Positions 1 through 64,000 of a stretch of DNA of 64,000 nucleotides are shown in pieces. Source of the stretch: Streptomyces hygroscopicus subsp. hygroscopicus (GTDB lineage Bacteria > Actinomycetota > Actinomycetes > Streptomycetales > Streptomycetaceae); the NCBI RefSeq assembly GCF_001553455.1, contig NZ_BBOX01000026.1, forward strand, positions 1-64,000, read 5' to 3'. Position 1 is the stretch's first letter, and every line of letters begins with the position of its first letter. The notes beneath the pieces were generated by a model. That model searched no databases. It saw nothing but the letters and a program-made list of their open reading frames with translations, and was not told the origin of the DNA. Both the position numbers and the translations under genes were made by a program.

Positions 1-49
1 CGAGTGCGCCGGGGGCCGCCGCCGTATCGCACGGGCGCCACGGGTGGCG

Positions 50-1279
50 TCAGCCGCCGAACTCCTGCAGGCCCTTCAGCGCCTGGTCGAGCAGCGCCTG
101 CCGGCCCTCGAGCTCCTTGGAGAGCTTGTCGGCCTTCGCGTTGTTCCCCGCCGCACGGGCCGCGTCGATCTGCCCCCGCAGCTTGTCGACGGCGTCCTGC
201 AGCTGGCCGGTGAGCCCCTGGGCACGCGCCCGCGCCTCCGGGTTGGTCCGCCGCCACTCCGCCTCCTCGGCGTCCTGGATGGCGCGCTCCACCGCGTGCA
301 TCCGGCCCTCGATACGGGCACGGGCGTCCCTCGGCACATGGCCGATGGCCTCCCACCGCTCGTTGACCGACCGGAAGGCCGCGCGGGCCGCCTTCAGGTC
401 CGAGACCGGCAGCAGCTTCTCCGCCTCGGCGACCAGCTCCTCCTTACGGGTGAGATTCTCCCGCTGCTCGGCGTCGCGCTCCGCGAAGACCTCGCTGCGC
501 GCCTGGAAGAAGACGTCCTGCGCCCCGCGGAAGCGGTTCCACAGGTCCTCCTCGGCCTCGCGCTGCGCACGGCCCGCGGCCTTCCAGTCGGCCATCAGCT
601 CCCGGTACCGGGCCGCGGTCGGACCCCAGTCGGTGGAACCGGACAGCGCCTCGGCCTCGGCGACCAGCTTCTCCTTGGTCTGCCGGGCCTCCTCGCGCTG
701 GGCGTCCAGCGCGGCGAAGTGCGCCTTGCGCCGCTTGGAGAACGCCGAGCGGGCGTGCGAGAAGCGGTGCCACAGCTCGTCGTCCGTCCTGCGGTCCAGT
801 CGGGGCAGGCCCTTCCAGGTGTCCACCAGGGCGCGCAGCCGCTCCCCGGCCGCCCGCCACTGCTCGCTGGCGGCCAGTTGCTCGGCCTCGGCGACCAGCT
901 CCTCCTTGGCCCTGCGGGCCTCGTCGGCCTGGACCGCCTTGGCCGCCTTGCGCTGCTCGCGCCGGACCTCGACCTCCCCGGCGAGCTTGTCGAGCCGCTT
1001 CCTCAGCGCGTCCAGATCGCCGACCGCGTGGTGCTCGTCGACCTGCTGCCGGATGTGCTCGATGGCCGCCGTGGCGTCCTTGGCCGACAGATCGGTGGTC
1101 CTGACCCGGCGCTCGAGGAGGCCGATCTCGACGACCAGGCCGTCGTACTTGCGCTCGAAGTAGGCGAGGGCCTCGTCCGGAGATCCCGCCTGCCACGATC
1201 CGACGACCTGCTCCCCGTCGGCCGTACGCACGTACACGGTCCCCGTCTCATCGACGCGGCCCCAAGGCTCGCTGCTCAC
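50..1279 (-). CDS. DUF349 domain-containing protein
   Basis: A 409-residue, highly charged protein made of several DUF349 repeats of about 70 residues, recognisable by recurring patterns such as KEELVAEAEXL and LWxRFxxAxxxFxxxR. It is probably an elongated helical, coiled-coil protein. There is no signal peptide or TM segment, and the molecular function of the family is not established. I chose the GTG at 1277-1279 because GGAGGAGG lies about five bases upstream and the protein then begins VSSEPWGRV; an upstream in-frame ATG at 1327 has no such site. It lies on the same strand as, and downstream of, the cyclophilin gene. The family call is firm; the role is unknown. Confidence 0.85.
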   Translation of the reverse strand: MSSEPWGRVDETGTVYVRTADGEQVVGSWQAGSPDEALAYFERKYDGLVVEIGLLERRVRTTDLSAKDATAAIEHIRQQVDEHHAVGDLDALRKRLDKLAGEVEVRREQRKAAKAVQADEARRAKEELVAEAEQLAASEQWRAAGERLRALVDTWKGLPRLDRRTDDELWHRFSHARSAFSKRRKAHFAALDAQREEARQTKEKLVAEAEALSGSTDWGPTAARYRELMADWKAAGRAQREAEEDLWNRFRGAQDVFFQARSEVFAERDAEQRENLTRKEELVAEAEKLLPVSDLKAARAAFRSVNERWEAIGHVPRDARARIEGRMHAVERAIQDAEEAEWRRTNPEARARAQGLTGQLQDAVDKLRGQIDAARAAGNNAKADKLSKELEGRQALLDQALKGLQEFGG

Positions 1280-1342
1280 AGCGCCTCCTCCACATGATGC
1301 CGGGGCGGGCGCGCGGCCCGCGGGCATCGTCCACAGTTTCTT

Positions 1343-1365
1343 CCGGCCGGGATACGCCCGGCCGG
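1343..1365 (-). terminator. Hairpin between cyclophilin and DUF349 genes
   Basis: Perfect 9-bp arms CCGGCCGGG and CCCGGCCGG around a 5-base loop, 122 bases past the cyclophilin stop. There is no clear T-run, so it could be a terminator of the loop-only type found in streptomycetes or a structure in the DUF349 leader. Confidence 0.4.
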
Positions 1366-1487
1366 TCTCACGGCAGGGCGGCGGCCACCGGGGGCAGGCG
1401 CCCTACACAACGCCAACATAGGCGACCGGTGCCCCGGCTGTCCGTATCCTGCGCGACCGAAATTTCGCAGTACGCACGTCAGGGACC

Positions 1488-2351
1488 TCAGGACGCGGTG
1501 ACCGTCGCCTTGTTGATCACCACGCTGGCGTTCGGGGCGGTGTTCATCGTCTGGTCGGCGGGCGCGGCCCCGGCGGCGGCGATCTTCTTCAGGACCTTCA
1601 TCCCGGCCTTGTCGACGGTGCCGAAGGGCGTGTAGTCCGGCGGGAGCCGGCTGTCCTGGTAGACCAGGAAGAACTGGCTGCCGCCGGTGTTCCGGCCCTG
1701 CTTGGTCTGGGGGTTGTACTGGTTGGCCATCGCGACCGTGCCGGCCGGGTACGTGCCGCCCTTGAGCGAGGAGTCCTTCAGGTTCTCGTCCGGGATGGTG
1801 TAGCCGGGGCCGCCCATACCGGTGCCCTGCGGATCACCGCACTGCAGCACGTAGATCTGCGAGTTCACCAGCCGGTGGCACTTGGTGTGGTCGAAGAAGC
1901 CCTTTCCGGCCAGGAAGTTGAAGGAGTTGACCGTGTGCGGCGCCTTCCCTGCGTCCATGGCGATGGAGATGTCCCCGCAGGTGGTCTGCAGCCGCATGGT
2001 GTACGAGGCCGACTTGTCGATGGTGACCGCCGGCTCCTTCTTCCACGACATCTTCTTCGGCTTCTTGTCCGCGACCGCCTTCGCCTCCTTGGCGCAGGGG
2101 TCCGGCGCCTTGCTGGTGGGGGCGGCTGAGGGGGTGCCGGACGCGGCGGCGTCGTCCTTCTTGTCCTTGTCGTTCCCGGACAGCGCGCCCGTGGCCGCCA
2201 CGGCACCGCCCCCGGCCAGGACCACGGCCAGGACGGAGGCGATCACCACATTGCGCTGGCGCGCTTTGCGCCGGGCGGTTTCGCGCCGCTGCTGCTGCCG
2301 AAGGTACTTCTCCCGGGCGAGTTGCCGCCGCCGCTGCTCGTTACTGACCAC
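1488..2351 (-). CDS. Membrane-anchored cyclophilin-type peptidyl-prolyl isomerase
   Basis: A 287-residue cyclophilin that would catalyse cis-trans isomerisation of prolyl bonds outside the membrane. The N-terminus is very basic (residues 1-33), followed by a single hydrophobic anchor (about 34-58, VVIASVLAVVLAGGG) and an acidic, Ala/Pro/Ser-rich linker. The cyclophilin domain covers about 115-287. The catalytic-loop region reads CHRLV, with the conserved Arg, then LQCGDPQGTGMGGPGY and SQFFLVYQD. Cys residues near TTCGD, KCHRL and LQCGD are unlike cytosolic cyclophilins and could form a disulphide (inference). In gene order it sits between the DUF349 gene and the divergent MBL hydrolase, as in other streptomycetes. 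Confidence 0.9.
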   Translation of the reverse strand: MVSNEQRRRQLAREKYLRQQQRRETARRKARQRNVVIASVLAVVLAGGGAVAATGALSGNDKDKKDDAAASGTPSAAPTSKAPDPCAKEAKAVADKKPKKMSWKKEPAVTIDKSASYTMRLQTTCGDISIAMDAGKAPHTVNSFNFLAGKGFFDHTKCHRLVNSQIYVLQCGDPQGTGMGGPGYTIPDENLKDSSLKGGTYPAGTVAMANQYNPQTKQGRNTGGSQFFLVYQDSRLPPDYTPFGTVDKAGMKVLKKIAAAGAAPADQTMNTAPNASVVINKATVTAS

Positions 2352-2502
2352 CGGGTCGTCTCCTCATGGCGTGTGCCGTCGGTGTCCTGCTGTTGTGTAT
2401 GAGGGTTCGGGCGTACCGTATACGGGTTCGCTGTGGCGAGGGCGCCGCCGGTAGGCTCTGAAGCCGCTGACAACTTCCACCGGACGACCCTGAAGGACGA
2501 TC

Positions 2503-3219
2503 GTGCTCATTGCCGGGTTCCCCGCCGGGGCCTGGGGGACCAACTGTTACCTGGTCGCCCCCGCCGCCGGTGAGGAGTGCGTGATCATCGACCCGGGCCA
2601 TCAGGCGGCCCAAGGCGTCGAGGAGGCGGTCGCCAAACACCGGCTCAAGCCCGTCGCCGTCGTCCTCACCCACGGCCATATCGACCATGTCGCCTCGGTG
2701 GTCCCGGTCTGCGGCGCGCATGACGTGCCGGCCTGGATCCACCCGGCCGACCGCTTCATGATGAGCGATCCCGAGAAGGCCCTCGGGCGCTCCATCGGCA
2801 TGCCGCTGATGGGTGAACTCACCGTGGGGGAGCCGGACGACGTCAAGGAGCTGGCCGACGGCGCCGAGCTGAAGCTGGCCGGTCTGGAGTTCGGCGTCGC
2901 GCACGCCCCGGGCCATACCAAGGGGTCGGTGACCTTCCGGATGCCCGAGCAGGCGGACGTCCCGTCCGTCTTCTTCTCGGGCGACCTGCTCTTCGCCGGC
3001 TCCATCGGACGCACCGATCTGCCCGGCGGCGATCACGCCGAGATGCTCGAGTCGCTGGCCCGTGTGGTCCTGCCGCTCGACGACTCGACCGTGGTGCTGT
3101 CCGGCCACGGCCCCCAGACCAGCATCGGCCGTGAGCGCGCCACCAACCCGTATCTGCGCGAGGTGGCCGCCGGCCTGGGAGACGGCGCGCAGCGCCCGGC
3201 TCCGCGACGAGGAATGTGA
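2503..3219 (+). CDS. MBL-fold metallo-hydrolase (glyoxalase II-like)
   Basis: A 238-residue metallo-beta-lactamase-fold hydrolase. The zinc motif HGHIDH is at about residues 59-64. A further His lies in APGHTKGS, an Asp in [15 protein letters not shown], and the last His in LSGHGP, so the full set of metal ligands is present. The pattern matches the short hydroxyacylglutathione-hydrolase-like (GloB-type) subfamily, whose natural thioester substrate in actinobacteria is not known. The start is GTG. Its stop codon is 14 bases before the chosen hisS start, so the two are probably cotranscribed. Confidence 0.9.
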
Positions 3220-3233
3220 CGAGAGACTTCACC

Positions 3234-4496
3234 TTGAGCACCTTCAAGGCCCCCCGGGGCACGTACGACCTGATCCCGCCGGCCTCCGCGACGTACCTCG
3301 CGGTGCGCGAGGCGATCGCCGCACCGCTCAAGCGCTCCGGCTACGGCTACATCGAAACCCCCGGTTTCGAGAACGTGGAGCTTTTCGCCCGGGGCGTCGG
3401 CGAGTCCACCGACATCGTGACCAAGGAGATGTACACCCTCACCACCAAGGGTGGTGACCAGCTCGCGCTGCGCCCCGAGGGCACCGCCTCGGTGCTGCGC
3501 GCCGCCCTGGAGGCCAATCTGCACAAGGCCGGATCCCTGCCGGTCAAGCTCTGGTACTCGGGCTCGTACTACCGCTACGAGCGGCCGCAGAAGGGCCGCT
3601 ACCGCCACTTCTCGCAGGTCGGCGCGGAGGCGATCGGCGCCGAGGACCCGGCCCTGGACGCCGAGCTGATCGTCCTGGCCCACGACGCCTACCGCTCGCT
3701 GGGGCTGCGCGACTTCCGCATCCTGCTGAACTCGCTGGGCGACGCCACCTGCCGCCCCGCCTACCGCACCGCACTCCAGGACTTCCTGCGCGGCCTGGAC
3801 CTGGACGAGGACACGCGGCGGCGGGTGGAGATCAACCCGCTGCGGGTGCTGGACGACAAGCGCGAGGCGGTGCGCAAGCAGCTGGCCGACGCCCCGCTGC
3901 TGCGCGACCACCTGTGCGAGGAGTGCACGGCGTACCACGCGGAGGTCCGCGAGCTGATCACCGCGCAGGGCGTGAGCTTCGAGGACGACGCGAAGCTGGT
4001 GCGCGGCCTGGACTACTACACCCGGACGACCTTCGAGTTCGTCCACAACGGGCTGGGCTCACAGTCCGCGGTCGGCGGCGGCGGCCGCTACGACGGGCTG
4101 TCCGAGATGATCGGCGGCCCGGCGCTGCCCTCGGTGGGCTGGGCGCTCGGCGTGGACCGCACGGTGCTGGCCCTGGAAGCCGAGGGCGTCCAGCTGGACC
4201 TGCCCGACGCGGTCAGCGTCTTCGCGGTGCCGCTGGGGGAGAAGGCCCGGAAGGTCCTCTTCGGCGTGGTCGGCGACCTCCGTACGGCGGGTGTCGCCAC
4301 GGACTTCGCCTACGGCGGCAAGGGGCTGAAGGCCGCGATGAAGGCCGCCAACCGCAGCGGTGCGCGCTACGCGATCGTGGCCGGCGAGCGCGACCTGGCC
4401 GAGGACGTGGTCCAGCTGAAGGACATGGAGTCCGGCGAGCAGGCGCCGGTGCCGCTGACCGAGGTGGTCGAGGCGGTCCGCTCGCGCCTGGCCTGA
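3234..4496 (+). CDS. hisS: Histidyl-tRNA synthetase
   Basis: A class II aminoacyl-tRNA synthetase that charges tRNA-His. Seen in order: N-terminal APRGTYDL, the class II core with RPEGTA and the arginine-rich [16 protein letters not shown] (motif 2), the histidine-specific [15 protein letters not shown], the GGGGRYDGL motif, the motif 3 region GWALGVDR, and a C-terminal anticodon-binding domain. I chose the TTG at 3234 because it gives the family N-terminus MSTFKAPRG and has GAGAG upstream. An in-frame GTG at 3216, overlapping the previous stop, would add six residues. At 420 residues it has normal length. Confidence 0.97.
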
Positions 4497-4524
4497 GCGA
4501 GGCTCGTCAGGGGAGGCTCGTCAG

Positions 4525-4551
4525 GGGGCCCGGGGGAACGCCCCGGGCCCC
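4525..4551 (+). terminator. hisS transcription terminator
   Basis: Stem GGGGCCCGGGG / CCCCGGGCCCC with a 5-base loop followed by TTCT, 29 bases after the hisS stop. It is preceded by a tandem duplication of GAGGCTCGTCAGGGG (4499-4528). Confidence 0.8.
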
Positions 4552-4554
4552 TTC

Positions 4555-4705
4555 TGCGGCTTCCTGCAGCAGGCCCAGCCGTATCGCGCTGGTGACCGCC
4601 GCGGTGCGGTCGTCCACGCCGAGCTTGCCGAAGGCCCGCAGCGGATGGGCCGACCGGGCCCGCCCGGCGACCAGGGCGCGGGCCTCCGCGAGGTTCTCCC
4701 GGGCG
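4555..4705 (-). pseudogene. LuxR/NarL-type response regulator C-terminal remnant
   Basis: The minus-strand translation ends KLGVDDRTAAVTSAIRLGLL, which is the last helix-turn-helix segment of a LuxR-family response regulator (typically LxKLGVxDRTAAVTxAxRxGLL). Upstream of it, residues ENLAEARALVAGRARS look like a garbled version of the usual RExEVLxLVAxGxSNxEIA. Receiver domain, start and most of the HTH are absent. I read it as a decayed gene tail next to the ABC remnant; no intact reading frame supports a protein. Confidence 0.6.
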
Positions 4706-4754
4706 GTACGCCCCATGAGGCCCCAAGGGCGGCGGACCGGCGGCATGTCGTGGT

Positions 4755-5117
4755 GCCGGCTCCGACACGACCTCGTCGGGATCGCGCGAACGCGGGGAGG
4801 AGCGCGCGAAGTGCCGCACCGTCTCCCGCACCGTCAACTCGGCCGGGGCCGATTCATCCTGCCAAACGATGCCGACCCGGGAACGCCGCTGCCGCCCGCC
4901 GGAGGCGGGGTCCCGGCCCAGCACCGTGACCTCACCCGCGTCCCGGCTCCGGTGACCCCGGAGATCTCCACCGTGGTGCCCTCGCCCGCCCCGTCGGGCC
5001 CCAGGATCCCGAACCCTCACCGTGCCGGATGCCCAGGTCAACGCCGTCCGGCGCGGTCACCGCGCCGTATCGCTCGCGCAGCCCGCGCACCCGTACCGCT
5101 TCTTCCGCCATGGCCAT
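4755..5117 (-). pseudogene. Frameshifted ABC transporter ATPase remnant
   Basis: Pieces of one ABC ATPase are spread over three minus-strand frames. The N-terminus EEAVRVRGLRERYGAV is in one frame; FGILGPDGAGEGTTVEI, the Walker A region, is in a second; and AGEVTVLGRDP followed by RVGIVWQDESAPAELTVRET (Q-loop region) is in a third. At least two frameshifts are therefore needed. In addition the Walker A Lys-Ser has become Glu-Gly, and the signature motif and Walker B are missing. It resembles the daunorubicin-resistance/ABC-2 exporter ATPases. It joins directly to the LuxR remnant, which suggests deletion of the intervening permease. Confidence 0.8.
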
Positions 5118-5295
5118 GAGCCCGACGCTGCCGCGCGGGCCCCGGGGACGACCGGGAAGCCCGTCTTATGTCCTCCGAACGGAGGACCGGGCACCATGGC
5201 ATGACCCCGCCGAGTGCGCCCTGCGGCGAGGGCGGGTGCGGCACAATGGCCGTGCCCGACGGGGCTGGCACTGTGGAGAGCGACGGACGGCGAGT

Positions 5296-5952
5296 ATGGC
5301 GACGACAGTGATGGACGACGTGGAGTCCGGCGAGGCACACGAGGGCGGGCGGGGCGGGACGGGGGGCGGCCGTGCCTTCGCCCTGCTGCTCGTGATCACG
5401 GGCGCCCTGGGTCTCCTCGCGGCCTGGGTCATCACGATCGACAAGAACAAGATCCTTGAGTACAAGGCCGACGGTAAGGTCTTCACTCCCGGTTGCAGCC
5501 TCAACCCCGTCGTCTCCTGCGGCAACATCATGGAGAGCGACCAGGCGCAGGCGTTCGGCTTCCCCAACCCGATGCTCGGACTGGTCGCCTACGGCATCGT
5601 GATCTGCGTGGGCATGTCGCTGCTGACCGGGGCGCGCTTCCCCCGCTGGTACTGGCTGACCTTCAACGCGGGCTGCCTCTTCGGCGTCGGCTTCGTGACC
5701 TGGCTGCAGTACGAGTCGCTGTACGTGATCGGCTCGCTGTGCCTGTGGTGCTGCCTCGCCTGGGTCGCCACGATCGTGATGTTCTGCTACGTCACCGGCC
5801 ACAACCTCAAGCACGGGTACCTGCCCGCCCCGGACGGGCTGCGGCGCGGGCTCATGGAGTTCCACTGGGTGGTCCCGGTGCTCTGGATCGGCGTGATCGG
5901 GATGCTGATCCTGACCCGCTGGTGGGACTTCTGGACGGGTGCGCAGGGCTGA
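5296..5952 (+). CDS. Vitamin K epoxide reductase family membrane protein (VKOR)
   Basis: A 218-residue integral membrane protein with about five TM segments. In actinobacteria VKOR re-oxidises a DsbA-like thiol oxidase and passes electrons to menaquinone. Conserved features seen: the loop Cys pair C67 and C75 (CSLNPVVSC), the Ser/Asn-rich region before them, and the redox CxxC as CLWC at C149-C152 in the fourth TM, with an additional Cys directly after it. The ATG at 5296 is used because the frame upstream overlaps the pseudogene and lacks similarity. No partner DsbA lies next to it. Confidence 0.93.
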   Translation: MATTVMDDVESGEAHEGGRGGTGGGRAFALLLVITGALGLLAAWVITIDKNKILEYKADGKVFTPGCSLNPVVSCGNIMESDQAQAFGFPNPMLGLVAYGIVICVGMSLLTGARFPRWYWLTFNAGCLFGVGFVTWLQYESLYVIGSLCLWCCLAWVATIVMFCYVTGHNLKHGYLPAPDGLRRGLMEFHWVVPVLWIGVIGMLILTRWWDFWTGAQG

Positions 5953-6079
5953 GCCCGATCCCCGCCGGTACGTAGTCGCACCCGCGTCGGTACGGACCGC
6001 GCCCCCGCCGACACGGAGTCCGACCCCCGTCGGCACGGAGCCTGGCAGCGTTGTCGGTGGCTTGGCATAGGCTTCCCGC

Positions 6080-7468
6080 GTGGAGCCAGACCTGTTCACC
6101 GCCGCCGCAGAAGACCGCCAGGAGAAGGACCCGGCCAGCAGCCCGCTGGCCGTGCGGATGCGTCCGCGCACCCTCGACGAGGTCGTGGGCCAGCAGCATC
6201 TGCTGCGCCCCGGGTCCCCGCTGCGCCGGCTCGTGGGCGAGGGCGGCGGCGGCCCGGCCGGGCCGTCCTCGGTGATCCTGTGGGGCCCGCCCGGCATCGG
6301 CAAGACGACGCTGGCGTATGTGGTCAGCCAGGCCACCCAGAAGCGCTTCGTCGAGCTGTCGGCCATCACCGCGGGGGTCAAGGAGGTCCGGGCCGTCATC
6401 GACGGCGCGCGGCGCTCCTCCGGGGCGTACGGGCGGGACACCGTGCTCTTCTTGGACGAGATCCACCGCTTCAGCAAGGCCCAGCAGGACTCCCTGCTGC
6501 CCGCCGTCGAGAACCGCTGGGTGACGCTGATCGCCGCCACCACCGAGAATCCCTACTTCTCGGTGATCTCCCCGCTGCTCTCCCGCTCGCTGCTGCTCAC
6601 CCTGGAGCCGCTGACCGACGACGACCTGCGCGGGCTGCTGCGGCGCGCGCTCACCGACGAGCGGGGGCTCGGTGGAGCCCTCACTCTTCCCGAGGACGCC
6701 GAGGCACATCTGCTGCGCATAGCGGGCGGGGACGCCCGGCGGGCGCTCACCGCACTGGAGGCGGGCGCCGGGGCGGCCCTGGACAAGGGCGAGTCCGAGA
6801 TCGCGCTCGGCACGCTGGAGGAGGCGGTCGACCGGGCCGCGGTGAAGTACGACCGCGCCGGCGACCAGCACTACGACGTGGCCAGCGCCCTCATCAAGTC
6901 CATCCGCGGCTCGGACGTGGACGCGGCGCTGCACTATCTGGCCCGGATGATCGAGGCGGGCGAGGACCCGCGGTTCATCGCCCGGCGGCTGATGATCTCG
7001 GCGAGCGAGGACATCGGCCTTGCCGATCCGACCGCCCTGCCCACCGCCGTGGCGGCGGCGCAGGCCGTCGCCCTGATCGGTTTCCCGGAGGCGGCGCTCA
7101 CCTTGAGCCACGCCACCATCGCCCTGGCGCTCGCGCCCAAGTCCAACGCGGCCACCACGGCGATCGGCGCGGCGCTGGCGGATGTGCGGGCGGGGCTCGC
7201 CGGTCCGGTGCCGCCGCATCTGCGCGACGGCCACTACCAGGGCGCCAAGAAGCTCGGCCACGCGCAGGGCTATCTCTACCCGCACGACCTGCCGGGCGGG
7301 ATCGCGGCGCAGCAGTACGCACCGGACAAGATCCACGGCAAGCGGTACTACGAGCCGACGCGGTACGGCGCTGAGGCGCGGTACGCGGACGTGGTGGAGC
7401 GGGTGCGGGCGCGGCTGCGGGGCGATCCGCCGCCGTCCGCCGACGGTCCGGCCCCGGCCTCTTCCTAG
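6080..7468 (+). CDS. rarA: Replication-associated recombination protein A, AAA+ ATPase
   Basis: A 462-residue RarA/MgsA/WRNIP1-family clamp-loader-like ATPase acting at stalled replication forks. Walker [10 protein letters not shown] is near residues 70-78, Walker [10 protein letters not shown] near 125, sensor 1 is in AATTENP, and the arginine finger region is [11 protein letters not shown]. The C-terminal tetramerisation region includes [18 protein letters not shown] and [14 protein letters not shown]-terminal [17 protein letters not shown] is typical. The start is GTG. It is the last plus-strand gene before a repetitive spacer. Confidence 0.96.
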
Positions 7469-7951
7469 CTCCGGCCCCGGCTTCTTCCTAGCTCCGGTCC
7501 CGGTCCTGGCCGTCTCCCGGCTCCGGCCCGAGGCTTGGCCGTGGCCCGGTCCCGGCTTCTTCCCAGCTCCGGTCCGAGGCCCGGCCTCGACCCGGTCCCC
7601 GGCCTCTTCTCCCTCCCCGGTCCCGTCCCCGGGTCTGATCCCGTCCCCGGGTCTGATCCCTGGGCCCGATCCCGGTCCCCGGCTCGGCCGCGGGCTTGGC
7701 CGGTCCCTGTGCCGTCCCCGGTCCCGGGCTCGGCCCGTCCCGATCCCGGATCGGGACGGCCCCGGCCCGGTCTCGGTCGCGGGTTCGGCCGCGGGCTTGG
7801 CCTGTCCCGGCCCCGGTTCCGGGCTCGGCCTCCCGGTCCCGGTCCCGGTCCCGGTCCCGGTCCCGGGACCGGGACCGGGACGGACTCGGCCTCCGTCCCG
7901 GCCCCCGCCGCCGCGCCCGGTCGTCCCGCCGCGCCGGTCCCGGCGGGCGTC
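7469..7951. repeat. Low-complexity CCGGTC-rich spacer
   Basis: About 480 bases between the convergent ends of rarA and the DUF2470 gene, built of degenerate CCGGTCCC, CCCCGGC and GGCTCGGCC units. It includes a tandem CCCGTCCCCGGGTCTGAT pair (about 7623-7658) and two near-identical GGXTCGGCCGCGGGCTTGGCC copies about 100 bases apart. Open frames on both strands here are low-complexity Pro/Gly/Arg strings without similarity, so I call no gene. Confidence 0.75.
7848..7881. repeat. Perfect 17-bp inverted repeat made of GGTCCC units
   Basis: Five head-to-tail GGTCCC units (7835-7864) switch abruptly to GGGACC units (7865-7881). The result is a perfect palindrome with 17-base arms and no loop. It could end both convergent transcripts. 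Confidence 0.8.
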
Positions 7952-8872
7952 TCAGCCGGTCGCCGCGTCGAACAGGGCGTGCATCGCCCGCCGCAGCTCG
8001 GACACGCCCCGCACCGGCTCGGGGAAGTCGAAGCGGGCGTCGAACGGCCGGTCCGCCTCGTCCGTGAAGCGCACCCGCAGGCCGAAGCGGTCCAGCGCCA
8101 CCGGTGTGGCCGGGCCCCGGGTGCAGACCATGGCGGAGCGGTCGCCGAGCAGCGCGCACAGTCCGCGCACCTGCTCGCCGTGGGCGGCGTGCAGATGCTG
8201 GAGCAGATCGGCCTCGTGCCGGACGAGCGGATCGGGGGTGGCCGTCGCGAAGTCGTCCGGTTCCACGGTGTCCGCGCCCCACAGGTCGTCCACGTACGCC
8301 TCGCCGACCTCCAGCCGCAGCAGCGTCCAGGCGGCCCGCCCGGCGGGCCCGATCCCGGCGGCCGGGCCGCCGGGCTCCGGGGGCCGCATCGCGTGGTCGA
8401 GGGCGAGCAGTTCGCCCACCGGATGCCGCTCGGCCAGCAGCGCCGCCGCGGCGCGCGTCCGCTCACCGCACGGGACGGGGGTGAGCCAGCCGGCCACCCG
8501 GGCGCGGCCGCGGATCCGGTGGGGCATCGCGACGGGGGCGACGTCGGTGATCTCCATCACGCAGGTCAGCTCGTCGTCCCGGGCGTACCCGGCGGCGCGG
8601 GCGACGGGGGAGCCGCCGGGCACCAGCAGCAGCACATCGCCGTCGGGGGCGACGGTACGGGCGGCCGGACCGTCCGTCCCCAGGTCGTCCGGGGCCTCGT
8701 TTCCGGGACGGTCCTCGGTTCCGGGAATCGTCAGTGACGCCGTAGCCTTGGATTCCACGAGAGTCCGTACGCGCTCTGCCGGCGTTGGCCGCAGGGTGTC
8801 TTCCATGGGACGCGGCTGACCCTCCTCGGGGCTCTGACCAGTGCTGGGCAGGGGGATCCCAGGTCGAAACAT
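7952..8872 (-). CDS. DUF2470 domain protein, HugZ-like (heme-iron utilisation type)
   Basis: A 306-residue cytosolic protein. The N-terminal half resembles the FMN-binding split-barrel (pyridoxamine 5'-phosphate oxidase-like) fold of HugZ-type heme-degrading proteins (residues about 30-190). The C-terminal DUF2470 domain follows (about 210-300, containing HAAHGEQVRGLCA and a final region VRGVSELRRAMHALFD). The ATG at 8870-8872 has GGAG seven bases upstream. An iron box lies 14 bases upstream of this start, so the gene is probably repressed by the iron regulator DmdR when iron is plentiful, which fits a role in taking iron from heme. The activity itself is inferred from the family. Confidence 0.8.
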   Translation of the reverse strand: MFRPGIPLPSTGQSPEEGQPRPMEDTLRPTPAERVRTLVESKATASLTIPGTEDRPGNEAPDDLGTDGPAARTVAPDGDVLLLVPGGSPVARAAGYARDDELTCVMEITDVAPVAMPHRIRGRARVAGWLTPVPCGERTRAAAALLAERHPVGELLALDHAMRPPEPGGPAAGIGPAGRAAWTLLRLEVGEAYVDDLWGADTVEPDDFATATPDPLVRHEADLLQHLHAAHGEQVRGLCALLGDRSAMVCTRGPATPVALDRFGLRVRFTDEADRPFDARFDFPEPVRGVSELRRAMHALFDAATG

Positions 8873-8886
8873 GCGTTCTCCTCGGC

Positions 8887-8905
8887 TAAGGTAAGGCTTA
8901 CCTAA
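8887..8905. promoter_or_regulatory. Iron box (DmdR/IdeR operator)
   Basis: TAAGGTAAGGCTTACCTAA is a 19-bp near-perfect dyad (8 of 9 arm positions pair) matching the DtxR-family consensus TTAGGTTAGGCTAACCTAA. It sits between the divergent DUF2470 gene (14 bases from its start) and rpsD (22 bases from its start). Confidence 0.85.
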
Positions 8906-8927
8906 CGTACATGGAGGTCCGTTCCCC

Positions 8928-9539
8928 GTGAACCAGTCGCGTCCCAAAGTCAAGAAGTCGCGGGCGCTCGGCATCGCTCTGACCCCGAAGGCCGTCAAGT
9001 ACTTCGAGGCTCGTCCCTACCCGCCGGGTGAGCACGGCCGCGGCCGCAAGCAGACCAGTGACTACAAGGTCCGGCTGCTGGAGAAGCAGCGTCTGCGCGC
9101 TCAGTACGACATCAGCGAGCGCCAGATGGTGCGTGCCTACGACCGCGCCCGGAAGGTCGAGGGCAAGACGGGCGAGGCCCTCATCGTCGAGCTCGAGCGC
9201 CGTCTGGACGCGCTCGTTCTGCGGTCCGGAATCGCCCGCACCATCTACCAGGCCCGCCAGATGGTCACCCACGGCCACATCGAGGTCAACGGCCGGAAGG
9301 TCGACAAGCCGTCCTTCCGGGTCCGCCCGGACGACGTGGTGATGGTCCGCGAGCGCAGCCGCGACAAGCACCCCTTCCAGGTGGCGCGCGAGGGTGGCTA
9401 CGCCCCCGACGGCGAGACCCCGCGCTACCTCCAGGTCAACCTGAAGGCGCTCGCCTTCCGGCTCGACCGGGACCCCAACCGCAAGGAGATCCCGGTGATC
9501 TGCGACGAGCAGCTCGTCGTCGAGTACTACGCCCGCTGA
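8928..9539 (+). CDS. rpsD: 30S ribosomal protein S4
   Basis: A 203-residue S4, a primary assembly protein of the small subunit that binds 16S rRNA. The S4 RNA-binding domain is at about 92-155 ([20 protein letters not shown]). The N-terminus ([18 protein letters not shown]) lacks the CxxC zinc knuckle of the zinc-containing form, so this is the zinc-independent variant usual in streptomycetes. The start is GTG with GGAGG upstream. It is monocistronic, as a strong terminator follows. Its promoter must lie in or beyond the iron-box region. Confidence 0.97.
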
Positions 9540-9564
9540 TCCGGCGGAGCGCACGGTACGCAGC

Positions 9565-9613
9565 AAGCCCGCGGGTTCCCCTCGACGCCGGTCGGCGGGG
9601 GACCCGCGGGCTT
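9565..9613 (+). terminator. rpsD terminator
   Basis: Long inverted repeat AAGCCCGCGGGTTCCCC / GGGGACCCGCGGGCTT with one bulged base, starting 26 bases after the rpsD stop. Confidence 0.85.
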
Positions 9614-9838
9614 GTCCGGTAGCCGGTCCGGGCGGGCCGTCCGGACCGGCCGGACGGCGGGGTGGCCGGCGGCCCTTATCCGTTTCGGGTGCGCCTGCCC
9701 GGCGCGATAAGGTCGATACCTGCCGCCCGCGCCCGGAGACCGCCCGAGAGCGGCGGGCGACGACCCGAAGACAAGCAGCACGACCAGCACGACCAGAACG
9801 AACCAACGACGACGAGCGGCGACAGGGAGCGGTGCGAC

Positions 9839-10285
9839 GTGTCCGGTGGAGAGGTGGCCGGGATCCTCGTGGCCGTCTTCTGGGCGATCCTGGTGTCCTT
9901 CCTCGCCCTGGCGCTGGTGAGGCTGGCCCAGACGCTCAAGGCGGCCACCCGGCTGGTGGCGGAGGTCACCGACCAGGCGGTGCCGCTGCTCAGCGAGGCG
10001 TCCGCGACGGTGCGCGAGGCCAACACCCAGCTCGCCCGGGTGGATTCGATCGCCGCGGACGTCCAAGAGGTCACCTCCAACGCCTCCGCGCTCTCCTCGA
10101 CCGTCTCCACCGCCTTCGGTGGACCGCTGGTCAAGGTGGCCGCGTTCGGCTACGGCGTCCGGCGGGCGATCGGCCGCAAGGGCCGGGCGGAGGACGCGCC
10201 CGCGCCCGCGCGCACCGTCGTCGTCGGCAAGACCCTGCCGTCCGCCCGCCGGGGCGGCCGCCGCAACCGTGGATCGAAGGGCTGA
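9839..10285 (+). CDS. DUF948 domain-containing membrane protein
   Basis: A 148-residue protein with one N-terminal TM helix (about residues 6-28, GILVAVFWAILVSFLALALV). A predicted helical DUF948 region follows, rich in VREAN, SIAADVQEVTSNAS and similar Ser/Val/Ala heptads. The tail is basic (RRGGRRNRGSKG). I chose the GTG at 9839 (VSGGEVAG), with GGGAG upstream, because the frame further upstream is low-complexity. It is next to another small membrane-associated protein and alaS, an arrangement common in streptomycetes. Function is unknown. Confidence 0.8.
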   Translation: MSGGEVAGILVAVFWAILVSFLALALVRLAQTLKAATRLVAEVTDQAVPLLSEASATVREANTQLARVDSIAADVQEVTSNASALSSTVSTAFGGPLVKVAAFGYGVRRAIGRKGRAEDAPAPARTVVVGKTLPSARRGGRRNRGSKG

Positions 10286-10293
10286 CAGACCGG

Positions 10294-10626
10294 ATGTTCC
10301 GCCGCACATTCTGGTTCACCACCGGCGTCGCCGCCGGAGTGTGGGCCACCACCAAGGTCAACCGCAAGCTCAACCAGCTCACCCCGGAGAGCCTGGCGGC
10401 CCAGGCCGCCGACCGCGCGGTGCTGGCGGGCCGGCGGATCAAGGTCTTCGCCCTCGACGTACGGGACGGCATGGCCGACCGCGAGGCCGCGCTCAAGGAC
10501 GCGCTCGGGCTCACCGCGCCGCCGCCGGACGACCGCAGACAGCTTCCGGCCCAGCGCGGCCGGGCCCAGCTCACCCGCACTTCCTCCCCCTACAAGCTCC
10601 ACAAAGCCGGAAATGAGGACCACTGA
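10294..10626 (+). CDS. Small conserved actinobacterial protein (DUF6167-like)
   Basis: A 110-residue protein starting [17 protein letters not shown], a short hydrophobic N-terminal stretch that may insert in the membrane. A mainly helical charged middle ([35 protein letters not shown] is its core, quoted here in part) leads to a Pro/Arg-rich tail. It begins eight bases after the DUF948 gene, and its stop shares one base with the alaS start, so the three are probably cotranscribed. No function is known. Confidence 0.75.
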
Positions 10627-13295
10627 TGGAGTCGGCTGAAATCCGCCGCCGCTGGCTGCGCTTCTTCGAGGAGCGCGGGCACACCGTCGTGCCGTCGGCG
10701 TCGCTCATCGCGGACGACCCGACGCTGCTGCTGGTCCCCGCGGGCATGGTGCCCTTCAAGCCGTACTTCCTCGGCGAGGTCAAGCCGCCGTTCGACCGCG
10801 CCGTCAGCGTGCAGAAGTGCGTACGCACCCCGGACATCGAAGAGGTCGGCAAGACCACCCGCCACGGCACCTTCTTCCAGATGTGCGGGAACTTCTCGTT
10901 CGGCGACTACTTCAAGGAAGGCGCCATCCGTTACGCCTGGGAGCTGCTGACCAGCTCCCAGGACGAGGGCGGCTACGGCCTCGACCCCGAGCGGCTGTGG
11001 ATCACCGTCTACGAGCAGGACGACGAGGCCGAGCGCATCTGGCGCGAGGTGATCGGCGTTCCGGCGGAGCGCATCCAGCGCCTGGGCATGGGCCCGAACT
11101 ACTGGTCCATGGGCGTCCCCGGCCCCTGCGGCCCCTGCTCCGAGATCAACTACGACCGCGGTCCGGAGTTCGGCGAGGAGGGCGGCCCGGCCGTCAACGA
11201 CGAGCGCTACGTGGAGATCTGGAACCTGGTCTTCATGCAGTACGAGCGCGGGCCGGGCGAGGGCAAGGAGGACTTCCCCATCCTCGGCGAACTGCCCAGC
11301 AAGAACATCGACACCGGCCTCGGCCTGGAACGCCTCGCGATGATCCTGCAGGGCGTGCAGAACATGTACGAGACCGACACGCTGCGCGTGATCATGGACA
11401 AGGCCACCGAGCTGACCGGCGTCGCCTACGGCGCCGCCCATGACACCGACGTCTCGCTGCGCGTGGTCGCCGACCACATGCGCACCTCCGTCATGCTCAT
11501 CGGCGACGGCGTCACCCCCGGCAACGAGGGCCGCGGCTACGTACTGCGCCGCATCATGCGCCGGGCCATCCGCAACATGCGCATCCTGGGCGCCACCGAG
11601 CCGGTCGTCGGCGAGCTGGTGGACGTCGTCCTCAAGACGATGGGCCAGCAGTACCCGGAGCTGCTGACCGACCGCAAGCGCATCGAGACCGTCGCCCTCG
11701 CCGAGGAGTCGGCCTTCCTCAAGACGCTCAAGGCCGGCACCAACATCCTCGACACCGCCGTCACCGACACCAAGGCCGCCGGGGGCAGCGTGCTCTCCGG
11801 CGACAAGGCGTTCCTGCTCCACGACACCTGGGGCTTCCCGATCGACCTCACCCTCGAGATGGCCGCCGAACAGGGCCTCTCGGTGGACGAGGAGGGCTTC
11901 CGCCGCCTGATGAAGGAGCAGCGGGAGCGCGCCAAGGCCGACGCCAAGGCCAAGAAGACCGGCCATGCCGACCTGTCCGCCTACCGCGAGGTGGCCGACA
12001 GCTCCGGCCTCACCGAGTTCACCGGCTACAGCCACACCGAGGGCGAGTCCACCGTCGTCGGTCTGCTGGTCGACGGGGTGTCCTCGCCCGCCGCCTCCGA
12101 GGGCGACGAGGTCGAGGTCGTCCTGGACCGCACCCCGTTCTACGCCGAGGGCGGCGGTCAGCTCGCCGACACCGGCCGGATCAAGCTCGACACCGGCGCC
12201 GTGGTGGAGGTCCGGGACGTCCAGCAGCCGGTGCCCGGGGTCAGCGTGCACAAGGGCGTCGTCCAGGTCGGCGAGGTGACGGTCGGCGCCGGTGCGCACG
12301 CCCGGATCGACGTCAAGCGCCGCCGCGCGATCGCCCGCGCCCACAGCGCCACCCACCTCACCCACCAGGCGCTGCGCGACGCCCTGGGCCCGACCGCCGC
12401 CCAGGCCGGTTCGGAGAACTCGCCCGGCCGCTTCCGCTTCGACTTCGGCTCGCCGACCGCCGTGCCCGGCACGGTGCTCATGGACGTCGAGCAGAAGATC
12501 AACGAGGTGCTCTCGCGCGAGCTCGACGTCACCGCCGAGGTGATGAGCATGGACGAGGCCAAGAAGCAGGGCGCCATCGCCGAGTTCGGCGAGAAGTACG
12601 GCGACCGGGTGCGCGTGGTGACCATCGGCGACTTCTCCAAGGAGCTGTGCGGTGGCACGCATGTGCACAACACCGCCCAGCTGGGTCTGGTGAAGCTGCT
12701 CGGCGAGTCCTCCATCGGCTCCGGCGTGCGCCGGGTCGAGGCCCTCGTCGGCGTGGACGCGTACAACTTCCTCGCCCGTGAGCACACGGTCGTCTCCCAG
12801 CTCACCGACCTGGTCAAGGGCCGTCCCGAGGAGCTCCCGGAGAAGATCTCCGGCATGCTGGGCCGGCTCAAGGAAGCCGAGAAGGAGATCGAGCGGTTCC
12901 GCGCCGAGAAGGTGCTGCAGGCCGCCGCCGGTCTCGCCGCGGGCGCCAAGGACATCCGGGGCGTGGCCCTGGTCGCCGCCAAGGTGCCGGACGGCACCTC
13001 GGCCGACGATCTGCGCAAGCTCGTCCTGGACGTGCGCGGGCGCATTCCGGGCGACCGCCCGGCCGTCGTCGCCCTCTTCACCGTGGGCGGCGGCCGTCCG
13101 CTGACCGTGATCGCCACCAACGAGGCCGCCCGCGAACGCGGTCTCAAGGCCGGTGACCTGGTCCGCACCGCCGCCAAGACGCTCGGCGGCGGAGGCGGCG
13201 GCAAGCCGGACGTCGCCCAGGGCGGCGGGCAGAACCCGGACGCCGTGGGCGAGGCCATCGAGGCCGTCGAGCGGCTCGTCACGGAAGCGGCCTGA
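10626..13295 (+). CDS. alaS: Alanyl-tRNA synthetase
   Basis: An 889-residue class II synthetase charging tRNA-Ala and hydrolysing mischarged Ser/Gly-tRNA. Seen: the aminoacylation core with [39 protein letters not shown] and the [11 protein letters not shown] motif; the editing-domain zinc ligands HSATH at about 573-577 and CGGTH at about 675-679; and the C-terminal C-Ala domain with a Gly-rich hinge ([16 protein letters not shown]). Length and motifs are normal. The ATG overlaps the previous stop by one base. Confidence 0.98.
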
Positions 13296-13300
13296 TCGCC

Positions 13301-13765
13301 GTGCGACGCGGCAGGCGGATCGCCGTCGACGTCGGGGACGCCCGGATCGGGGTCGCCTCGTGCGACCCCGACGGGATCCTCGCCACGCCCGTGGAGACGG
13401 TGCCGGGCCGCGACATCCCGGCCGCCCACAAGCGGCTCGTGGCCGTCGTCGAGGAGTACGAACCCATCGAGGTCGTGGTCGGCCTTCCGCGCTCGCTCAG
13501 CGGGCGCGAGGGCCCGGCAGCGGCCAAAGTACGCACCTTCGCACGGGAGTTGGCGCGGCGGGTCGCCCCGGTGCCGGTGCGGCTGGTCGACGAGCGTATG
13601 ACCACCGTCACAGCGTCCCAGGGGCTGCGCGCCTCGGGGGTGACGTCGAAGAAGGGCCGTTCGGTGGTTGACCAGGCGGCCGCCGTGGTGATCCTGCAGA
13701 GCGCGCTGGAGACGGAGCGGGTTTCCGGCCGGGCTCCGGGAGAAGCCGTCGAAGTGGTCATCTGA
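13301..13765 (+). CDS. ruvX: YqgF/RuvX-family nuclease
   Basis: A 154-residue RNase H-fold protein of the YqgF family, implicated in pre-16S rRNA processing and annotated as a putative Holliday-junction resolvase. The first acidic motif is IAVDVGDARIGVA (residues 6-18). Others are VVGLPRSLSGREGPAA, the DERMTTVTA strand and the final SKKGRSVVDQAAAVVILQ with its conserved Asp. GTG start, five bases after the alaS stop, ahead of mltG, the usual alaS-ruvX-mltG-aroE order. Confidence 0.93.
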   Translation: MRRGRRIAVDVGDARIGVASCDPDGILATPVETVPGRDIPAAHKRLVAVVEEYEPIEVVVGLPRSLSGREGPAAAKVRTFARELARRVAPVPVRLVDERMTTVTASQGLRASGVTSKKGRSVVDQAAAVVILQSALETERVSGRAPGEAVEVVI

Positions 13766-13856
13766 TCGCGATACGGTAACGTTCCGCGCGACATGGCCGC
13801 CGTCGCTTGTGCCACGACCACACCGAGCGGCGGCCACCTCCGTCGCTAGGGGTTCG

Positions 13857-15731
13857 ATGACTGAGTACGGCCGGGGACCCGGCTCCCAACCGTGGCATCC
13901 CGAGGATCCGCTGTACGGCGACCGGGAGTGGACCGGACACCAGACGGTGGCCGGCCAGGACGCCTACGCCCAGGGTGCCTACCCCCAAGACCCCTATGCG
14001 CAGGACGCCGCCTACGCACAGGACCCGTACAGCCAGGACCCGTACAACCAGGACCCGTACGGCCAGGGATCGCACGGTCAGGGCCACGGCCAGGGCCACG
14101 GCCAGGGCCACGGGCAGGGTGCCCACGGCCAGGGCCACGGCCAGGATCCGTACGCCCAGGACCCCTACGCGCACCAGCAGTATCCGCACGGATATCCGCA
14201 GGACCCGCACCAGCACCAGCACCAGCAGCCCCAGTGGGACGGCCAGGAGGCCGGCTACCCCCACCAGCCGCACCATCAGGAGCAGTTCCCCGGCCACGGC
14301 GGTTCCTACCCGGCCCAGGACGGCTCGTACGCGGGCGCGGACCCGCACGACCCCTACGGCGGCCAGGGCGCCTCGTATCCGGCCCAGGACGGCTACCAGG
14401 GGCAACAGCAGTCGCCGCAGCCCCCTCACGGGTCCCAGGACGGCCATGAGGTGCAGGGGACGCAGCAGATGCCCGTGGTGTCCGCGGAGCACCAGGTGCC
14501 GCGCCAGCGTCAGGCCCCCGAGGAGCCGGCCGCCGAGGAGCCTGAGGAGGAGCAGCACCCGTTCTTCCTCGACGGCGACGGCCGGGACGCGGACGAGGCG
14601 GACGACGACGAGCCCGTCGGGCGCACCGCCAAGAAGGGCAAGGGCAGACAGCCCAAGAAGCGCCGCAGCGGCGTGGCCTGCCTCTTCGTGACCGTCGTCC
14701 TGGTGGGCGCGGTCGGCGGAGGCGGCTACTTCGCCTACGACTTCTGGCAGACCCGCTTCGGCCCGGCCCCCGACTACTCCGGCGAGGGCACCGGCCGGAT
14801 CGAGGTGGAGGTGCCGCCCGGCTCCGGCAACGCCGAGATCGGCTCGATCCTCGCCGACAAGGGTGTCGTCAAGAGCAGCGGCGCCTTTGTCGAGGCCGTG
14901 GAGGACAGCGGCAAGTTCGTCCAGCCGGGCACGTACAGCCTGCGCAAGGAGATGTCCGGCGCGGCGGCGGTCAAGCTGATGCTCGACCCCACCAGCAGCA
15001 ACGCCCTGATCGTCACCGAGGGCATGCGCGACGCCGCCGTCTACGCGGCGATCGACAAGAAGACCGGCGTCAAGGCGGGGACCACCGCGGACATCGCCAA
15101 GAAGGAGGCCAAGAACCTCGGGCTGCCCTCCTGGGCCGATGACAACAGCAAGATCAAGGATCCGCTGGAAGGGTTCCTGTTCCCGTCCCGCTACAGCGTG
15201 GGCAAGGGCGCCAAGCCCGCGGACGTGCTGCGGAAGATGGTCGCCGAGGCCAACCGCAACTACGCCCAGCTGGACCTGGAGAGCAAGGCGAAGGACCTGG
15301 GCCTGGACGGCCCGTTCCAGCTGATCACCGTGGCCAGCCTGGTCCAGGCGGAGGGCGTCACCCACGACGATTTCCGCAAGATGGCCGAGGTCGTCTACAA
15401 CCGGCTCAAGCCCACGAACCCCGAGACCTGGGGCAGGCTGGAATTCGACTCCACGTACAACTACATCAAGAACCAGAGCAAGCTGGACATCCCGATCAGT
15501 GAGATCAAGGGATACGACAACCCGTACAACACCTACTTCTACAAGGGCCTTCCGCCCGGTCCGATCGGAAATCCCGGCCATGACGCGCTGAAGGCCGCGA
15601 TGAATCCGACCAGCGACGGCTGGTATTACTTCGTGTCGGTCGACGGCAAGACGAGCCACTTCACCAAGACCTACGCGGAACACCAGAAGTGGGTCGACAA
15701 GTTCAATAGACAGCGCACGAACAACGGCTGA
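13857..15731 (+). CDS. mltG: Endolytic murein transglycosylase MltG with repetitive N-terminus
   Basis: A 624-residue membrane-anchored lytic transglycosylase that cuts nascent peptidoglycan strands. The first 200 or so residues are a cytoplasmic low-complexity region of GQGHGQ and QDPYAQDPY repeats ending in an acidic and then a basic patch. One TM helix follows (about 275-300, ACLFVTVVLVGAVGGGGYF) and then the extracytoplasmic YceG/MltG domain. The catalytic Glu is at about residue 499 in SLVQAEGVTHDDF. YNTYFYKGLPPGPIGNPG near the C-terminus is the family signature. I chose the ATG at 13857; an upstream in-frame start would add 16 unconserved residues. Confidence 0.95.
   Translation: MTEYGRGPGSQPWHPEDPLYGDREWTGHQTVAGQDAYAQGAYPQDPYAQDAAYAQDPYSQDPYNQDPYGQGSHGQGHGQGHGQGHGQGAHGQGHGQDPYAQDPYAHQQYPHGYPQDPHQHQHQQPQWDGQEAGYPHQPHHQEQFPGHGGSYPAQDGSYAGADPHDPYGGQGASYPAQDGYQGQQQSPQPPHGSQDGHEVQGTQQMPVVSAEHQVPRQRQAPEEPAAEEPEEEQHPFFLDGDGRDADEADDDEPVGRTAKKGKGRQPKKRRSGVACLFVTVVLVGAVGGGGYFAYDFWQTRFGPAPDYSGEGTGRIEVEVPPGSGNAEIGSILADKGVVKSSGAFVEAVEDSGKFVQPGTYSLRKEMSGAAAVKLMLDPTSSNALIVTEGMRDAAVYAAIDKKTGVKAGTTADIAKKEAKNLGLPSWADDNSKIKDPLEGFLFPSRYSVGKGAKPADVLRKMVAEANRNYAQLDLESKAKDLGLDGPFQLITVASLVQAEGVTHDDFRKMAEVVYNRLKPTNPETWGRLEFDSTYNYIKNQSKLDIPISEIKGYDNPYNTYFYKGLPPGPIGNPGHDALKAAMNPTSDGWYYFVSVDGKTSHFTKTYAEHQKWVDKFNRQRTNNG
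14078..14150 (+). repeat. Tandem 12-bp repeats inside mltG
   Basis: Units of about GGCCAGGGCCAC repeated nearly perfectly encode GQGH. Flanking QDPY-type codon repeats extend the repetitive tract to about 13970-14200. Slippage here would change protein length in steps of four residues without a frameshift. Confidence 0.85.
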
Positions 15732-15737
15732 GGAAAG

Positions 15738-16565
15738 ATGTCGGAAAACCGCAGAGCAGCGGTGCTCGGCTCGCCGATCGCCCACTCCCTGTCACCGGTG
15801 CTGCACCGCGCCGCGTATCGCGAACTGGGCCTGACCGGCTGGACGTACGACCGCTTCGAGGTGGACGAGACCGGGCTGCCGGACTTCTTCAAGCGGCTCG
15901 GCGAGGACGGGGGACCGGCCTGGGCCGGGCTGTCGCTGACCATGCCGCTCAAGCGCGCCGTCATCCCGCTGCTGGACGAGATCAGCGACACCGCGGCCTC
16001 GGTGGAGGCCGTCAACACGGTGGTCTTCGGCGACGACGGCCGCAGGCGTGGGGACAACACCGACATCCCGGGCATGCTGGCGGCGCTGCGGGAGCGCGGC
16101 GTCGGGCGGGTGGCGCGCGCCGCCGTGCTGGGCGCCGGGGCCACGGCCTCCTCCGCGCTGGCCGCGCTCTCCCGGATCTGCGACGGCGAGGTCACCGCGT
16201 ATGTGCGCAGCGCGGCCCGCGCCGCCGAGATGCGGCAGTGGGGCGAGCGGCTGGGCGTCGCGGTGCGCACGGCGGACTGGGGCGACGCGGCCGAGGCGCT
16301 CGGCGCGCCGCTGGTGATCGCCACCACCCCCGCGGGCACCACCGACGCGCTCGCCGCGGCCGTACCGGACCGCCCCGGCGCGCTCTTCGACGTCCTCTAC
16401 GAGCCCTGGCCCACCCCGCTCGCCGCCGCCTGGTCGGCGCGTGGCGGCTCGGTCGTCGGCGGTCTGGACCTCCTGGTGCACCAGGCGGTGCTCCAGGTCG
16501 AGCAGATGACCGGCCGCGCCCCCGCGCCGCTGGCCGCGATGCGCGAGGCGCTGACCGCCCGCTGA
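15738..16565 (+). CDS. aroE: Shikimate dehydrogenase
   Basis: A 275-residue enzyme reducing 3-dehydroshikimate to shikimate with NADPH. The substrate-binding start AAVLGSPIAHSLSPVLH is intact. The catalytic Lys and Asp regions are LTMPLKRAVIPL (K in MPLKR) and NTDIPGM. The nucleotide-binding loop is VLGAGATASSALAAL. It begins six bases after mltG and is followed, after a 197-base gap, by aroC-aroK-aroB. Confidence 0.95.
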   Translation: MSENRRAAVLGSPIAHSLSPVLHRAAYRELGLTGWTYDRFEVDETGLPDFFKRLGEDGGPAWAGLSLTMPLKRAVIPLLDEISDTAASVEAVNTVVFGDDGRRRGDNTDIPGMLAALRERGVGRVARAAVLGAGATASSALAALSRICDGEVTAYVRSAARAAEMRQWGERLGVAVRTADWGDAAEALGAPLVIATTPAGTTDALAAAVPDRPGALFDVLYEPWPTPLAAAWSARGGSVVGGLDLLVHQAVLQVEQMTGRAPAPLAAMREALTAR

Positions 16566-16762
16566 CCCCCTCACCGGCCCGCTGACCCTCTCGACGGCCA
16601 TCCGCCCGGCCCGCCCCCGCCTCGCCTTCCGGATACCGGTCCACCCCATGGACCACCAACCGGGAAGACCCCCGCTCGTGGGAGGATCGAAAGGTGCGGG
16701 CCGGAGTCGCGCGGACCGGGCCGCGCCGCACGACGTCGAGGGACGCGCATGAGGGAGCACCG

Positions 16763-17943
16763 TTGAGCAGGTTGCGCTGGCTGACCGCGGGGGAGTCGCA
16801 CGGCCCCGCACTCGTGGCGACGCTGGAGGGGCTGCCCGCCGGGGTGCCGATCACCACCGACATGGTGGCGGACGCCCTGGCCCGACGGCGGCTCGGCTAC
16901 GGCCGCGGCGCCCGGATGAAGTTCGAGCGCGACGAGGTCACCTTCCTCGGCGGCGTACGGCACGGGCTGACCCTCGGCTCCCCGGTCGCGATCATGGTGG
17001 GCAACACGGAGTGGCCGAAGTGGGAGCAGGTCATGGCCGCCGATCCGGTGGACCCCGAGGTCCTCCAGGGGCTGGCCCGTAACGCCCCGCTCACCCGCCC
17101 CCGCCCCGGTCACGCCGACCTCGCGGGGATGCAGAAGTACGGCTTCGACGAGGCCCGGCCGATCCTGGAGCGCGCCAGCGCCCGGGAGACCGCCGCCCGC
17201 GTCGCCCTCGGCACCGTCGCCCGCTCCTACCTCAAGGAGACGGCCGGGATCGAGATCGTCTCGCATGTCGTGGAGCTGGCCGCCGCGAAGGCGCCGTACG
17301 GCGTCTACCCCAAGCCCTCCGACGTCGAGAGGCTCGACGCCGACCCGGTGCGCTGCCTGGACGCCGACGCGAGCAAGGCGATGGTGGCCGAGATCGACCA
17401 GGCCCACAAGGACGGCGACACGCTCGGCGGCGTGGTCGAGGTGCTCGCCTACGGCGTGCCGGTGGGCCTCGGCTCCCATGTGCACTGGGACCGCCGTCTC
17501 GACGCGCGGCTGGCCGGTGCGCTGATGGGCATCCAGGCCATCAAGGGCGTCGAGGTCGGCGACGGCTTCGACCTCGCGCGGGTGCCCGGCTCCCAGGCCC
17601 ATGACGAGATCGTCCCGGCGGACGGCGGCATCCGGCGCGCCTCGGGCCGCTCCGGCGGCACCGAGGGCGGGCTGACCACCGGCGAGCTGCTGCGCGTCCG
17701 GGCCGCGATGAAGCCGATCGCGACCGTGCCGCGGGCGCTGGCCACCGTCGACGTGACCACCGGCGAGCCCACCAAAGCCCACCACCAGCGCTCCGACGTC
17801 TGCGCCGTCCCGGCCGCCGGGATCGTCGCCGAGGCGATGGTCGCGCTGGTGCTGGCCGACGCGGTCGCGGAGAAGTTCGGCGGCGACTCGGTCGCCGAGA
17901 CGCGGCGCAACGTCAAGGGCTTCCTCGACCACCTGGCCATCCG

Positions 17944-17947
<4 letters not shown>
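16763..17947 (+). CDS. aroC: Chorismate synthase
   Basis: A 394-residue FMN-dependent lyase converting EPSP to chorismate. Signatures seen: [20 protein letters not shown] at the N-terminus, [19 protein letters not shown], [24 protein letters not shown], and [14 protein letters not shown] with its conserved Gly-rich loop. The TTG at 16763 is chosen because GAGGGAG lies six bases upstream and the product then begins [14 protein letters not shown], the family N-terminus. Its stop overlaps the aroK GTG by four bases. Confidence 0.96.
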
Positions 17948-19622
<1,675 letters not shown>

Positions 19623-19728
19623 CCCGGCTCCGGTCCGTCGTTCTGCGTCCTTCTCCGGCGTTCTCCGGCGTTTTCTGTCGTTTCCGGCGTTTTCCGTCAT
19701 CGGTACGTCACAACTTCGTCATCGCCCT

Positions 19729-19759
19729 CGAAAGCCCGCGGTCCCGCCGCGGGCTTTCG
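19729..19759 (+). terminator. aroB terminator
   Basis: Perfect stem CGAAAGCCCGCGG / CCGCGGGCTTTCG with a 5-base loop. Between it and aroB lies a short run of TTCTCCGGCGTT-type direct repeats (about 19653-19697). Confidence 0.85.
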
Positions 19760-19963
19760 AACACCCCCCGGCCCCTTGCGGTTACCGGCCATGCGGGACG
19801 ACATGCCTGGCCGGCCGGGGACGGCGGGCACGCGGCGGGTTCGTGGGGCGTTCACACAGCGGCGGTCCGGGCAGGTACCGTTCGGTAGAAGCGGCCTCAC
19901 CGCCGTATCAGCACACGACAGTTGCCGGACGAGAACCGCCTGTACGAGACGGAGTGCCACCGG

Positions 19964-20845
19964 ATGCAGCATGCAGTGGGAGCTCCGCTGCCGCCGCCCC
20001 ACCAGCCGGGGCCGGTCCCCGGACCGCAGGGCGCGGGCTGGGCCCAGGGCGCGAGTGCGAGCCATCACCCGGGACCCGGGCCGCATCCCCCCGCACCGCC
20101 CGCGCCCCCCATGCCGGGACATCCCGCACCGCCCGCGCAGCATCCGGTGTCGCCTCCGCCGGCTCCGCAGGCGCCCCCCGGGGCGCCGCTGGAGACGGTG
20201 AGCACCACCGGCCATGTCCAGCTGCCGCCCGGCGGCCCGGTGCCGCTGCCGCACCCGCCGGCGGACCCGTCGGTCGCCGACGCCTCGCAGGCGGCGGTGG
20301 CGGTGCTGCTGATCGGGCCGGCCGGGGCGGGCAAGACCACGGTCGCGCGCTACTGGGCCGACCGCCGCCGGGTGCCGACCGCGCACATCAGCCTGGACGA
20401 TGTGCGGGAGTGGGTCCGCTCCGGCTTCGCCAACCCCCAGTCGGGGTGGAACGAGCACTCCGAGGCGCAGTACCGTCTCGCCCGCCGCACCTGCGGCTTC
20501 GCCGCCCGTAACTTCCTGGCCAACGGCATCTCCTGCATCCTCGACGACGCCGTCTTCCCCGACCGCCCGGTGGTCGGCCTCGGCGGCTGGAAGCGCCATG
20601 TGGGCCCCGGTCTGCTGCCGGTGGTGGTCCTGCCGGGCCTGGAGATCGTGCTGGAGCGGAACGCGGCCCGCACCGGCAACCGCCGCCTCAGCGACGAGGA
20701 GGTGGCGCGGATCCACGGCCGGATGGCGGGGTGGTACGGCTCCGGCCTGCCGATCATCGACAACTCCACCTACGACGTGGAGACCACGGCCCGCATGCTC
20801 GACGAGGTGGTCACCCGCTCCATCGCGAGCCCGCCCAGCTGGTAG
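19964..20845 (+). CDS. P-loop ATP-binding protein with Pro/His-rich N-terminus
   Basis: A 293-residue protein. Residues 1-105 are a disordered Pro/Gly/His/Ala-rich tract. From about 110 there is a zeta-toxin/kinase-like P-loop domain: VLLIGPAGAGKTTVARYWAD (Walker A), then HISLDDVREWVRSG and CILDDAVFPDRP (an acidic Walker B-like segment), and a lid-like RLSDEEVARIHGRM. This resembles small nucleoside or sugar kinase-like AAA_33 proteins; the substrate is unknown. The ATG at 19964 is used; a TTG at 19922 would add 14 residues. It sits between the aro cluster and the M24/efp genes, as in other streptomycetes. Confidence 0.78.
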   Translation: MQHAVGAPLPPPHQPGPVPGPQGAGWAQGASASHHPGPGPHPPAPPAPPMPGHPAPPAQHPVSPPPAPQAPPGAPLETVSTTGHVQLPPGGPVPLPHPPADPSVADASQAAVAVLLIGPAGAGKTTVARYWADRRRVPTAHISLDDVREWVRSGFANPQSGWNEHSEAQYRLARRTCGFAARNFLANGISCILDDAVFPDRPVVGLGGWKRHVGPGLLPVVVLPGLEIVLERNAARTGNRRLSDEEVARIHGRMAGWYGSGLPIIDNSTYDVETTARMLDEVVTRSIASPPSW

Positions 20846-20964
20846 CCGCCTTGATTCCAGGCCCGGTCCGCCTCCGGGGCGCTTGAGCCTCCTGGCGGCT
20901 GCCGCCGGGACGGGGCCGCCGGCCTCCGGGCCCGGCATGACTGTTGCCCCCTGTACGCGCCCCT

Positions 20965-21023
20965 CCGGCTCACTCGCCGGGGCGGCCCGTGGACGGCGAC
21001 ACGCCCGCCGGCTCACTCGCCGG
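20965..21023. repeat. Two 16-bp direct repeats upstream of the M24-like gene
   Basis: CCGGCTCACTCGCCGG occurs at 20965-20980 and again at 21008-21023. Each copy is itself a partial palindrome. The second lies 47 bases before the M24-like start. Confidence 0.7.
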
Positions 21024-21070
21024 AGCCACTGGAGGGGCCGTTGCCGCCGGGCGTGCGTACGCTCGGGACC

Positions 21071-22183
21071 ATGTCCGAGGTGTACGCGGCCCGACGTGCC
21101 CGTCTGCACGATCAGTGCACCGCGGCCGGGAGCGCGGCGGCGCTGGTGTCCCGGCCCGCCAATGTGCGCTATCTGTGCGGCGCCGTGCCGCCCGGCGCGG
21201 TGCTGCTGCTCGGCCCCGTCCAGGACGTGCTGGTGGCCGCCGAGGTCCCCTCCGTCCCGCCGCTCCCGTCCGCCCCACCGCGTGCGGAGGAGCCGCGGCT
21301 GCTGGTGCTGCCCGGTGCGGAGGGCGATCCGGCGGCGGCCGCGGCCGATCTGGCCGCCGCGGACGGCGCCGAGTCGCTGGCCGTCGAGGAGCACGATCTG
21401 ACCGTCGCCCGCCATCGGGCGCTGGGCGCCGCCGCGCCCCGGATCCGGCTGGCCGATCTGGGCCGGGCCGTGGAGCAGTTGCGGATCGTCAAGGACGACG
21501 AGGAGATCTCCTGTATGCGGATCGCCGGGGAGCTCGCCGATCAGGCGCTCGGCGAGCTGCTGGAGTCGATCCTGGTGGGCCGCACCGAGCGTCATCTGGC
21601 GCTGGAGCTGGAGCGCCGGCTGGTGGACCACGGCGCGGACGGCCCGGCCTTCCCCACCGTCGTCGCGGCGGGGCCCAACGCGGGGCGCCCCGGCCATCTG
21701 CCCACCGACCGGCGGGTCGAGGAGGGCGACTTCCTCACCATCCGCCTCGGCGCCGACTACCGCGGCTACCGCTGCCAGGTGGGCCGTACCTTCGTCGTCG
21801 GGCCCTCGCCCGCGGACTGGCAGGTCGAGCTGTACGACGTCGTCTTCGCCGCTCAGCGGGCGGGGCGGGAGGCGCTGCTGCCGGGCCGGGCGTGCCGGGA
21901 CGTGGACCGGGTGACCCGTCAGGTGCTGGACGCGGCGGGCTACGGAGACGTGCTGGAACCCCGCACGGGACACGGGGTGGGCCTGGAAATCGACGAGGAC
22001 CCTCGGCTCAGCCCGTCCGCCATGGGTAAACTGGACGCTTGTGTGCCGGTCACCGTCGAGCCGGGGGTCCACCTCCCGGGCCGGGGCGGTGTCCGGATCG
22101 ATGACACGCTCGTCGTCCGCCCCGAGGCGGACGGCGGACCCGAGCTACTCACCATCACGACCAAAGAGCTGCTCGCGCTCTAG
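21071..22183 (+). CDS. M24 (Xaa-Pro peptidase)-fold protein with substituted active site
   Basis: A 370-residue pita-bread-fold protein always found upstream of efp in related genomes (from memory), usually annotated as Xaa-Pro dipeptidase. The N-terminal creatinase domain (1-145) and C-terminal M24 domain (145-350) are both complete. However, compared with E. coli PepP ligands, the first Asp is Arg225 (FLTIRLGA), the second is Gln236 (CQVGRTF), the last Glu is Asp344 (VRIDDTL) and the catalytic His is Asp308 (GLEIDED). Only His301 and Glu330 remain. Dinuclear metal binding and peptidase activity are therefore doubtful. The ATG at 21071 gives [12 protein letters not shown]. Confidence 0.85.
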
Positions 22184-22286
22184 GCTTCGGCCGCGGCTCG
22201 GCTACGGCCTCCGTCCCGGCTTCCGGCCGGGAGAGCGGCGCAGCGCTCTGGTCTCCGCCAGCTGCAGTCCAGGAGATCCCGCAACC

Positions 22287-22853
22287 GTGGCATCCACGAA
22301 CGACCTCAAGAACGGCATGGTGCTCAAGCTCGAAGGCGGCCAGCTGTGGTCCGTCGTCGAGTTCCAGCACGTCAAGCCCGGCAAGGGCCCTGCTTTCGTG
22401 CGCACCAAGCTCAAGAACGTGCTGTCCGGCAAGGTGGTCGACAAGACCTTCAACGCCGGTGTGAAGGTCGAGACGGCCAATGTCGACAAGCGCGGCATGC
22501 AGTTCTCGTACAAGGACGGCGAGAGCTTTGTGTTCATGGACATGGACACCTTCGACCAGATCTACATCACCCCCGAGGTCGTCGGCGACAACGCCCGCTA
22601 CCTGCTCGAGGGGTTCGAGGCCGTCGTGGCGATGTACGAGGGCAACCCGCTCTACGTCGAGCTGCCCGCGGCCGTCGAGCTCGTGGTCGAGTACACCGAG
22701 CCGGGCGTCCAGGGTGACCGCTCCACCGGTGGCACCAAGCCCGCCAAGCTCGAGACCGGCTATGAGATCGGCGTGCCGCTGTTCATCACCACCGGTGAGA
22801 AGATCAAGGTTGACACCCGCTCCGGTGAGTACCTCGGTCGGGTGAACAACTAG
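22287..22853 (+). CDS. efp: Translation elongation factor P
   Basis: A 188-residue EF-P that rescues ribosomes stalled at polyproline. The domain I loop carries the tip Lys33 in PGKGP, the pattern seen in actinobacterial EF-Ps thought to work without the beta-lysyl modification. No epmA/epmB-type gene is nearby. Domain III ends [15 protein letters not shown]. The GTG at 22287 with AGGAG upstream gives [13 protein letters not shown]. nusB follows after two bases. Confidence 0.97.
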
Positions 22854-22855
22854 CC

Positions 22856-23299
22856 GTGGCTGCCCGCAACAAGGCCCGAAAGCGTGCCTTCCAGATCCTC
22901 TTCGAGTCCGATCAGCGCGGCAGCTCCGTGCAGACAGTGCTCGCGGACTGGATCCGGCACGCCCGGACCGACGACCGGCAGCCGCCGGTCAGCGAATACA
23001 CGATGCAGCTCGTCGAGGGATATGCCCAGCACATCGACCGGATCGACGAGCTGATCGGCACCTACGCGGTGGGCTGGACGCTGGACCGGATGCCGGTCGT
23101 CGACCGGAACATCCTGCGGCTGGGCGCCTATGAGCTGGTGTGGGAGGACGCGACCCCGGACGCGGTGGTGATCGACGAGGCGGTGCAGCTCGCCAAGGAG
23201 TTCTCCACCGATGACTCGCCGGCCTTCGTCAACGGCCTGCTGGGCCGTATCAAGGAGCTGAAGCCGAGTCTGCGTCGCGATCAGGAGCGCCAGGCATAG
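22856..23299 (+). CDS. nusB: Transcription antitermination factor NusB
   Basis: A 147-residue all-helical RNA-binding protein that acts with NusE/S10 at boxA in rRNA operons. Family features: an Arg-rich N-terminus ARNKARKRAFQILFESD, GWTLDRMPVVDRNILRLGAYEL, and VIDEAVQLAKEFSTDDSPAFVNGLLG. GTG start, two bases after efp, so translation is probably coupled. Confidence 0.96.
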   Translation: MAARNKARKRAFQILFESDQRGSSVQTVLADWIRHARTDDRQPPVSEYTMQLVEGYAQHIDRIDELIGTYAVGWTLDRMPVVDRNILRLGAYELVWEDATPDAVVIDEAVQLAKEFSTDDSPAFVNGLLGRIKELKPSLRRDQERQA

Positions 23300-23357
23300 C
23301 GCGCCGGACCATCAAGGCCGGACAAACGGACGCCTACGGGCGCGTCATGACGACAAA

Positions 23358-23407
23358 GCCGCCGGGGGCGGTGGCGGACCCGGAAGGGCCCCACCGCCCC
23401 CGGCGGC
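23358..23407. terminator. Bidirectional terminator between nusB and bldD
   Basis: A 17-base stem GCCGCCGGGGGCGGTGG / CCACCGCCCCCGGCGGC separates the convergent nusB and bldD genes. T-rich CGTTT follows on the plus strand and CTTTG on the other strand. Confidence 0.9.
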
Positions 23408-23439
23408 ACGTTTCTGCTGGTGGCGGGGGAGAAGAGGAC

Positions 23440-23940
23440 TCAGACGTCTTCGTGCTGGACCGCGCGGCGGGCGTCGGCGCCCAGCACGCCCCAGCTGATC
23501 AACTGCTCGGTCAGCACGGACGGCGACTGGTCGTAGATGACGGCGAGGGTGCGCAGATCGTCCTGGCGGATCGAGAGCACCTTGCCGTTGTAGTCACCAC
23601 GCTGGCTCTGGATCGTCGCGGCGTACCGCTGCAGCGGTCCCGCCTTCTCGACCGGCACATGGGCCAGCCGCTCAAGGTCCAGTACCAGCTTCGGCGGCGG
23701 CTCCGCCGCCCCGGCCGGGCTCGTGCCCGGAAGCAGCTCCTGCACCGGGACGCCGTAGAAGTCGGCCAGCTCGGCGAGACGCTGCACGGTCACGGCACGG
23801 TCACCGCGCTCGTACGATCCCACCACCACGGCCTTCCAGCGGCCCTGGGACTTCTCCTCGACACCGTGGAGGGAGAGGCCCTGCTGGGTGCGGATGGCGC
23901 GGAGCTTGGCCCCGAGCTGTTTGGCGTATTCGCTGGACAT
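23440..23940 (-). CDS. bldD: Developmental master regulator BldD
   Basis: A 166-residue DNA-binding repressor that holds sporulation genes off during vegetative growth when dimerised by tetrameric cyclic di-GMP. The N-terminal XRE-type HTH is at residues 5-70 (QLGAKLRAIRTQQGLSL, YERGDRAVTVQRLAELA). The C-terminal c-di-GMP motif RxD-X8-RxxD is exact: R114, D116, R125, D128, the same numbering as S. coelicolor BldD. A Shine-Dalgarno GGGGAGC precedes the ATG. It lies alone on the minus strand between nusB and pyrR and is very likely autorepressed (see the operator). Confidence 0.98.
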   Translation of the reverse strand: MSSEYAKQLGAKLRAIRTQQGLSLHGVEEKSQGRWKAVVVGSYERGDRAVTVQRLAELADFYGVPVQELLPGTSPAGAAEPPPKLVLDLERLAHVPVEKAGPLQRYAATIQSQRGDYNGKVLSIRQDDLRTLAVIYDQSPSVLTEQLISWGVLGADARRAVQHEDV

Positions 23941-23988
23941 AAAGCTCCCCGGACGCTGTATCGACGTGCGGCTGTGCCGCGCGGCTGG

Positions 23989-24030
23989 TCACTCACTGTG
24001 AGGTTACGCAGCGTAATTTCCATTCGTCAA
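23989..24030 (-). promoter_or_regulatory. bldD promoter with two BldD boxes
   Basis: On the minus strand, -35 TTGACG (24025-24030) and -10 TAACCT (24001-24006) are 18 bases apart. TTACGCAGCGTAA (24004-24016) matches the BldD consensus TnACnC(A/T)GnGTnA at every fixed position and overlaps the -10. TCACTCACTGTGA (23989-24001) fits TnAC-N5-GTnA just downstream. The layout predicts autorepression. Confidence 0.85.
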
Positions 24031-24064
24031 GCCGAACGGAGCGGAGGGGCTCCCGCCAGGGGCG

Positions 24065-24744
<680 letters not shown>

Positions 24745-24882
24745 CGCCCCGCACCGACGGCGGGTGCCGCCCGGCGACCGAAGGGAACCCGCCCGACGGA
24801 CCACCGGTGCCCGCCAGGACACCGGCCCGCGCGCCTGCCCGCCCGCACGCCCGCTCATCTCCCTCACCCACGGAGCAACCGG

Positions 24883-25863
24883 ATGAAGCGCCACCTCATC
24901 TCGGCCGCCGACCTCTCGCGCGATGACGCCGTCCTGATCCTCGACACCGCCGAGGAACTGGCCCGGCTCGCCGACCGGCCGATCAAGAAACTGCCGACCC
25001 TGCGCGGCCGTACCGTCGTCAACCTCTTCTTCGAGGACTCCACCCGCACCCGCATCTCCTTCGAGGCGGCCGCCAAGCGGCTGTCCGCCGATGTGATCAA
25101 CTTCTCCGCCAAGGGCTCCTCGGTCTCCAAGGGCGAGTCCCTCAAGGACACCGCGCTCACCCTGGAGGCGATGGGCGCCGACGCCGTCGTCATCCGCCAC
25201 CACGCCTCCGGCGCCCCGCACCGGCTCGCCACCTCCGGCTGGATCAACGGCGCCGTGGTCAACGCGGGCGACGGCACCCATGAGCACCCCACCCAGGCGC
25301 TGCTCGACGCCTTCACCATGCGCCGCCACCTGAGCGGGGAGGGCCCCGGCGTCGGACAGGACCTGGCCGGGCGCCGGATCACCATCGTCGGCGACGTCCT
25401 GCACAGCCGGGTGGCCCGCTCCAACGTCCATCTGCTGGCCACCCTGGGCGCCGAGGTCACCCTGGTCGCCCCGCCGACGCTGGTCCCCTTCGGCGTGGAG
25501 AGCTGGCCCTGCGAGATCAGCTACGACCTGGACGCGGTGATCGGCAAAACCGACGCCGTGATGATGCTGCGCGTCCAGCGCGAGCGCATGAACGCCGCCT
25601 TCTTCCCCACCGAGCGGGAGTACGCCCGCCGCTACGGCCTGGACGGCGACCGCATGGCGCGGATGCCGGAGCACGCCATCGTGATGCACCCCGGCCCCAT
25701 GAACCGCGGTATGGAGATCACCGCGGAGGTCGCGGACTCCGACCGCTGCACCGCCGTCGAGCAGGTGGCCAACGGCGTCTCGATCCGCATGGCCGTCCTG
25801 TACCTGCTGCTCGGCGGGAACGAATCCGCCGTCGCCGCCGACCGCACCGAGGAGAGCAAGTGA
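24883..25863 (+). CDS. pyrB: Aspartate carbamoyltransferase catalytic subunit
   Basis: A 326-residue enzyme catalysing the committed step carbamoyl phosphate + aspartate to carbamoylaspartate. Carbamoyl-phosphate motif [13 protein letters not shown] is at about 46-58; then come [25 protein letters not shown] and MHPGPMNRG. No regulatory subunit pyrI is present, as is usual outside enterics. The ATG is preceded by CGGAGC. A 138-base gap separates it from pyrR, and its stop overlaps the pyrC GTG. Confidence 0.97.
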
Positions 25864-27161
25864 CCATGAGCGACACGGACAAGACGCTGCTGCGCGGCGC
25901 GAAGGTGCTCGGCGGCGAGCCGCGGGACGTGCTGATCGAGGGGGAGCGCATCGCCGCGGTCGGCTCCGGGCTGGACGCGGCCGGCGCCACCGTGATCGAC
26001 GTCACCGGGCAGATCCTGCTGCCGGGCCTGGTCGATCTCCACACCCATCTGCGCGAGCCCGGCCGTGAGGACTCCGAGACGGTCCTGACCGGCACCAAGG
26101 CCGCCGCCGCTGGCGGTTTCACCGCCGTCCACGCCATGGCCAACACCTTCCCCGTGGCCGACACCGCGGGCGTCGTGGAGCAGGTGTGGCGGCTCGGCAA
26201 GGAGTCCGGCTACTGCGATGTGCAGCCGGTGGGCGCGGTCACCGTCGGCCTGGAGGGCAAGAAGCTGGCCGAGCTGGGCGCGATGCACGACTCGGCCGCC
26301 GGGGTGCGGGTCTTCTCCGACGACGGCAAGTGCGTGGACGACGCGGTGATCATGCGTCGGGCGCTGGAGTACGTGAAGGCGTTCGGCGGCGTCATCGCCC
26401 AGCACGCCCAGGAGCCCCGGCTGACCGAGGGCGCCCAGATGAACGAGGGCGTCGTCTCCGCCGAGCTGGGCCTGGGCGGCTGGCCGGCCGTCGCCGAGGA
26501 GTCGATCATCGCCCGTGATGTGCTGCTCGCCGCGCACGTCGGCTCCCGGGTGCACATCTGCCACCTGTCCACCGCGGGCTCGGTCGAGCTCATCCGCTGG
26601 GCCAAGTCCAAGGGCTGGAACGTCACCGCCGAGGTCACCCCGCACCATCTGCTGCTGACCGACGAGCTCGTACGCTCCTACAACCCGGTCTACAAGGTGA
26701 ACCCGCCGCTGCGCACCGAGGCCGATGTGATGGCGCTGCGTGAGGCGCTCGCCGACGGCACCATCGACTGCGTGGCCACCGACCACGCCCCGCATCCGCA
26801 CGAGGACAAGGACTGCGAGTGGGGCGCCGCGGCCATGGGCATGGTGGGCCTGGAGACGGCGCTGTCCGTGGTCCAGCACACCATGGTCGACACCGGGCTG
26901 CTGGACTGGGCGGGCGTCGCCGACCGGATGTCGGTGCGGCCCTCGGCCATCGGCCGCCTGGCCGGCCACGGCCGCCCCGTCGCCCCCGGGGAGCCCGCCA
27001 ACCTCACCCTGCTCGACTCCGCTTACCGTGGTGTGGTGAACCCCGCGGGCTTCGCCTCCCGCAGCCGCAACACTCCCTACGAGGGCCGCGAACTGCCGGG
27101 CCGCGTGACGTACACGTTCCTGCGGGGGCGGGCGACGGTTGTGGACGGGAAGCTGGCGTGA
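25860..27161 (+). CDS. pyrC: Dihydroorotase
   Basis: A 433-residue amidohydrolase cyclising carbamoylaspartate to dihydroorotate. Zinc motif [10 protein letters not shown] is at about 59-68. Further His ligands are in QHAQEP and HICHLST, and the catalytic Asp is in ATDHAPHP. The GTG at 25860 has GAGGAG five bases upstream and overlaps the pyrB stop (GTGA). An ATG six bases downstream is an alternative. Confidence 0.96.
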
Positions 27162-27793
27162 CACCTCTGAGTCATCCGGTGGCGGGCCTCGCGGGATACG
27201 CGGGCCTGGCGGCCGAACAGAAATCGCAGGAAGTGACGGACTGGGCCGCCCGGATCGGCTGGGTCGCCGGGCTGCTGCTGGTCATCGCGCTGGTCTACTG
27301 GCTGATGCGCGAGGGCTGGAAGTGGCGCGGAACCCTCCAGGGCGACCTCCCCGAGCTGCCCTCCGCCCCCGGCGAGCCCGGTGCGGCCCGCCTCGCGCTC
27401 AGCGGCCGCTACCACGGCTCCACGACCGCCGGACAGTGGCTGGACCGGATCGTCGCCCACGGCCTGGGCACCCGCAGCCGGGTCGAGCTCACCCTCACCG
27501 ACCTGGGCGTGGGTGTCGTACGGCCGGGCGCCCGGGACTTCTTCATCCCGGCCGCCGCGCTGCGCGGCGCCCGGCTGGACAAGGGCATCGCCGGCAAGGT
27601 CCTCGCCGAGGGCGGGCTGCTGGTGATCACCTGGCAGCTGGGCGAGCGGCTGATCGACTCCGGTTTCCGCTCCGACCACGCCGCCGAGCACCCCGCCTGG
27701 GTCGACGCCGTCACCGCGCTGAGCCCCAGCGGCCCGAGCGACCCGAGCAACGCAAGCAACCCCAGCAACCAGACGGAAGGCGCCGCACGATGA
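27158..27793 (+). CDS. Single-TM PH-like domain protein of the pyr operon
   Basis: A 211-residue protein with one TM helix at about residues 28-50 ([17 protein letters not shown]). A predicted cytoplasmic beta-rich domain follows (about 75-185; [40 protein letters not shown]). The tail is of Ser/Asn/Pro repeats ([12 protein letters not shown]). It overlaps pyrC and carA by four bases each, so it is fully embedded in the pyrimidine operon. Mycobacteria keep a similar membrane gene between pyrC and carA (from memory). Function is unknown. Confidence 0.8.
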
Positions 27794-28921
27794 CGACCTC
27801 CACCCGGGGGGCCAGCGCCCCCGCCGTACTCGTCCTGGAGGACGGCCGCACCTTCCGCGGCCGGGCCTACGGGGCCGTGGGGGAGACCTTCGGCGAGGCC
27901 GTGTTCTCCACCGGGATGACCGGCTACCAGGAGACCCTGACCGACCCCTCCTACCACCGCCAGGTCGTCGTGATGACCGCCCCGCACATCGGGAACACCG
28001 GCGTCAACGACGAGGACCCGGAGTCGCAGCGGATCTGGGTCTCCGGCTATGTGGTGCGCGACCCGGCCCGTACGCCCTCCAACTGGCGCTCCCGTCGCTC
28101 GCTGGACGAGGAGCTGACCGCCCAGGGCGTGGTCGGCATCAGCGGGATCGACACCCGCGCCCTCACCCGCCACCTGCGCGAGCGCGGCGCCATGCGCGTC
28201 GGCATCTTCTCCGGTGAGGCGCTCGGGGACGAGGCCGCGCTGCTGGCCAGGGTGCGGGCCGTCCCGCAGATGAAGGGCGCCGACCTCAGCGGCGAGGTGG
28301 CCACCGCCGAGGCGTACGTCGTCCCCGCGATCGGGACCAGGAAGTTCACCGTCGCCGCGATCGACCTGGGCATCAAGGGCATGACCCCGTACCGGATGGC
28401 CGAGCGCGGCATCGAGGTGCACGTGCTGCCCGCGACCGCGACGGTCGAGGACGTCTACGCGGTCGGTCCGGACGGGGTGTTCTTCTCCAACGGCCCGGGC
28501 GACCCGGCCACCGCCGACCACCCCGTCTCGCTGATGCGGGCCGTGCTGGAGCGCTCCACGCCGCTGTTCGGCATCTGCTTCGGCAACCAGATCCTCGGCC
28601 GGGCGCTCGGCTTCGGCACCTACAAGCTCAAGTACGGGCACCGCGGGATCAACCAGCCGGTGCAGGACCGCACCACCGGCAAGGTGGAGATCACCGCCCA
28701 CAACCACGGCTTCGCCGTGGACGCCCCGCTCGACGCGCCGTCCGACACCCCCTACGGCCGCGCCGAGGTCTCCCACGTCTGCCTCAACGACAACGTGGTC
28801 GAGGGGCTGCGGCTGCTCGACCGCCCCGCGTTCAGCGTCCAGTACCACCCCGAGGCGGCCGCCGGTCCGCATGACGCCGCGTACCTGTTCGACCGCTTCG
28901 TGTCCCTGATGGAGGGCCAGC

Positions 28922-28929
<8 letters not shown>
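27790..28929 (+). CDS. carA: Carbamoyl-phosphate synthase small (glutaminase) subunit
   Basis: A 379-residue glutamine amidotransferase subunit supplying ammonia to CarB. The N-terminal CarA domain starts [17 protein letters not shown]. The class I GATase domain has the nucleophile Cys in [11 protein letters not shown] and the catalytic His-Glu in [13 protein letters not shown] overlaps the upstream stop by four bases and carB begins eight bases before its end. Confidence 0.97.
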
Positions 28930-32233
<3,304 letters not shown>

Positions 32234-32240
32234 GGCGGGG

Positions 32241-32268
32241 GAGGGGGACACCGGCCGGTGTCCCCCTC
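32241..32268 (+). terminator. Palindrome after carB
   Basis: GAGGGGGACACCGG / CCGGTGTCCCCCTC is a perfect 28-base palindrome beginning seven bases after the carB stop and ending in TTCAT. It probably terminates or attenuates the operon before pyrD. Confidence 0.75.
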
Positions 32269-32345
32269 TTCATGAGCCCGCCCCCACGGCAGCCCGCCCG
32301 CCTCCCTCCCCCCCGGCCCGTCCCCCGCGATCCGAAAGCCCCCGC

Positions 32346-33455
32346 ATGTACCCGCTCCTGTTCCACCTGATCTTCCGGCGAATGGACCCGGAGAAGGCCC
32401 ACCACCTGGCCTTCTCCTGGATCCGGCTGGCCGCCCGCACTCCGGTCCTGCGCACCTTCGCCGCCGCCGTCCTCGCCCCCCGCCACACGGCGCTGCGCAC
32501 CGAGGCGCTCGGCCTGCGGATGCACGGGCCCTTCGGGCTCGCCGCCGGCTTCGACAAGAACGCCACCGGGATCGACGGCATGGCCATGCTGGGCTTCGAC
32601 CATGTCGAGATCGGCACGGTCACCGCCCAGCCGCAGCCCGGCAACCCCAAGCGGCGGCTCTTCCGGCTGGTCGCCGACCGCGGCCTGATCAACCGGATGG
32701 GCTTCAACAACGAGGGCTCGGCGGCGGTCGCGGCCCGGCTCGCGGCCCGCCGCCCGGTCTTCCGCACGGCGGTCGGCGTCAACATCGGCAAGACCAAGGT
32801 CGTCCCGGAGGGGGAGGCCGTCGCCGACTACGTGACCTCCACCGAGCGGCTCGCCCCCCACGCCGACTACCTCGTCGTCAACGTCTCCTCGCCCAATACC
32901 CCCGGACTGCGGAATCTCCAGGCCGTGGACCAGCTGAAGCCGCTGCTGACCGCGGTCCGCGAGGCCGCCGACCGTACGGTCACCGGCCGCCGGGTGCCAC
33001 TTCTGGTCAAAATCGCGCCGGACCTCGCCGACGAGGACGTGGACGCGGTCGCCGATCTCGCGGTCGAGCTCGGCCTGGACGGCGTCATCGCCACCAACAC
33101 GACCATCGCACGGGACGGCCTCGGCCTGGCGTCCCCCTCCCGGCTCACCGCCGAGACCGGCGGTCTGTCCGGCGCCCCGCTGAAGGCGCGCTCCCTTGAG
33201 GTGCTGCGCCGCCTGTACGCCCGAGTGGGGGACCGGCTGACTCTGGTCGGGGTCGGCGGGATCGAGACCGCGGACGACGTGTGGGAGCGGATCCTGGCCG
33301 GTGCCACGCTGGTGCAGGGCTACAGCGGCTTCATCTACCGGGGCCCGTTCTGGTGCCGTGAGATCCACCGCGGCCTGGCCGCCCGCCTGGCCGCGAGCCC
33401 GTACGCCACCCTCGCCGAGGCGGTGGGGGCGGACGCCCACAAGGAGAACGCATGA
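32346..33455 (+). CDS. pyrD: Dihydroorotate dehydrogenase (quinone), class 2
   Basis: A 369-residue membrane-associated flavoprotein oxidising dihydroorotate with menaquinone. The N-terminal helix pair [20 protein letters not shown] is the class 2 membrane-binding region. [15 protein letters not shown], the catalytic Ser in [12 protein letters not shown], and VGGIETADD with [10 protein letters not shown] (FMN phosphate site) are seen. The stop overlaps the pyrF ATG. Confidence 0.96.
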
Positions 33456-34303
33456 CGACCCCCTTCGGCGCCCGCCTGCGCGCCGCCATGGACGCCCGGG
33501 GCCCCCTGTGCGTCGGCATCGACCCGCACGCCTCCCTCCTCGCCGACTGGGGCCTGGGCGACGACGTGGCCGGTCTGGAGCGGTTCACCCGGACCGTCGT
33601 GGACGCCCTCGCCGAGCGGGTCGCCGTCCTCAAGCCGCAGTCGGCCTTCTACGAGCGGTTCGGCTCCCGGGGCGTCGCGGTGCTGGAGCGGGCCGTCGCC
33701 GACGCCCGCGCCGCCGGGGCGCTGGTGCTGATGGACGCCAAGCGCGGCGACATCGGGTCGACCATGGCCGCGTACGCCTCCGCCTACCTGGACCCCTCCG
33801 GCCCGCTGTTCTCCGACGCGGTCACCGTCAGCCCCTACCTCGGCTTCGGCTCGCTGCGCCCGGCGCTGGACGCGGCGCGGGCCGCCGGGGCGGGCGTCTT
33901 CGTCCTGGCCCTGACCTCCAACCCGGAGGGCGCCGAGGTGCAGCACGCGGTCCGGCCCGACGGGACGACCGTCGCCGCCTCGGTGCTGGCCTCGCTCAAG
34001 GCCGAGAACGCCGCCGAGGCCGCCGGGGGCCGCCTCGGCTCCTACGGCGCGGTCGTCGGGGCGACGCTGGGCGGGGCGGCCGGGGAGGCGGGCGCCGATC
34101 TGGCGATCGACGGGCCGCTGCTGGCCCCGGGCATCGGCGCCCAGGGCGCGACCCCCGCCGATCTTCCGGCGGTCTTCGGCCCGGCGGTCCGGAACGTCGT
34201 TCCGAGCGTCAGCAGGGGGGTGCTCCGGCACGGCCCGGACGCCGCGTCGCTGGTCGAGGCCGCGTCCCGAATGGCTGAGGAAGTGCGTGCCGTGGCCGAA
34301 TAA
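33452..34303 (+). CDS. pyrF: Orotidine 5'-phosphate decarboxylase, type 2
   Basis: A 283-residue enzyme making UMP from OMP. The catalytic Lys-Asp network is in LVLMDAKRGDIGSTM (residues about 91-105). GIDPHASLLADWGLGDD near the N-terminus and APGIGAQGATPADL near the end (phosphate loop) are typical of the longer type 2 actinobacterial/mycobacterial family. Last gene of the pyrimidine cluster. Confidence 0.96.
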   Translation: MTTPFGARLRAAMDARGPLCVGIDPHASLLADWGLGDDVAGLERFTRTVVDALAERVAVLKPQSAFYERFGSRGVAVLERAVADARAAGALVLMDAKRGDIGSTMAAYASAYLDPSGPLFSDAVTVSPYLGFGSLRPALDAARAAGAGVFVLALTSNPEGAEVQHAVRPDGTTVAASVLASLKAENAAEAAGGRLGSYGAVVGATLGGAAGEAGADLAIDGPLLAPGIGAQGATPADLPAVFGPAVRNVVPSVSRGVLRHGPDAASLVEAASRMAEEVRAVAE

Positions 34304-34369
34304 CCCAGTTACTTTGTCCGTAAATGTCTGAGTCGAGCGAGTCTGACCAGGACTTTTCGTCTGTTCTCG

Positions 34370-34398
34370 CTGACTGGAGCGGAATGGGCCGCTAGTCT
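34370..34398 (+). promoter_or_regulatory. Putative sIHF promoter
   Basis: CTGACT (34370) and TAGTCT (34393) are 17 bases apart in the 204-base gap between pyrF and the IHF gene, leaving a leader of about 100 bases. Confidence 0.6.
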
Positions 34399-34507
34399 CC
34401 GACGAGAGCGAACGCGCGCTTGCGTTGCGCGTTGCTCCCCAGGTGAGGGGCGACTAGGTTCCTCACCGGTCCATATCCGACAGTTCGACATCCGAGGTGA
34501 CGTAGGC

Positions 34508-34831
34508 GTGGCTCTTCCGCCCCTTACCCCTGAACAGCGCGCAGCCGCGCTCGAAAAGGCCGCCGCGGCTCGCCGGGAGCGCGCCGAGGTCAAGAATCGA
34601 CTCAAGCACTCCGGCGCGTCCCTGCACGAGGTCATCAAGCAGGGCCAGGAGAACGACGTCATCGGCAAGATGAAGGTGTCCGCTCTCCTCGAGTCCCTGC
34701 CCGGCGTCGGCAAGGTCCGCGCCAAGCAGATCATGGAGCGGCTCGGCATCTCCGAGAGCCGTCGTGTGCGGGGTCTGGGCTCCAACCAGATCGCATCGCT
34801 CGAGCGTGAGTTCGGCGGCGCCGCCGGCTGA
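34508..34831 (+). CDS. Actinobacterial integration host factor (sIHF/mIHF)
   Basis: A 107-residue nucleoid-associated protein unrelated in sequence to HU/IHF. It binds duplex DNA and affects condensation, development and topology in streptomycetes. A long basic N-terminal helix (residues 1-40) precedes a helix-two-turn-helix/HhH-like domain, [18 protein letters not shown], and a C-terminal region [20 protein letters not shown] start. It sits directly before gmk, the conserved position. Confidence 0.95.
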
Positions 34832-34869
34832 CGTTTCCAGGCACTCCCGGGAACCTGGATAATCGCTGC

Positions 34870-35436
34870 ATGGCAGCACACTCCGCACGACCGCGACTGA
34901 CCGTGCTCTCCGGCCCCTCCGGGGTCGGCAAGAGCACGGTCGTCGCCCATCTGCGCAAGGAACACCCCGAGGTCTGGCTCTCGGTCTCCGCCACGACCCG
35001 CCGGCCGCGCCCGGGTGAGCGGGACGGCGTCCACTACTTCTTCGTGGACGACGGGGAGTTCGACAAGCTCATCGCCAATGGTGAGCTGCTGGAGTGGGCG
35101 GAATTCGCGGGCAACCGCTACGGCACCCCGCGCGAGGCGGTCATGGACCGCCTCGACGCGGGCGAGCCGGTGCTGCTGGAGATCGATCTGCAGGGCGCCC
35201 GGCAGGTCCGCGACTCCATGCCGGAGGCACGGCTGGTCTTCCTCGCGCCGCCGAGCTGGGAGGAGCTGGTGCGCCGGCTCACCGGCCGGGGGACCGAGGC
35301 GCCCGAGGTCATCGAGCGGCGGCTGGAGGCCGCGCGGACCGAGCTGGCTGCCGAGTCCGAGTTCGATACGACCCTGGTCAACACCTCCGTCGAGGACGTG
35401 GCGAACGAGCTGCTAGCCTTGACGCGAGTGGCTTGA
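34870..35436 (+). CDS. gmk: Guanylate kinase
   Basis: A 188-residue kinase phosphorylating GMP to GDP. P-loop [13 protein letters not shown] at residues 10-22, GMP-binding [21 protein letters not shown], and [13 protein letters not shown] are all present. It lies between sIHF and rpoZ, the order common in actinobacteria. Confidence 0.97.
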
Positions 35437-35482
35437 TCTTCGATTCACTCCTGCCATGAGGCGAAATAAGGAAGGCTAGAGA

Positions 35483-35755
35483 GTGTCCTCTCCCATGACC
35501 GCGCCCGAGGGGATCATCAACCCTCCGATTGATGAGCTGCTCGAGGCCACCGACTCCAAGTACAGCCTGGTGATCTACGCGGCCAAGCGTGCGCGGCAGA
35601 TCAACGCGTACTACTCCCAGCTCGGCGAGGGCCTGCTCGAGTACGTCGGCCCCCTGGTGGACACCCACGTCCACGAGAAGCCCCTCTCGATCGCGCTCCG
35701 CGAGATCAACGCGGGCCTGCTGACCTCCGAGGCCATCGAGGGCCCGGCGCAGTAG
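35483..35755 (+). CDS. rpoZ: RNA polymerase omega subunit
   Basis: A 90-residue subunit that helps assemble RNA polymerase and in other bacteria forms part of a ppGpp site. Conserved [20 protein letters not shown] and [11 protein letters not shown] (the latter aids beta-prime binding), and REINAGLL near the end. GTG start. A second possible start ATG lies four codons on. Confidence 0.95.
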
Positions 35756-35769
35756 GTTCCGGATCGCCC

Positions 35770-35803
35770 ACCACCGGCCCGGCAGCGATGCCGGGCCCGT
35801 GGT
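35770..35803 (+). terminator. rpoZ terminator
   Basis: ACCACCGGCCCGGCA / TGCCGGGCCCGTGGT, 15-base arms with one mismatch and a GCGA tetraloop, 14 bases after rpoZ. Confidence 0.8.
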
Positions 35804-35906
35804 GTGTCATGGGATACGTGAGGTGACCGGGCGCACCGCGACCGGGCGTACCGTAACGGGGCGTACAACGTACGGCGTACGACGTACCGGTGGGGAGAGC
35901 CGAGCG

Positions 35907-37115
35907 ATGGACAAGCCCAAGGTGGTCCTGGGGGTCAGCGGCGGGATCGCCGCCTACAAGGCGTGCGAGCTGCTGCGCCGCCTCACCGAGTCGGGCCACG
36001 AGGTACGGGTCGTACCGACCGGCTCGGCGCTGCACTTCGTCGGCGAGGCGACCTGGTCGGCGCTGTCCGGACAGCCGGCGGCGACCGAGGTCTGGACTTC
36101 CGTCCACGAGGTGCCCCACGTCCGCATCGGCCAGTCCGCCGACCTGGTCGTGATCGCCCCCGCCACCGCGGACCTGCTCGCCAGGGCCGCCCACGGGCTG
36201 GCGGACGACCTGCTCACCAATACGCTGCTCACCGCGCGCTGTCCGGTCGTCTTCGCGCCCGCGATGCACACCGAGATGTGGGAGCACCCGGCCACCCAGG
36301 AGAACGTGGCGACCCTGCGCCGCCGCGGCTCGATCGTCATCGAGCCCGCCGTGGGGCGGCTCACCGGGGTGGACACCGGCAAGGGACGGCTGCCCGACCC
36401 CGGGGAGATCTTCGAGGTCTGCCGCCGGGTGCTGGCCCGCGGCGCCGAGGCGGTCACCCCCGATCTGGCCGGCCGCCATGTCGTGGTGAGCGCCGGGGGC
36501 ACCCGCGAGCCGCTGGACCCGGTGCGCTTCCTCGGCAACCGCTCCACCGGCCGGCAGGGGTACGCCCTGGCCCGTTCCGCCGTCGCCCGGGGCGCGCGGG
36601 TGACGCTCGTCTCGGCCAACAGCGAGCTGCCCGATCCGGCCGGTGCCGATGTGGTGCGCGTGGGCACCACGGCACAGCTGCGGGAGGCCGTGCTCAAGGC
36701 CGCCGCGGACGCCGACGCCGTGGTGATGGCCGCCGCCGTCGCCGACTTCCGTCCCGCGCGCTACGCCGAGGGCAAGATCAAGAAGCGTGACGGCCAGGAG
36801 CCGGAGCCGCTCTCCCTGGTACGGAATCCGGACATCCTCGCGGAGCTTTCCGCCGAGCGCGCCCGCCCCGGCCAGATCGTCGTCGGCTTCGCCGCCGAGA
36901 CCGACGACGTGCTCGCCAACGGCCGCGCCAAGCTCGCCCGCAAGGGCTGCGATCTCCTCGTGGTGAACGAGGTCGGGGAGCACAAGACCTTCGGCGCCGA
37001 GACCAACGAGGCCGTGGTGCTCGCCGACGACGGCACCGAGACTCCCGTGCCGTACGGCCCCAAGGGCGCCCTCGCCGACACCGTCTGGGATCTGGTGGCC
37101 CGCCGTCTGGGATGA
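35907..37115 (+). CDS. coaBC: Bifunctional phosphopantothenoylcysteine decarboxylase/synthase
   Basis: A 402-residue flavoprotein performing two steps of coenzyme A synthesis. The CoaC domain (1-180) has VVLGVSGGIAAYKA and an active-site motif reading PAMHTEMW where E. coli has PxMNxxMW; the flap reads LTGVDTGKGRL without the Cys seen in E. coli. The CoaB domain (185-400) has VSAGGTREPLDPVRFLGNRS and AAAVADFRP. ATG at 35907 with GGGGAGAG upstream. The 100 bases before it hold GTAC-rich imperfect repeats. Confidence 0.95.
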   Translation: MDKPKVVLGVSGGIAAYKACELLRRLTESGHEVRVVPTGSALHFVGEATWSALSGQPAATEVWTSVHEVPHVRIGQSADLVVIAPATADLLARAAHGLADDLLTNTLLTARCPVVFAPAMHTEMWEHPATQENVATLRRRGSIVIEPAVGRLTGVDTGKGRLPDPGEIFEVCRRVLARGAEAVTPDLAGRHVVVSAGGTREPLDPVRFLGNRSTGRQGYALARSAVARGARVTLVSANSELPDPAGADVVRVGTTAQLREAVLKAAADADAVVMAAAVADFRPARYAEGKIKKRDGQEPEPLSLVRNPDILAELSAERARPGQIVVGFAAETDDVLANGRAKLARKGCDLLVVNEVGEHKTFGAETNEAVVLADDGTETPVPYGPKGALADTVWDLVARRLG

Positions 37116-37416
37116 GCCCGCACCCGTGCCCCGCCGGACCGCGGGCGGCGGCCCGGCGGGTCCGGCGGCGGGGGGCCGGGGGCGAGCCCGCGGGAGCGGC
37201 CGATCGGGCTCATGACACGTGACCGATCCGGCGGCGTGGCTGTTTTTCCGCTCGGGTCAAGGTATGTTTCCCGGACACGGCCTGCCCGTTCTGTGGGACG
37301 GGGATGATTGACCGGTGGACGTGCCGGATAAACTGGCCCAGGAGCCGCACCGGGCGCAGCCCCCGAGCGGTTCCGACCATGATCAGCCAGCAGCCGCTGC
37401 AACCCCAGGGAGCGAT

Positions 37417-38640
37417 GTGTCCCGCCGCCTGTTCACCTCGGAATCCGTGACCGAGGGTCACCCCGACAAGATCGCCGACCAGATCAGCGACACCATCCTC
37501 GACGCCCTCCTCAAGGAGGACCCGACCTCCCGGGTCGCCGTCGAGACCTTGATCACCACCGGCCTGGTGCACGTGGCCGGGGAGGTGACCACCAAGGCGT
37601 ACGCCCCGATCGCGGCGCTCGTCCGGAACAAGATCCTCGAGATCGGCTACGACTCGTCGAAGAAGGGCTTCGACGGCGCTTCCTGTGGTGTCTCGGTGTC
37701 CATCGGCGCACAGTCCCCGGACATCGCCCAGGGTGTGGACTCCGCCTACGAGCTGCGGGTCCAGGGCGCCGCCGAAGGGGAACAGGGCGACGAGCTGGAC
37801 AAGCAGGGCGCCGGCGACCAGGGCCTGATGTTCGGGTACGCGTGCGACGAGACCCCCGAGCTGATGCCGCTGCCGATCAACCTGGCGCACCGGCTCTCCC
37901 GCCGTCTGTCCGACGTCCGCAAGAACGGGACCATCCCCTACCTGCGCCCGGACGGCAAGACCCAGGTCACCATCGAGTACGACGGCCACAAGGCGGTCCG
38001 GCTGGACACCGTCGTGGTCTCCTCCCAGCACGCCTCCGACATCGACCTGGACTCGCTGCTGGCCCCCGACATCCGGGAGTTCGTGGTCGAGCACGTGCTG
38101 AACGAGCTCGTCGAGGACGGCATCAAGCTGGAGACCGAGGGCTACCGCCTGCTGGTCAACCCCACCGGGCGCTTCGAGATCGGCGGCCCGATGGGCGACG
38201 CCGGCCTCACCGGCCGCAAGATCATCATCGACACCTACGGCGGCATGTCCCGCCACGGCGGCGGTGCCTTCTCCGGCAAGGACCCCTCCAAGGTCGACCG
38301 CTCCGCCGCCTACGCCATGCGCTGGGTCGCCAAGAACGTGGTGGCCGCCGGCCTCGCCCAGCGCTGCGAGGTACAGGTCGCGTACGCCATCGGCAAGGCC
38401 GAGCCGGTCGGCCTCTTCGTCGAGACCTTCGGCACCGCCGCGGTCGACGCCGAGAAGATCGAGAAGGCCATCTCCGAGGTCTTCGACCTCCGCCCGGCCG
38501 CGATCATCCGCGACCTCGACCTGCTGCGCCCGATCTACGCCCAGACCGCGGCCTACGGCCACTTCGGCCGCGAGCTCCCCGACTTCACCTGGGAGCGCAC
38601 CGACCGCGTCGACGCCCTCCGCGCGGCGGCGGGCCTGTAA
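37417..38640 (+). CDS. metK: S-adenosylmethionine synthetase
   Basis: A 407-residue enzyme making SAM from methionine and ATP. Motifs: [20 protein letters not shown] (N-terminus, metal and ATP contacts), [14 protein letters not shown], the P-loop-like [18 protein letters not shown], and [14 protein letters not shown] chose the GTG at 37417 with AGGGAG upstream; an upstream in-frame start would add 34 low-complexity residues. The roughly 300-base leader shows no structure that I can match to a SAM riboswitch. Confidence 0.97.
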
Positions 38641-38667
38641 GGCCCGGCCGGATACCACGACACCTCG

Positions 38668-38708
38668 GCGAAGGCCCGCCACGTCCCTGCGGCGTGGTGG
38701 GCCTTCGC
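38668..38708. terminator. Bidirectional terminator between metK and the TIR operon
   Basis: A 16-base stem GCGAAGGCCCGCCACG / CGTGGTGGGCCTTCGC with a 9-base loop (one G-T pair) lies between the convergent ends of metK and the membrane-protein gene. Confidence 0.85.
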
Positions 38709-38713
38709 CCGCG

Positions 38714-39826
38714 TCAAGCCGTCTCGCCGACAGAGCCGAAAGTGCCAGGGCCCAGGTCCGGCTCGGGTGGAGGTGGAGGTTCGTCGAAGCGCTGTCTGAC
38801 CTCCTCCGCGATGTCCGCAAAGCCTTGGGCGCGCAACGCGTCAGCGATCCGTCGCCCGAGCATCGCTCGGCCATCGGAGTCCTCATCCAGCCGCAGCAGG
38901 TCCATCGCCCGTTCGAATAGATCCGCCACACTTGCTTCCTCGAACCCACGTGTGGTGTGGAAGGAGCCGTCGTAGAACAGGTCGTCGGGCGCGGGGCGGC
39001 TCTCGCCCCATGCCGGTTCTCGCTCTGGTGGGAGATCGCTCACCAGATGCCGGAATCGCTCGGGGATCTCCGTGTTGTTCGCCGCTGACGACAGCTGCGC
39101 CAGCGGGCCGATGAGATTGACGGCCTTCTCGATGTGGTCGTCGTTCTTCGCCATCCACCACACGACGGCGCTTCCAGGGTCCTTGAACACGTCCTCGCCG
39201 AGGTACGCGCGCTTATTGCGCTCGTAATTGCGTTCGTGCTCCCAGACCTCTTCGTCCTTCCGCACGGTGGAAAGCTTGCGCAGGCGCTCCATATCAGCCT
39301 CGGTGAGCCTGAGCGTGACGTCCTCGGCCAGCGCCTTCACTCTCCCGGTGGAGTCCGCCGCCATAGTGCCCAGCGCTCCATTGAGCTGGTGCTGGGCGAG
39401 CGAGCTCCGGTGCGGGGGCTGCGTCGCGGTGATGCGCCGAGCCCGATCGAGTACCGCGTCGACGGCGAGCGCACCCGGGTTGACGTATGGAGCATCGGCT
39501 GAGGAGTGGCCGGGGCACCAGCGGATCGTGGCGGAGAACAGGAAGTCGTAGTCGGGCACGGCGCTGGGCAGAGCCACCTCGCTCACCACGCACTCCCAAC
39601 GCTCCGGCTCAGGAACGGGCAGATCGGGCTCCAGCGTGCGGTCCGGGGGAATCGGTCCATGGGACGGGCCCACCGCTCTGGCGGTCAGCGCTGAGCCGGT
39701 CAGGAGTAGCACGGCGATGACGGTCCAGACCCATAGGGGCCAGTTCATCAGCAGGCCGACGATGGCCAGGATCAAGCCGCAGATCACGGTGAGGAAACCT
39801 GTCATCGTCTTGTGACCGGAACTCAT
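38714..39826 (-). CDS. Two-TM membrane protein of the TIR operon, unknown function
   Basis: A 370-residue protein I do not recognise. Two adjacent TM helices at about residues 10-48 (FLTVICGLILAIVGLL and VWTVIAVLLLTGSAL) anchor it. The rest is a soluble charged domain with a helical middle (LTEADMERLRKLS, VWEHERNYERNKRAYL) and a C-terminal region with PDDLFYDGSFHTTRGFEEA. The ATG has GAGGAG eight bases upstream and overlaps the NTPase stop by four bases, so it is the last gene of the four-gene operon. In such systems a membrane partner could be an effector or anchor; that is inference only. Confidence 0.75.
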   Translation of the reverse strand: MSSGHKTMTGFLTVICGLILAIVGLLMNWPLWVWTVIAVLLLTGSALTARAVGPSHGPIPPDRTLEPDLPVPEPERWECVVSEVALPSAVPDYDFLFSATIRWCPGHSSADAPYVNPGALAVDAVLDRARRITATQPPHRSSLAQHQLNGALGTMAADSTGRVKALAEDVTLRLTEADMERLRKLSTVRKDEEVWEHERNYERNKRAYLGEDVFKDPGSAVVWWMAKNDDHIEKAVNLIGPLAQLSSAANNTEIPERFRHLVSDLPPEREPAWGESRPAPDDLFYDGSFHTTRGFEEASVADLFERAMDLLRLDEDSDGRAMLGRRIADALRAQGFADIAEEVRQRFDEPPPPPEPDLGPGTFGSVGETA

Positions 39827-41763
39827 GGCACAGTCTCCTCGGTCTGGATGCCCTGGGCGGCATCGATCTTCTGTACGAAGCGGTGGGCGAGAGGTTGGCG
39901 CGCGGCCCAATCGGTGGACGAGGCCGAGGCCCAATTCCGCGAGATGACATAGAGCCGGTTGAAAGCGTCCGTGCGTTGTTCGCAGGCGCCGACCAGTACA
40001 TCCAGCAGCGCCTCGCGGTGCGTGGCCGCCGCTCCGGCTGCGTCCAACCAGGCTTCGACGGGCTCTCGCCACGTCTCACGTGGGCGTGCTCGCATCAAGG
40101 CTGCCCAGCCCCTGGTGAGTACGTGTCGTACTGCCAGGGTCACGTACAGTGCGCGAGTGCGGGAGGCGGTGTCGGCCAGAGCCAGGAAGATATCGGCGTC
40201 GGCGGAGTAGCGCTCGATGTCGATGCGTTCCAGCAGCAGACGGAAGAGCCGACTGTCGCTCCGTGCGAGCGTGAGCAACTCGTCCTGGGCCCGGTCCTTG
40301 CCGGTTCCGTTCTTCCGGCGAGCCAGGTGGTGCAGTCGCACCAGCGCCTGATCGGGGTGACGGACGGCCATCACCTTGGAGCAGACAGTGATGAGGGCGT
40401 GCCTTCGCCATCTGGGCAGATCGGCGACGAGGGAGGAAAAGTAGATCTTACGGCGGAAGACATGGCCGAACCGGTCGTGCCGGAGCCCTTCGGCCAGTGC
40501 CTGAGTCGCGTCCGCCAGTACATCCCCCGTGGAGTCCGCTCCGGTCCACTGCTCGGCCAGCCACCAAAGGTCTTCCGGACGGCCGGTCCGCAAAACTTGC
40601 TCTGCGAACCGTCCGATCAGCGCGGTGCGGGTGCTCTGGTCGAGCCAGTGCACGCAGTCCCGTACCCAGCGGCGGAACTCGTTCCGTAAGTCTGGGAAGT
40701 ATGTCCAGAAGTGGGCGCGGACTGCCGAGTCGTAAGCCCAGGTTTCGAAGCGAACCCGCCCGTCCGGGCCGGTGGTGGCTCCAATCTCCGTGAACTGCCG
40801 AGCCAGATCGGTGCGATTCAGTCGGGGGCTCTCGTGATCCGGGTGACCCACCACGGTGAGCAGAGAGGTCGCGCCCCGGAAGACGGTGTCGGGCGTGGAT
40901 TTGTGGAACATGGCCAGGGACAGGAGCAGGGCCCGCTGACGCCCATCCCCCAGAGATGCGACGCGCGCCGCGACTTCGCTGCCCCGGTCGGTCAGTGCGG
41001 CGAGGGCCTTCTGGGCCCATTGGGCAAAGGAGTCGGTGGGCTCTCCGTCCTCCTTGGCGCGCCGTATGAGGTCGGCCAGTCTCGCCAGCTCCCCTGCTCC
41101 CGCTGCCGCCGTGTACCGAGCCAGCTCGGGCGACGCCAGTTCGGTGAGGGCAGGGCGGATACCGCCGACTCGCAGATGGCGCATGAGCAGATCATTTGCG
41201 TCCGGCTGTTCGACTTCGGCGGTGAACGGCAGGAATTCGGCTCCTCGGGTCTGATCGATCTGCTGGGGCAGCACGATCACGAGTCGGCATCCGCGCTGTT
41301 GCACCTTGGACCGGAGCCCGGAGAGCTCGTTCTGTAGCGTGCTGTAGCGGATTCCATCCATCTCGGAGAGGTCCAGCAGCATGCTCTCGCCTTCGCGGAC
41401 GGCATGACCGGCCAGGAAGGGTGCTTCGTCCTCGACGTCGAGTTCGTGAATTCCGCCGGAGTCGTCAGACAGCTGGTGCAGCAGCATGAGCGCCGCCGTC
41501 CGCCGCCCGCTGCCCGGCGGGCCGGAGAGCAGGACGCTGCCGTGCTGGAGCAGAAGGCCGCGAGCCTGTGCGAAGCCCTTCGGGGCGACGAAGCGGAGGG
41601 AGAGGCTGTCGAGCTGGTCCTGGGCGATGGTGTGAGGGTCCTTGCCCCGGGCCCCGACCCGTGCCGACGCGGCGCTGATGTAATAGATGTACTGGTTGCC
41701 GTCGCCCGTATGCGTGGTCCCATGAGCCTCATGGACGTAGGTGCTGGTGGCCTCATGCATCAC
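39823..41763 (-). CDS. P-loop NTPase with N-terminal amyloid-like tag (TIR partner)
   Basis: A 646-residue protein. Residues 14-26 (HGTTHTGDGNQYI) form a short Gly/His motif matching one in the neighbouring TIR protein. A P-loop follows at about 81-88 (GPPGSGRR), where the usual Lys-Thr is Arg-Arg, so ATP hydrolysis may be impaired. A Walker B-like MLLDLSEMD is near residue 128. The remainder (200-640) is helical, like the superstructure-forming sensor parts of STAND/AAA proteins, with no recognisable repeat. It overlaps the TIR gene and the membrane gene by four bases each. I infer a sensor or scaffold that recruits the TIR protein. Confidence 0.7.
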   Translation of the reverse strand: MMHEATSTYVHEAHGTTHTGDGNQYIYYISAASARVGARGKDPHTIAQDQLDSLSLRFVAPKGFAQARGLLLQHGSVLLSGPPGSGRRTAALMLLHQLSDDSGGIHELDVEDEAPFLAGHAVREGESMLLDLSEMDGIRYSTLQNELSGLRSKVQQRGCRLVIVLPQQIDQTRGAEFLPFTAEVEQPDANDLLMRHLRVGGIRPALTELASPELARYTAAAGAGELARLADLIRRAKEDGEPTDSFAQWAQKALAALTDRGSEVAARVASLGDGRQRALLLSLAMFHKSTPDTVFRGATSLLTVVGHPDHESPRLNRTDLARQFTEIGATTGPDGRVRFETWAYDSAVRAHFWTYFPDLRNEFRRWVRDCVHWLDQSTRTALIGRFAEQVLRTGRPEDLWWLAEQWTGADSTGDVLADATQALAEGLRHDRFGHVFRRKIYFSSLVADLPRWRRHALITVCSKVMAVRHPDQALVRLHHLARRKNGTGKDRAQDELLTLARSDSRLFRLLLERIDIERYSADADIFLALADTASRTRALYVTLAVRHVLTRGWAALMRARPRETWREPVEAWLDAAGAAATHREALLDVLVGACEQRTDAFNRLYVISRNWASASSTDWAARQPLAHRFVQKIDAAQGIQTEETVP

Positions 41764-42497
41764 TGGTCGTCCCCGCGGCGGCGGGCGGTCCCGAACTGGA
41801 CGCTGCCATGGTTGTCCCCGGCGACGTAGTTGGTGTTCTCGCCGTGAAACTGTGGCTTGTTGATCTGCTGGTGTCCGCTTCCGGTGTGAAGCGGACCGTA
41901 GGACTCCTGGACGAACGTTCCGAGCGTCCCGTGGACCGTTCCGACGCCGCCGTGCTGATCGTGATGGTTCGTACCGGTCTCATGCGCGAGGTCTGGGGCG
42001 GCCGCCTGCTTGTCGAGGTCGGCCAGCCTCGGTACTTGTTTGACAAGACGGTCGGCCAGCCGGTTGATATCGGCCTCCGGGCTGCGTAGCGAAAACCGCT
42101 CGTACTGGCACTCGGCGAGCTTGCCGAGCGACTTCGGCAGCCGTCGTGGATCCAACTGCTCGACTCCTCGTCCGAGGAGGACAGGGACGACGAGCACCCC
42201 ATGGGCGAACGCCTCCTCGATTTCCCGGCGCACCCAGTCGTCCGGATTGGTCAGTGCCCGGCGTCCTGCGCGCTTGCGGTCCGGAGCGTCCAGCCACTGC
42301 TCTCCGATGAGCGCGAGCAGGACACTGCTCCTCCGGACGCCGCTCAGCATGGTGTCGATGTAGTTGGCGCCGGGATCGATGGACTTGGTGGCGCGGAACA
42401 CACTCTCGGTCCCAAACCGTGCCGAGAGCTTTTCGTCAAAGATGAAGGCGGCTTCTTTTCCGTCCTTGGTGCGGTAGTTGATGAACACTTCTTCCAC
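41760..42497 (-). CDS. TIR-domain protein with C-terminal Gly/His-rich tag
   Basis: A 245-residue protein. Residues 1-150 form a TIR domain: first strand EEVFINYRTKDG, box-2-like FRATKSIDPGANY, and the putative NADase Glu92 in WVRREIEEAF followed by VLVVPVLL. Bacterial TIR domains commonly hydrolyse NAD or make cyclic ADP-ribose signals. Residues 175-240 are a flexible Gly/His/Asn-rich tail with three short repeats, including GPLHTGSGHQQIN (201-213) and GDNHGSVQFG (227-236), the latter resembling a RHIM-type (V/I)QxG core. The first is the motif also found in the NTPase. It starts 16 bases after the regulator gene. Confidence 0.82.
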   Translation of the reverse strand: MEEVFINYRTKDGKEAAFIFDEKLSARFGTESVFRATKSIDPGANYIDTMLSGVRRSSVLLALIGEQWLDAPDRKRAGRRALTNPDDWVRREIEEAFAHGVLVVPVLLGRGVEQLDPRRLPKSLGKLAECQYERFSLRSPEADINRLADRLVKQVPRLADLDKQAAAPDLAHETGTNHHDQHGGVGTVHGTLGTFVQESYGPLHTGSGHQQINKPQFHGENTNYVAGDNHGSVQFGTARRRGDDQ

Positions 42498-42512
42498 GGT
42501 GCTGGGTCCTTC

Positions 42513-43802
42513 CTAGGCAGCTGTGGTGGTCAGAACAGCGGACAGATCCGGGCTGAGCGCGCGCACGGAGGCGTTACGCGGATGGCGTCCCAGCACCCTG
42601 GCGAGCCGACGCAGATCGGCTCCGATCGTGGCGGAATGGACGAGCCCGACCGAGCCGAGGAGACCGCGTGTCAGCTCGCAGGCGTGGTCGACTTCCCCCG
42701 CCGCCGCATGCGCCAGAGCGAGGCGGATGCCGTACCGGGACCGGGCGCGCAGGGCGTGTTCCGGGAGCTTGACCGTCTCCTTGCCCAGGGTCTCGGCTGC
42801 TTGCTGGGGGCGTCCCAGCTCGTACAGGCACCAGCCGGTGAACATGGACACGACGTCGGTCAGCTGTGAGGTGCCGATCACCGGCGCTTCCTGCTCCCTG
42901 GCGTCGATGGCCAGCAGCTCACGGGCCAGGTCCAGACTGCGCATGCAGGCCGTGTAGTCGCCGGCGACGGCATGGCTCTGAGCCAGCTTCTGGGCGGCGA
43001 GGCCCTGGACACGGGGTGGTGCGTTGCTGTCCCGCGCGGCCTCGGCCAGCGCGATGGCCCTGGCCACGTCACCGCTGAAAAGGCTGATCAGGGCCTGGCG
43101 GACAAGGCCGTACGTGGCGAGACCTTGGTCCTCGCACGCCGTCGCCAGCGCCACCGCCCGGTCCGTCCACCACAGCGCGGCTCCGTCGTTCCCGGACTCC
43201 TGCGCCATCCAGCCGGTGTACTCGGCATACCGGGACGCGAGAGTCAGCAACTCGTGTCGTGCGCGAGGCCCCGAGCGAGACGCCAACTGCTCCAAGGAGT
43301 GGGTCTGCGCAATGAGCGGCGGTAGCACCGCGCCCGGCCCCGCGGCCTGGCCGAGCTGCCGGAACTGGATGAATAACGCTCTAGACGCGTCGACCAGGCT
43401 CATGCCGCCGGCTTCGGCCGATAGACGAATGCCATCGACTCCCATCGCTAGGAAGGAGGACGCCCCCGCCGCGATGACCTGGCGGCGGTCCATCCGCCGG
43501 AAGGAGCTCGATCCGTTTTTACTTAGGCGCATCAACCACACCTCACCGTCCTGGCTGGTTTTTGGTACGGCGCGGGCCATCGGAGTCTGGTTGGGCACCA
43601 GGTCCGCCAGCGCGCCTCCGGCCTTCAATTGCGTGTCGCAGAGCCTGGCCAGCTCCGGTGTGGGGCGTTTGAGTCCACGCTCCACCTTGCTCAGCTGGCC
43701 CTTGCTGTAGTGCACCAACTTGCTCAGCCGCTCCAGCGACAGCTCCGCCGCGAGACGTCGCCTGCGTAGCTCTCGCCCGAACTCGTGAGACTGCTCCAGC
43801 AC
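42513..43802 (-). CDS. XRE-family regulator with TPR-like sensor domain
   Basis: A 429-residue protein. The XRE HTH is at residues 7-62 (FGRELRRRRLAAELSLERLS, QLSKVERGLKRPTPELARL). A linker with RRQVIAAGASSFLAMG follows, then about 280 residues of TPR-like helical repeats (ALASRYAEYTGWMAQESG-like segments, LVRQALISLFSGDVARAIAL). This plan is common in Streptomyces regulators that sense small molecules or peptides. The GTG at 43802 has GGAGG five bases upstream. It is the first gene of the TIR operon and diverges from priA, so it probably controls the operon. Its ligand is unknown. Confidence 0.8.
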   Translation of the reverse strand: MLEQSHEFGRELRRRRLAAELSLERLSKLVHYSKGQLSKVERGLKRPTPELARLCDTQLKAGGALADLVPNQTPMARAVPKTSQDGEVWLMRLSKNGSSSFRRMDRRQVIAAGASSFLAMGVDGIRLSAEAGGMSLVDASRALFIQFRQLGQAAGPGAVLPPLIAQTHSLEQLASRSGPRARHELLTLASRYAEYTGWMAQESGNDGAALWWTDRAVALATACEDQGLATYGLVRQALISLFSGDVARAIALAEAARDSNAPPRVQGLAAQKLAQSHAVAGDYTACMRSLDLARELLAIDAREQEAPVIGTSQLTDVVSMFTGWCLYELGRPQQAAETLGKETVKLPEHALRARSRYGIRLALAHAAAGEVDHACELTRGLLGSVGLVHSATIGADLRRLARVLGRHPRNASVRALSPDLSAVLTTTAA

Positions 43803-44004
43803 ATCGACCTCCGTGACCGTCCGCCGGAGCAGCCAGCGGCCGCCGCGTGTCAGGTTGCGGCCAGGCAGCACCGCGGAACAAGGCGAAATGGGGGGTTTCC
43901 CGTTTCCTCTTAGCAGGCAAGTGCAATCGGCTCGGCCTGTCGAGATGGCCGAGCGGCAGCACTACGCCGCGTCCCTGTCGGCGGCTTCTGATAGGACTGA
44001 AGCT

Positions 44005-46179
44005 GTGAGCAGGGACAACGAGCGGCCGAGGGACCCGGCGGAGCCGTCGGAGGGCGAGCAGCTCGCGCTCATTCGGGAGACCGTGCGCAAGGCCAAGGTG
44101 GAGCGGGCCAAGCCGCGGACCTGGCGGGGGGCCGCGCTGGCCGGGGAGCTGCCGGTGGCGCGGGTGCTCGTCGACAAGGGGCCGGTCCACCTCGACAAGC
44201 TGTGGGACTACGCGGTGCCCGCCGAGATGGACGCCGAGGCCCGGCCCGGGGTGCGGGTGCGGGTGCGGTTCGGGGCCGGGACGGGGAAGGTGCGCGAGGG
44301 GCGGCGCGAGGGCGGCGGGCTGCTCGACGGATACCTCATCGAGCGCGTCGCCGAGTCCGAGTACCGGGGCCCGCTGGCCGCCCTCGCGCAGGTGGTCTCC
44401 CCGGAGCCGGTGCTGGGGCCGGGGCTGCTGGCGCTGTGCCGGGCGGTCGCCGACCGGTACGCCGGATCGCTCGCCGATGTGCTGCAGCTGGCCGTGCCGA
44501 AGCGCAACGCCCGCGCCGAGGCCGAGCCCTCACCGCCGCCGCTGCCCCCGCCGCCGGTGCCCGCGCCCGGGAGCTGGGCGCGCTATCCGGCCGGGCCCGG
44601 GTTCCTGGAGGCGCTCGCGGGCGGGGACCGGCCGCGGGCCGTCTGGACCGCGCTGCCCGGACCGCACTGGCCGTGGGAGTGGGCCACCGCCGTGGCCGCC
44701 ACGCTCGCCTCCGGCCGCGGGGCGCTCGTCGTCGTCCCCGACGGGCGGACCGCCGCGCGGGTGGACGCGGCGCTCCTGGAGGTGCTCGGCGGTCCGGGGC
44801 GGCATGTGCTGCTCACCGCCGACCTCGGGCCCGAGGAGCGCTACCGCCGCTGGCTCGCGGTCAGCCGGGGCTCGGTCCGGGCCGTGGTGGGCACCCGGGC
44901 GGCGATGTTCGCACCGGTCCGGGGCCTCGGGCTGGTGGGGATCTGGGACGACGGGGACCGCAGCCACAGCGACGACCGGCTGCCGCAGCCACACGCCCGC
45001 GATGTGCTGCTGCTGCGCGCCGTCCACGAGCGGACGGGCTTTCTGCTGGGCGATCTGGGCCGCACCGTCGAGGCCGCCCAGCTGGTGGAGAACGGCTGGG
45101 CCCGGCCGCTCGAAGCCGACCGTGAGCAGGTCCGGGCCGCCGCCCCGCTGATCCGTACCGTCGACGAGGGGGAGGTGGCCCGGGACGCGGAGGCCCGTGC
45201 CGCCCGGCTGCCCACGCTCGCCTGGCAGACCGTACGGGAGGCGCTGACCCGGGGCCCGGTGCTGGTGCAGGTGCCGCGCCGGGGCTATGTGCCGAAGCTG
45301 GCCTGTGAGCGCTGCCGGGAGCCCGCGCGCTGCGCCCACTGCTCGGGTCCGCTGGAGGCGCGGGACGCGGACCATCTGGTGTGCGGATGGTGCGGGCGGG
45401 CCGAACCCTCCTGGCACTGCGGCGCATGCGGGGGCGTGCGGCTGCGGGCGTCCGTCGTCGGCGCCCGGCGCACCGCCGAGGAGCTGGGCCGGGCCTTCCC
45501 AGCCGTTCCCGTCCGCACCTCCGGCCGTGACCATGTGCTCACCTCCGTTCCGGACCGTCCGGCGCTCGTCGTCTCCACACCGGGCGCCGAGCCGGTCGCG
45601 GAGGGCGGTTACGCGGCGGCGCTGCTGCTCGACGGCTGGGCCCTGCTCGGCCGCCCCGATCTGCGCGCGGGCGAGGACGCGCTGCACCACTGGCTGGAGG
45701 CGGCGTCGCTGGTCCGCGGCCATGGCGCGGGCGGTGGGGACGGGGAGAGCGGCCGGGGCGGCACCGTGGTGATCATGGCCGAGCCGACGCTGCGGCCCGT
45801 CCAGGCGCTGGTGCGCTGGGACCCGGCCGGTTATGCCGCGCGTGAGCTGGCCGAACGGTCCCAGCTGGGCTTCCCGCCGATCTCGCGGATGGCGGCGGTG
45901 ACCGGGCCCGCGGAGGCGGTGGCCGAGCTGATCGCCTCGGCCGGGCTGCCCGAGGGGGCCGAGACGCTGGGCCCCGTGCCGCTTCCCCCGGTGCCCCCCG
46001 GCCGCCCGCGCCGCCCCGGAGACCCGCCGCCGGGCGAGCTCTGGGAGCGTGCGCTGCTCCGGGTGCGGCCCGGCCAGGGCAGCGCCCTGGCGGCGGCTCT
46101 CAAGGAGGCGAAGGCGCGCCGCCTGGCCCGGGGGGAGAGGGACCCCGCGGTACGGGTGGATCCCCTGGACATCGGCTGA
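44005..46179 (+). CDS. priA: PriA-like primosomal protein N' (helicase motifs degenerate)
   Basis: A 724-residue protein of the actinobacterial PriA family that would help restart replication forks. The 3'-end-binding N-terminal domain reads LPVARVLVDKGPVHLDKLWDYAVP. The zinc-binding region has CERC, CAHC, CGWC and CGAC pairs. The helicase core is present as a fold, but Walker A is absent (around WTALPGPHWPWEWATA) and the DEEH box reads WDDGDRSH, so ATPase/helicase action is unlikely. This loss is typical of actinobacteria. The GTG at 44005 (VSRDNERPRD) is preferred over upstream starts lying in the divergent promoter region. Confidence 0.9.
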   Translation: MSRDNERPRDPAEPSEGEQLALIRETVRKAKVERAKPRTWRGAALAGELPVARVLVDKGPVHLDKLWDYAVPAEMDAEARPGVRVRVRFGAGTGKVREGRREGGGLLDGYLIERVAESEYRGPLAALAQVVSPEPVLGPGLLALCRAVADRYAGSLADVLQLAVPKRNARAEAEPSPPPLPPPPVPAPGSWARYPAGPGFLEALAGGDRPRAVWTALPGPHWPWEWATAVAATLASGRGALVVVPDGRTAARVDAALLEVLGGPGRHVLLTADLGPEERYRRWLAVSRGSVRAVVGTRAAMFAPVRGLGLVGIWDDGDRSHSDDRLPQPHARDVLLLRAVHERTGFLLGDLGRTVEAAQLVENGWARPLEADREQVRAAAPLIRTVDEGEVARDAEARAARLPTLAWQTVREALTRGPVLVQVPRRGYVPKLACERCREPARCAHCSGPLEARDADHLVCGWCGRAEPSWHCGACGGVRLRASVVGARRTAEELGRAFPAVPVRTSGRDHVLTSVPDRPALVVSTPGAEPVAEGGYAAALLLDGWALLGRPDLRAGEDALHHWLEAASLVRGHGAGGGDGESGRGGTVVIMAEPTLRPVQALVRWDPAGYAARELAERSQLGFPPISRMAAVTGPAEAVAELIASAGLPEGAETLGPVPLPPVPPGRPRRPGDPPPGELWERALLRVRPGQGSALAAALKEAKARRLARGERDPAVRVDPLDIG

Positions 46180-46374
46180 GTCCGCCGCGGGGTCTCGAAA
46201 CGTCGCGGGCTCTTGAACGCCGTGGGTCTGTGAACGCCACGGGGCTTCGGATGCCGCGTGGGCCACCGCGGACCCTCACCAGCCGGGGTCCCGGAACGCC
46301 GCGCGTCCTCCCGCACCGGGGGCCGCTCCTACCGGGAGCCGCCGAAAACCGCGCGTCCTGGGCGAGGCGAGCCC

Positions 46375-46890
46375 TCAGAAGGGGGGCCGGGGGCTCGGGA
46401 GGGTGCCGGGCCGGGAATCCTCGCGGACCGACGGCGTCGACCGCGGCGGGACCGTGCGCGCGGCGGGCACCGAGGGGACGCCGGCGGGCTCGGCCGAGCG
46501 GCCCGTGGACGTCTCGCCGCCCTCGGACGCGTTCTGCGCGGCGGCCCGGCGGGCGCCGTAACGGCGGTGCACCGCCTGCTTGGTGACGCCGAGGGCCGAG
46601 CCCACCGCGTCCCAGGAGAAACCGAGCGAGCGATCGAAGTCGACCGCCGCCGTGACCAGCGTCTCGACGCTGTCCCGCAGCTCTTGGGCGAGCCGCACGG
46701 TGGGGGCCGGGGCGCGTCCGTACACCACGAAACCGGCGGACGGGCCGGTGCGCCGCGGGCGGTAGACGTTGCCGAGCTGGGCGGTGAGCGTGCGCAGCGC
46801 GTCCACCTGTCGGCGAACCCGCTCGATGTCCCGGACCAGGAGGTGCAGGCTGGCCCGTGCCTGGGCGTCATGAGTTGCGTGGTCGGCCAT
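46375..46890 (-). CDS. Small HTH-domain protein
   Basis: A 171-residue protein. Residues 1-40 are helical ([25 protein letters not shown]). A helix-turn-helix is at about 92-116 ([21 protein letters not shown]), and the C-terminal 55 residues are Pro/Ser/Arg-rich and disordered. ATG with GAGAGG nine bases upstream. It lies between priA and fmt on the opposite strand, a place where streptomycetes keep a small unknown gene. Probably a DNA-binding protein; target unknown. Confidence 0.75.
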
Positions 46891-47004
46891 GTACAAGCCT
46901 CTCGAACCGGCGTTGACGGGGGAATGTGGGGGGGATGGGGGTGACGGTGAGGGGAGGGAGGGGGCTGATGCGGGTGAGTTGGGGACGGACGGACGGCGGG
47001 AAAC

Positions 47005-47032
47005 GCATCGGGCCGCGACAGCGGCCCGATGC
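47005..47032. terminator. Perfect hairpin in the divergent HTH/fmt spacer
   Basis: GCATCGGGCCGC / GCGGCCCGATGC with a GACA tetraloop, immediately followed by a second dyad GGTCAA-TCTGCC-TTGACC (47033-47050). It lies upstream of both neighbouring genes, so it may mark the end of a short leader, an attenuator or a protein-binding site. Confidence 0.6.
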
Positions 47033-47187
47033 GGTCAATCTGCCTTGACCAACGCGGCACCCGCCCGTCGGTCACGGTCCGGGGCGTGCGGGAGTCCGCT
47101 CGTACGCCCCCTCAGCCGGCGGACCATAGACTTCCCCCTGTCCGCGACGTCCCGCCGTATCCGCTGTCGAGAGGTAGTTCGCCACCC

Positions 47188-48120
47188 ATGAGGCTCGTCT
47201 TCGCCGGTACCCCCGAGGTCGCCCTGCCCGCTCTGGACGCGTTGATCGCGTCGGAGAGGCACGAGGTGGTGGCCGTGGTGACGCGTCCCGACGCGCCCGC
47301 CGGGCGCGGTCGCCGGATGGTGGCCAGCCCGGTCGCCGAGCGGGCCGAGGAGGCGGGCATCGAGGTGCTCAAGCCGGCCAGGCCGCGCGATCCGGAGTTC
47401 CTCGCCCGGCTCGGCGAGATCGCGCCCGACTGCTGCCCGGTGGTGGCCTACGGCGCGCTGCTGCCCAAGGCCGCGCTGGACATCCCGGCGCACGGCTGGG
47501 TCAATCTGCACTTCTCGCTCCTCCCGGCGTGGCGGGGCGCGGCCCCGGTGCAGCACGCCGTGCTCGCGGGTGACGAGATGACCGGCGCCTCGACCTTCCA
47601 GATCGAGGAAGGGCTGGACTCCGGGCCGGTGTTCGGGGTGGTGACGGAGGAGGTGCGGGCCACCGACACCAGCGGCGATCTGCTGACCCGGCTGGCCTTC
47701 GCCGGTGCCGGGCTGCTGGAGGCCACGATGGACGGCATCGAGAACGGCACCCTGCGCCCGGTGCCGCAGCCGGCCGAGGGCGTCTCGCTCGCCCCGAAGA
47801 TCACCGTCGAGGACGCGGAGATCGACTGGACGGCCCCCGCCCTGCGCGTCGACCGGCTGGTGCGGGCGTGCACCCCCGCCCCGGGCGCCTGGACCACCTT
47901 CCGGGGGGAGCGGCTGAAGGTCGTCTCGGCGCGGCCGGTGGCGGACCGTACGGATCTGGAGCCCGGCCGGCTGGCCGCGACCAAGAAGGCGGTGTACGTG
48001 GGCACCGGCAGCCACGCCGTCGAGCTGACCTGGGTGCGGCCGCAGGGCAAGAAGCCGATGCCCGCGGCGGACTGGGCGCGCGGCGTGCGGATCGCGGAGG
48101 GCGAGCGGCTCGGGGCCTGA
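47188..48120 (+). CDS. fmt: Methionyl-tRNA formyltransferase
   Basis: A 310-residue enzyme formylating initiator Met-tRNA. The start [19 protein letters not shown], the folate/catalytic region [19 protein letters not shown], and GLDSGPVFG are family hallmarks. A C-terminal tRNA-binding domain follows from about residue 205. ATG at 47188. Confidence 0.96.
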
Positions 48121-48151
48121 GCGGGACCGCCGGCACGCCGGGGCGGCGGAG

Positions 48152-48182
48152 TTGACCTCAACCTTAGTTGAGGTTCTACGTT
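48152..48182 (+). promoter_or_regulatory. MerR/SoxR-type promoter of the ABC exporter
   Basis: -35 TTGACC (48152-48157) and -10 TACGTT (48177-48182) are separated by 19 bases. The spacer holds the dyad ACCTCAACCTTAGTTGAGGT (48155-48174), the SoxR-like CCTCAA-N6-TTGAGG pattern. The over-long spacer with a central dyad is the hallmark of promoters activated by DNA distortion by MerR-family proteins. No MerR gene is adjacent. Confidence 0.82.
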
Positions 48183-48207
48183 CCTCACGAGACCTCGGAG
48201 GTACGTG

Positions 48208-50148
48208 ATGGACATGCAGGCGACCGCCTGGCAATCCCTTTACCGGACGGCCCATGCCGCGGACGACCGGCGGCCCTTCTCCCGCGAGACGCTGCGCCGC
48301 ATCGGCGCCTTCGCCCGCCCGCACCGCCGCCCGCTGCTGCTGTTCCTGGTGCTGAGCACCGTCACGGCGGTGCTCGCGGTGGCGACGCCGCTGCTGGCCG
48401 GCCGGGTGGTGGACGCGATCGTCCACCGTTCGGGACAGGACACGGTCCTCGGACTGGCCGGGCTCATCGCCGCGATCGCCGTGGCCGAGGCGGCGCTCGG
48501 GCTGCTGACCCGCTGGCTGTCGGCGAACATCGGCGAGGGGCTGATCCTCGATCTGCGCACCGCCGTCTTCGACCACGTCCAGCGGATGCCGGTGGCGTTC
48601 TTCACCAGGACCCGCACCGGCGCGCTCGTCAGCCGGCTCAACAACGACGTGATCGGCGCGCAGCGGGCGTTCAGCGACACCCTCTCCGGGGTGGTCGGCA
48701 ACATCGTGACGCTGCTGCTCACCCTGGCCGTGATGATCGGGATCTCCTGGCAGATCACCCTGGTGACGCTGCTGCTCCTGCCGCTCTTCCTGCTGCCCGC
48801 GCGCCGGGTGGGCGGACGGCTGGCCAGGCTGCGGCGCGAGGCGGCCGCGCACAACGCCGCGATGAGCACCCAGATGACCGAGCGCTTCTCCGCGCCCGGG
48901 GCGACGCTGGTCAAGCTCTTCGGCCGGCCCTCGGAGGAGTCCGCCGAGTTCGCCGCGCGGACCCGCCGGGTGCGGGACATCGGGGTGCGGACCGCGATGG
49001 TCCAGGTGTCCTTCGTGACCGCGCTGACCCTGGTCTCCGCCCTGGCCCTCGCCCTGGTCTACGGCCTCGGCGGCTGGTTCGCGCTGCACGGGCGGCTCGA
49101 CCCCGGCGCGGTCGTCTCGCTCGCGCTGCTGCTCACCCGGCTCTACGCGCCGCTGACCGCGCTGGCCGGGGCGCGGGTCGAGGTCATGAGCGCGCTCGTC
49201 AGCTTCGAGCGGGTCTTCGAGGTGCTCGACCTCGAGCCGCTGATCAGCGAGAAGCCGGACGCCACGGAGGTCCCGGAGGGGCCGGTGTCCGTCGAGTTCG
49301 ACCGGGTCGACTTCGGCTACCCGGCCGCGGACAAGGTCTCCCTCGCCTCCCTGGAGGAGGTCGCCACCCTGGACACCCGCGGTGGCGTCCAGGTCCTGCA
49401 CCAGGTGTCCTTCCGCGCCGAACCGGGCCAGATGGTCGCCCTGGTGGGCTCCTCCGGCGCCGGGAAGTCCACCATCGCGCAGCTGCTGCCGAGGCTCTAC
49501 GACGTCGACGGGGGCGCGGTACGGCTCTCCGGCGTGGACGTCCGCGACCTGACCGCCGCGTCGATCCGCGCCACCCTCGGCATGGTCACCCAGGACGGCC
49601 ACCTCTTCCACGACTCGATCCGTGCCAATCTGCTGCTGGCCCGGCCGGAGGCCACCGACGAGGAGCTGTGGGAGGCGCTGCGCCGGGCCCGGCTGGAGGG
49701 GCTGATCGCGGCCCTGCCGGACGGGCTCGACACCGTCGTCGGCGAACGCGGCTACCGGCTCTCCGGCGGGGAGCGCCAGCGGCTGACCATCGCCCGGCTG
49801 CTGCTGGCCCGCCCCCGGGTGGTGATCCTCGACGAGGCCACCGCGCATCTGGACGCCACCTCGGAGGCCGCCGTGCAGGAGGCGCTCGCCGAGGCGCTGG
49901 ACGGCCGCACCGCGGTGGTGATCGCCCACCGGCTGTCCACGGTGCGGGCCGCGGACCTCATCCTCGTCGTGGAGGACGGGCGGATCGTGGAGCGCGGTAC
50001 GCACAGCGCGCTGCTGGCCGCCGGAGGCCGCTACGAGGAGCTGTACCGCACCCAGTTCGAGCAGTCGGCGGCGGTGCGGGACGAGTTCGCCGCCGACGGG
50101 ACGGCCGGGCCCGGTGGCCCCGCGACCGCCAAGACCCCGGCGACGTAG
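48208..50148 (+). CDS. ABC exporter with fused TM and ATPase domains
   Basis: A 646-residue half-transporter of the multidrug/lipid exporter type. Six TM helices are at about residues 40-320. The nucleotide-binding domain runs from about 365 to 600, with Walker A VGSSGAGKSTIAQ, Q-loop MVTQDGHLFHDS, signature LSGGERQRL and Walker B VVILDEATAHLD. It probably works as a homodimer. ATG at 48208 has GGAGG seven bases upstream; a GTG one codon earlier is possible. A MerR-type promoter lies directly upstream, so expression may respond to a drug or redox signal. Substrate unknown. Confidence 0.9.
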   Translation: MDMQATAWQSLYRTAHAADDRRPFSRETLRRIGAFARPHRRPLLLFLVLSTVTAVLAVATPLLAGRVVDAIVHRSGQDTVLGLAGLIAAIAVAEAALGLLTRWLSANIGEGLILDLRTAVFDHVQRMPVAFFTRTRTGALVSRLNNDVIGAQRAFSDTLSGVVGNIVTLLLTLAVMIGISWQITLVTLLLLPLFLLPARRVGGRLARLRREAAAHNAAMSTQMTERFSAPGATLVKLFGRPSEESAEFAARTRRVRDIGVRTAMVQVSFVTALTLVSALALALVYGLGGWFALHGRLDPGAVVSLALLLTRLYAPLTALAGARVEVMSALVSFERVFEVLDLEPLISEKPDATEVPEGPVSVEFDRVDFGYPAADKVSLASLEEVATLDTRGGVQVLHQVSFRAEPGQMVALVGSSGAGKSTIAQLLPRLYDVDGGAVRLSGVDVRDLTAASIRATLGMVTQDGHLFHDSIRANLLLARPEATDEELWEALRRARLEGLIAALPDGLDTVVGERGYRLSGGERQRLTIARLLLARPRVVILDEATAHLDATSEAAVQEALAEALDGRTAVVIAHRLSTVRAADLILVVEDGRIVERGTHSALLAAGGRYEELYRTQFEQSAAVRDEFAADGTAGPGGPATAKTPAT

Positions 50149-50191
50149 GCTGGACCCTTCAGCCCGATCCGTCCCCCGGAGCACATTCCCC

Positions 50192-51664
50192 GTGACCGAC
50201 CAGTCCCGTCGTCGCCGTCCCACCGCCCCGAACCGGCCAGGCAAGCCCTACCGCCGTCCGCAGAAGGACCCCGTGCGGATCCTCGCCTTCGAGGCGCTGC
50301 GGGCGGTCGACGAGCGGGACGCGTACGCCAACCTCGTTCTCCCGCCCCTGCTGCGCAAGGCGCGGGAGAGCGCGGAGGCCGGCAGCGGGCCGCGGTTCGA
50401 CACCCGGGACGCCGCGCTCGCCACCGAGCTGGTCTACGGCACCCTGCGCCACCAGGGCACCTATGACGCGATCATCGCCGCATGCGTGGACCGGCCGCTG
50501 CGCGAGGTCGATCCGCCGGTGCTCGATGTGCTGAGCCTCGGCGCCCACCAGCTGCTCGGCACCCGGATCCCCACACACGCCGCCGTCTCCGCGAGCGTCG
50601 AGCTGGCCCGGGTGGTGCTCGGCGACGGACGGGCCAAGTTCGTCAACGCCGTGCTGCGCCGGATCGCCACCCATGACCTCGACGGCTGGCTGGAGCGGGT
50701 CGCCCCGCCCTACGACGAGGATCCCGAGGCGCATCTGGGCGTTCGCCACTCGCATCCGCGCTGGGTCGTCTCCGCCCTGTGGGACGCGCTCGGCGGCGGC
50801 AGCGCCGCTATGGAGGAGCTGCTGGCCGCGGACAACGAACGGCCCGAGGTCACCCTCGTCGCCCGGCCCGGCCGGTCCACCACCGGGGAGCTGCTGGCCG
50901 CGGTGGGCGAGGGGGCCGCGGTGCCGGGCCGCTGGTCCCCGTACGCGGTGCGGCTCACCGAGGGCGGGGAGCCCGGGGCGCTGGAGGCGGTGCGCGAGGG
51001 CCGCGCCGGGGTGCAGGACGAGGGCAGCCAGCTGGTGGCCCTCGCGCTGGCCAACGCTCCGCTGGAGGGGGAGGACCGGCGCTGGCTGGACGGCTGCGCG
51101 GGCCCCGGCGGCAAGGCCGCGCTGCTCGGCGCGCTCGCCGCCGAGCGCGGCGCCTGGCTGCTGGCCGCCGAGAAGCAGCCGCACCGGGCCCGGCTGGTGG
51201 CCAGGGCCCTGGCCGGCAATCCGGGTCCGTACCAGGTGATCGCCGCGGACGGCACCCGGCCGCCGTGGCGGCCGGGCGGTTTCGACCGGGTGCTGGTGGA
51301 CGTGCCGTGCACCGGCCTCGGGGCGCTCCGCCGCCGCCCGGAGGCCCGCTGGCGGCGCCGCCCGGAGGACCTCGACGGGTTCGCCCCGCTGCAGCGCGGG
51401 CTGTTGCGGGAGGCGCTGGCCGCGGTGCGGATCGGCGGGGTGGTCGGCTACGCGACCTGTTCCCCGCATCCGGCCGAGACCAGGGCCGTGGTCGAGGACG
51501 TCCTCAAGGGGCGCGGCGGCCCGGCCGCCGGCGCGGAGTGGATCGACGCCCGTCCGCTGATGCCCGGGGTGCCCGAGCTGGGCGACGGCCCCGACGTCCA
51601 GCTGTGGCCGCACCGGCACGGCACGGACGCCATGTACCTGGCGCTGCTGCGCCGCACCGGCTGA
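50192..51664 (+). CDS. rsmB: 16S rRNA (cytosine-5) methyltransferase RsmB/Sun
   Basis: A 490-residue SAM-dependent enzyme methylating C967 of 16S rRNA (E. coli numbering). The N-terminal NusB-like RNA-binding domain (about 20-175) precedes the methyltransferase domain, with SAM loop CAGPGGKAALL, VDVPCTGLGALRRRPE, and the catalytic Cys in GYATCSPHPAETRAVV. GTG at 50192. The C-terminus is complete (MYLALLRRTG), although a transposon begins 12 bases after the stop; the element therefore leaves the gene intact. Confidence 0.95.
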   Translation: MTDQSRRRRPTAPNRPGKPYRRPQKDPVRILAFEALRAVDERDAYANLVLPPLLRKARESAEAGSGPRFDTRDAALATELVYGTLRHQGTYDAIIAACVDRPLREVDPPVLDVLSLGAHQLLGTRIPTHAAVSASVELARVVLGDGRAKFVNAVLRRIATHDLDGWLERVAPPYDEDPEAHLGVRHSHPRWVVSALWDALGGGSAAMEELLAADNERPEVTLVARPGRSTTGELLAAVGEGAAVPGRWSPYAVRLTEGGEPGALEAVREGRAGVQDEGSQLVALALANAPLEGEDRRWLDGCAGPGGKAALLGALAAERGAWLLAAEKQPHRARLVARALAGNPGPYQVIAADGTRPPWRPGGFDRVLVDVPCTGLGALRRRPEARWRRRPEDLDGFAPLQRGLLREALAAVRIGGVVGYATCSPHPAETRAVVEDVLKGRGGPAAGAEWIDARPLMPGVPELGDGPDVQLWPHRHGTDAMYLALLRRTG

Positions 51665-51676
51665 CCGGCCGCCGGC

Positions 51677-51755
51677 TGTAGCGTCTCAGAGTGAGTGACC
51701 TTTTCTCATTTCCAGTGGCCCCTGTCTGGCCCATGGGCCACGAAAGTGAGACGAA
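51677..51755. repeat. Candidate left end with TnsB-site-like repeats
   Basis: Starts TGTAGCGTCTCAGAGTGAG. A second similar site, TCTCATTTCCAGTGGCC, is at 51704-51720. An inverted one, GGCCACGAAAGTGAGA (51736-51751), reads on the other strand as TCTCACTTTCGTGGCC. Clustered degenerate copies near the terminus are expected of transposase binding sites. The 51756-51894 stretch before tnsAB shows no further gene. Confidence 0.5.
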
Positions 51756-51894
51756 CGGGCGTCCGTTGGTTCGCCTGGGGTCGTGAAATTTCAAGCGCCC
51801 CCCTGTACCGGCCCTGGGCTCCCGTGTGACCGTCGAGCTACGGAGTCGTCGGCTCGCGCCGTCGGCCCACCGCACACGCGTCCTCGGGAGTCGC

Positions 51895-54800
51895 ATGTCT
51901 GGTGCCGCCGGATCTGTCTCAGTGAGCATGCGCCGTGCCGATGGTGCGATCGTGCCGTCGGCCTGGCCTCACGCATGCATCAATGACCTGGAGACCTTGA
52001 CTCCGTGGCGGACGTTCCGCTGGCGTCACGGACAGAAGCATTATTCGGGGACATATTGGTCCTCGACGATGCGTGCTCACGTGATCTACGAGTCGAGGTT
52101 GGAGCTTACGCGCCTGCTGTATGCAGACTTTTCGCGTGACGAGCGTACCGTCTTCGCCCAGCCTTTTCTGATCACTGCGGAGGTGGACGGGAAGGTGCGG
52201 CGTCACGTGCCGGACTTTCTGATCCTCCGCGAGGGTCGGGTTCCTTTGGTGGTGGACGTCAAGCCCCGCGAGCTGCTCATACGTCCCAAGATCGCGTTTT
52301 CGCTCGGCTGGGCCCGAGAGACCGTGGAGGCATGCGGTTGGGACTATCAGGTCTGGTGTGAGCCGCCGGAGGAGGAGTTGGCCAATGTGCGATTCCTGGC
52401 TGGCTATCGACGCGATTGGCTCTTCGCCCCGGACCTGTTGGAAGAGTTGCGCAGCACTGACCTCGATGGGGCGACTCTGGGCGAGGCGTTTCGGTGCCTC
52501 CCACACCAGCCGCCCGAACTGGTGCGAGCGAGTGTGCTGCATCTGCTGTGGTCACAGGACTTCTCCACAGATCTGAGTGAGGTCCTGTCCAAGCGGCATG
52601 TGCTGCACCGAGGCCGAGCCTCAGTACTGGGGGCGGTACTGGATACGCCTCGTCAGCTTGTTGCGGAGCCCAAGGGCCGGGTGAGCGAAGCGAACCTGCC
52701 GCACCCAGGCGCAGTCCGAAGGAGGACAGGACGGATGAGCGGGAAAGGCGCGGTACGTGTCGGGGTGGGGACACGGTTTCGCTATGACGGTGAAGTCGTC
52801 ACGGTCGAGGAAATGTTCGGGGCTGCTGCGGGCAATGAGATCCTCGTCAAGGATGGGCGCGGCCGCAGATTCCGCCTCTCTCTGAGGGAGATCCTCACCT
52901 CCGGTCGCGGAAGTGTCATCGCGGAGGAGCCGGGACCGGCGTCGGACGACCCGGGGGAGGTGGCCTCGGTGGTTCTGGCCCAGCTCGATGAGGGCGAACT
53001 GGAGAGGGTCCGTGAACGGGCGGCTCACCTCAACGAGGTCATCTGTGGCTATAGGTCCGGCTCTCCTGAGCTGGCGGCGCCTGGGGAACCGCGCCCACAG
53101 TACGCGCCGGGCACCCCGAAGATGGCCCGTTACCAGGCCAAAGCAGATGAACTCGGAGTGGGCCTGCGCACTGTCAAGCGGTGGGTCAGCGCGTTCCACC
53201 ATGAGCGGGAAGCCGCACTGACACGCGGCCTTTCGGAGCGGCCGGCGGAGGCGGGGGGTGTGGGGCGGGCCGATCCGCGGTGGGTCGAGATGGCCTTGGA
53301 GATCATGGCGGAGCATACCGAGGCGTCTACTCCGAGCCAGGCGAAGGTCATCCGCAGCATGCGCCCTCGCTTGGAGGCTCGCTTTGGCAAGGGCGAGGTG
53401 CGGATCCCCGCACGGGCGACGGCCTACCGGTGGCTGAGCGAGTTGGAGAAGCGGCGACCGACGTTCCGGCTGAGCGCGAAGAGGAACCGGGACATCGCCG
53501 CCCGCCCGTCCGGTGTGTACGGCAAGCTGCGGCCGACCCGGCCGGGCGAGTACCTGCTGATGGACACCAACCGGCTCGATGTCTTCGCGATGGATCCCTT
53601 GACGCTGCGCTGGGTGCAGCCGGAGCTGACCGTCGCGATGGACTGGTATGACAGGTGCGTCACCGGGCTGCGGCTCACCCCGGTGTCCACCAAGGCCGTC
53701 GATGTCGCCGCAACCCTCTTTCAGACCTATCGCCCCGGCCCGGCGGGGAAGGACTGGCCACGCCATGCGGTCTGGCCCGACCACGGCATCCCCCGCACGG
53801 TTCTGCTGGACCGGGACGCGATCGAGGGCCCGATGGCGGACGCGGCAGCCAGGGTGACAGGACAGGGCGCTGCGGGGCCGGCGCTCGTTCCGGAGACGCT
53901 GGTGGTCGATCACGGCAAGGTCTACGTCTCTGAGCACATCACCTCTGTCTGCCAGCGGCTGGGCATCTCCATCCAGCCCGCCCGCCTGCGCACGGGCCGC
54001 GACAAAGGACCCATTGAGCGGTTCTTCCGGACTCTGCGCGAGGGACTTTTGGAGACGCTACCCGGCTACAAGGGGCCGGACATCTACGCACGGGGTGTGA
54101 ACCCGGAGGGGGAGGCGTTCTTCTTCCTCAACGAGTTGGAGGCGATCATCCGTGAGTGGGTCGCCGTGATCTACCACCACCGCCCCCACGATGGTCTCGT
54201 CGATCCGCGCGTGCCGGGGCTGGATCTGTCTCCGGCGGTCATGTTCGACCACGGCATCGCCCGCGCCGGATACGTCGAGGTCCCGCGCGATAGGGATCTG
54301 GGCTTTGAGTTCCTCAAGACGGACTGGCGACCGATTCATCACTACGGCGTGGAGATCCGCAGCTGCCGCTACAACGGTCCCGGGCTCAACGGGCTACGCA
54401 ATCAGACTAGCCCCTACACCGGACCGCGAGCCAAGGGGCGCTGGCCCATCCAGATCGATCCCGACGACATCAGCCGTGTCTTCTTCCGTCACCCCGAAAC
54501 CCGTAAGTGGCACACGCTGACCTGGGAACATGCACCAGCTGCGAAGTTCCCCGTCAGCGAGGAGGCTTTGGAGCTGGCCCGGCGGATGGCCGCGCACAAG
54601 TACCGCTACCCCGACGACGAGAGCGCGGTGGCTGAGCTGCTGGAGCGCTGGAACCTCGGGCTGGGCATGACGATGTCCGAGCGGCGGATCGCCCTGCGGA
54701 TGGCACGGGAGCAGCCCGCCATCGAGCTTCCCTCCACCGATGCCGCCGACGAGGTCGCCGCGCTGCCGTCCGTGGCACGGGTCCTGGCAGCCGGCTCCAC

Positions 54801-54954
54801 GGCCGACCAGGAGGAAGAGGAGGAAGCGGGGCTGTATGAGGGGCAGCTGGCCGGTGATGACGACGATGACGACGAACTCGACGGCCCCGACCCCCATGGC
54901 GAGGGGCCCGGTGACGAGGACGACTTCTATGCAGACGCCCTGGAGGACGCGTGA
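51895..54954 (+). CDS. tnsAB: TnsA-TnsB fusion transposase (heteromeric Tn7-like)
   Basis: A 1019-residue protein. The TnsA endonuclease domain (about 25-235) has Glu in YESRLELTRLL (E66/E70), Asp107 in HVPDFLI and Lys123 in VVDVKP. The TnsB part (about 281-970) has HTH segments (YQAKADELGVGLRTVKRW) and the rve DDE core D557 (LLMDTNRLD), D672 (LVVDHGKVYV) and E708 (KGPIERFF). An acidic tail (EEEEEAG, DDDDDDE) ends the protein and may contact TnsC. TnsA would cut the 5' ends and TnsB the 3' ends, giving cut-and-paste movement. The ATG at 51895 has GGGAG; a GTG at 51826 would add 23 residues. GC is lower than in the flanking core genes. Confidence 0.9.
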   Translation: MSGAAGSVSVSMRRADGAIVPSAWPHACINDLETLTPWRTFRWRHGQKHYSGTYWSSTMRAHVIYESRLELTRLLYADFSRDERTVFAQPFLITAEVDGKVRRHVPDFLILREGRVPLVVDVKPRELLIRPKIAFSLGWARETVEACGWDYQVWCEPPEEELANVRFLAGYRRDWLFAPDLLEELRSTDLDGATLGEAFRCLPHQPPELVRASVLHLLWSQDFSTDLSEVLSKRHVLHRGRASVLGAVLDTPRQLVAEPKGRVSEANLPHPGAVRRRTGRMSGKGAVRVGVGTRFRYDGEVVTVEEMFGAAAGNEILVKDGRGRRFRLSLREILTSGRGSVIAEEPGPASDDPGEVASVVLAQLDEGELERVRERAAHLNEVICGYRSGSPELAAPGEPRPQYAPGTPKMARYQAKADELGVGLRTVKRWVSAFHHEREAALTRGLSERPAEAGGVGRADPRWVEMALEIMAEHTEASTPSQAKVIRSMRPRLEARFGKGEVRIPARATAYRWLSELEKRRPTFRLSAKRNRDIAARPSGVYGKLRPTRPGEYLLMDTNRLDVFAMDPLTLRWVQPELTVAMDWYDRCVTGLRLTPVSTKAVDVAATLFQTYRPGPAGKDWPRHAVWPDHGIPRTVLLDRDAIEGPMADAAARVTGQGAAGPALVPETLVVDHGKVYVSEHITSVCQRLGISIQPARLRTGRDKGPIERFFRTLREGLLETLPGYKGPDIYARGVNPEGEAFFFLNELEAIIREWVAVIYHHRPHDGLVDPRVPGLDLSPAVMFDHGIARAGYVEVPRDRDLGFEFLKTDWRPIHHYGVEIRSCRYNGPGLNGLRNQTSPYTGPRAKGRWPIQIDPDDISRVFFRHPETRKWHTLTWEHAPAAKFPVSEEALELARRMAAHKYRYPDDESAVAELLERWNLGLGMTMSERRIALRMAREQPAIELPSTDAADEVAALPSVARVLAAGSTADQEEEEEAGLYEGQLAGDDDDDDELDGPDPHGEGPGDEDDFYADALEDA
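52719..52737 (+). promoter_or_regulatory. Internal ribosome binding site and ATG at the TnsA/TnsB junction
   Basis: AAGGAGG (52719-52725) lies nine bases before an in-frame ATG (52735), which starts MSGKGAVRVGVGTRFRYDG, exactly where the TnsB part begins. A free TnsB of 739 residues could be made alongside the fusion. Confidence 0.6.
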
Positions 54955-56090
54955 GCGAGCCGAGGAGCGAGCGGCCACGGCTCGACAACCTGACGCTCTC
55001 CCGTAAGGAAGGTTTTCGCCAGCTGGCGCAGGCGCCACCGCGTATCCAGCCCGATGCACTCACGGCGGCAGACCTCGCCGCGCTTGGTGCCGCGGCACGC
55101 GCCGCCTATGACCGGCAGCGACGCAACTGGCACGCCAATCTCGGGCCCATCCGGACTCCGCAATTGGCCGCACTGCAAGAGGACCTGTGGGACATCGTCG
55201 ACAGCAACGTCCAGGACGGCGACAAGCCCAAAGGGGCGATCGCGGTCGATGCGTTTCCGGGTCTGGGAAAGACGACGGCCGTGCTGCACTTCGCACAGAA
55301 ATTCCATCTGCGCGAGATCGGGGAAGAGGGCGAGTTCACCGAAGCCGGCCACGAACGGTGGCCAGTATGCCGAGTGGGCTTGACCAGCAACGTCGGCATG
55401 AAGGACTTCAACCGCGCCATCTTGGAGTTCTTCGCCCACCCGGCCCGCTTCAGGGGGACGGGCGCTCAATTCCTGCAGCGGGCGCTGGACTGTGTCCTTG
55501 ACTGCGAGACCAAGGTCTTGATCATCGACGATCTGCACTTCTTGAGGTGGTCGGGCCGCAACGGCCGGGAGGTCAGTAACCACTTCAAGTACATCGCCAA
55601 CGAGTTCCCCGTGACCTTGATCTTCGTGGGTGTCGAACTGGCCAGCCGAGGCCTGTACTCCGAGGCGGACGAGGGCGGCGACGTCACGCTTGCCCAGACA
55701 GCCCGCCGCACCACACCCCTCACGATGGGGCCGTTCGCGGTGAACGATGACAAGCGTCGCCGTGAGTGGCGGAACCTTATGCTGTGGCTGGAGAAGCGCA
55801 TCGTGCTCGCGGAGAAGTTCCCCGGCATGCTGGCAGATGAGCTGTCGGACTATTTCTATGCCCGCACCACCGGACACATCGGCTCCCTGATGACACTGGT
55901 CAACCGCGGCTGTCAGCGGGCAATAAGGACCGGCACCGAACGGCTCGATGAGGACCTCTTGAACAGCGTCACGATCGACGCTGCTTCTGAGAAGGCTCGC
56001 CAACAGCTACAAGCGTCCCTGCGGGCCCGACGCTGGACGTCCAAGACAACCGCAGGCCGCAGCGCAACCACCAAGGTAGCCCGCGGCTGA
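54951..56090 (+). CDS. tnsC: TnsC/TniB-family AAA+ transposition ATPase
   Basis: A 379-residue AAA+ regulator that links the target selector to the transposase. Walker A PGLGKTTAV (Lys107) is within VDAFPGLGKTT, Walker B is VLIIDDLHFL (Asp193-Asp194), and a sensor region LIFVGVELASRGLY follows. The N-terminal 60 residues probably contact TniQ or TnsAB. The C-terminal tail is basic (SLRARRWTSKTTAGR). Its GTG overlaps the tnsAB stop by four bases and its stop shares one base with the tniQ ATG. Confidence 0.9.
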   Translation: MSEPRSERPRLDNLTLSRKEGFRQLAQAPPRIQPDALTAADLAALGAAARAAYDRQRRNWHANLGPIRTPQLAALQEDLWDIVDSNVQDGDKPKGAIAVDAFPGLGKTTAVLHFAQKFHLREIGEEGEFTEAGHERWPVCRVGLTSNVGMKDFNRAILEFFAHPARFRGTGAQFLQRALDCVLDCETKVLIIDDLHFLRWSGRNGREVSNHFKYIANEFPVTLIFVGVELASRGLYSEADEGGDVTLAQTARRTTPLTMGPFAVNDDKRRREWRNLMLWLEKRIVLAEKFPGMLADELSDYFYARTTGHIGSLMTLVNRGCQRAIRTGTERLDEDLLNSVTIDAASEKARQQLQASLRARRWTSKTTAGRSATTKVARG

Positions 56091-58390
56091 TGGGCCCGGT
56101 GCGCACGATCCCCCTGCGGACCGAGCCTGTGGCAGGGGAGGCACTGGACAGCTGGCTCGAAGCCCTGGCGTCCAGCAGCAGGGCCCCACTGACCCAGGTC
56201 GCCGACGCACTGGGACTTGGCGGACAGCGTTTCTCCAATCCACGGTGGGCCATCGCCCTGAGGCCCACGGAGCGTGAGCATCTTGCCGTGGCCACCGGCG
56301 TTGCTCCGGACGTTCTGCAGCGCATGACATTGGAACGCTGGCACGGCAGAGCACTCTTCATCGATCCCCAACGCCCCAGCGTCGACAGGCGGCGGTTGTG
56401 GGGAAGGGCATGCGGGTCCCGCTACTGTCCCCAGTGCTTGAAGGAATCCGGCGGACGCTGGCAGCTGTCGTGGCGTCTGGCCTTCACCTTCGCCTGCACA
56501 CGCCATCACATGCTCCTGGCGGATACCTGCCCGGCATGCGGTCAGATCCCCCGCAGCACGGCCCACTACACGGGAACCACACCCGCTTTGGGAATCTGTC
56601 CCACGCGAGCACGCGACGCACCGCGAGAACGCTGCAGGTACGACCTCCGCGAAACAACCACCCCACAGCTTCCCACCGACAGCCCCCTTCTTGGGACACA
56701 GCGACAGCTGAACGAACTGATCGAGGAAGAGCACGAGACAACGACAGCCTTTGCCGGCGTCTACGGCAGCAAGCACATTGCCATCGCGCAGGTCCTGGCG
56801 GACCTGCGGACCTTGGCCTTCCGCGTGTTGACCTGCGCTCACGACGACGACCTCGCCCGTTGGGGCGACGATGAGCTGGTACGCGCCTGTCACGCCTACC
56901 GTCAGGCCCCGCTCACCAGCTACGGAGGCGGCCGCCGGGCTCCACACACGAGAGGCTCATGGGTAGCACCCACCGACGCCGCAGCAGCCGGCCTTGCTCT
57001 CTCGGCGGCCTTCGACGGCCTGAGCGGCTGGGACGCGGACCGTCCCGTGGAGCGCCTCGAGTGGTTCACCGACCGCTTGCAGGAAGCAGGAGGCGGCATC
57101 GCCCACTGCGATATCGAACAGTGGAGCTCGGAGGTATCACCCGAGCTCGTCGCCCTCGTCCTCGGCGCGGTACACCGCAGCCAAGGTCGCCGGGCGGTAC
57201 GCCTACACTACCGCAGCACCACAGGGCGACCCCGACGCCCCGCCAAGGGGCTCTACCTACCACAGGCCAGAGCGCAGAAGATGCCGGCGAGCCTGTGGGA
57301 CACCTGGACCCTACGGATGATGCCGCAGTCCTTCAGCGGAAACCTGCGCTGGGCCACGGTCCAACAGGCCCTCGCGGTCAGCACACTGCAGGTCGGAGCC
57401 TGGGTCAACCTGCGCCAAGCCATGGACATGCTGGGCACGAACCTGCAGATGAAGACCCTCTCCCGAACAGTGGACACCCTCCACACCCATGAAAGTGGCC
57501 CCGAGATCCTTCGGACCCTGACCCTGCTTGCCGACCTGCTGGACAGCGACGGCTCCCCGATCAACTACGCACGACGCCGGAAGATCTTCGGAAAGCGCAG
57601 GGACTTCATCACCCTCGACGAATGGACGTGTATCAGGAGAAATGCAGGCCACAACTACCCCGCAAACTCCTTCGTGCACCACGCCAACAGGTGGATCTAC
57701 CAACGACTCACTGGCAGCCCCGTGAGGATGATGCCCGCCCCCACAACGCCGATCCCCGACGACAAGCCACGCAAGTATCCGCAGTTCACCTTCGACCTCC
57801 ACCCGTCGGAGACCGAGGCACTCACACGCTGCTGCTACACACTCCTTGCTGAGCACGACATCACCGAACCATTGTCATGGGCGCCTTCGATCCCAGCGGA
57901 TCTGGACACCTCGCGGCTGGCCGGGACGACTCTGGAGAGCGTCACTCCCCGTCAGGTGCACGTGCTGCTCCTGACGGGCACCCCGAGTGCATCCGGCGTC
58001 GCCAAGGCCCTCGGCACCAGCGCGGCCCACATCCGCTGCATTATCGACCGGCATCCGCTCAGTCGGCACGACATCGTCGCCGACCGCATCGAGAAGTGGC
58101 GCCAGCTGTATCTGTCCGGCCGATCGGTAGCCGAGATCGCCCGTGAAGTCGGTGGCGGGCATCAGACCATCCTCACCGAGCTCCGCCGCCTCGGCGTGGA
58201 AATCCGCCCCCGTGCTCCCCGCCACCAGTACACGCATCTGACCGAAGAAGTCATTCACCGCTACACCAAACTTGACCAGTCCCTCCAAGACATCGCCGAT
58301 GCCACGGGGATGTGCAAGGCAACCGTCCGAAACATTCTCGAACGAGAACAAGTTCCCCGACGACGCTGCGGACGACGCACCCTTCGGTAG
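56090..58390 (+). CDS. tniQ: TniQ/TnsD-family target-site selector
   Basis: A 766-residue protein. N-terminal TniQ domain (1-160) with zinc ligands Cys108, Cys113, Cys116, Cys136, His139/140, Cys147 and Cys150 (CPQC and CPAC pairs). A long middle region has no recognised fold. The C-terminus (about 610-765) contains three HTH-like segments (TPSASGVAKALGTSAAHIR, SGRSVAEIAREVGGGHQTIL, SLQDIADATGMCKATVRNIL). The large size is like TnsD, which binds a fixed chromosomal site, rather than the short TniQ of CRISPR-guided elements. It presumably recognises the rsmB 3' end (inference). Confidence 0.87.
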   Translation: MGPVRTIPLRTEPVAGEALDSWLEALASSSRAPLTQVADALGLGGQRFSNPRWAIALRPTEREHLAVATGVAPDVLQRMTLERWHGRALFIDPQRPSVDRRRLWGRACGSRYCPQCLKESGGRWQLSWRLAFTFACTRHHMLLADTCPACGQIPRSTAHYTGTTPALGICPTRARDAPRERCRYDLRETTTPQLPTDSPLLGTQRQLNELIEEEHETTTAFAGVYGSKHIAIAQVLADLRTLAFRVLTCAHDDDLARWGDDELVRACHAYRQAPLTSYGGGRRAPHTRGSWVAPTDAAAAGLALSAAFDGLSGWDADRPVERLEWFTDRLQEAGGGIAHCDIEQWSSEVSPELVALVLGAVHRSQGRRAVRLHYRSTTGRPRRPAKGLYLPQARAQKMPASLWDTWTLRMMPQSFSGNLRWATVQQALAVSTLQVGAWVNLRQAMDMLGTNLQMKTLSRTVDTLHTHESGPEILRTLTLLADLLDSDGSPINYARRRKIFGKRRDFITLDEWTCIRRNAGHNYPANSFVHHANRWIYQRLTGSPVRMMPAPTTPIPDDKPRKYPQFTFDLHPSETEALTRCCYTLLAEHDITEPLSWAPSIPADLDTSRLAGTTLESVTPRQVHVLLLTGTPSASGVAKALGTSAAHIRCIIDRHPLSRHDIVADRIEKWRQLYLSGRSVAEIAREVGGGHQTILTELRRLGVEIRPRAPRHQYTHLTEEVIHRYTKLDQSLQDIADATGMCKATVRNILEREQVPRRRCGRRTLR

Positions 58391-58640
58391 CGGTCCTTCG
58401 CAAGGAGGGACGCTTGCTATCAACGGGCGCCTGGAGCACCTCCGCGGCTCCGTCCTGGGATTCCGGAACCTCACCAACTACATCGCCCGGAGCTCGCTTG
58501 AAACCGGTGGATTCAGATCCCATCTACACCCTCAAATGCGATGAGCCGGTTTGTGCCGCGTGTGGCTCCGCCTAGGTTTTGTCTCTTTGGTCAATTGGGC
58601 CCGCAGGTGATCAGAAAGGCAGAACCTCGTTCACACCGTT

Positions 58641-60830
58641 CTAGCGATACCCCTGGACCTCGGGTGAGATCTTGAGTAGAGATTCTCGCTGATTCGAAGG
58701 GGTCTGCCGAGGGACCTCCACTGCTGTTGGCTGCAGTGGGGGTGTGCCAAAGAACGACTGGAAGATGAGGTCGAACTCGCAAGCAATCGATTCCTTGAAT
58801 ACCGGAAGCCCGCGGATGGCATCGGCGGTAGTGTAGCGCTCGCAGAACATGCGGGCCCGGTCGTTCTTGTTGTTCGACTCGTTGGCCTGGAGTTCGGGGT
58901 AGTAGGCTTCGATCGCCCCTCGCTCCCAGACATAGATGTCTTCGTGGCGAAGCGTCCTGAGCAGTTCCAGCTTCATCTCTGCCAGCTCCGGGTCATCGGC
59001 TTCTTCGAGAATCCGCCGGCTGGTTCCATAGGCGGAGCGGGCAAAGAACGCTTTCACGGCTGCGTCCACTTCCTCGAACTCGCATAGACCTTGTGCGTGT
59101 TCTTCGCTCTTGAGCTGTGCATGCTCCCACAAAGCCCGAGCGCTACCGTTCTTACTGAGACTCTTGAGGGTGCTGGCAGATACCGCGACGTCCTCGTTCT
59201 TCAGCAGTTCGTTGACCTTAGAGACGACCCGGTCACGCAGTTGCCGGCTGCTCGCGCCCAGTTTTTCGAACCCGTCAAGCAGCGCGTCTAGGTCCGCTAC
59301 GACCGCTACCCTCATCGCGAAGCGCTGGAAGAAGCTGCGGTACCGCTCGATGCTGCCTTTGCCTTCGACCTTGGCGATCGCAGCACCGTGCTTGTCGAAG
59401 TCCCACTGAGGGCTGAGGGTGCGCGCGATGTGAGGAATGAGAGTACGGTCGCTCGGCCCTTCCACGAGGAGTACGGAGGTGGCGAAGAAGGCCGCCTCGT
59501 TGTTCTCATGTGTGATGATCTCGAACTGATCGCGGGCGTCCATGTCGGACAGGTCGATCACGAAGGTCCGGCTGGCCGGGGGTTCCAGCGTGTGGTCCTT
59601 AACAACCTTGACAAAGGTGCCGGTCGCCCCTGGCGCACAGAATGCCGATGAGTGTGTGCTGACCAGGACATCGTTGTAGTTGGAAAACACGGTCAGGGCT
59701 TCGAAGAGCTGGCGCTGCGCCTGCGGATGCAGGAACACCTCGGGCTCCTCGAACAGCAACAAGCAGGGCTGTTGGGCACTGTCTGGCTGTGTTGGCTTCG
59801 AGGTCTTCATATCCACGTAGGCTCGCAGGATGGCGAAGGCCACCGACCGGCGCAGGCCGTCACCCTTGGTCTTGAACGGGCCGTTGATGCCGTCGTTGAC
59901 GGTGATCTGGGCGTCCTCCAGCAGGCTACGCAGGCGCGGCGGGGGAATCTCCAGGCGTACTCGTGCACGAGGGAAGGACTCCTGGAGATTGTGCTGGATC
60001 AGCGATTCGATCTGGCGGACCTCCGGTAGCCGACCGTCCGACTCGCTACCGTCCTCCTCCGAAACGACGTTCAGCTGGCTACGAAGCAGTTCGAAGGATG
60101 CTTCCAGCTGAGGTAATTGATGCTCGATGTCTTCGAACAAGATGGACAGCAGGCGTCCGAACGTCGCAGTGGAGCTGGTCTTGAGGTCGTCGTTGAGTTC
60201 CTTCACGGCCGGGATGTAGATGGGCTCCGGCAGCAGGGGAGCGACCGACTTGTCCAAGCCGGTCATCAGTGGGTCATCGCCAGTGGTGTACTCGTCGTCC
60301 CTAAGCGCACCGACGCATTCGGCCCATTCTCGCTCAACGGCGGTACGGGTGATCTTGCCCGTCAGTTTGGCAAAGATCTCCGGGTAGGCGAATTTAACGC
60401 TCTCCCCAAGCTCCTCGGTGGTGATCTTGGGCCGGAGGACCTCCTTCAGGGCTCCGTTGTGGAACCGGGCCTCCCTCGGCACCTTCCGGACCACCCAAAT
60501 TGTGCCCTTCCCGGCCCCCGCGTACGTTCGCGCTAGGGTCAGTCGTCCGTCCGCGACCACCGGCTCGATGCGTGAGCGGTGACTCTCCTCGAGGCGCTTG
60601 AGGTCTGCTGTGCCGATGCCGGCGAAGGTGAGCTGAATGCGGATGGGCAGCGAGGGGTTCAAGAAGTCGGTGTCGACTGCAGAGCCCGAGCGAAGGAACA
60701 TGTTGAGGGCCTGGAACACGGAGGACTTCCCCACGTTGTTCTCGCCGATGAGGCAGCCGAAGTGGGAGAACGACATGTCCACATGGCTCAGTCCGCGGAA
60801 GTTGTCGATCCTGATGTGTTCGAGGCGCAT
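58641..60830 (-). CDS. OLD-family ATP-dependent endonuclease
   Basis: A 729-residue protein. The N-terminal ABC/AAA15-type ATPase has Walker A GENNVGKSS (Lys35), a long coiled insert, signature-like KGDGLRRSVAFAILRAY and Walker B LLLFEEPEVFLHPQ, with a HSSAFC switch His. The C-terminal TOPRIM domain has Glu457 (LLVEGPSDR) and Asp513/Asp515 (VVADLDAL). OLD nucleases such as P2 Old act in phage exclusion. No helicase partner is adjacent, so it is not Gabija. The ATG at 60830 has GGAG seven bases upstream. It is the first cargo gene, convergent with tniQ. Confidence 0.9.
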   Translation of the reverse strand: MRLEHIRIDNFRGLSHVDMSFSHFGCLIGENNVGKSSVFQALNMFLRSGSAVDTDFLNPSLPIRIQLTFAGIGTADLKRLEESHRSRIEPVVADGRLTLARTYAGAGKGTIWVVRKVPREARFHNGALKEVLRPKITTEELGESVKFAYPEIFAKLTGKITRTAVEREWAECVGALRDDEYTTGDDPLMTGLDKSVAPLLPEPIYIPAVKELNDDLKTSSTATFGRLLSILFEDIEHQLPQLEASFELLRSQLNVVSEEDGSESDGRLPEVRQIESLIQHNLQESFPRARVRLEIPPPRLRSLLEDAQITVNDGINGPFKTKGDGLRRSVAFAILRAYVDMKTSKPTQPDSAQQPCLLLFEEPEVFLHPQAQRQLFEALTVFSNYNDVLVSTHSSAFCAPGATGTFVKVVKDHTLEPPASRTFVIDLSDMDARDQFEIITHENNEAAFFATSVLLVEGPSDRTLIPHIARTLSPQWDFDKHGAAIAKVEGKGSIERYRSFFQRFAMRVAVVADLDALLDGFEKLGASSRQLRDRVVSKVNELLKNEDVAVSASTLKSLSKNGSARALWEHAQLKSEEHAQGLCEFEEVDAAVKAFFARSAYGTSRRILEEADDPELAEMKLELLRTLRHEDIYVWERGAIEAYYPELQANESNNKNDRARMFCERYTTADAIRGLPVFKESIACEFDLIFQSFFGTPPLQPTAVEVPRQTPSNQRESLLKISPEVQGYR

Positions 60831-61331
60831 GGTGCTCCAGAGGATGCTCAAGCCGAGCGATCAGCGTAGAGACCCGCGTGGCATCGCCACCGGGATAAAG
60901 CGAGATCGGCTGACATGTCGGGAGTGAGTGGATTTGGGCCACCTTCAAGCCGAAGGGGGTCGCGTGACCAGAGAGGGCGCGACCGGTGGCGAAGGTGATG
61001 AATGCATGGCTTGGAGCCGTTACGGGAGGTCGGCCAGTGGCTACTTGCCTGTTCGAGGCATGGGCGTGGGTGCTTGCTCCATGGGTTCGCCTCCCATGAC
61101 GCCCGGGAAGGGGTAGACGGGGGGTGTACAGGTCGCCGTCCGCAGTCAGCTTGTTATGCCTCGTCCGCTTGCTTATCGGGTCCGCACGGCTGGACAAGTG
61201 TCGGACAGACAAGATGTGGTCAGCAGACTTCGTTATCGCGAACGTCGTCGGGCATAGGGGGTGTTGGCCATGGACCGTACGTGGCAAGATCGGGTCACTC
61301 ACGGTGAGCTTGGGTCTGCAGGGGGTTAGAA
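60831..61331. other. Divergent promoter spacer between OLD and ABC-3C genes
   Basis: About 500 bases without a credible gene. It contains related short elements GCTTGTTATGCC, GCTTGCTTATCGG and ACTTCGTTATCGCG (about 61150-61250) and a direct repeat GGACAAGTG / AGACAAGATG, which may be operator or promoter sequences for the ABC-3C operon. Confidence 0.5.
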
Positions 61332-62540
61332 ATGGCTGAGCGGGAACCCGATTTTGAGGCGTCGGCTTCAGCGCTCGGTTACGTGTACCAACTACGTGAA
61401 GCCCTCCACCTATGTGTGAGCCGTCTCGGAGATCTTGACTGGGCGTTGGCCATCGAGGCGGGCGACGACATCGAGGAGGTCCGCCGATACGGGCGGACGT
61501 ACTACCAGCTCAAACACCGTGCCCCTGGCACGAAGATGACCAACGCAAGCACGGACTTGTGGAAGACCCTGCGCATCTGGGCCCACGCTATCCACGGCGG
61601 GCAACTCGACCTCGATCAGACCGATCTCATCCTGCTCACCACGGCGGAGCTGCCCGATGGGTCTGTAGGCAGCATGCTGCAGCCGACGGATTCCCGGCAA
61701 CGGGACGAACAGAACGCCCTGGAATCCCTGAAGACCACCCGCAGGACCTCCAAGAGTGAGTCCCTTGCGAAGGCGTTCGCGGCATTCGATCTCCTGAAGC
61801 CTCCACAGTTGGTGCGTATGGTGTCCAAGATCCAAGTGATCGGTAACGCCCCCGACGTGGATGCCGTCGAGCAGAAGCTACGGCAGGCGGCGATCACGGC
61901 CGTGGGACGTGAGCACGCCGCATCATTCCTAGTCCGCCTGGAGGGATGGTTCTTCCGACGCAGCATCCAGCAACTGCGCGCTGGCGGCGCGGACGCGATC
62001 ACTGGGCTGGACTTTGACGCGGTCTTTTCCGATCTGCGCAACCAGTTCGGGAGGACGAACCTGCCCATTGACGAGGACATCGCCGAGATGGAAGCGGACC
62101 TTGCCAAGTACTCCGGCCAGCCATTCGTACGGCAGCTGGAGCTCATTGAGCTGGGATCGAGGCGGGTGAACCGCGCGGTGCGCGACTACATGAGGGCTGT
62201 CACCCAACGCTCGCGATGGCTGAATGAGAACCTTCTGCTGCCGAGAGAGCTCAGCCGCTATGAGCGGCGCCTGATCGAGGAGTGGGAGGAGCTCTTTGAC
62301 GACATGGTGGACACCCTCGGCGCCGAGGCGGCCGAAGCAGAGAAGATCGCCGCAGCCACGAGGATCTACCGGTGGGCGATGACCGAAACCCAGCGGCGCA
62401 TCCGCCCTGAGTGCGATGAGCCGTTCGTCGCCAAAGGCTCATTCCACATACTGGCCGACGACTACAAGATCGGCTGGCACATGGACTTCGTCGCTCGCCT
62501 CATGGCCGTGCTGGAGCCTGTGGAGACCACATCTGTATGA
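61332..62540 (+). CDS. ABC-3C system component with nuclease-like N-terminus
   Basis: A 402-residue protein. The first 70 residues carry the restriction-endonuclease-fold pattern seen in Cap4/DUF4297-like effectors: GYVYQLREAL, Glu42 and Asp45-Asp46 in IEAGDDIEEV, and Gln59-Leu-Lys61 in YYQLKHR. The rest is helical, ending in a C-terminal domain (about 230-400) that in ABC-three-component systems docks to the partner subunits. ATG with AGGGGG upstream; it overlaps the next gene by four bases. I infer a DNA-cutting effector kept in check by the other two proteins. Confidence 0.75.
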   Translation: MAEREPDFEASASALGYVYQLREALHLCVSRLGDLDWALAIEAGDDIEEVRRYGRTYYQLKHRAPGTKMTNASTDLWKTLRIWAHAIHGGQLDLDQTDLILLTTAELPDGSVGSMLQPTDSRQRDEQNALESLKTTRRTSKSESLAKAFAAFDLLKPPQLVRMVSKIQVIGNAPDVDAVEQKLRQAAITAVGREHAASFLVRLEGWFFRRSIQQLRAGGADAITGLDFDAVFSDLRNQFGRTNLPIDEDIAEMEADLAKYSGQPFVRQLELIELGSRRVNRAVRDYMRAVTQRSRWLNENLLLPRELSRYERRLIEEWEELFDDMVDTLGAEAAEAEKIAAATRIYRWAMTETQRRIRPECDEPFVAKGSFHILADDYKIGWHMDFVARLMAVLEPVETTSV

Positions 62541-63028
62541 GTGAGTTCAGCACCCTCAGCCGCGATGAGCGCGCCATCTACAACCCCGCCTTCACGGGTT
62601 TGGTCGTGGCTCGTGCGGTGCAAGGGCATCAAACGGAGTTCGCCACGCCATGCCCAGTCGTCATCGCGACCCTCGCTGCGGTCATGGCCCTGCAGCCGAC
62701 GGTGCGCACCGCGCTGCCACGCTCAACCGCGAGCGGACTGCACCGTTGGGTGCAGGGACATCCGGACGTGCGCGCGTCGATGACCCTGAACGCGACGGCA
62801 ATCGCAGATGTTGTCCGCCCCGGTCTGCTGATGGCCCTGCAAACACGCACGCTGACGTGCGATGCAGAGGGGCACCTCCACGTGCCCAGCAAAGCTTTGA
62901 AGAAGGCCATCACCGGCGGCAGCGACGATGTCACTGCCGTTCAGAAGGCCGCGCTGCTGCTGGGGCGTTGGCTACCCAGCGCCGGCAGCATAAGCACCGT
63001 CATGACCCTGCTAGGAGTCCGGCCTTGA
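62537..63028 (+). CDS. ABC-3C system middle component
   Basis: A 163-residue, mostly helical protein of the small middle component type: an N-terminal IYNPAFTGLVVARAVQGH, a central short winged-helix-like region (RSTASGLHRWVQGHPDVRA) and a C-terminal KKAITGGSDDVTAVQKAALLL. It bridges the effector and ATPase subunits in the three-gene ABC-3C arrangement. Overlaps: ATGA with the gene before and TTGA with the ATPase after. Recognition is mainly by context plus size. Confidence 0.7.
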   Translation: MSEFSTLSRDERAIYNPAFTGLVVARAVQGHQTEFATPCPVVIATLAAVMALQPTVRTALPRSTASGLHRWVQGHPDVRASMTLNATAIADVVRPGLLMALQTRTLTCDAEGHLHVPSKALKKAITGGSDDVTAVQKAALLLGRWLPSAGSISTVMTLLGVRP

Positions 63029-64000
63029 CGTTCCAGATCCGCGCCATCTCCATCTACAGCAGGGATGGCGAGATTCGCACAGTTCCGTTCCAGACAGGCT
63101 CACTCAACATCATCACGGGGGACTCCAGACGCGGAAAGAGCGCCCTCTTGACCATCGTCGACTACTGCCTGGGCAGCGACGACTTCGTCATCCGGGGAGC
63201 GGCACTCCGCAACTTCGTGCACGTCTTCGCGCTCACCATCGCCAAGGGCGACGAGCAGCTGTTCGTGGCACGTCCCGCGCCCGTCGGCAAGGCGGCAACC
63301 AACACCACCTTCTGCATCGTCTCCCAGGCGCACGGAGCGCCCCCGCCTGACTATGCGAACTTGACCTTCTCCATGCCGCTGGATGTCGCCAAGAAGGTTC
63401 TGTCTAGGTTCACCGGCATCGACCCCTCCGTGCAGCTGCCCGTGGCACGCAGCCCCCGCCAGCTCTCCCCATCCGTGCGGCACGGCTTGTTCTTCTGCCT
63501 CCAGGAGCAGAACGAGGTCGCCAATCAGGACCTTCTCTTTCACGGTCAGATGGACGACTTCCATCGCCCCGCTCTGCGAGCGATGCTCCCGTATTTCCTA
63601 GGAGCCGTGGATCCCGAACGCGCCCAGCTTGAACACCGCCTCAGGCTCCTACGTCGGCAACTGATCGAACAACAGGAGCACCTGCGGGCAGCCCGTCCCT
63701 TCCAACACGCCTCAGGGACGGCGGCCGGCCTGCACGGGGAAGCCGTCGAAGCCAACCTGCTGACCCCCGCCCCGGCAGGACGTCTACTGTCCAACGACGA
63801 GATTGTTGACCGACTGCGCCAAGCGGTCGAGACAACCGTTCCTGATGCGGAGCCACCCGCGGGCGAGGACCCGCTGTCTGCTCTCAACGCGACGCGGCGC
63901 GACCTGCGTGAGGCCTACTCCCGGACCCGCGTACGGATATCCAACCTCAAGACCATCGCTAGAGAAAAGGACGACTTCCTCGGCCAGGTACAGGAGCAGC
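63025..64000 (+). CDS. DUF3732 SMC/ABC-like ATPase of ABC-3C system (cut by window end)
   Basis: 325 residues are visible and the frame is open at the window end. DUF3732 signature: FQIRAISIYSRDGEIRTVPF, LNIITGDSRRGKSAL (Walker A, Gly37-Lys38-Ser39) and IVDYCLGSDDF, then LFFCLQEQNEVANQDLLFH (Q-loop region). A coiled-coil arm begins at about residue 205 (RLRLLRRQLIEQQEHLRAA). It probably senses invading DNA or structure and licenses the nuclease subunit. The TTG start overlaps the previous stop (TTGA) with AGGAG eight bases upstream. The C-terminal ATPase half lies outside the window. Confidence 0.85.
   Translation, partial: MTFQIRAISIYSRDGEIRTVPFQTGSLNIITGDSRRGKSALLTIVDYCLGSDDFVIRGAALRNFVHVFALTIAKGDEQLFVARPAPVGKAATNTTFCIVSQAHGAPPPDYANLTFSMPLDVAKKVLSRFTGIDPSVQLPVARSPRQLSPSVRHGLFFCLQEQNEVANQDLLFHGQMDDFHRPALRAMLPYFLGAVDPERAQLEHRLRLLRRQLIEQQEHLRAARPFQHASGTAAGLHGEAVEANLLTPAPAGRLLSNDEIVDRLRQAVETTVPDAEPPAGEDPLSALNATRRDLREAYSRTRVRISNLKTIAREKDDFLGQVQEQ

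Follow-up and report, generated by a model that had tools for sequence, protein, structure and literature searches.

Does the transposon that stands directly behind rsmB in Streptomyces hygroscopicus home to that gene, or was the position reached by inheritance, by chance, or with an RNA guide? The Tn7 selector, TnsD, binds the final 36 bp of glmS, and Tn7 inserts about 25 bp past that site, as described in the available text of PMC2918618. We analyzed a 64,000-nucleotide stretch of DNA (the window), for which a first-pass annotation had proposed homing of a Tn7-like element to the 3′ end of rsmB. Comparison between genomes supports this reading, as insertion has recurred at a fixed offset and in a fixed orientation (three of three close orthologues). 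We regard the element as very probably an autonomous-looking, Tn7-like cut-and-paste transposon, with its TniQ directing insertion behind the rsmB stop.

Anatomy of the element behind rsmB

The rsmB gene (50114–51664, + strand), whose coding end is the putative selector target, has an intact reading frame ending with a TGA stop codon at 51662–51664. Its product contains NusB and Methyltr_RsmB-F domains (Pfam); RsmB models are its best NCBIfam matches, yet lie under NCBIfam's curated cut-offs. A 12-bp gap (51665–51676) separates the stop from the TGT terminus of the element, which opens at 51677 with the sequence TGTAGCGTCTCAGAGTGAGTGACC. These coordinates agree with the intact stop, 12 bases, and TGT-starting terminus described in the first-pass annotation. 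The tnsA-proximal end (51677–51825, + strand) carries TGAGA/TCTCA motifs and has similar counterparts in two other elements (L065 and L186). At either end of the element, in the window as in Streptomyces fulvoviolaceus, TGAGA/TCTCA is repeated (a raw count), and these repeats are putative transposase-binding sites.

The transposition genes follow on the + strand as a complete set with overlapping, operon-like frames. They encode a TnsAB fusion of a TnsA-like endonuclease and a DDE transposase (51826–54954, 1042 amino acids from the first possible start codon), the TniB/AAA+ ATPase TnsC (54951–56090, 379 amino acids), and TniQ/TnsD, the putative rsmB selector (56090–58390, 766 amino acids). The TnsA part matches the NCBIfam model TnsA_like_Actin (223.6 bits, cut-off 110); the Pfam model Tn7_TnsA-like_N reaches 22.1 bits, under its own cut-off of 26.5. 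The DDE part matches solved TnsB chains (E 2.8e-16). TnsC matches the Pfam models TniB (52.7 bits) and AAA_22 (48.4 bits), both over cut-off, as well as VchTnsC (E 4e-6), and TniQ has a TniQ core (residues 8–143; Pfam TniQ 80.6 bits, cut-off 27). Motifs are present in TnsA (VVDVKP), TnsB (LLMDT, LVVDHGK, and PIERFFR), TnsC (GLGKTT and VLIIDD), and TniQ (two CxxC), and we take their catalytic roles as given. Family matches and motifs are in accord with the earlier description of a complete tnsAB-tnsC-tniQ operon with its DDE, TnsA, and Walker residues.

The operon does lie within the span first assigned to the element (51665–58390), but 58390 marks only the end of tniQ, and the element runs beyond the window. 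On the 108,985-bp contig of which the window is a part, element 1 extends from 51677 to 73071 (21,395 bp). Four bases further on, another end of this type begins with TGTGGCGTCTTAGAATGAATGACC, mismatched to the end consensus at 3 of 24 positions. It marks the start of a stacked element 2 of 1,204 bp, which ends at 74279 and in which the single ORF scanned matched no Pfam family. CCGGC stands directly after it (74280–74284), the same five bases that precede the first TGT (51672–51676). The five bases after element 1 alone are CCAGT (CCAG plus the T of the next TGT), with no repeat of the preceding CCGGC. After the outer CCGGC comes another end-like sequence, the third and a degraded one (6 of 24 mismatches; none of 142 background bins beyond it has fewer than 8). 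Thus, the rsmB insertion position probably holds three layers, as read from the contig. The rpe gene starts at 75655, beyond the stacked elements.

Tn7 makes a 5-bp target duplication and has TGT/ACA ends. The element described here has TnsA/TnsB, TnsC, TniQ/TnsD, TGT...ACA ends, and, around the stacked composite, a 5-bp duplication, and by this anatomy it is Tn7-like. It shares with Tn7 an insertion downstream of the stop of a conserved gene, a TnsD/TniQ selector, and the duplication and ends. Unlike Tn7, which inserts at glmS, it uses rsmB at an offset of 12–13 bp and has TnsA and TnsB as one protein, and no TnsE is named among the matches of the element ORFs scanned.

Cargo genes follow tniQ and were assigned by family matches. 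These are an OLD/Gabija-type ATPase-TOPRIM protein (58641–60851, − strand) and, on the + strand at 61332–63028, a Lamassu LmuA-like gene (61332–62540) with a weakly LmuC-like one (62537–63028). The start of an LmuB-like ORF (63025–64000, + strand) is cut by the window end and continues on the contig to 64974. Defence and other cargo of Tn7-like elements is the topic of Benler et al. 2021 (PMC8649781), and the cargo here is likely of anti-virus or defence type.

Repeated insertion at the rsmB 3′ end

Three close TniQ orthologues were found, namely that of the window, one in S. fulvoviolaceus (67% identity; TnsAB 81%, TnsC 84%), and one in G436 (62%), a genome of another genus by group code. A scan of genome contigs with TniQ gave four loci, the S. 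fulvoviolaceus orthologue and three distant Acinetobacter matches. A family-wide search (375 genomes, E <= 1e-60) gave matches in 18 genomes including the window's, G436 being the only other close one. In the genus search, 69 of 392 genomes had matches (E <= 1e-10), among which the window's TniQ alone is close; the next matches have at most 36% identity over most of the length, and partial ones up to 51% over about 60 residues. The class search (374 genomes, E <= 1e-60) had three matches including the window's, the other two at 30%, and no further close TniQ. Plasmids gave matches in 125 records, all below 60% identity (32.6% or less among the 20 matches listed), and phages gave no TniQ matches.

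All three close orthologues lie between rsmB and rpe, at +12, +13, and +12 bp from the rsmB stop, with the tnsA side facing rsmB in each case. The first-pass annotation had suggested looking for long-TniQ orthologues close to rsmB, and these stand within 12–13 bp of its stop. Across the three host genomes, 30 of the final 39 bp of rsmB are identical. Each element is flanked by 5 bp that match on its two sides and differ from those of the others: CCGGC around the composite of the window, GCGAG in S. fulvoviolaceus, and CCTGT in G436. The target duplication, which the first-pass annotation had proposed to read at this site, is 5 bp in length. The end pairs are TGTAGC...CCTACA in the window and TGTAGG...CCTACA in the other two.

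The S. fulvoviolaceus element spans two contigs with the junction unseen, and its far end was searched for with the left flank known. Its near end follows GCGAG at +13; its far end, on another contig about 4 kb ahead of rpe, reads GGGCCTACA followed by GCGAG. Within the 19.3 kb searched there, ACAGCGAG has a single occurrence. In G436, the near end follows CCTGT at +12. The far end was not seen on contig C154 and was found on another contig, where CCTACA is followed by CCTGT and rpe lies about 145 bp downstream. With the left flank known, the search used the pattern CCTACACCTGT, which has four matches in the genome (control 2); the one chosen of the four is preceded by GTGAGAC/ATGAGAC repeats and followed by rpe. 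The tniQ of G436 is broken off after about residue 517, at contig ends.

Because the flanks match within each element but differ between elements, we conclude that these are three separate insertions at the same offset, the observation named beforehand as support for homing. A single ancestral insertion, passed down to all carriers with no homing, is exceedingly improbable and was rejected on the flank evidence, to which the differing offsets (12, 13, and 12 bp) add. This is despite the common family of the three carriers, given by group code for two and by species name for S. fulvoviolaceus, and the single group that their TniQ sequences form. Inheritance is also at odds with the rsmB 3′ sites of relatives, at which an empty-site comparison had been proposed. 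We compared 69 such sites with those of the three hosts, a non-random sample consisting of best-matching relatives (part of longer lists, one of 381 genomes) and G219. No recognizable element was found at 68 of the 69, one of which (L142) has a weak match. Nine fetched relatives with the best RsmB C-terminal matches (L139–L147) have 93–97% identity over the last 200 RsmB residues. In eight of these, including L142, rpe lies 1.1–1.3 kb past the rsmB stop; L147 has no rpe within reach of the stop.

A fourth species, G023, has an end-like sequence at +14 from the rsmB stop, with 4 of 24 mismatches versus a lowest value of 8 among 1303 background bins. TnsA fragments follow this sequence (E 5.8e-7, searching the 69 stretches). 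Judged by these remains, G023 carries a relic of an element behind rsmB. The end-like match in L142 (at +44, 7 mismatches) is not claimed as a relic.

The distance between rsmB and rpe varies widely among relatives, between 78 bp and over 2.5 kb, as might be expected if this gap were a general hotspot that tolerates insertions, with the element there by chance. The offsets of 12, 13, and 12 bp and the constant placement of the tnsA side towards rsmB argue against such a hotspot, as does the location elsewhere of relatives with other TniQ lineages. We rejected this explanation on the offset evidence and hold it to be highly unlikely.

TniQ as the candidate selector

The TniQ structure model (mean pLDDT 82) matches TnsD of the TnsD-TnsC-DNA complex 8v32 (Z 13.8, residues 2–239, rmsd 3.8, 188 aligned), and the first 16 matches in the structure comparison are all TniQ/TnsD chains. 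C-terminal helix-turn-helix (HTH) domains were matched at Z 7.1 and below, with residues 659–704 and 708–754 at Z 6–7. Foldseek gave no match with the model at E <= 0.001, and a sequence search of solved chains gave no TnsD chain at E <= 0.1, so the likeness to TnsD is one of fold only. The same sequence search returned one CRISPR-repeat-binding chain with an HTH.

By analogy with TnsD, the long, TnsD-type TniQ would bind the DNA at the end of the rsmB coding sequence, and would then presumably recruit TnsC. After the TnsC stage, the fused TnsAB would be brought in together with the transposon ends. Insertion would take place about 12 bp past the stop with the tnsA-proximal end beside rsmB, and would leave rsmB intact. 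The element may be active at present. The exact spot behind rsmB points to a new harmless docking site, and the TnsAB-TnsC-TniQ set with its landing site could become an insertion tool for Streptomyces.

Homing could also be RNA guided, with a guide borne on the element matching rsmB and TniQ merely bridging to a CRISPR effector. CRISPR-associated relatives with fused TnsAB exist, and guides of I-F3 systems target other genes such as rsmJ, as stated in the available text of PMC11406308. The same source describes exchange of TniQ partners in the TnsAB-fusion branch, which includes the I-B2 and I-D CASTs. The present element resembles these CASTs in gene set (fused TnsA-TnsB, TnsC, and a TnsD-type selector). 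They have tRNA-gene attachment sites and Cascade, whereas the present element lies behind a protein-coding gene, and Pfam matched no cas family in the 15 element ORFs scanned (small ORFs partly covered). Between the composite element and the rsmB end (300 bp of coding sequence and the gap), the longest exact match is 13 nucleotides, versus 12–14 in 17 other stretches used as control. A TniQ of 766 amino acids with C-terminal HTH domains likewise argues against a bridging role. RNA guidance was rejected on the guide-match evidence and on the ORFs scanned and, like shared inheritance, has very little probability; we favor selection by TniQ itself.

Attachment sites and selector lineages

Attachment genes named in the available text of PMC11406308 are glmS, tRNA genes, parE, guaC, yciA, ffs, and rsmJ, and comM is that of Tn6022 (PMC10293859). 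An Actinobacteria-dominated clade of Tn7-like elements was described in 2021 as experimentally uncharacterized (PMC8649781), and the text consulted there names no protein-gene attachment site for it. The first-pass annotation knew of no use of rsmB as an attachment gene, and searches of open-access papers (a scope that excludes supplements and most subscription papers) showed no such statement. Nine of these papers contain both Tn7 and rsmB, and the one consulted is unrelated. In these terms, the rsmB 3′ end is a new attachment site for a known kind of transposon.

We then asked whether the attachment site tracks the selector. Used as a query, the DDE core matched 138 of 392 genomes (E <= 1e-30). 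Of the 41 matches scoring over 250 bits, flanks were fetched for 38 (all but the window's own, G280, and a second G134 match). With nine elements from later TniQ matches, the window, and L065, this gave 49 located elements. Within 700 bp upstream of tnsA, these have rsmB (3), dnaB (16), an ompA-like gene (3), gap (2), NlpC/P60 (2), or no assigned attachment gene (23). Gene identities come from Pfam on one example each, and the tally is descriptive, as the candidate genes were chosen from the same elements and the four other than rsmB were first spotted by eye. A TniQ of more than 600 amino acids beside tnsAB, earlier proposed as a search criterion, is not diagnostic alone, since 3 of the 49 elements stand at rsmB, 23 stand behind the four other genes, and 23 are unassigned.

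None of the other 46 elements has an rsmB match (E <= 1e-8) in the sequence fetched around it; three of them (L108, L135, and L193) start at the edge of that sequence, such that rsmB was not judged there. Their TniQ proteins are ~25–43% identical to that of the window, and their TnsAB and TnsC are related. In quick-method trees, the three rsmB selectors form one group by TniQ (44 rows, support 100). By TnsB (47 rows), the three rsmB elements group with support 92, and together with L099 and L190 with support 100. The latter two, neither of which stands next to rsmB, have fused TnsAB proteins 67–68% identical but TniQ proteins of about 30% identity. As related TnsAB and TnsC with other TniQ proteins were found at rsmB in none of the elements judged, the site goes with the selector and not with the transposase.

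It is somewhat more likely than not that one transposase lineage of Streptomyces-type bacteria swaps TniQ selectors, each recognizing the 3′ end of a different conserved protein gene (dnaB, rsmB, an ompA-like gene, gap, or an NlpC/P60 gene), with stacking at one rsmB position building a layered defence island. If so, rsmB would be one of several undescribed attachment genes. The present case extends the set of genes with a 3′ end used for Tn7-type landing to rsmB, and by extension to dnaB and others. Because TniQ lineages differ in their sites, selector-DNA recognition is directly open to domain-swap tests. The dnaB-associated selectors do not form one group in the TniQ tree (8 changes needed), and hence the relationship between selector lineage and site is not one-to-one outside rsmB and the ompA-like genes. 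In the dnaB-associated elements, the terminus lies 7–11 bp past the dnaB stop.

Possible attachment genes other than rsmB

Among the 49 located elements with related TnsAB and TnsC, 16 begin 7–11 bp past the stop codon of dnaB (stretches L103–L107, L111–L116, L120, L121, L138, L188, and L189; the count includes L121, a fragmentary element). dnaB seems to be a common landing site in Streptomyces and its family. Three other elements of this set (L101, L191, and L192) follow an ompA-like gene at a distance of 22–27 bp and have TniQ proteins closely related to one another; this gene is possibly a further attachment site for Tn7-like elements. The element lies 8 bp past a glyceraldehyde-3-phosphate dehydrogenase gene (481–483 amino acids) in L127 and L129, and 5–14 bp past an NlpC/P60 gene in L133 and L134.

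Tandem elements and rsmB ends

In L188 (G548:C1:4004000-4023500), dnaB is followed by a tandem pair of elements. CGGTT precedes the first element; between it and its neighbour lie CGGT and the T that follows, a spacing resembling the 4-bp spacing of the stacked ends in the window.

At the rsmB 3' sites of close relatives, a 20-bp stretch spanning the gene end has a second copy 28 bp downstream in L140 and L142; the repeat is also present in L141, where it is less exact.

Cargo and distant TnsB relatives

The cargo of the window element includes a CHAT protease-like domain protein and an adjoining TPR protein (contig 65445-67769 and 67654-68499; L002:2445-4769 and 4654-5499). The pair had no PADLOC match; it may constitute a further defence pair.

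In three genomes (G252, G090, and G132), the DDE-core search also located more distant TnsB relatives close to either end of a single large contig, with identical match scores at the two ends.
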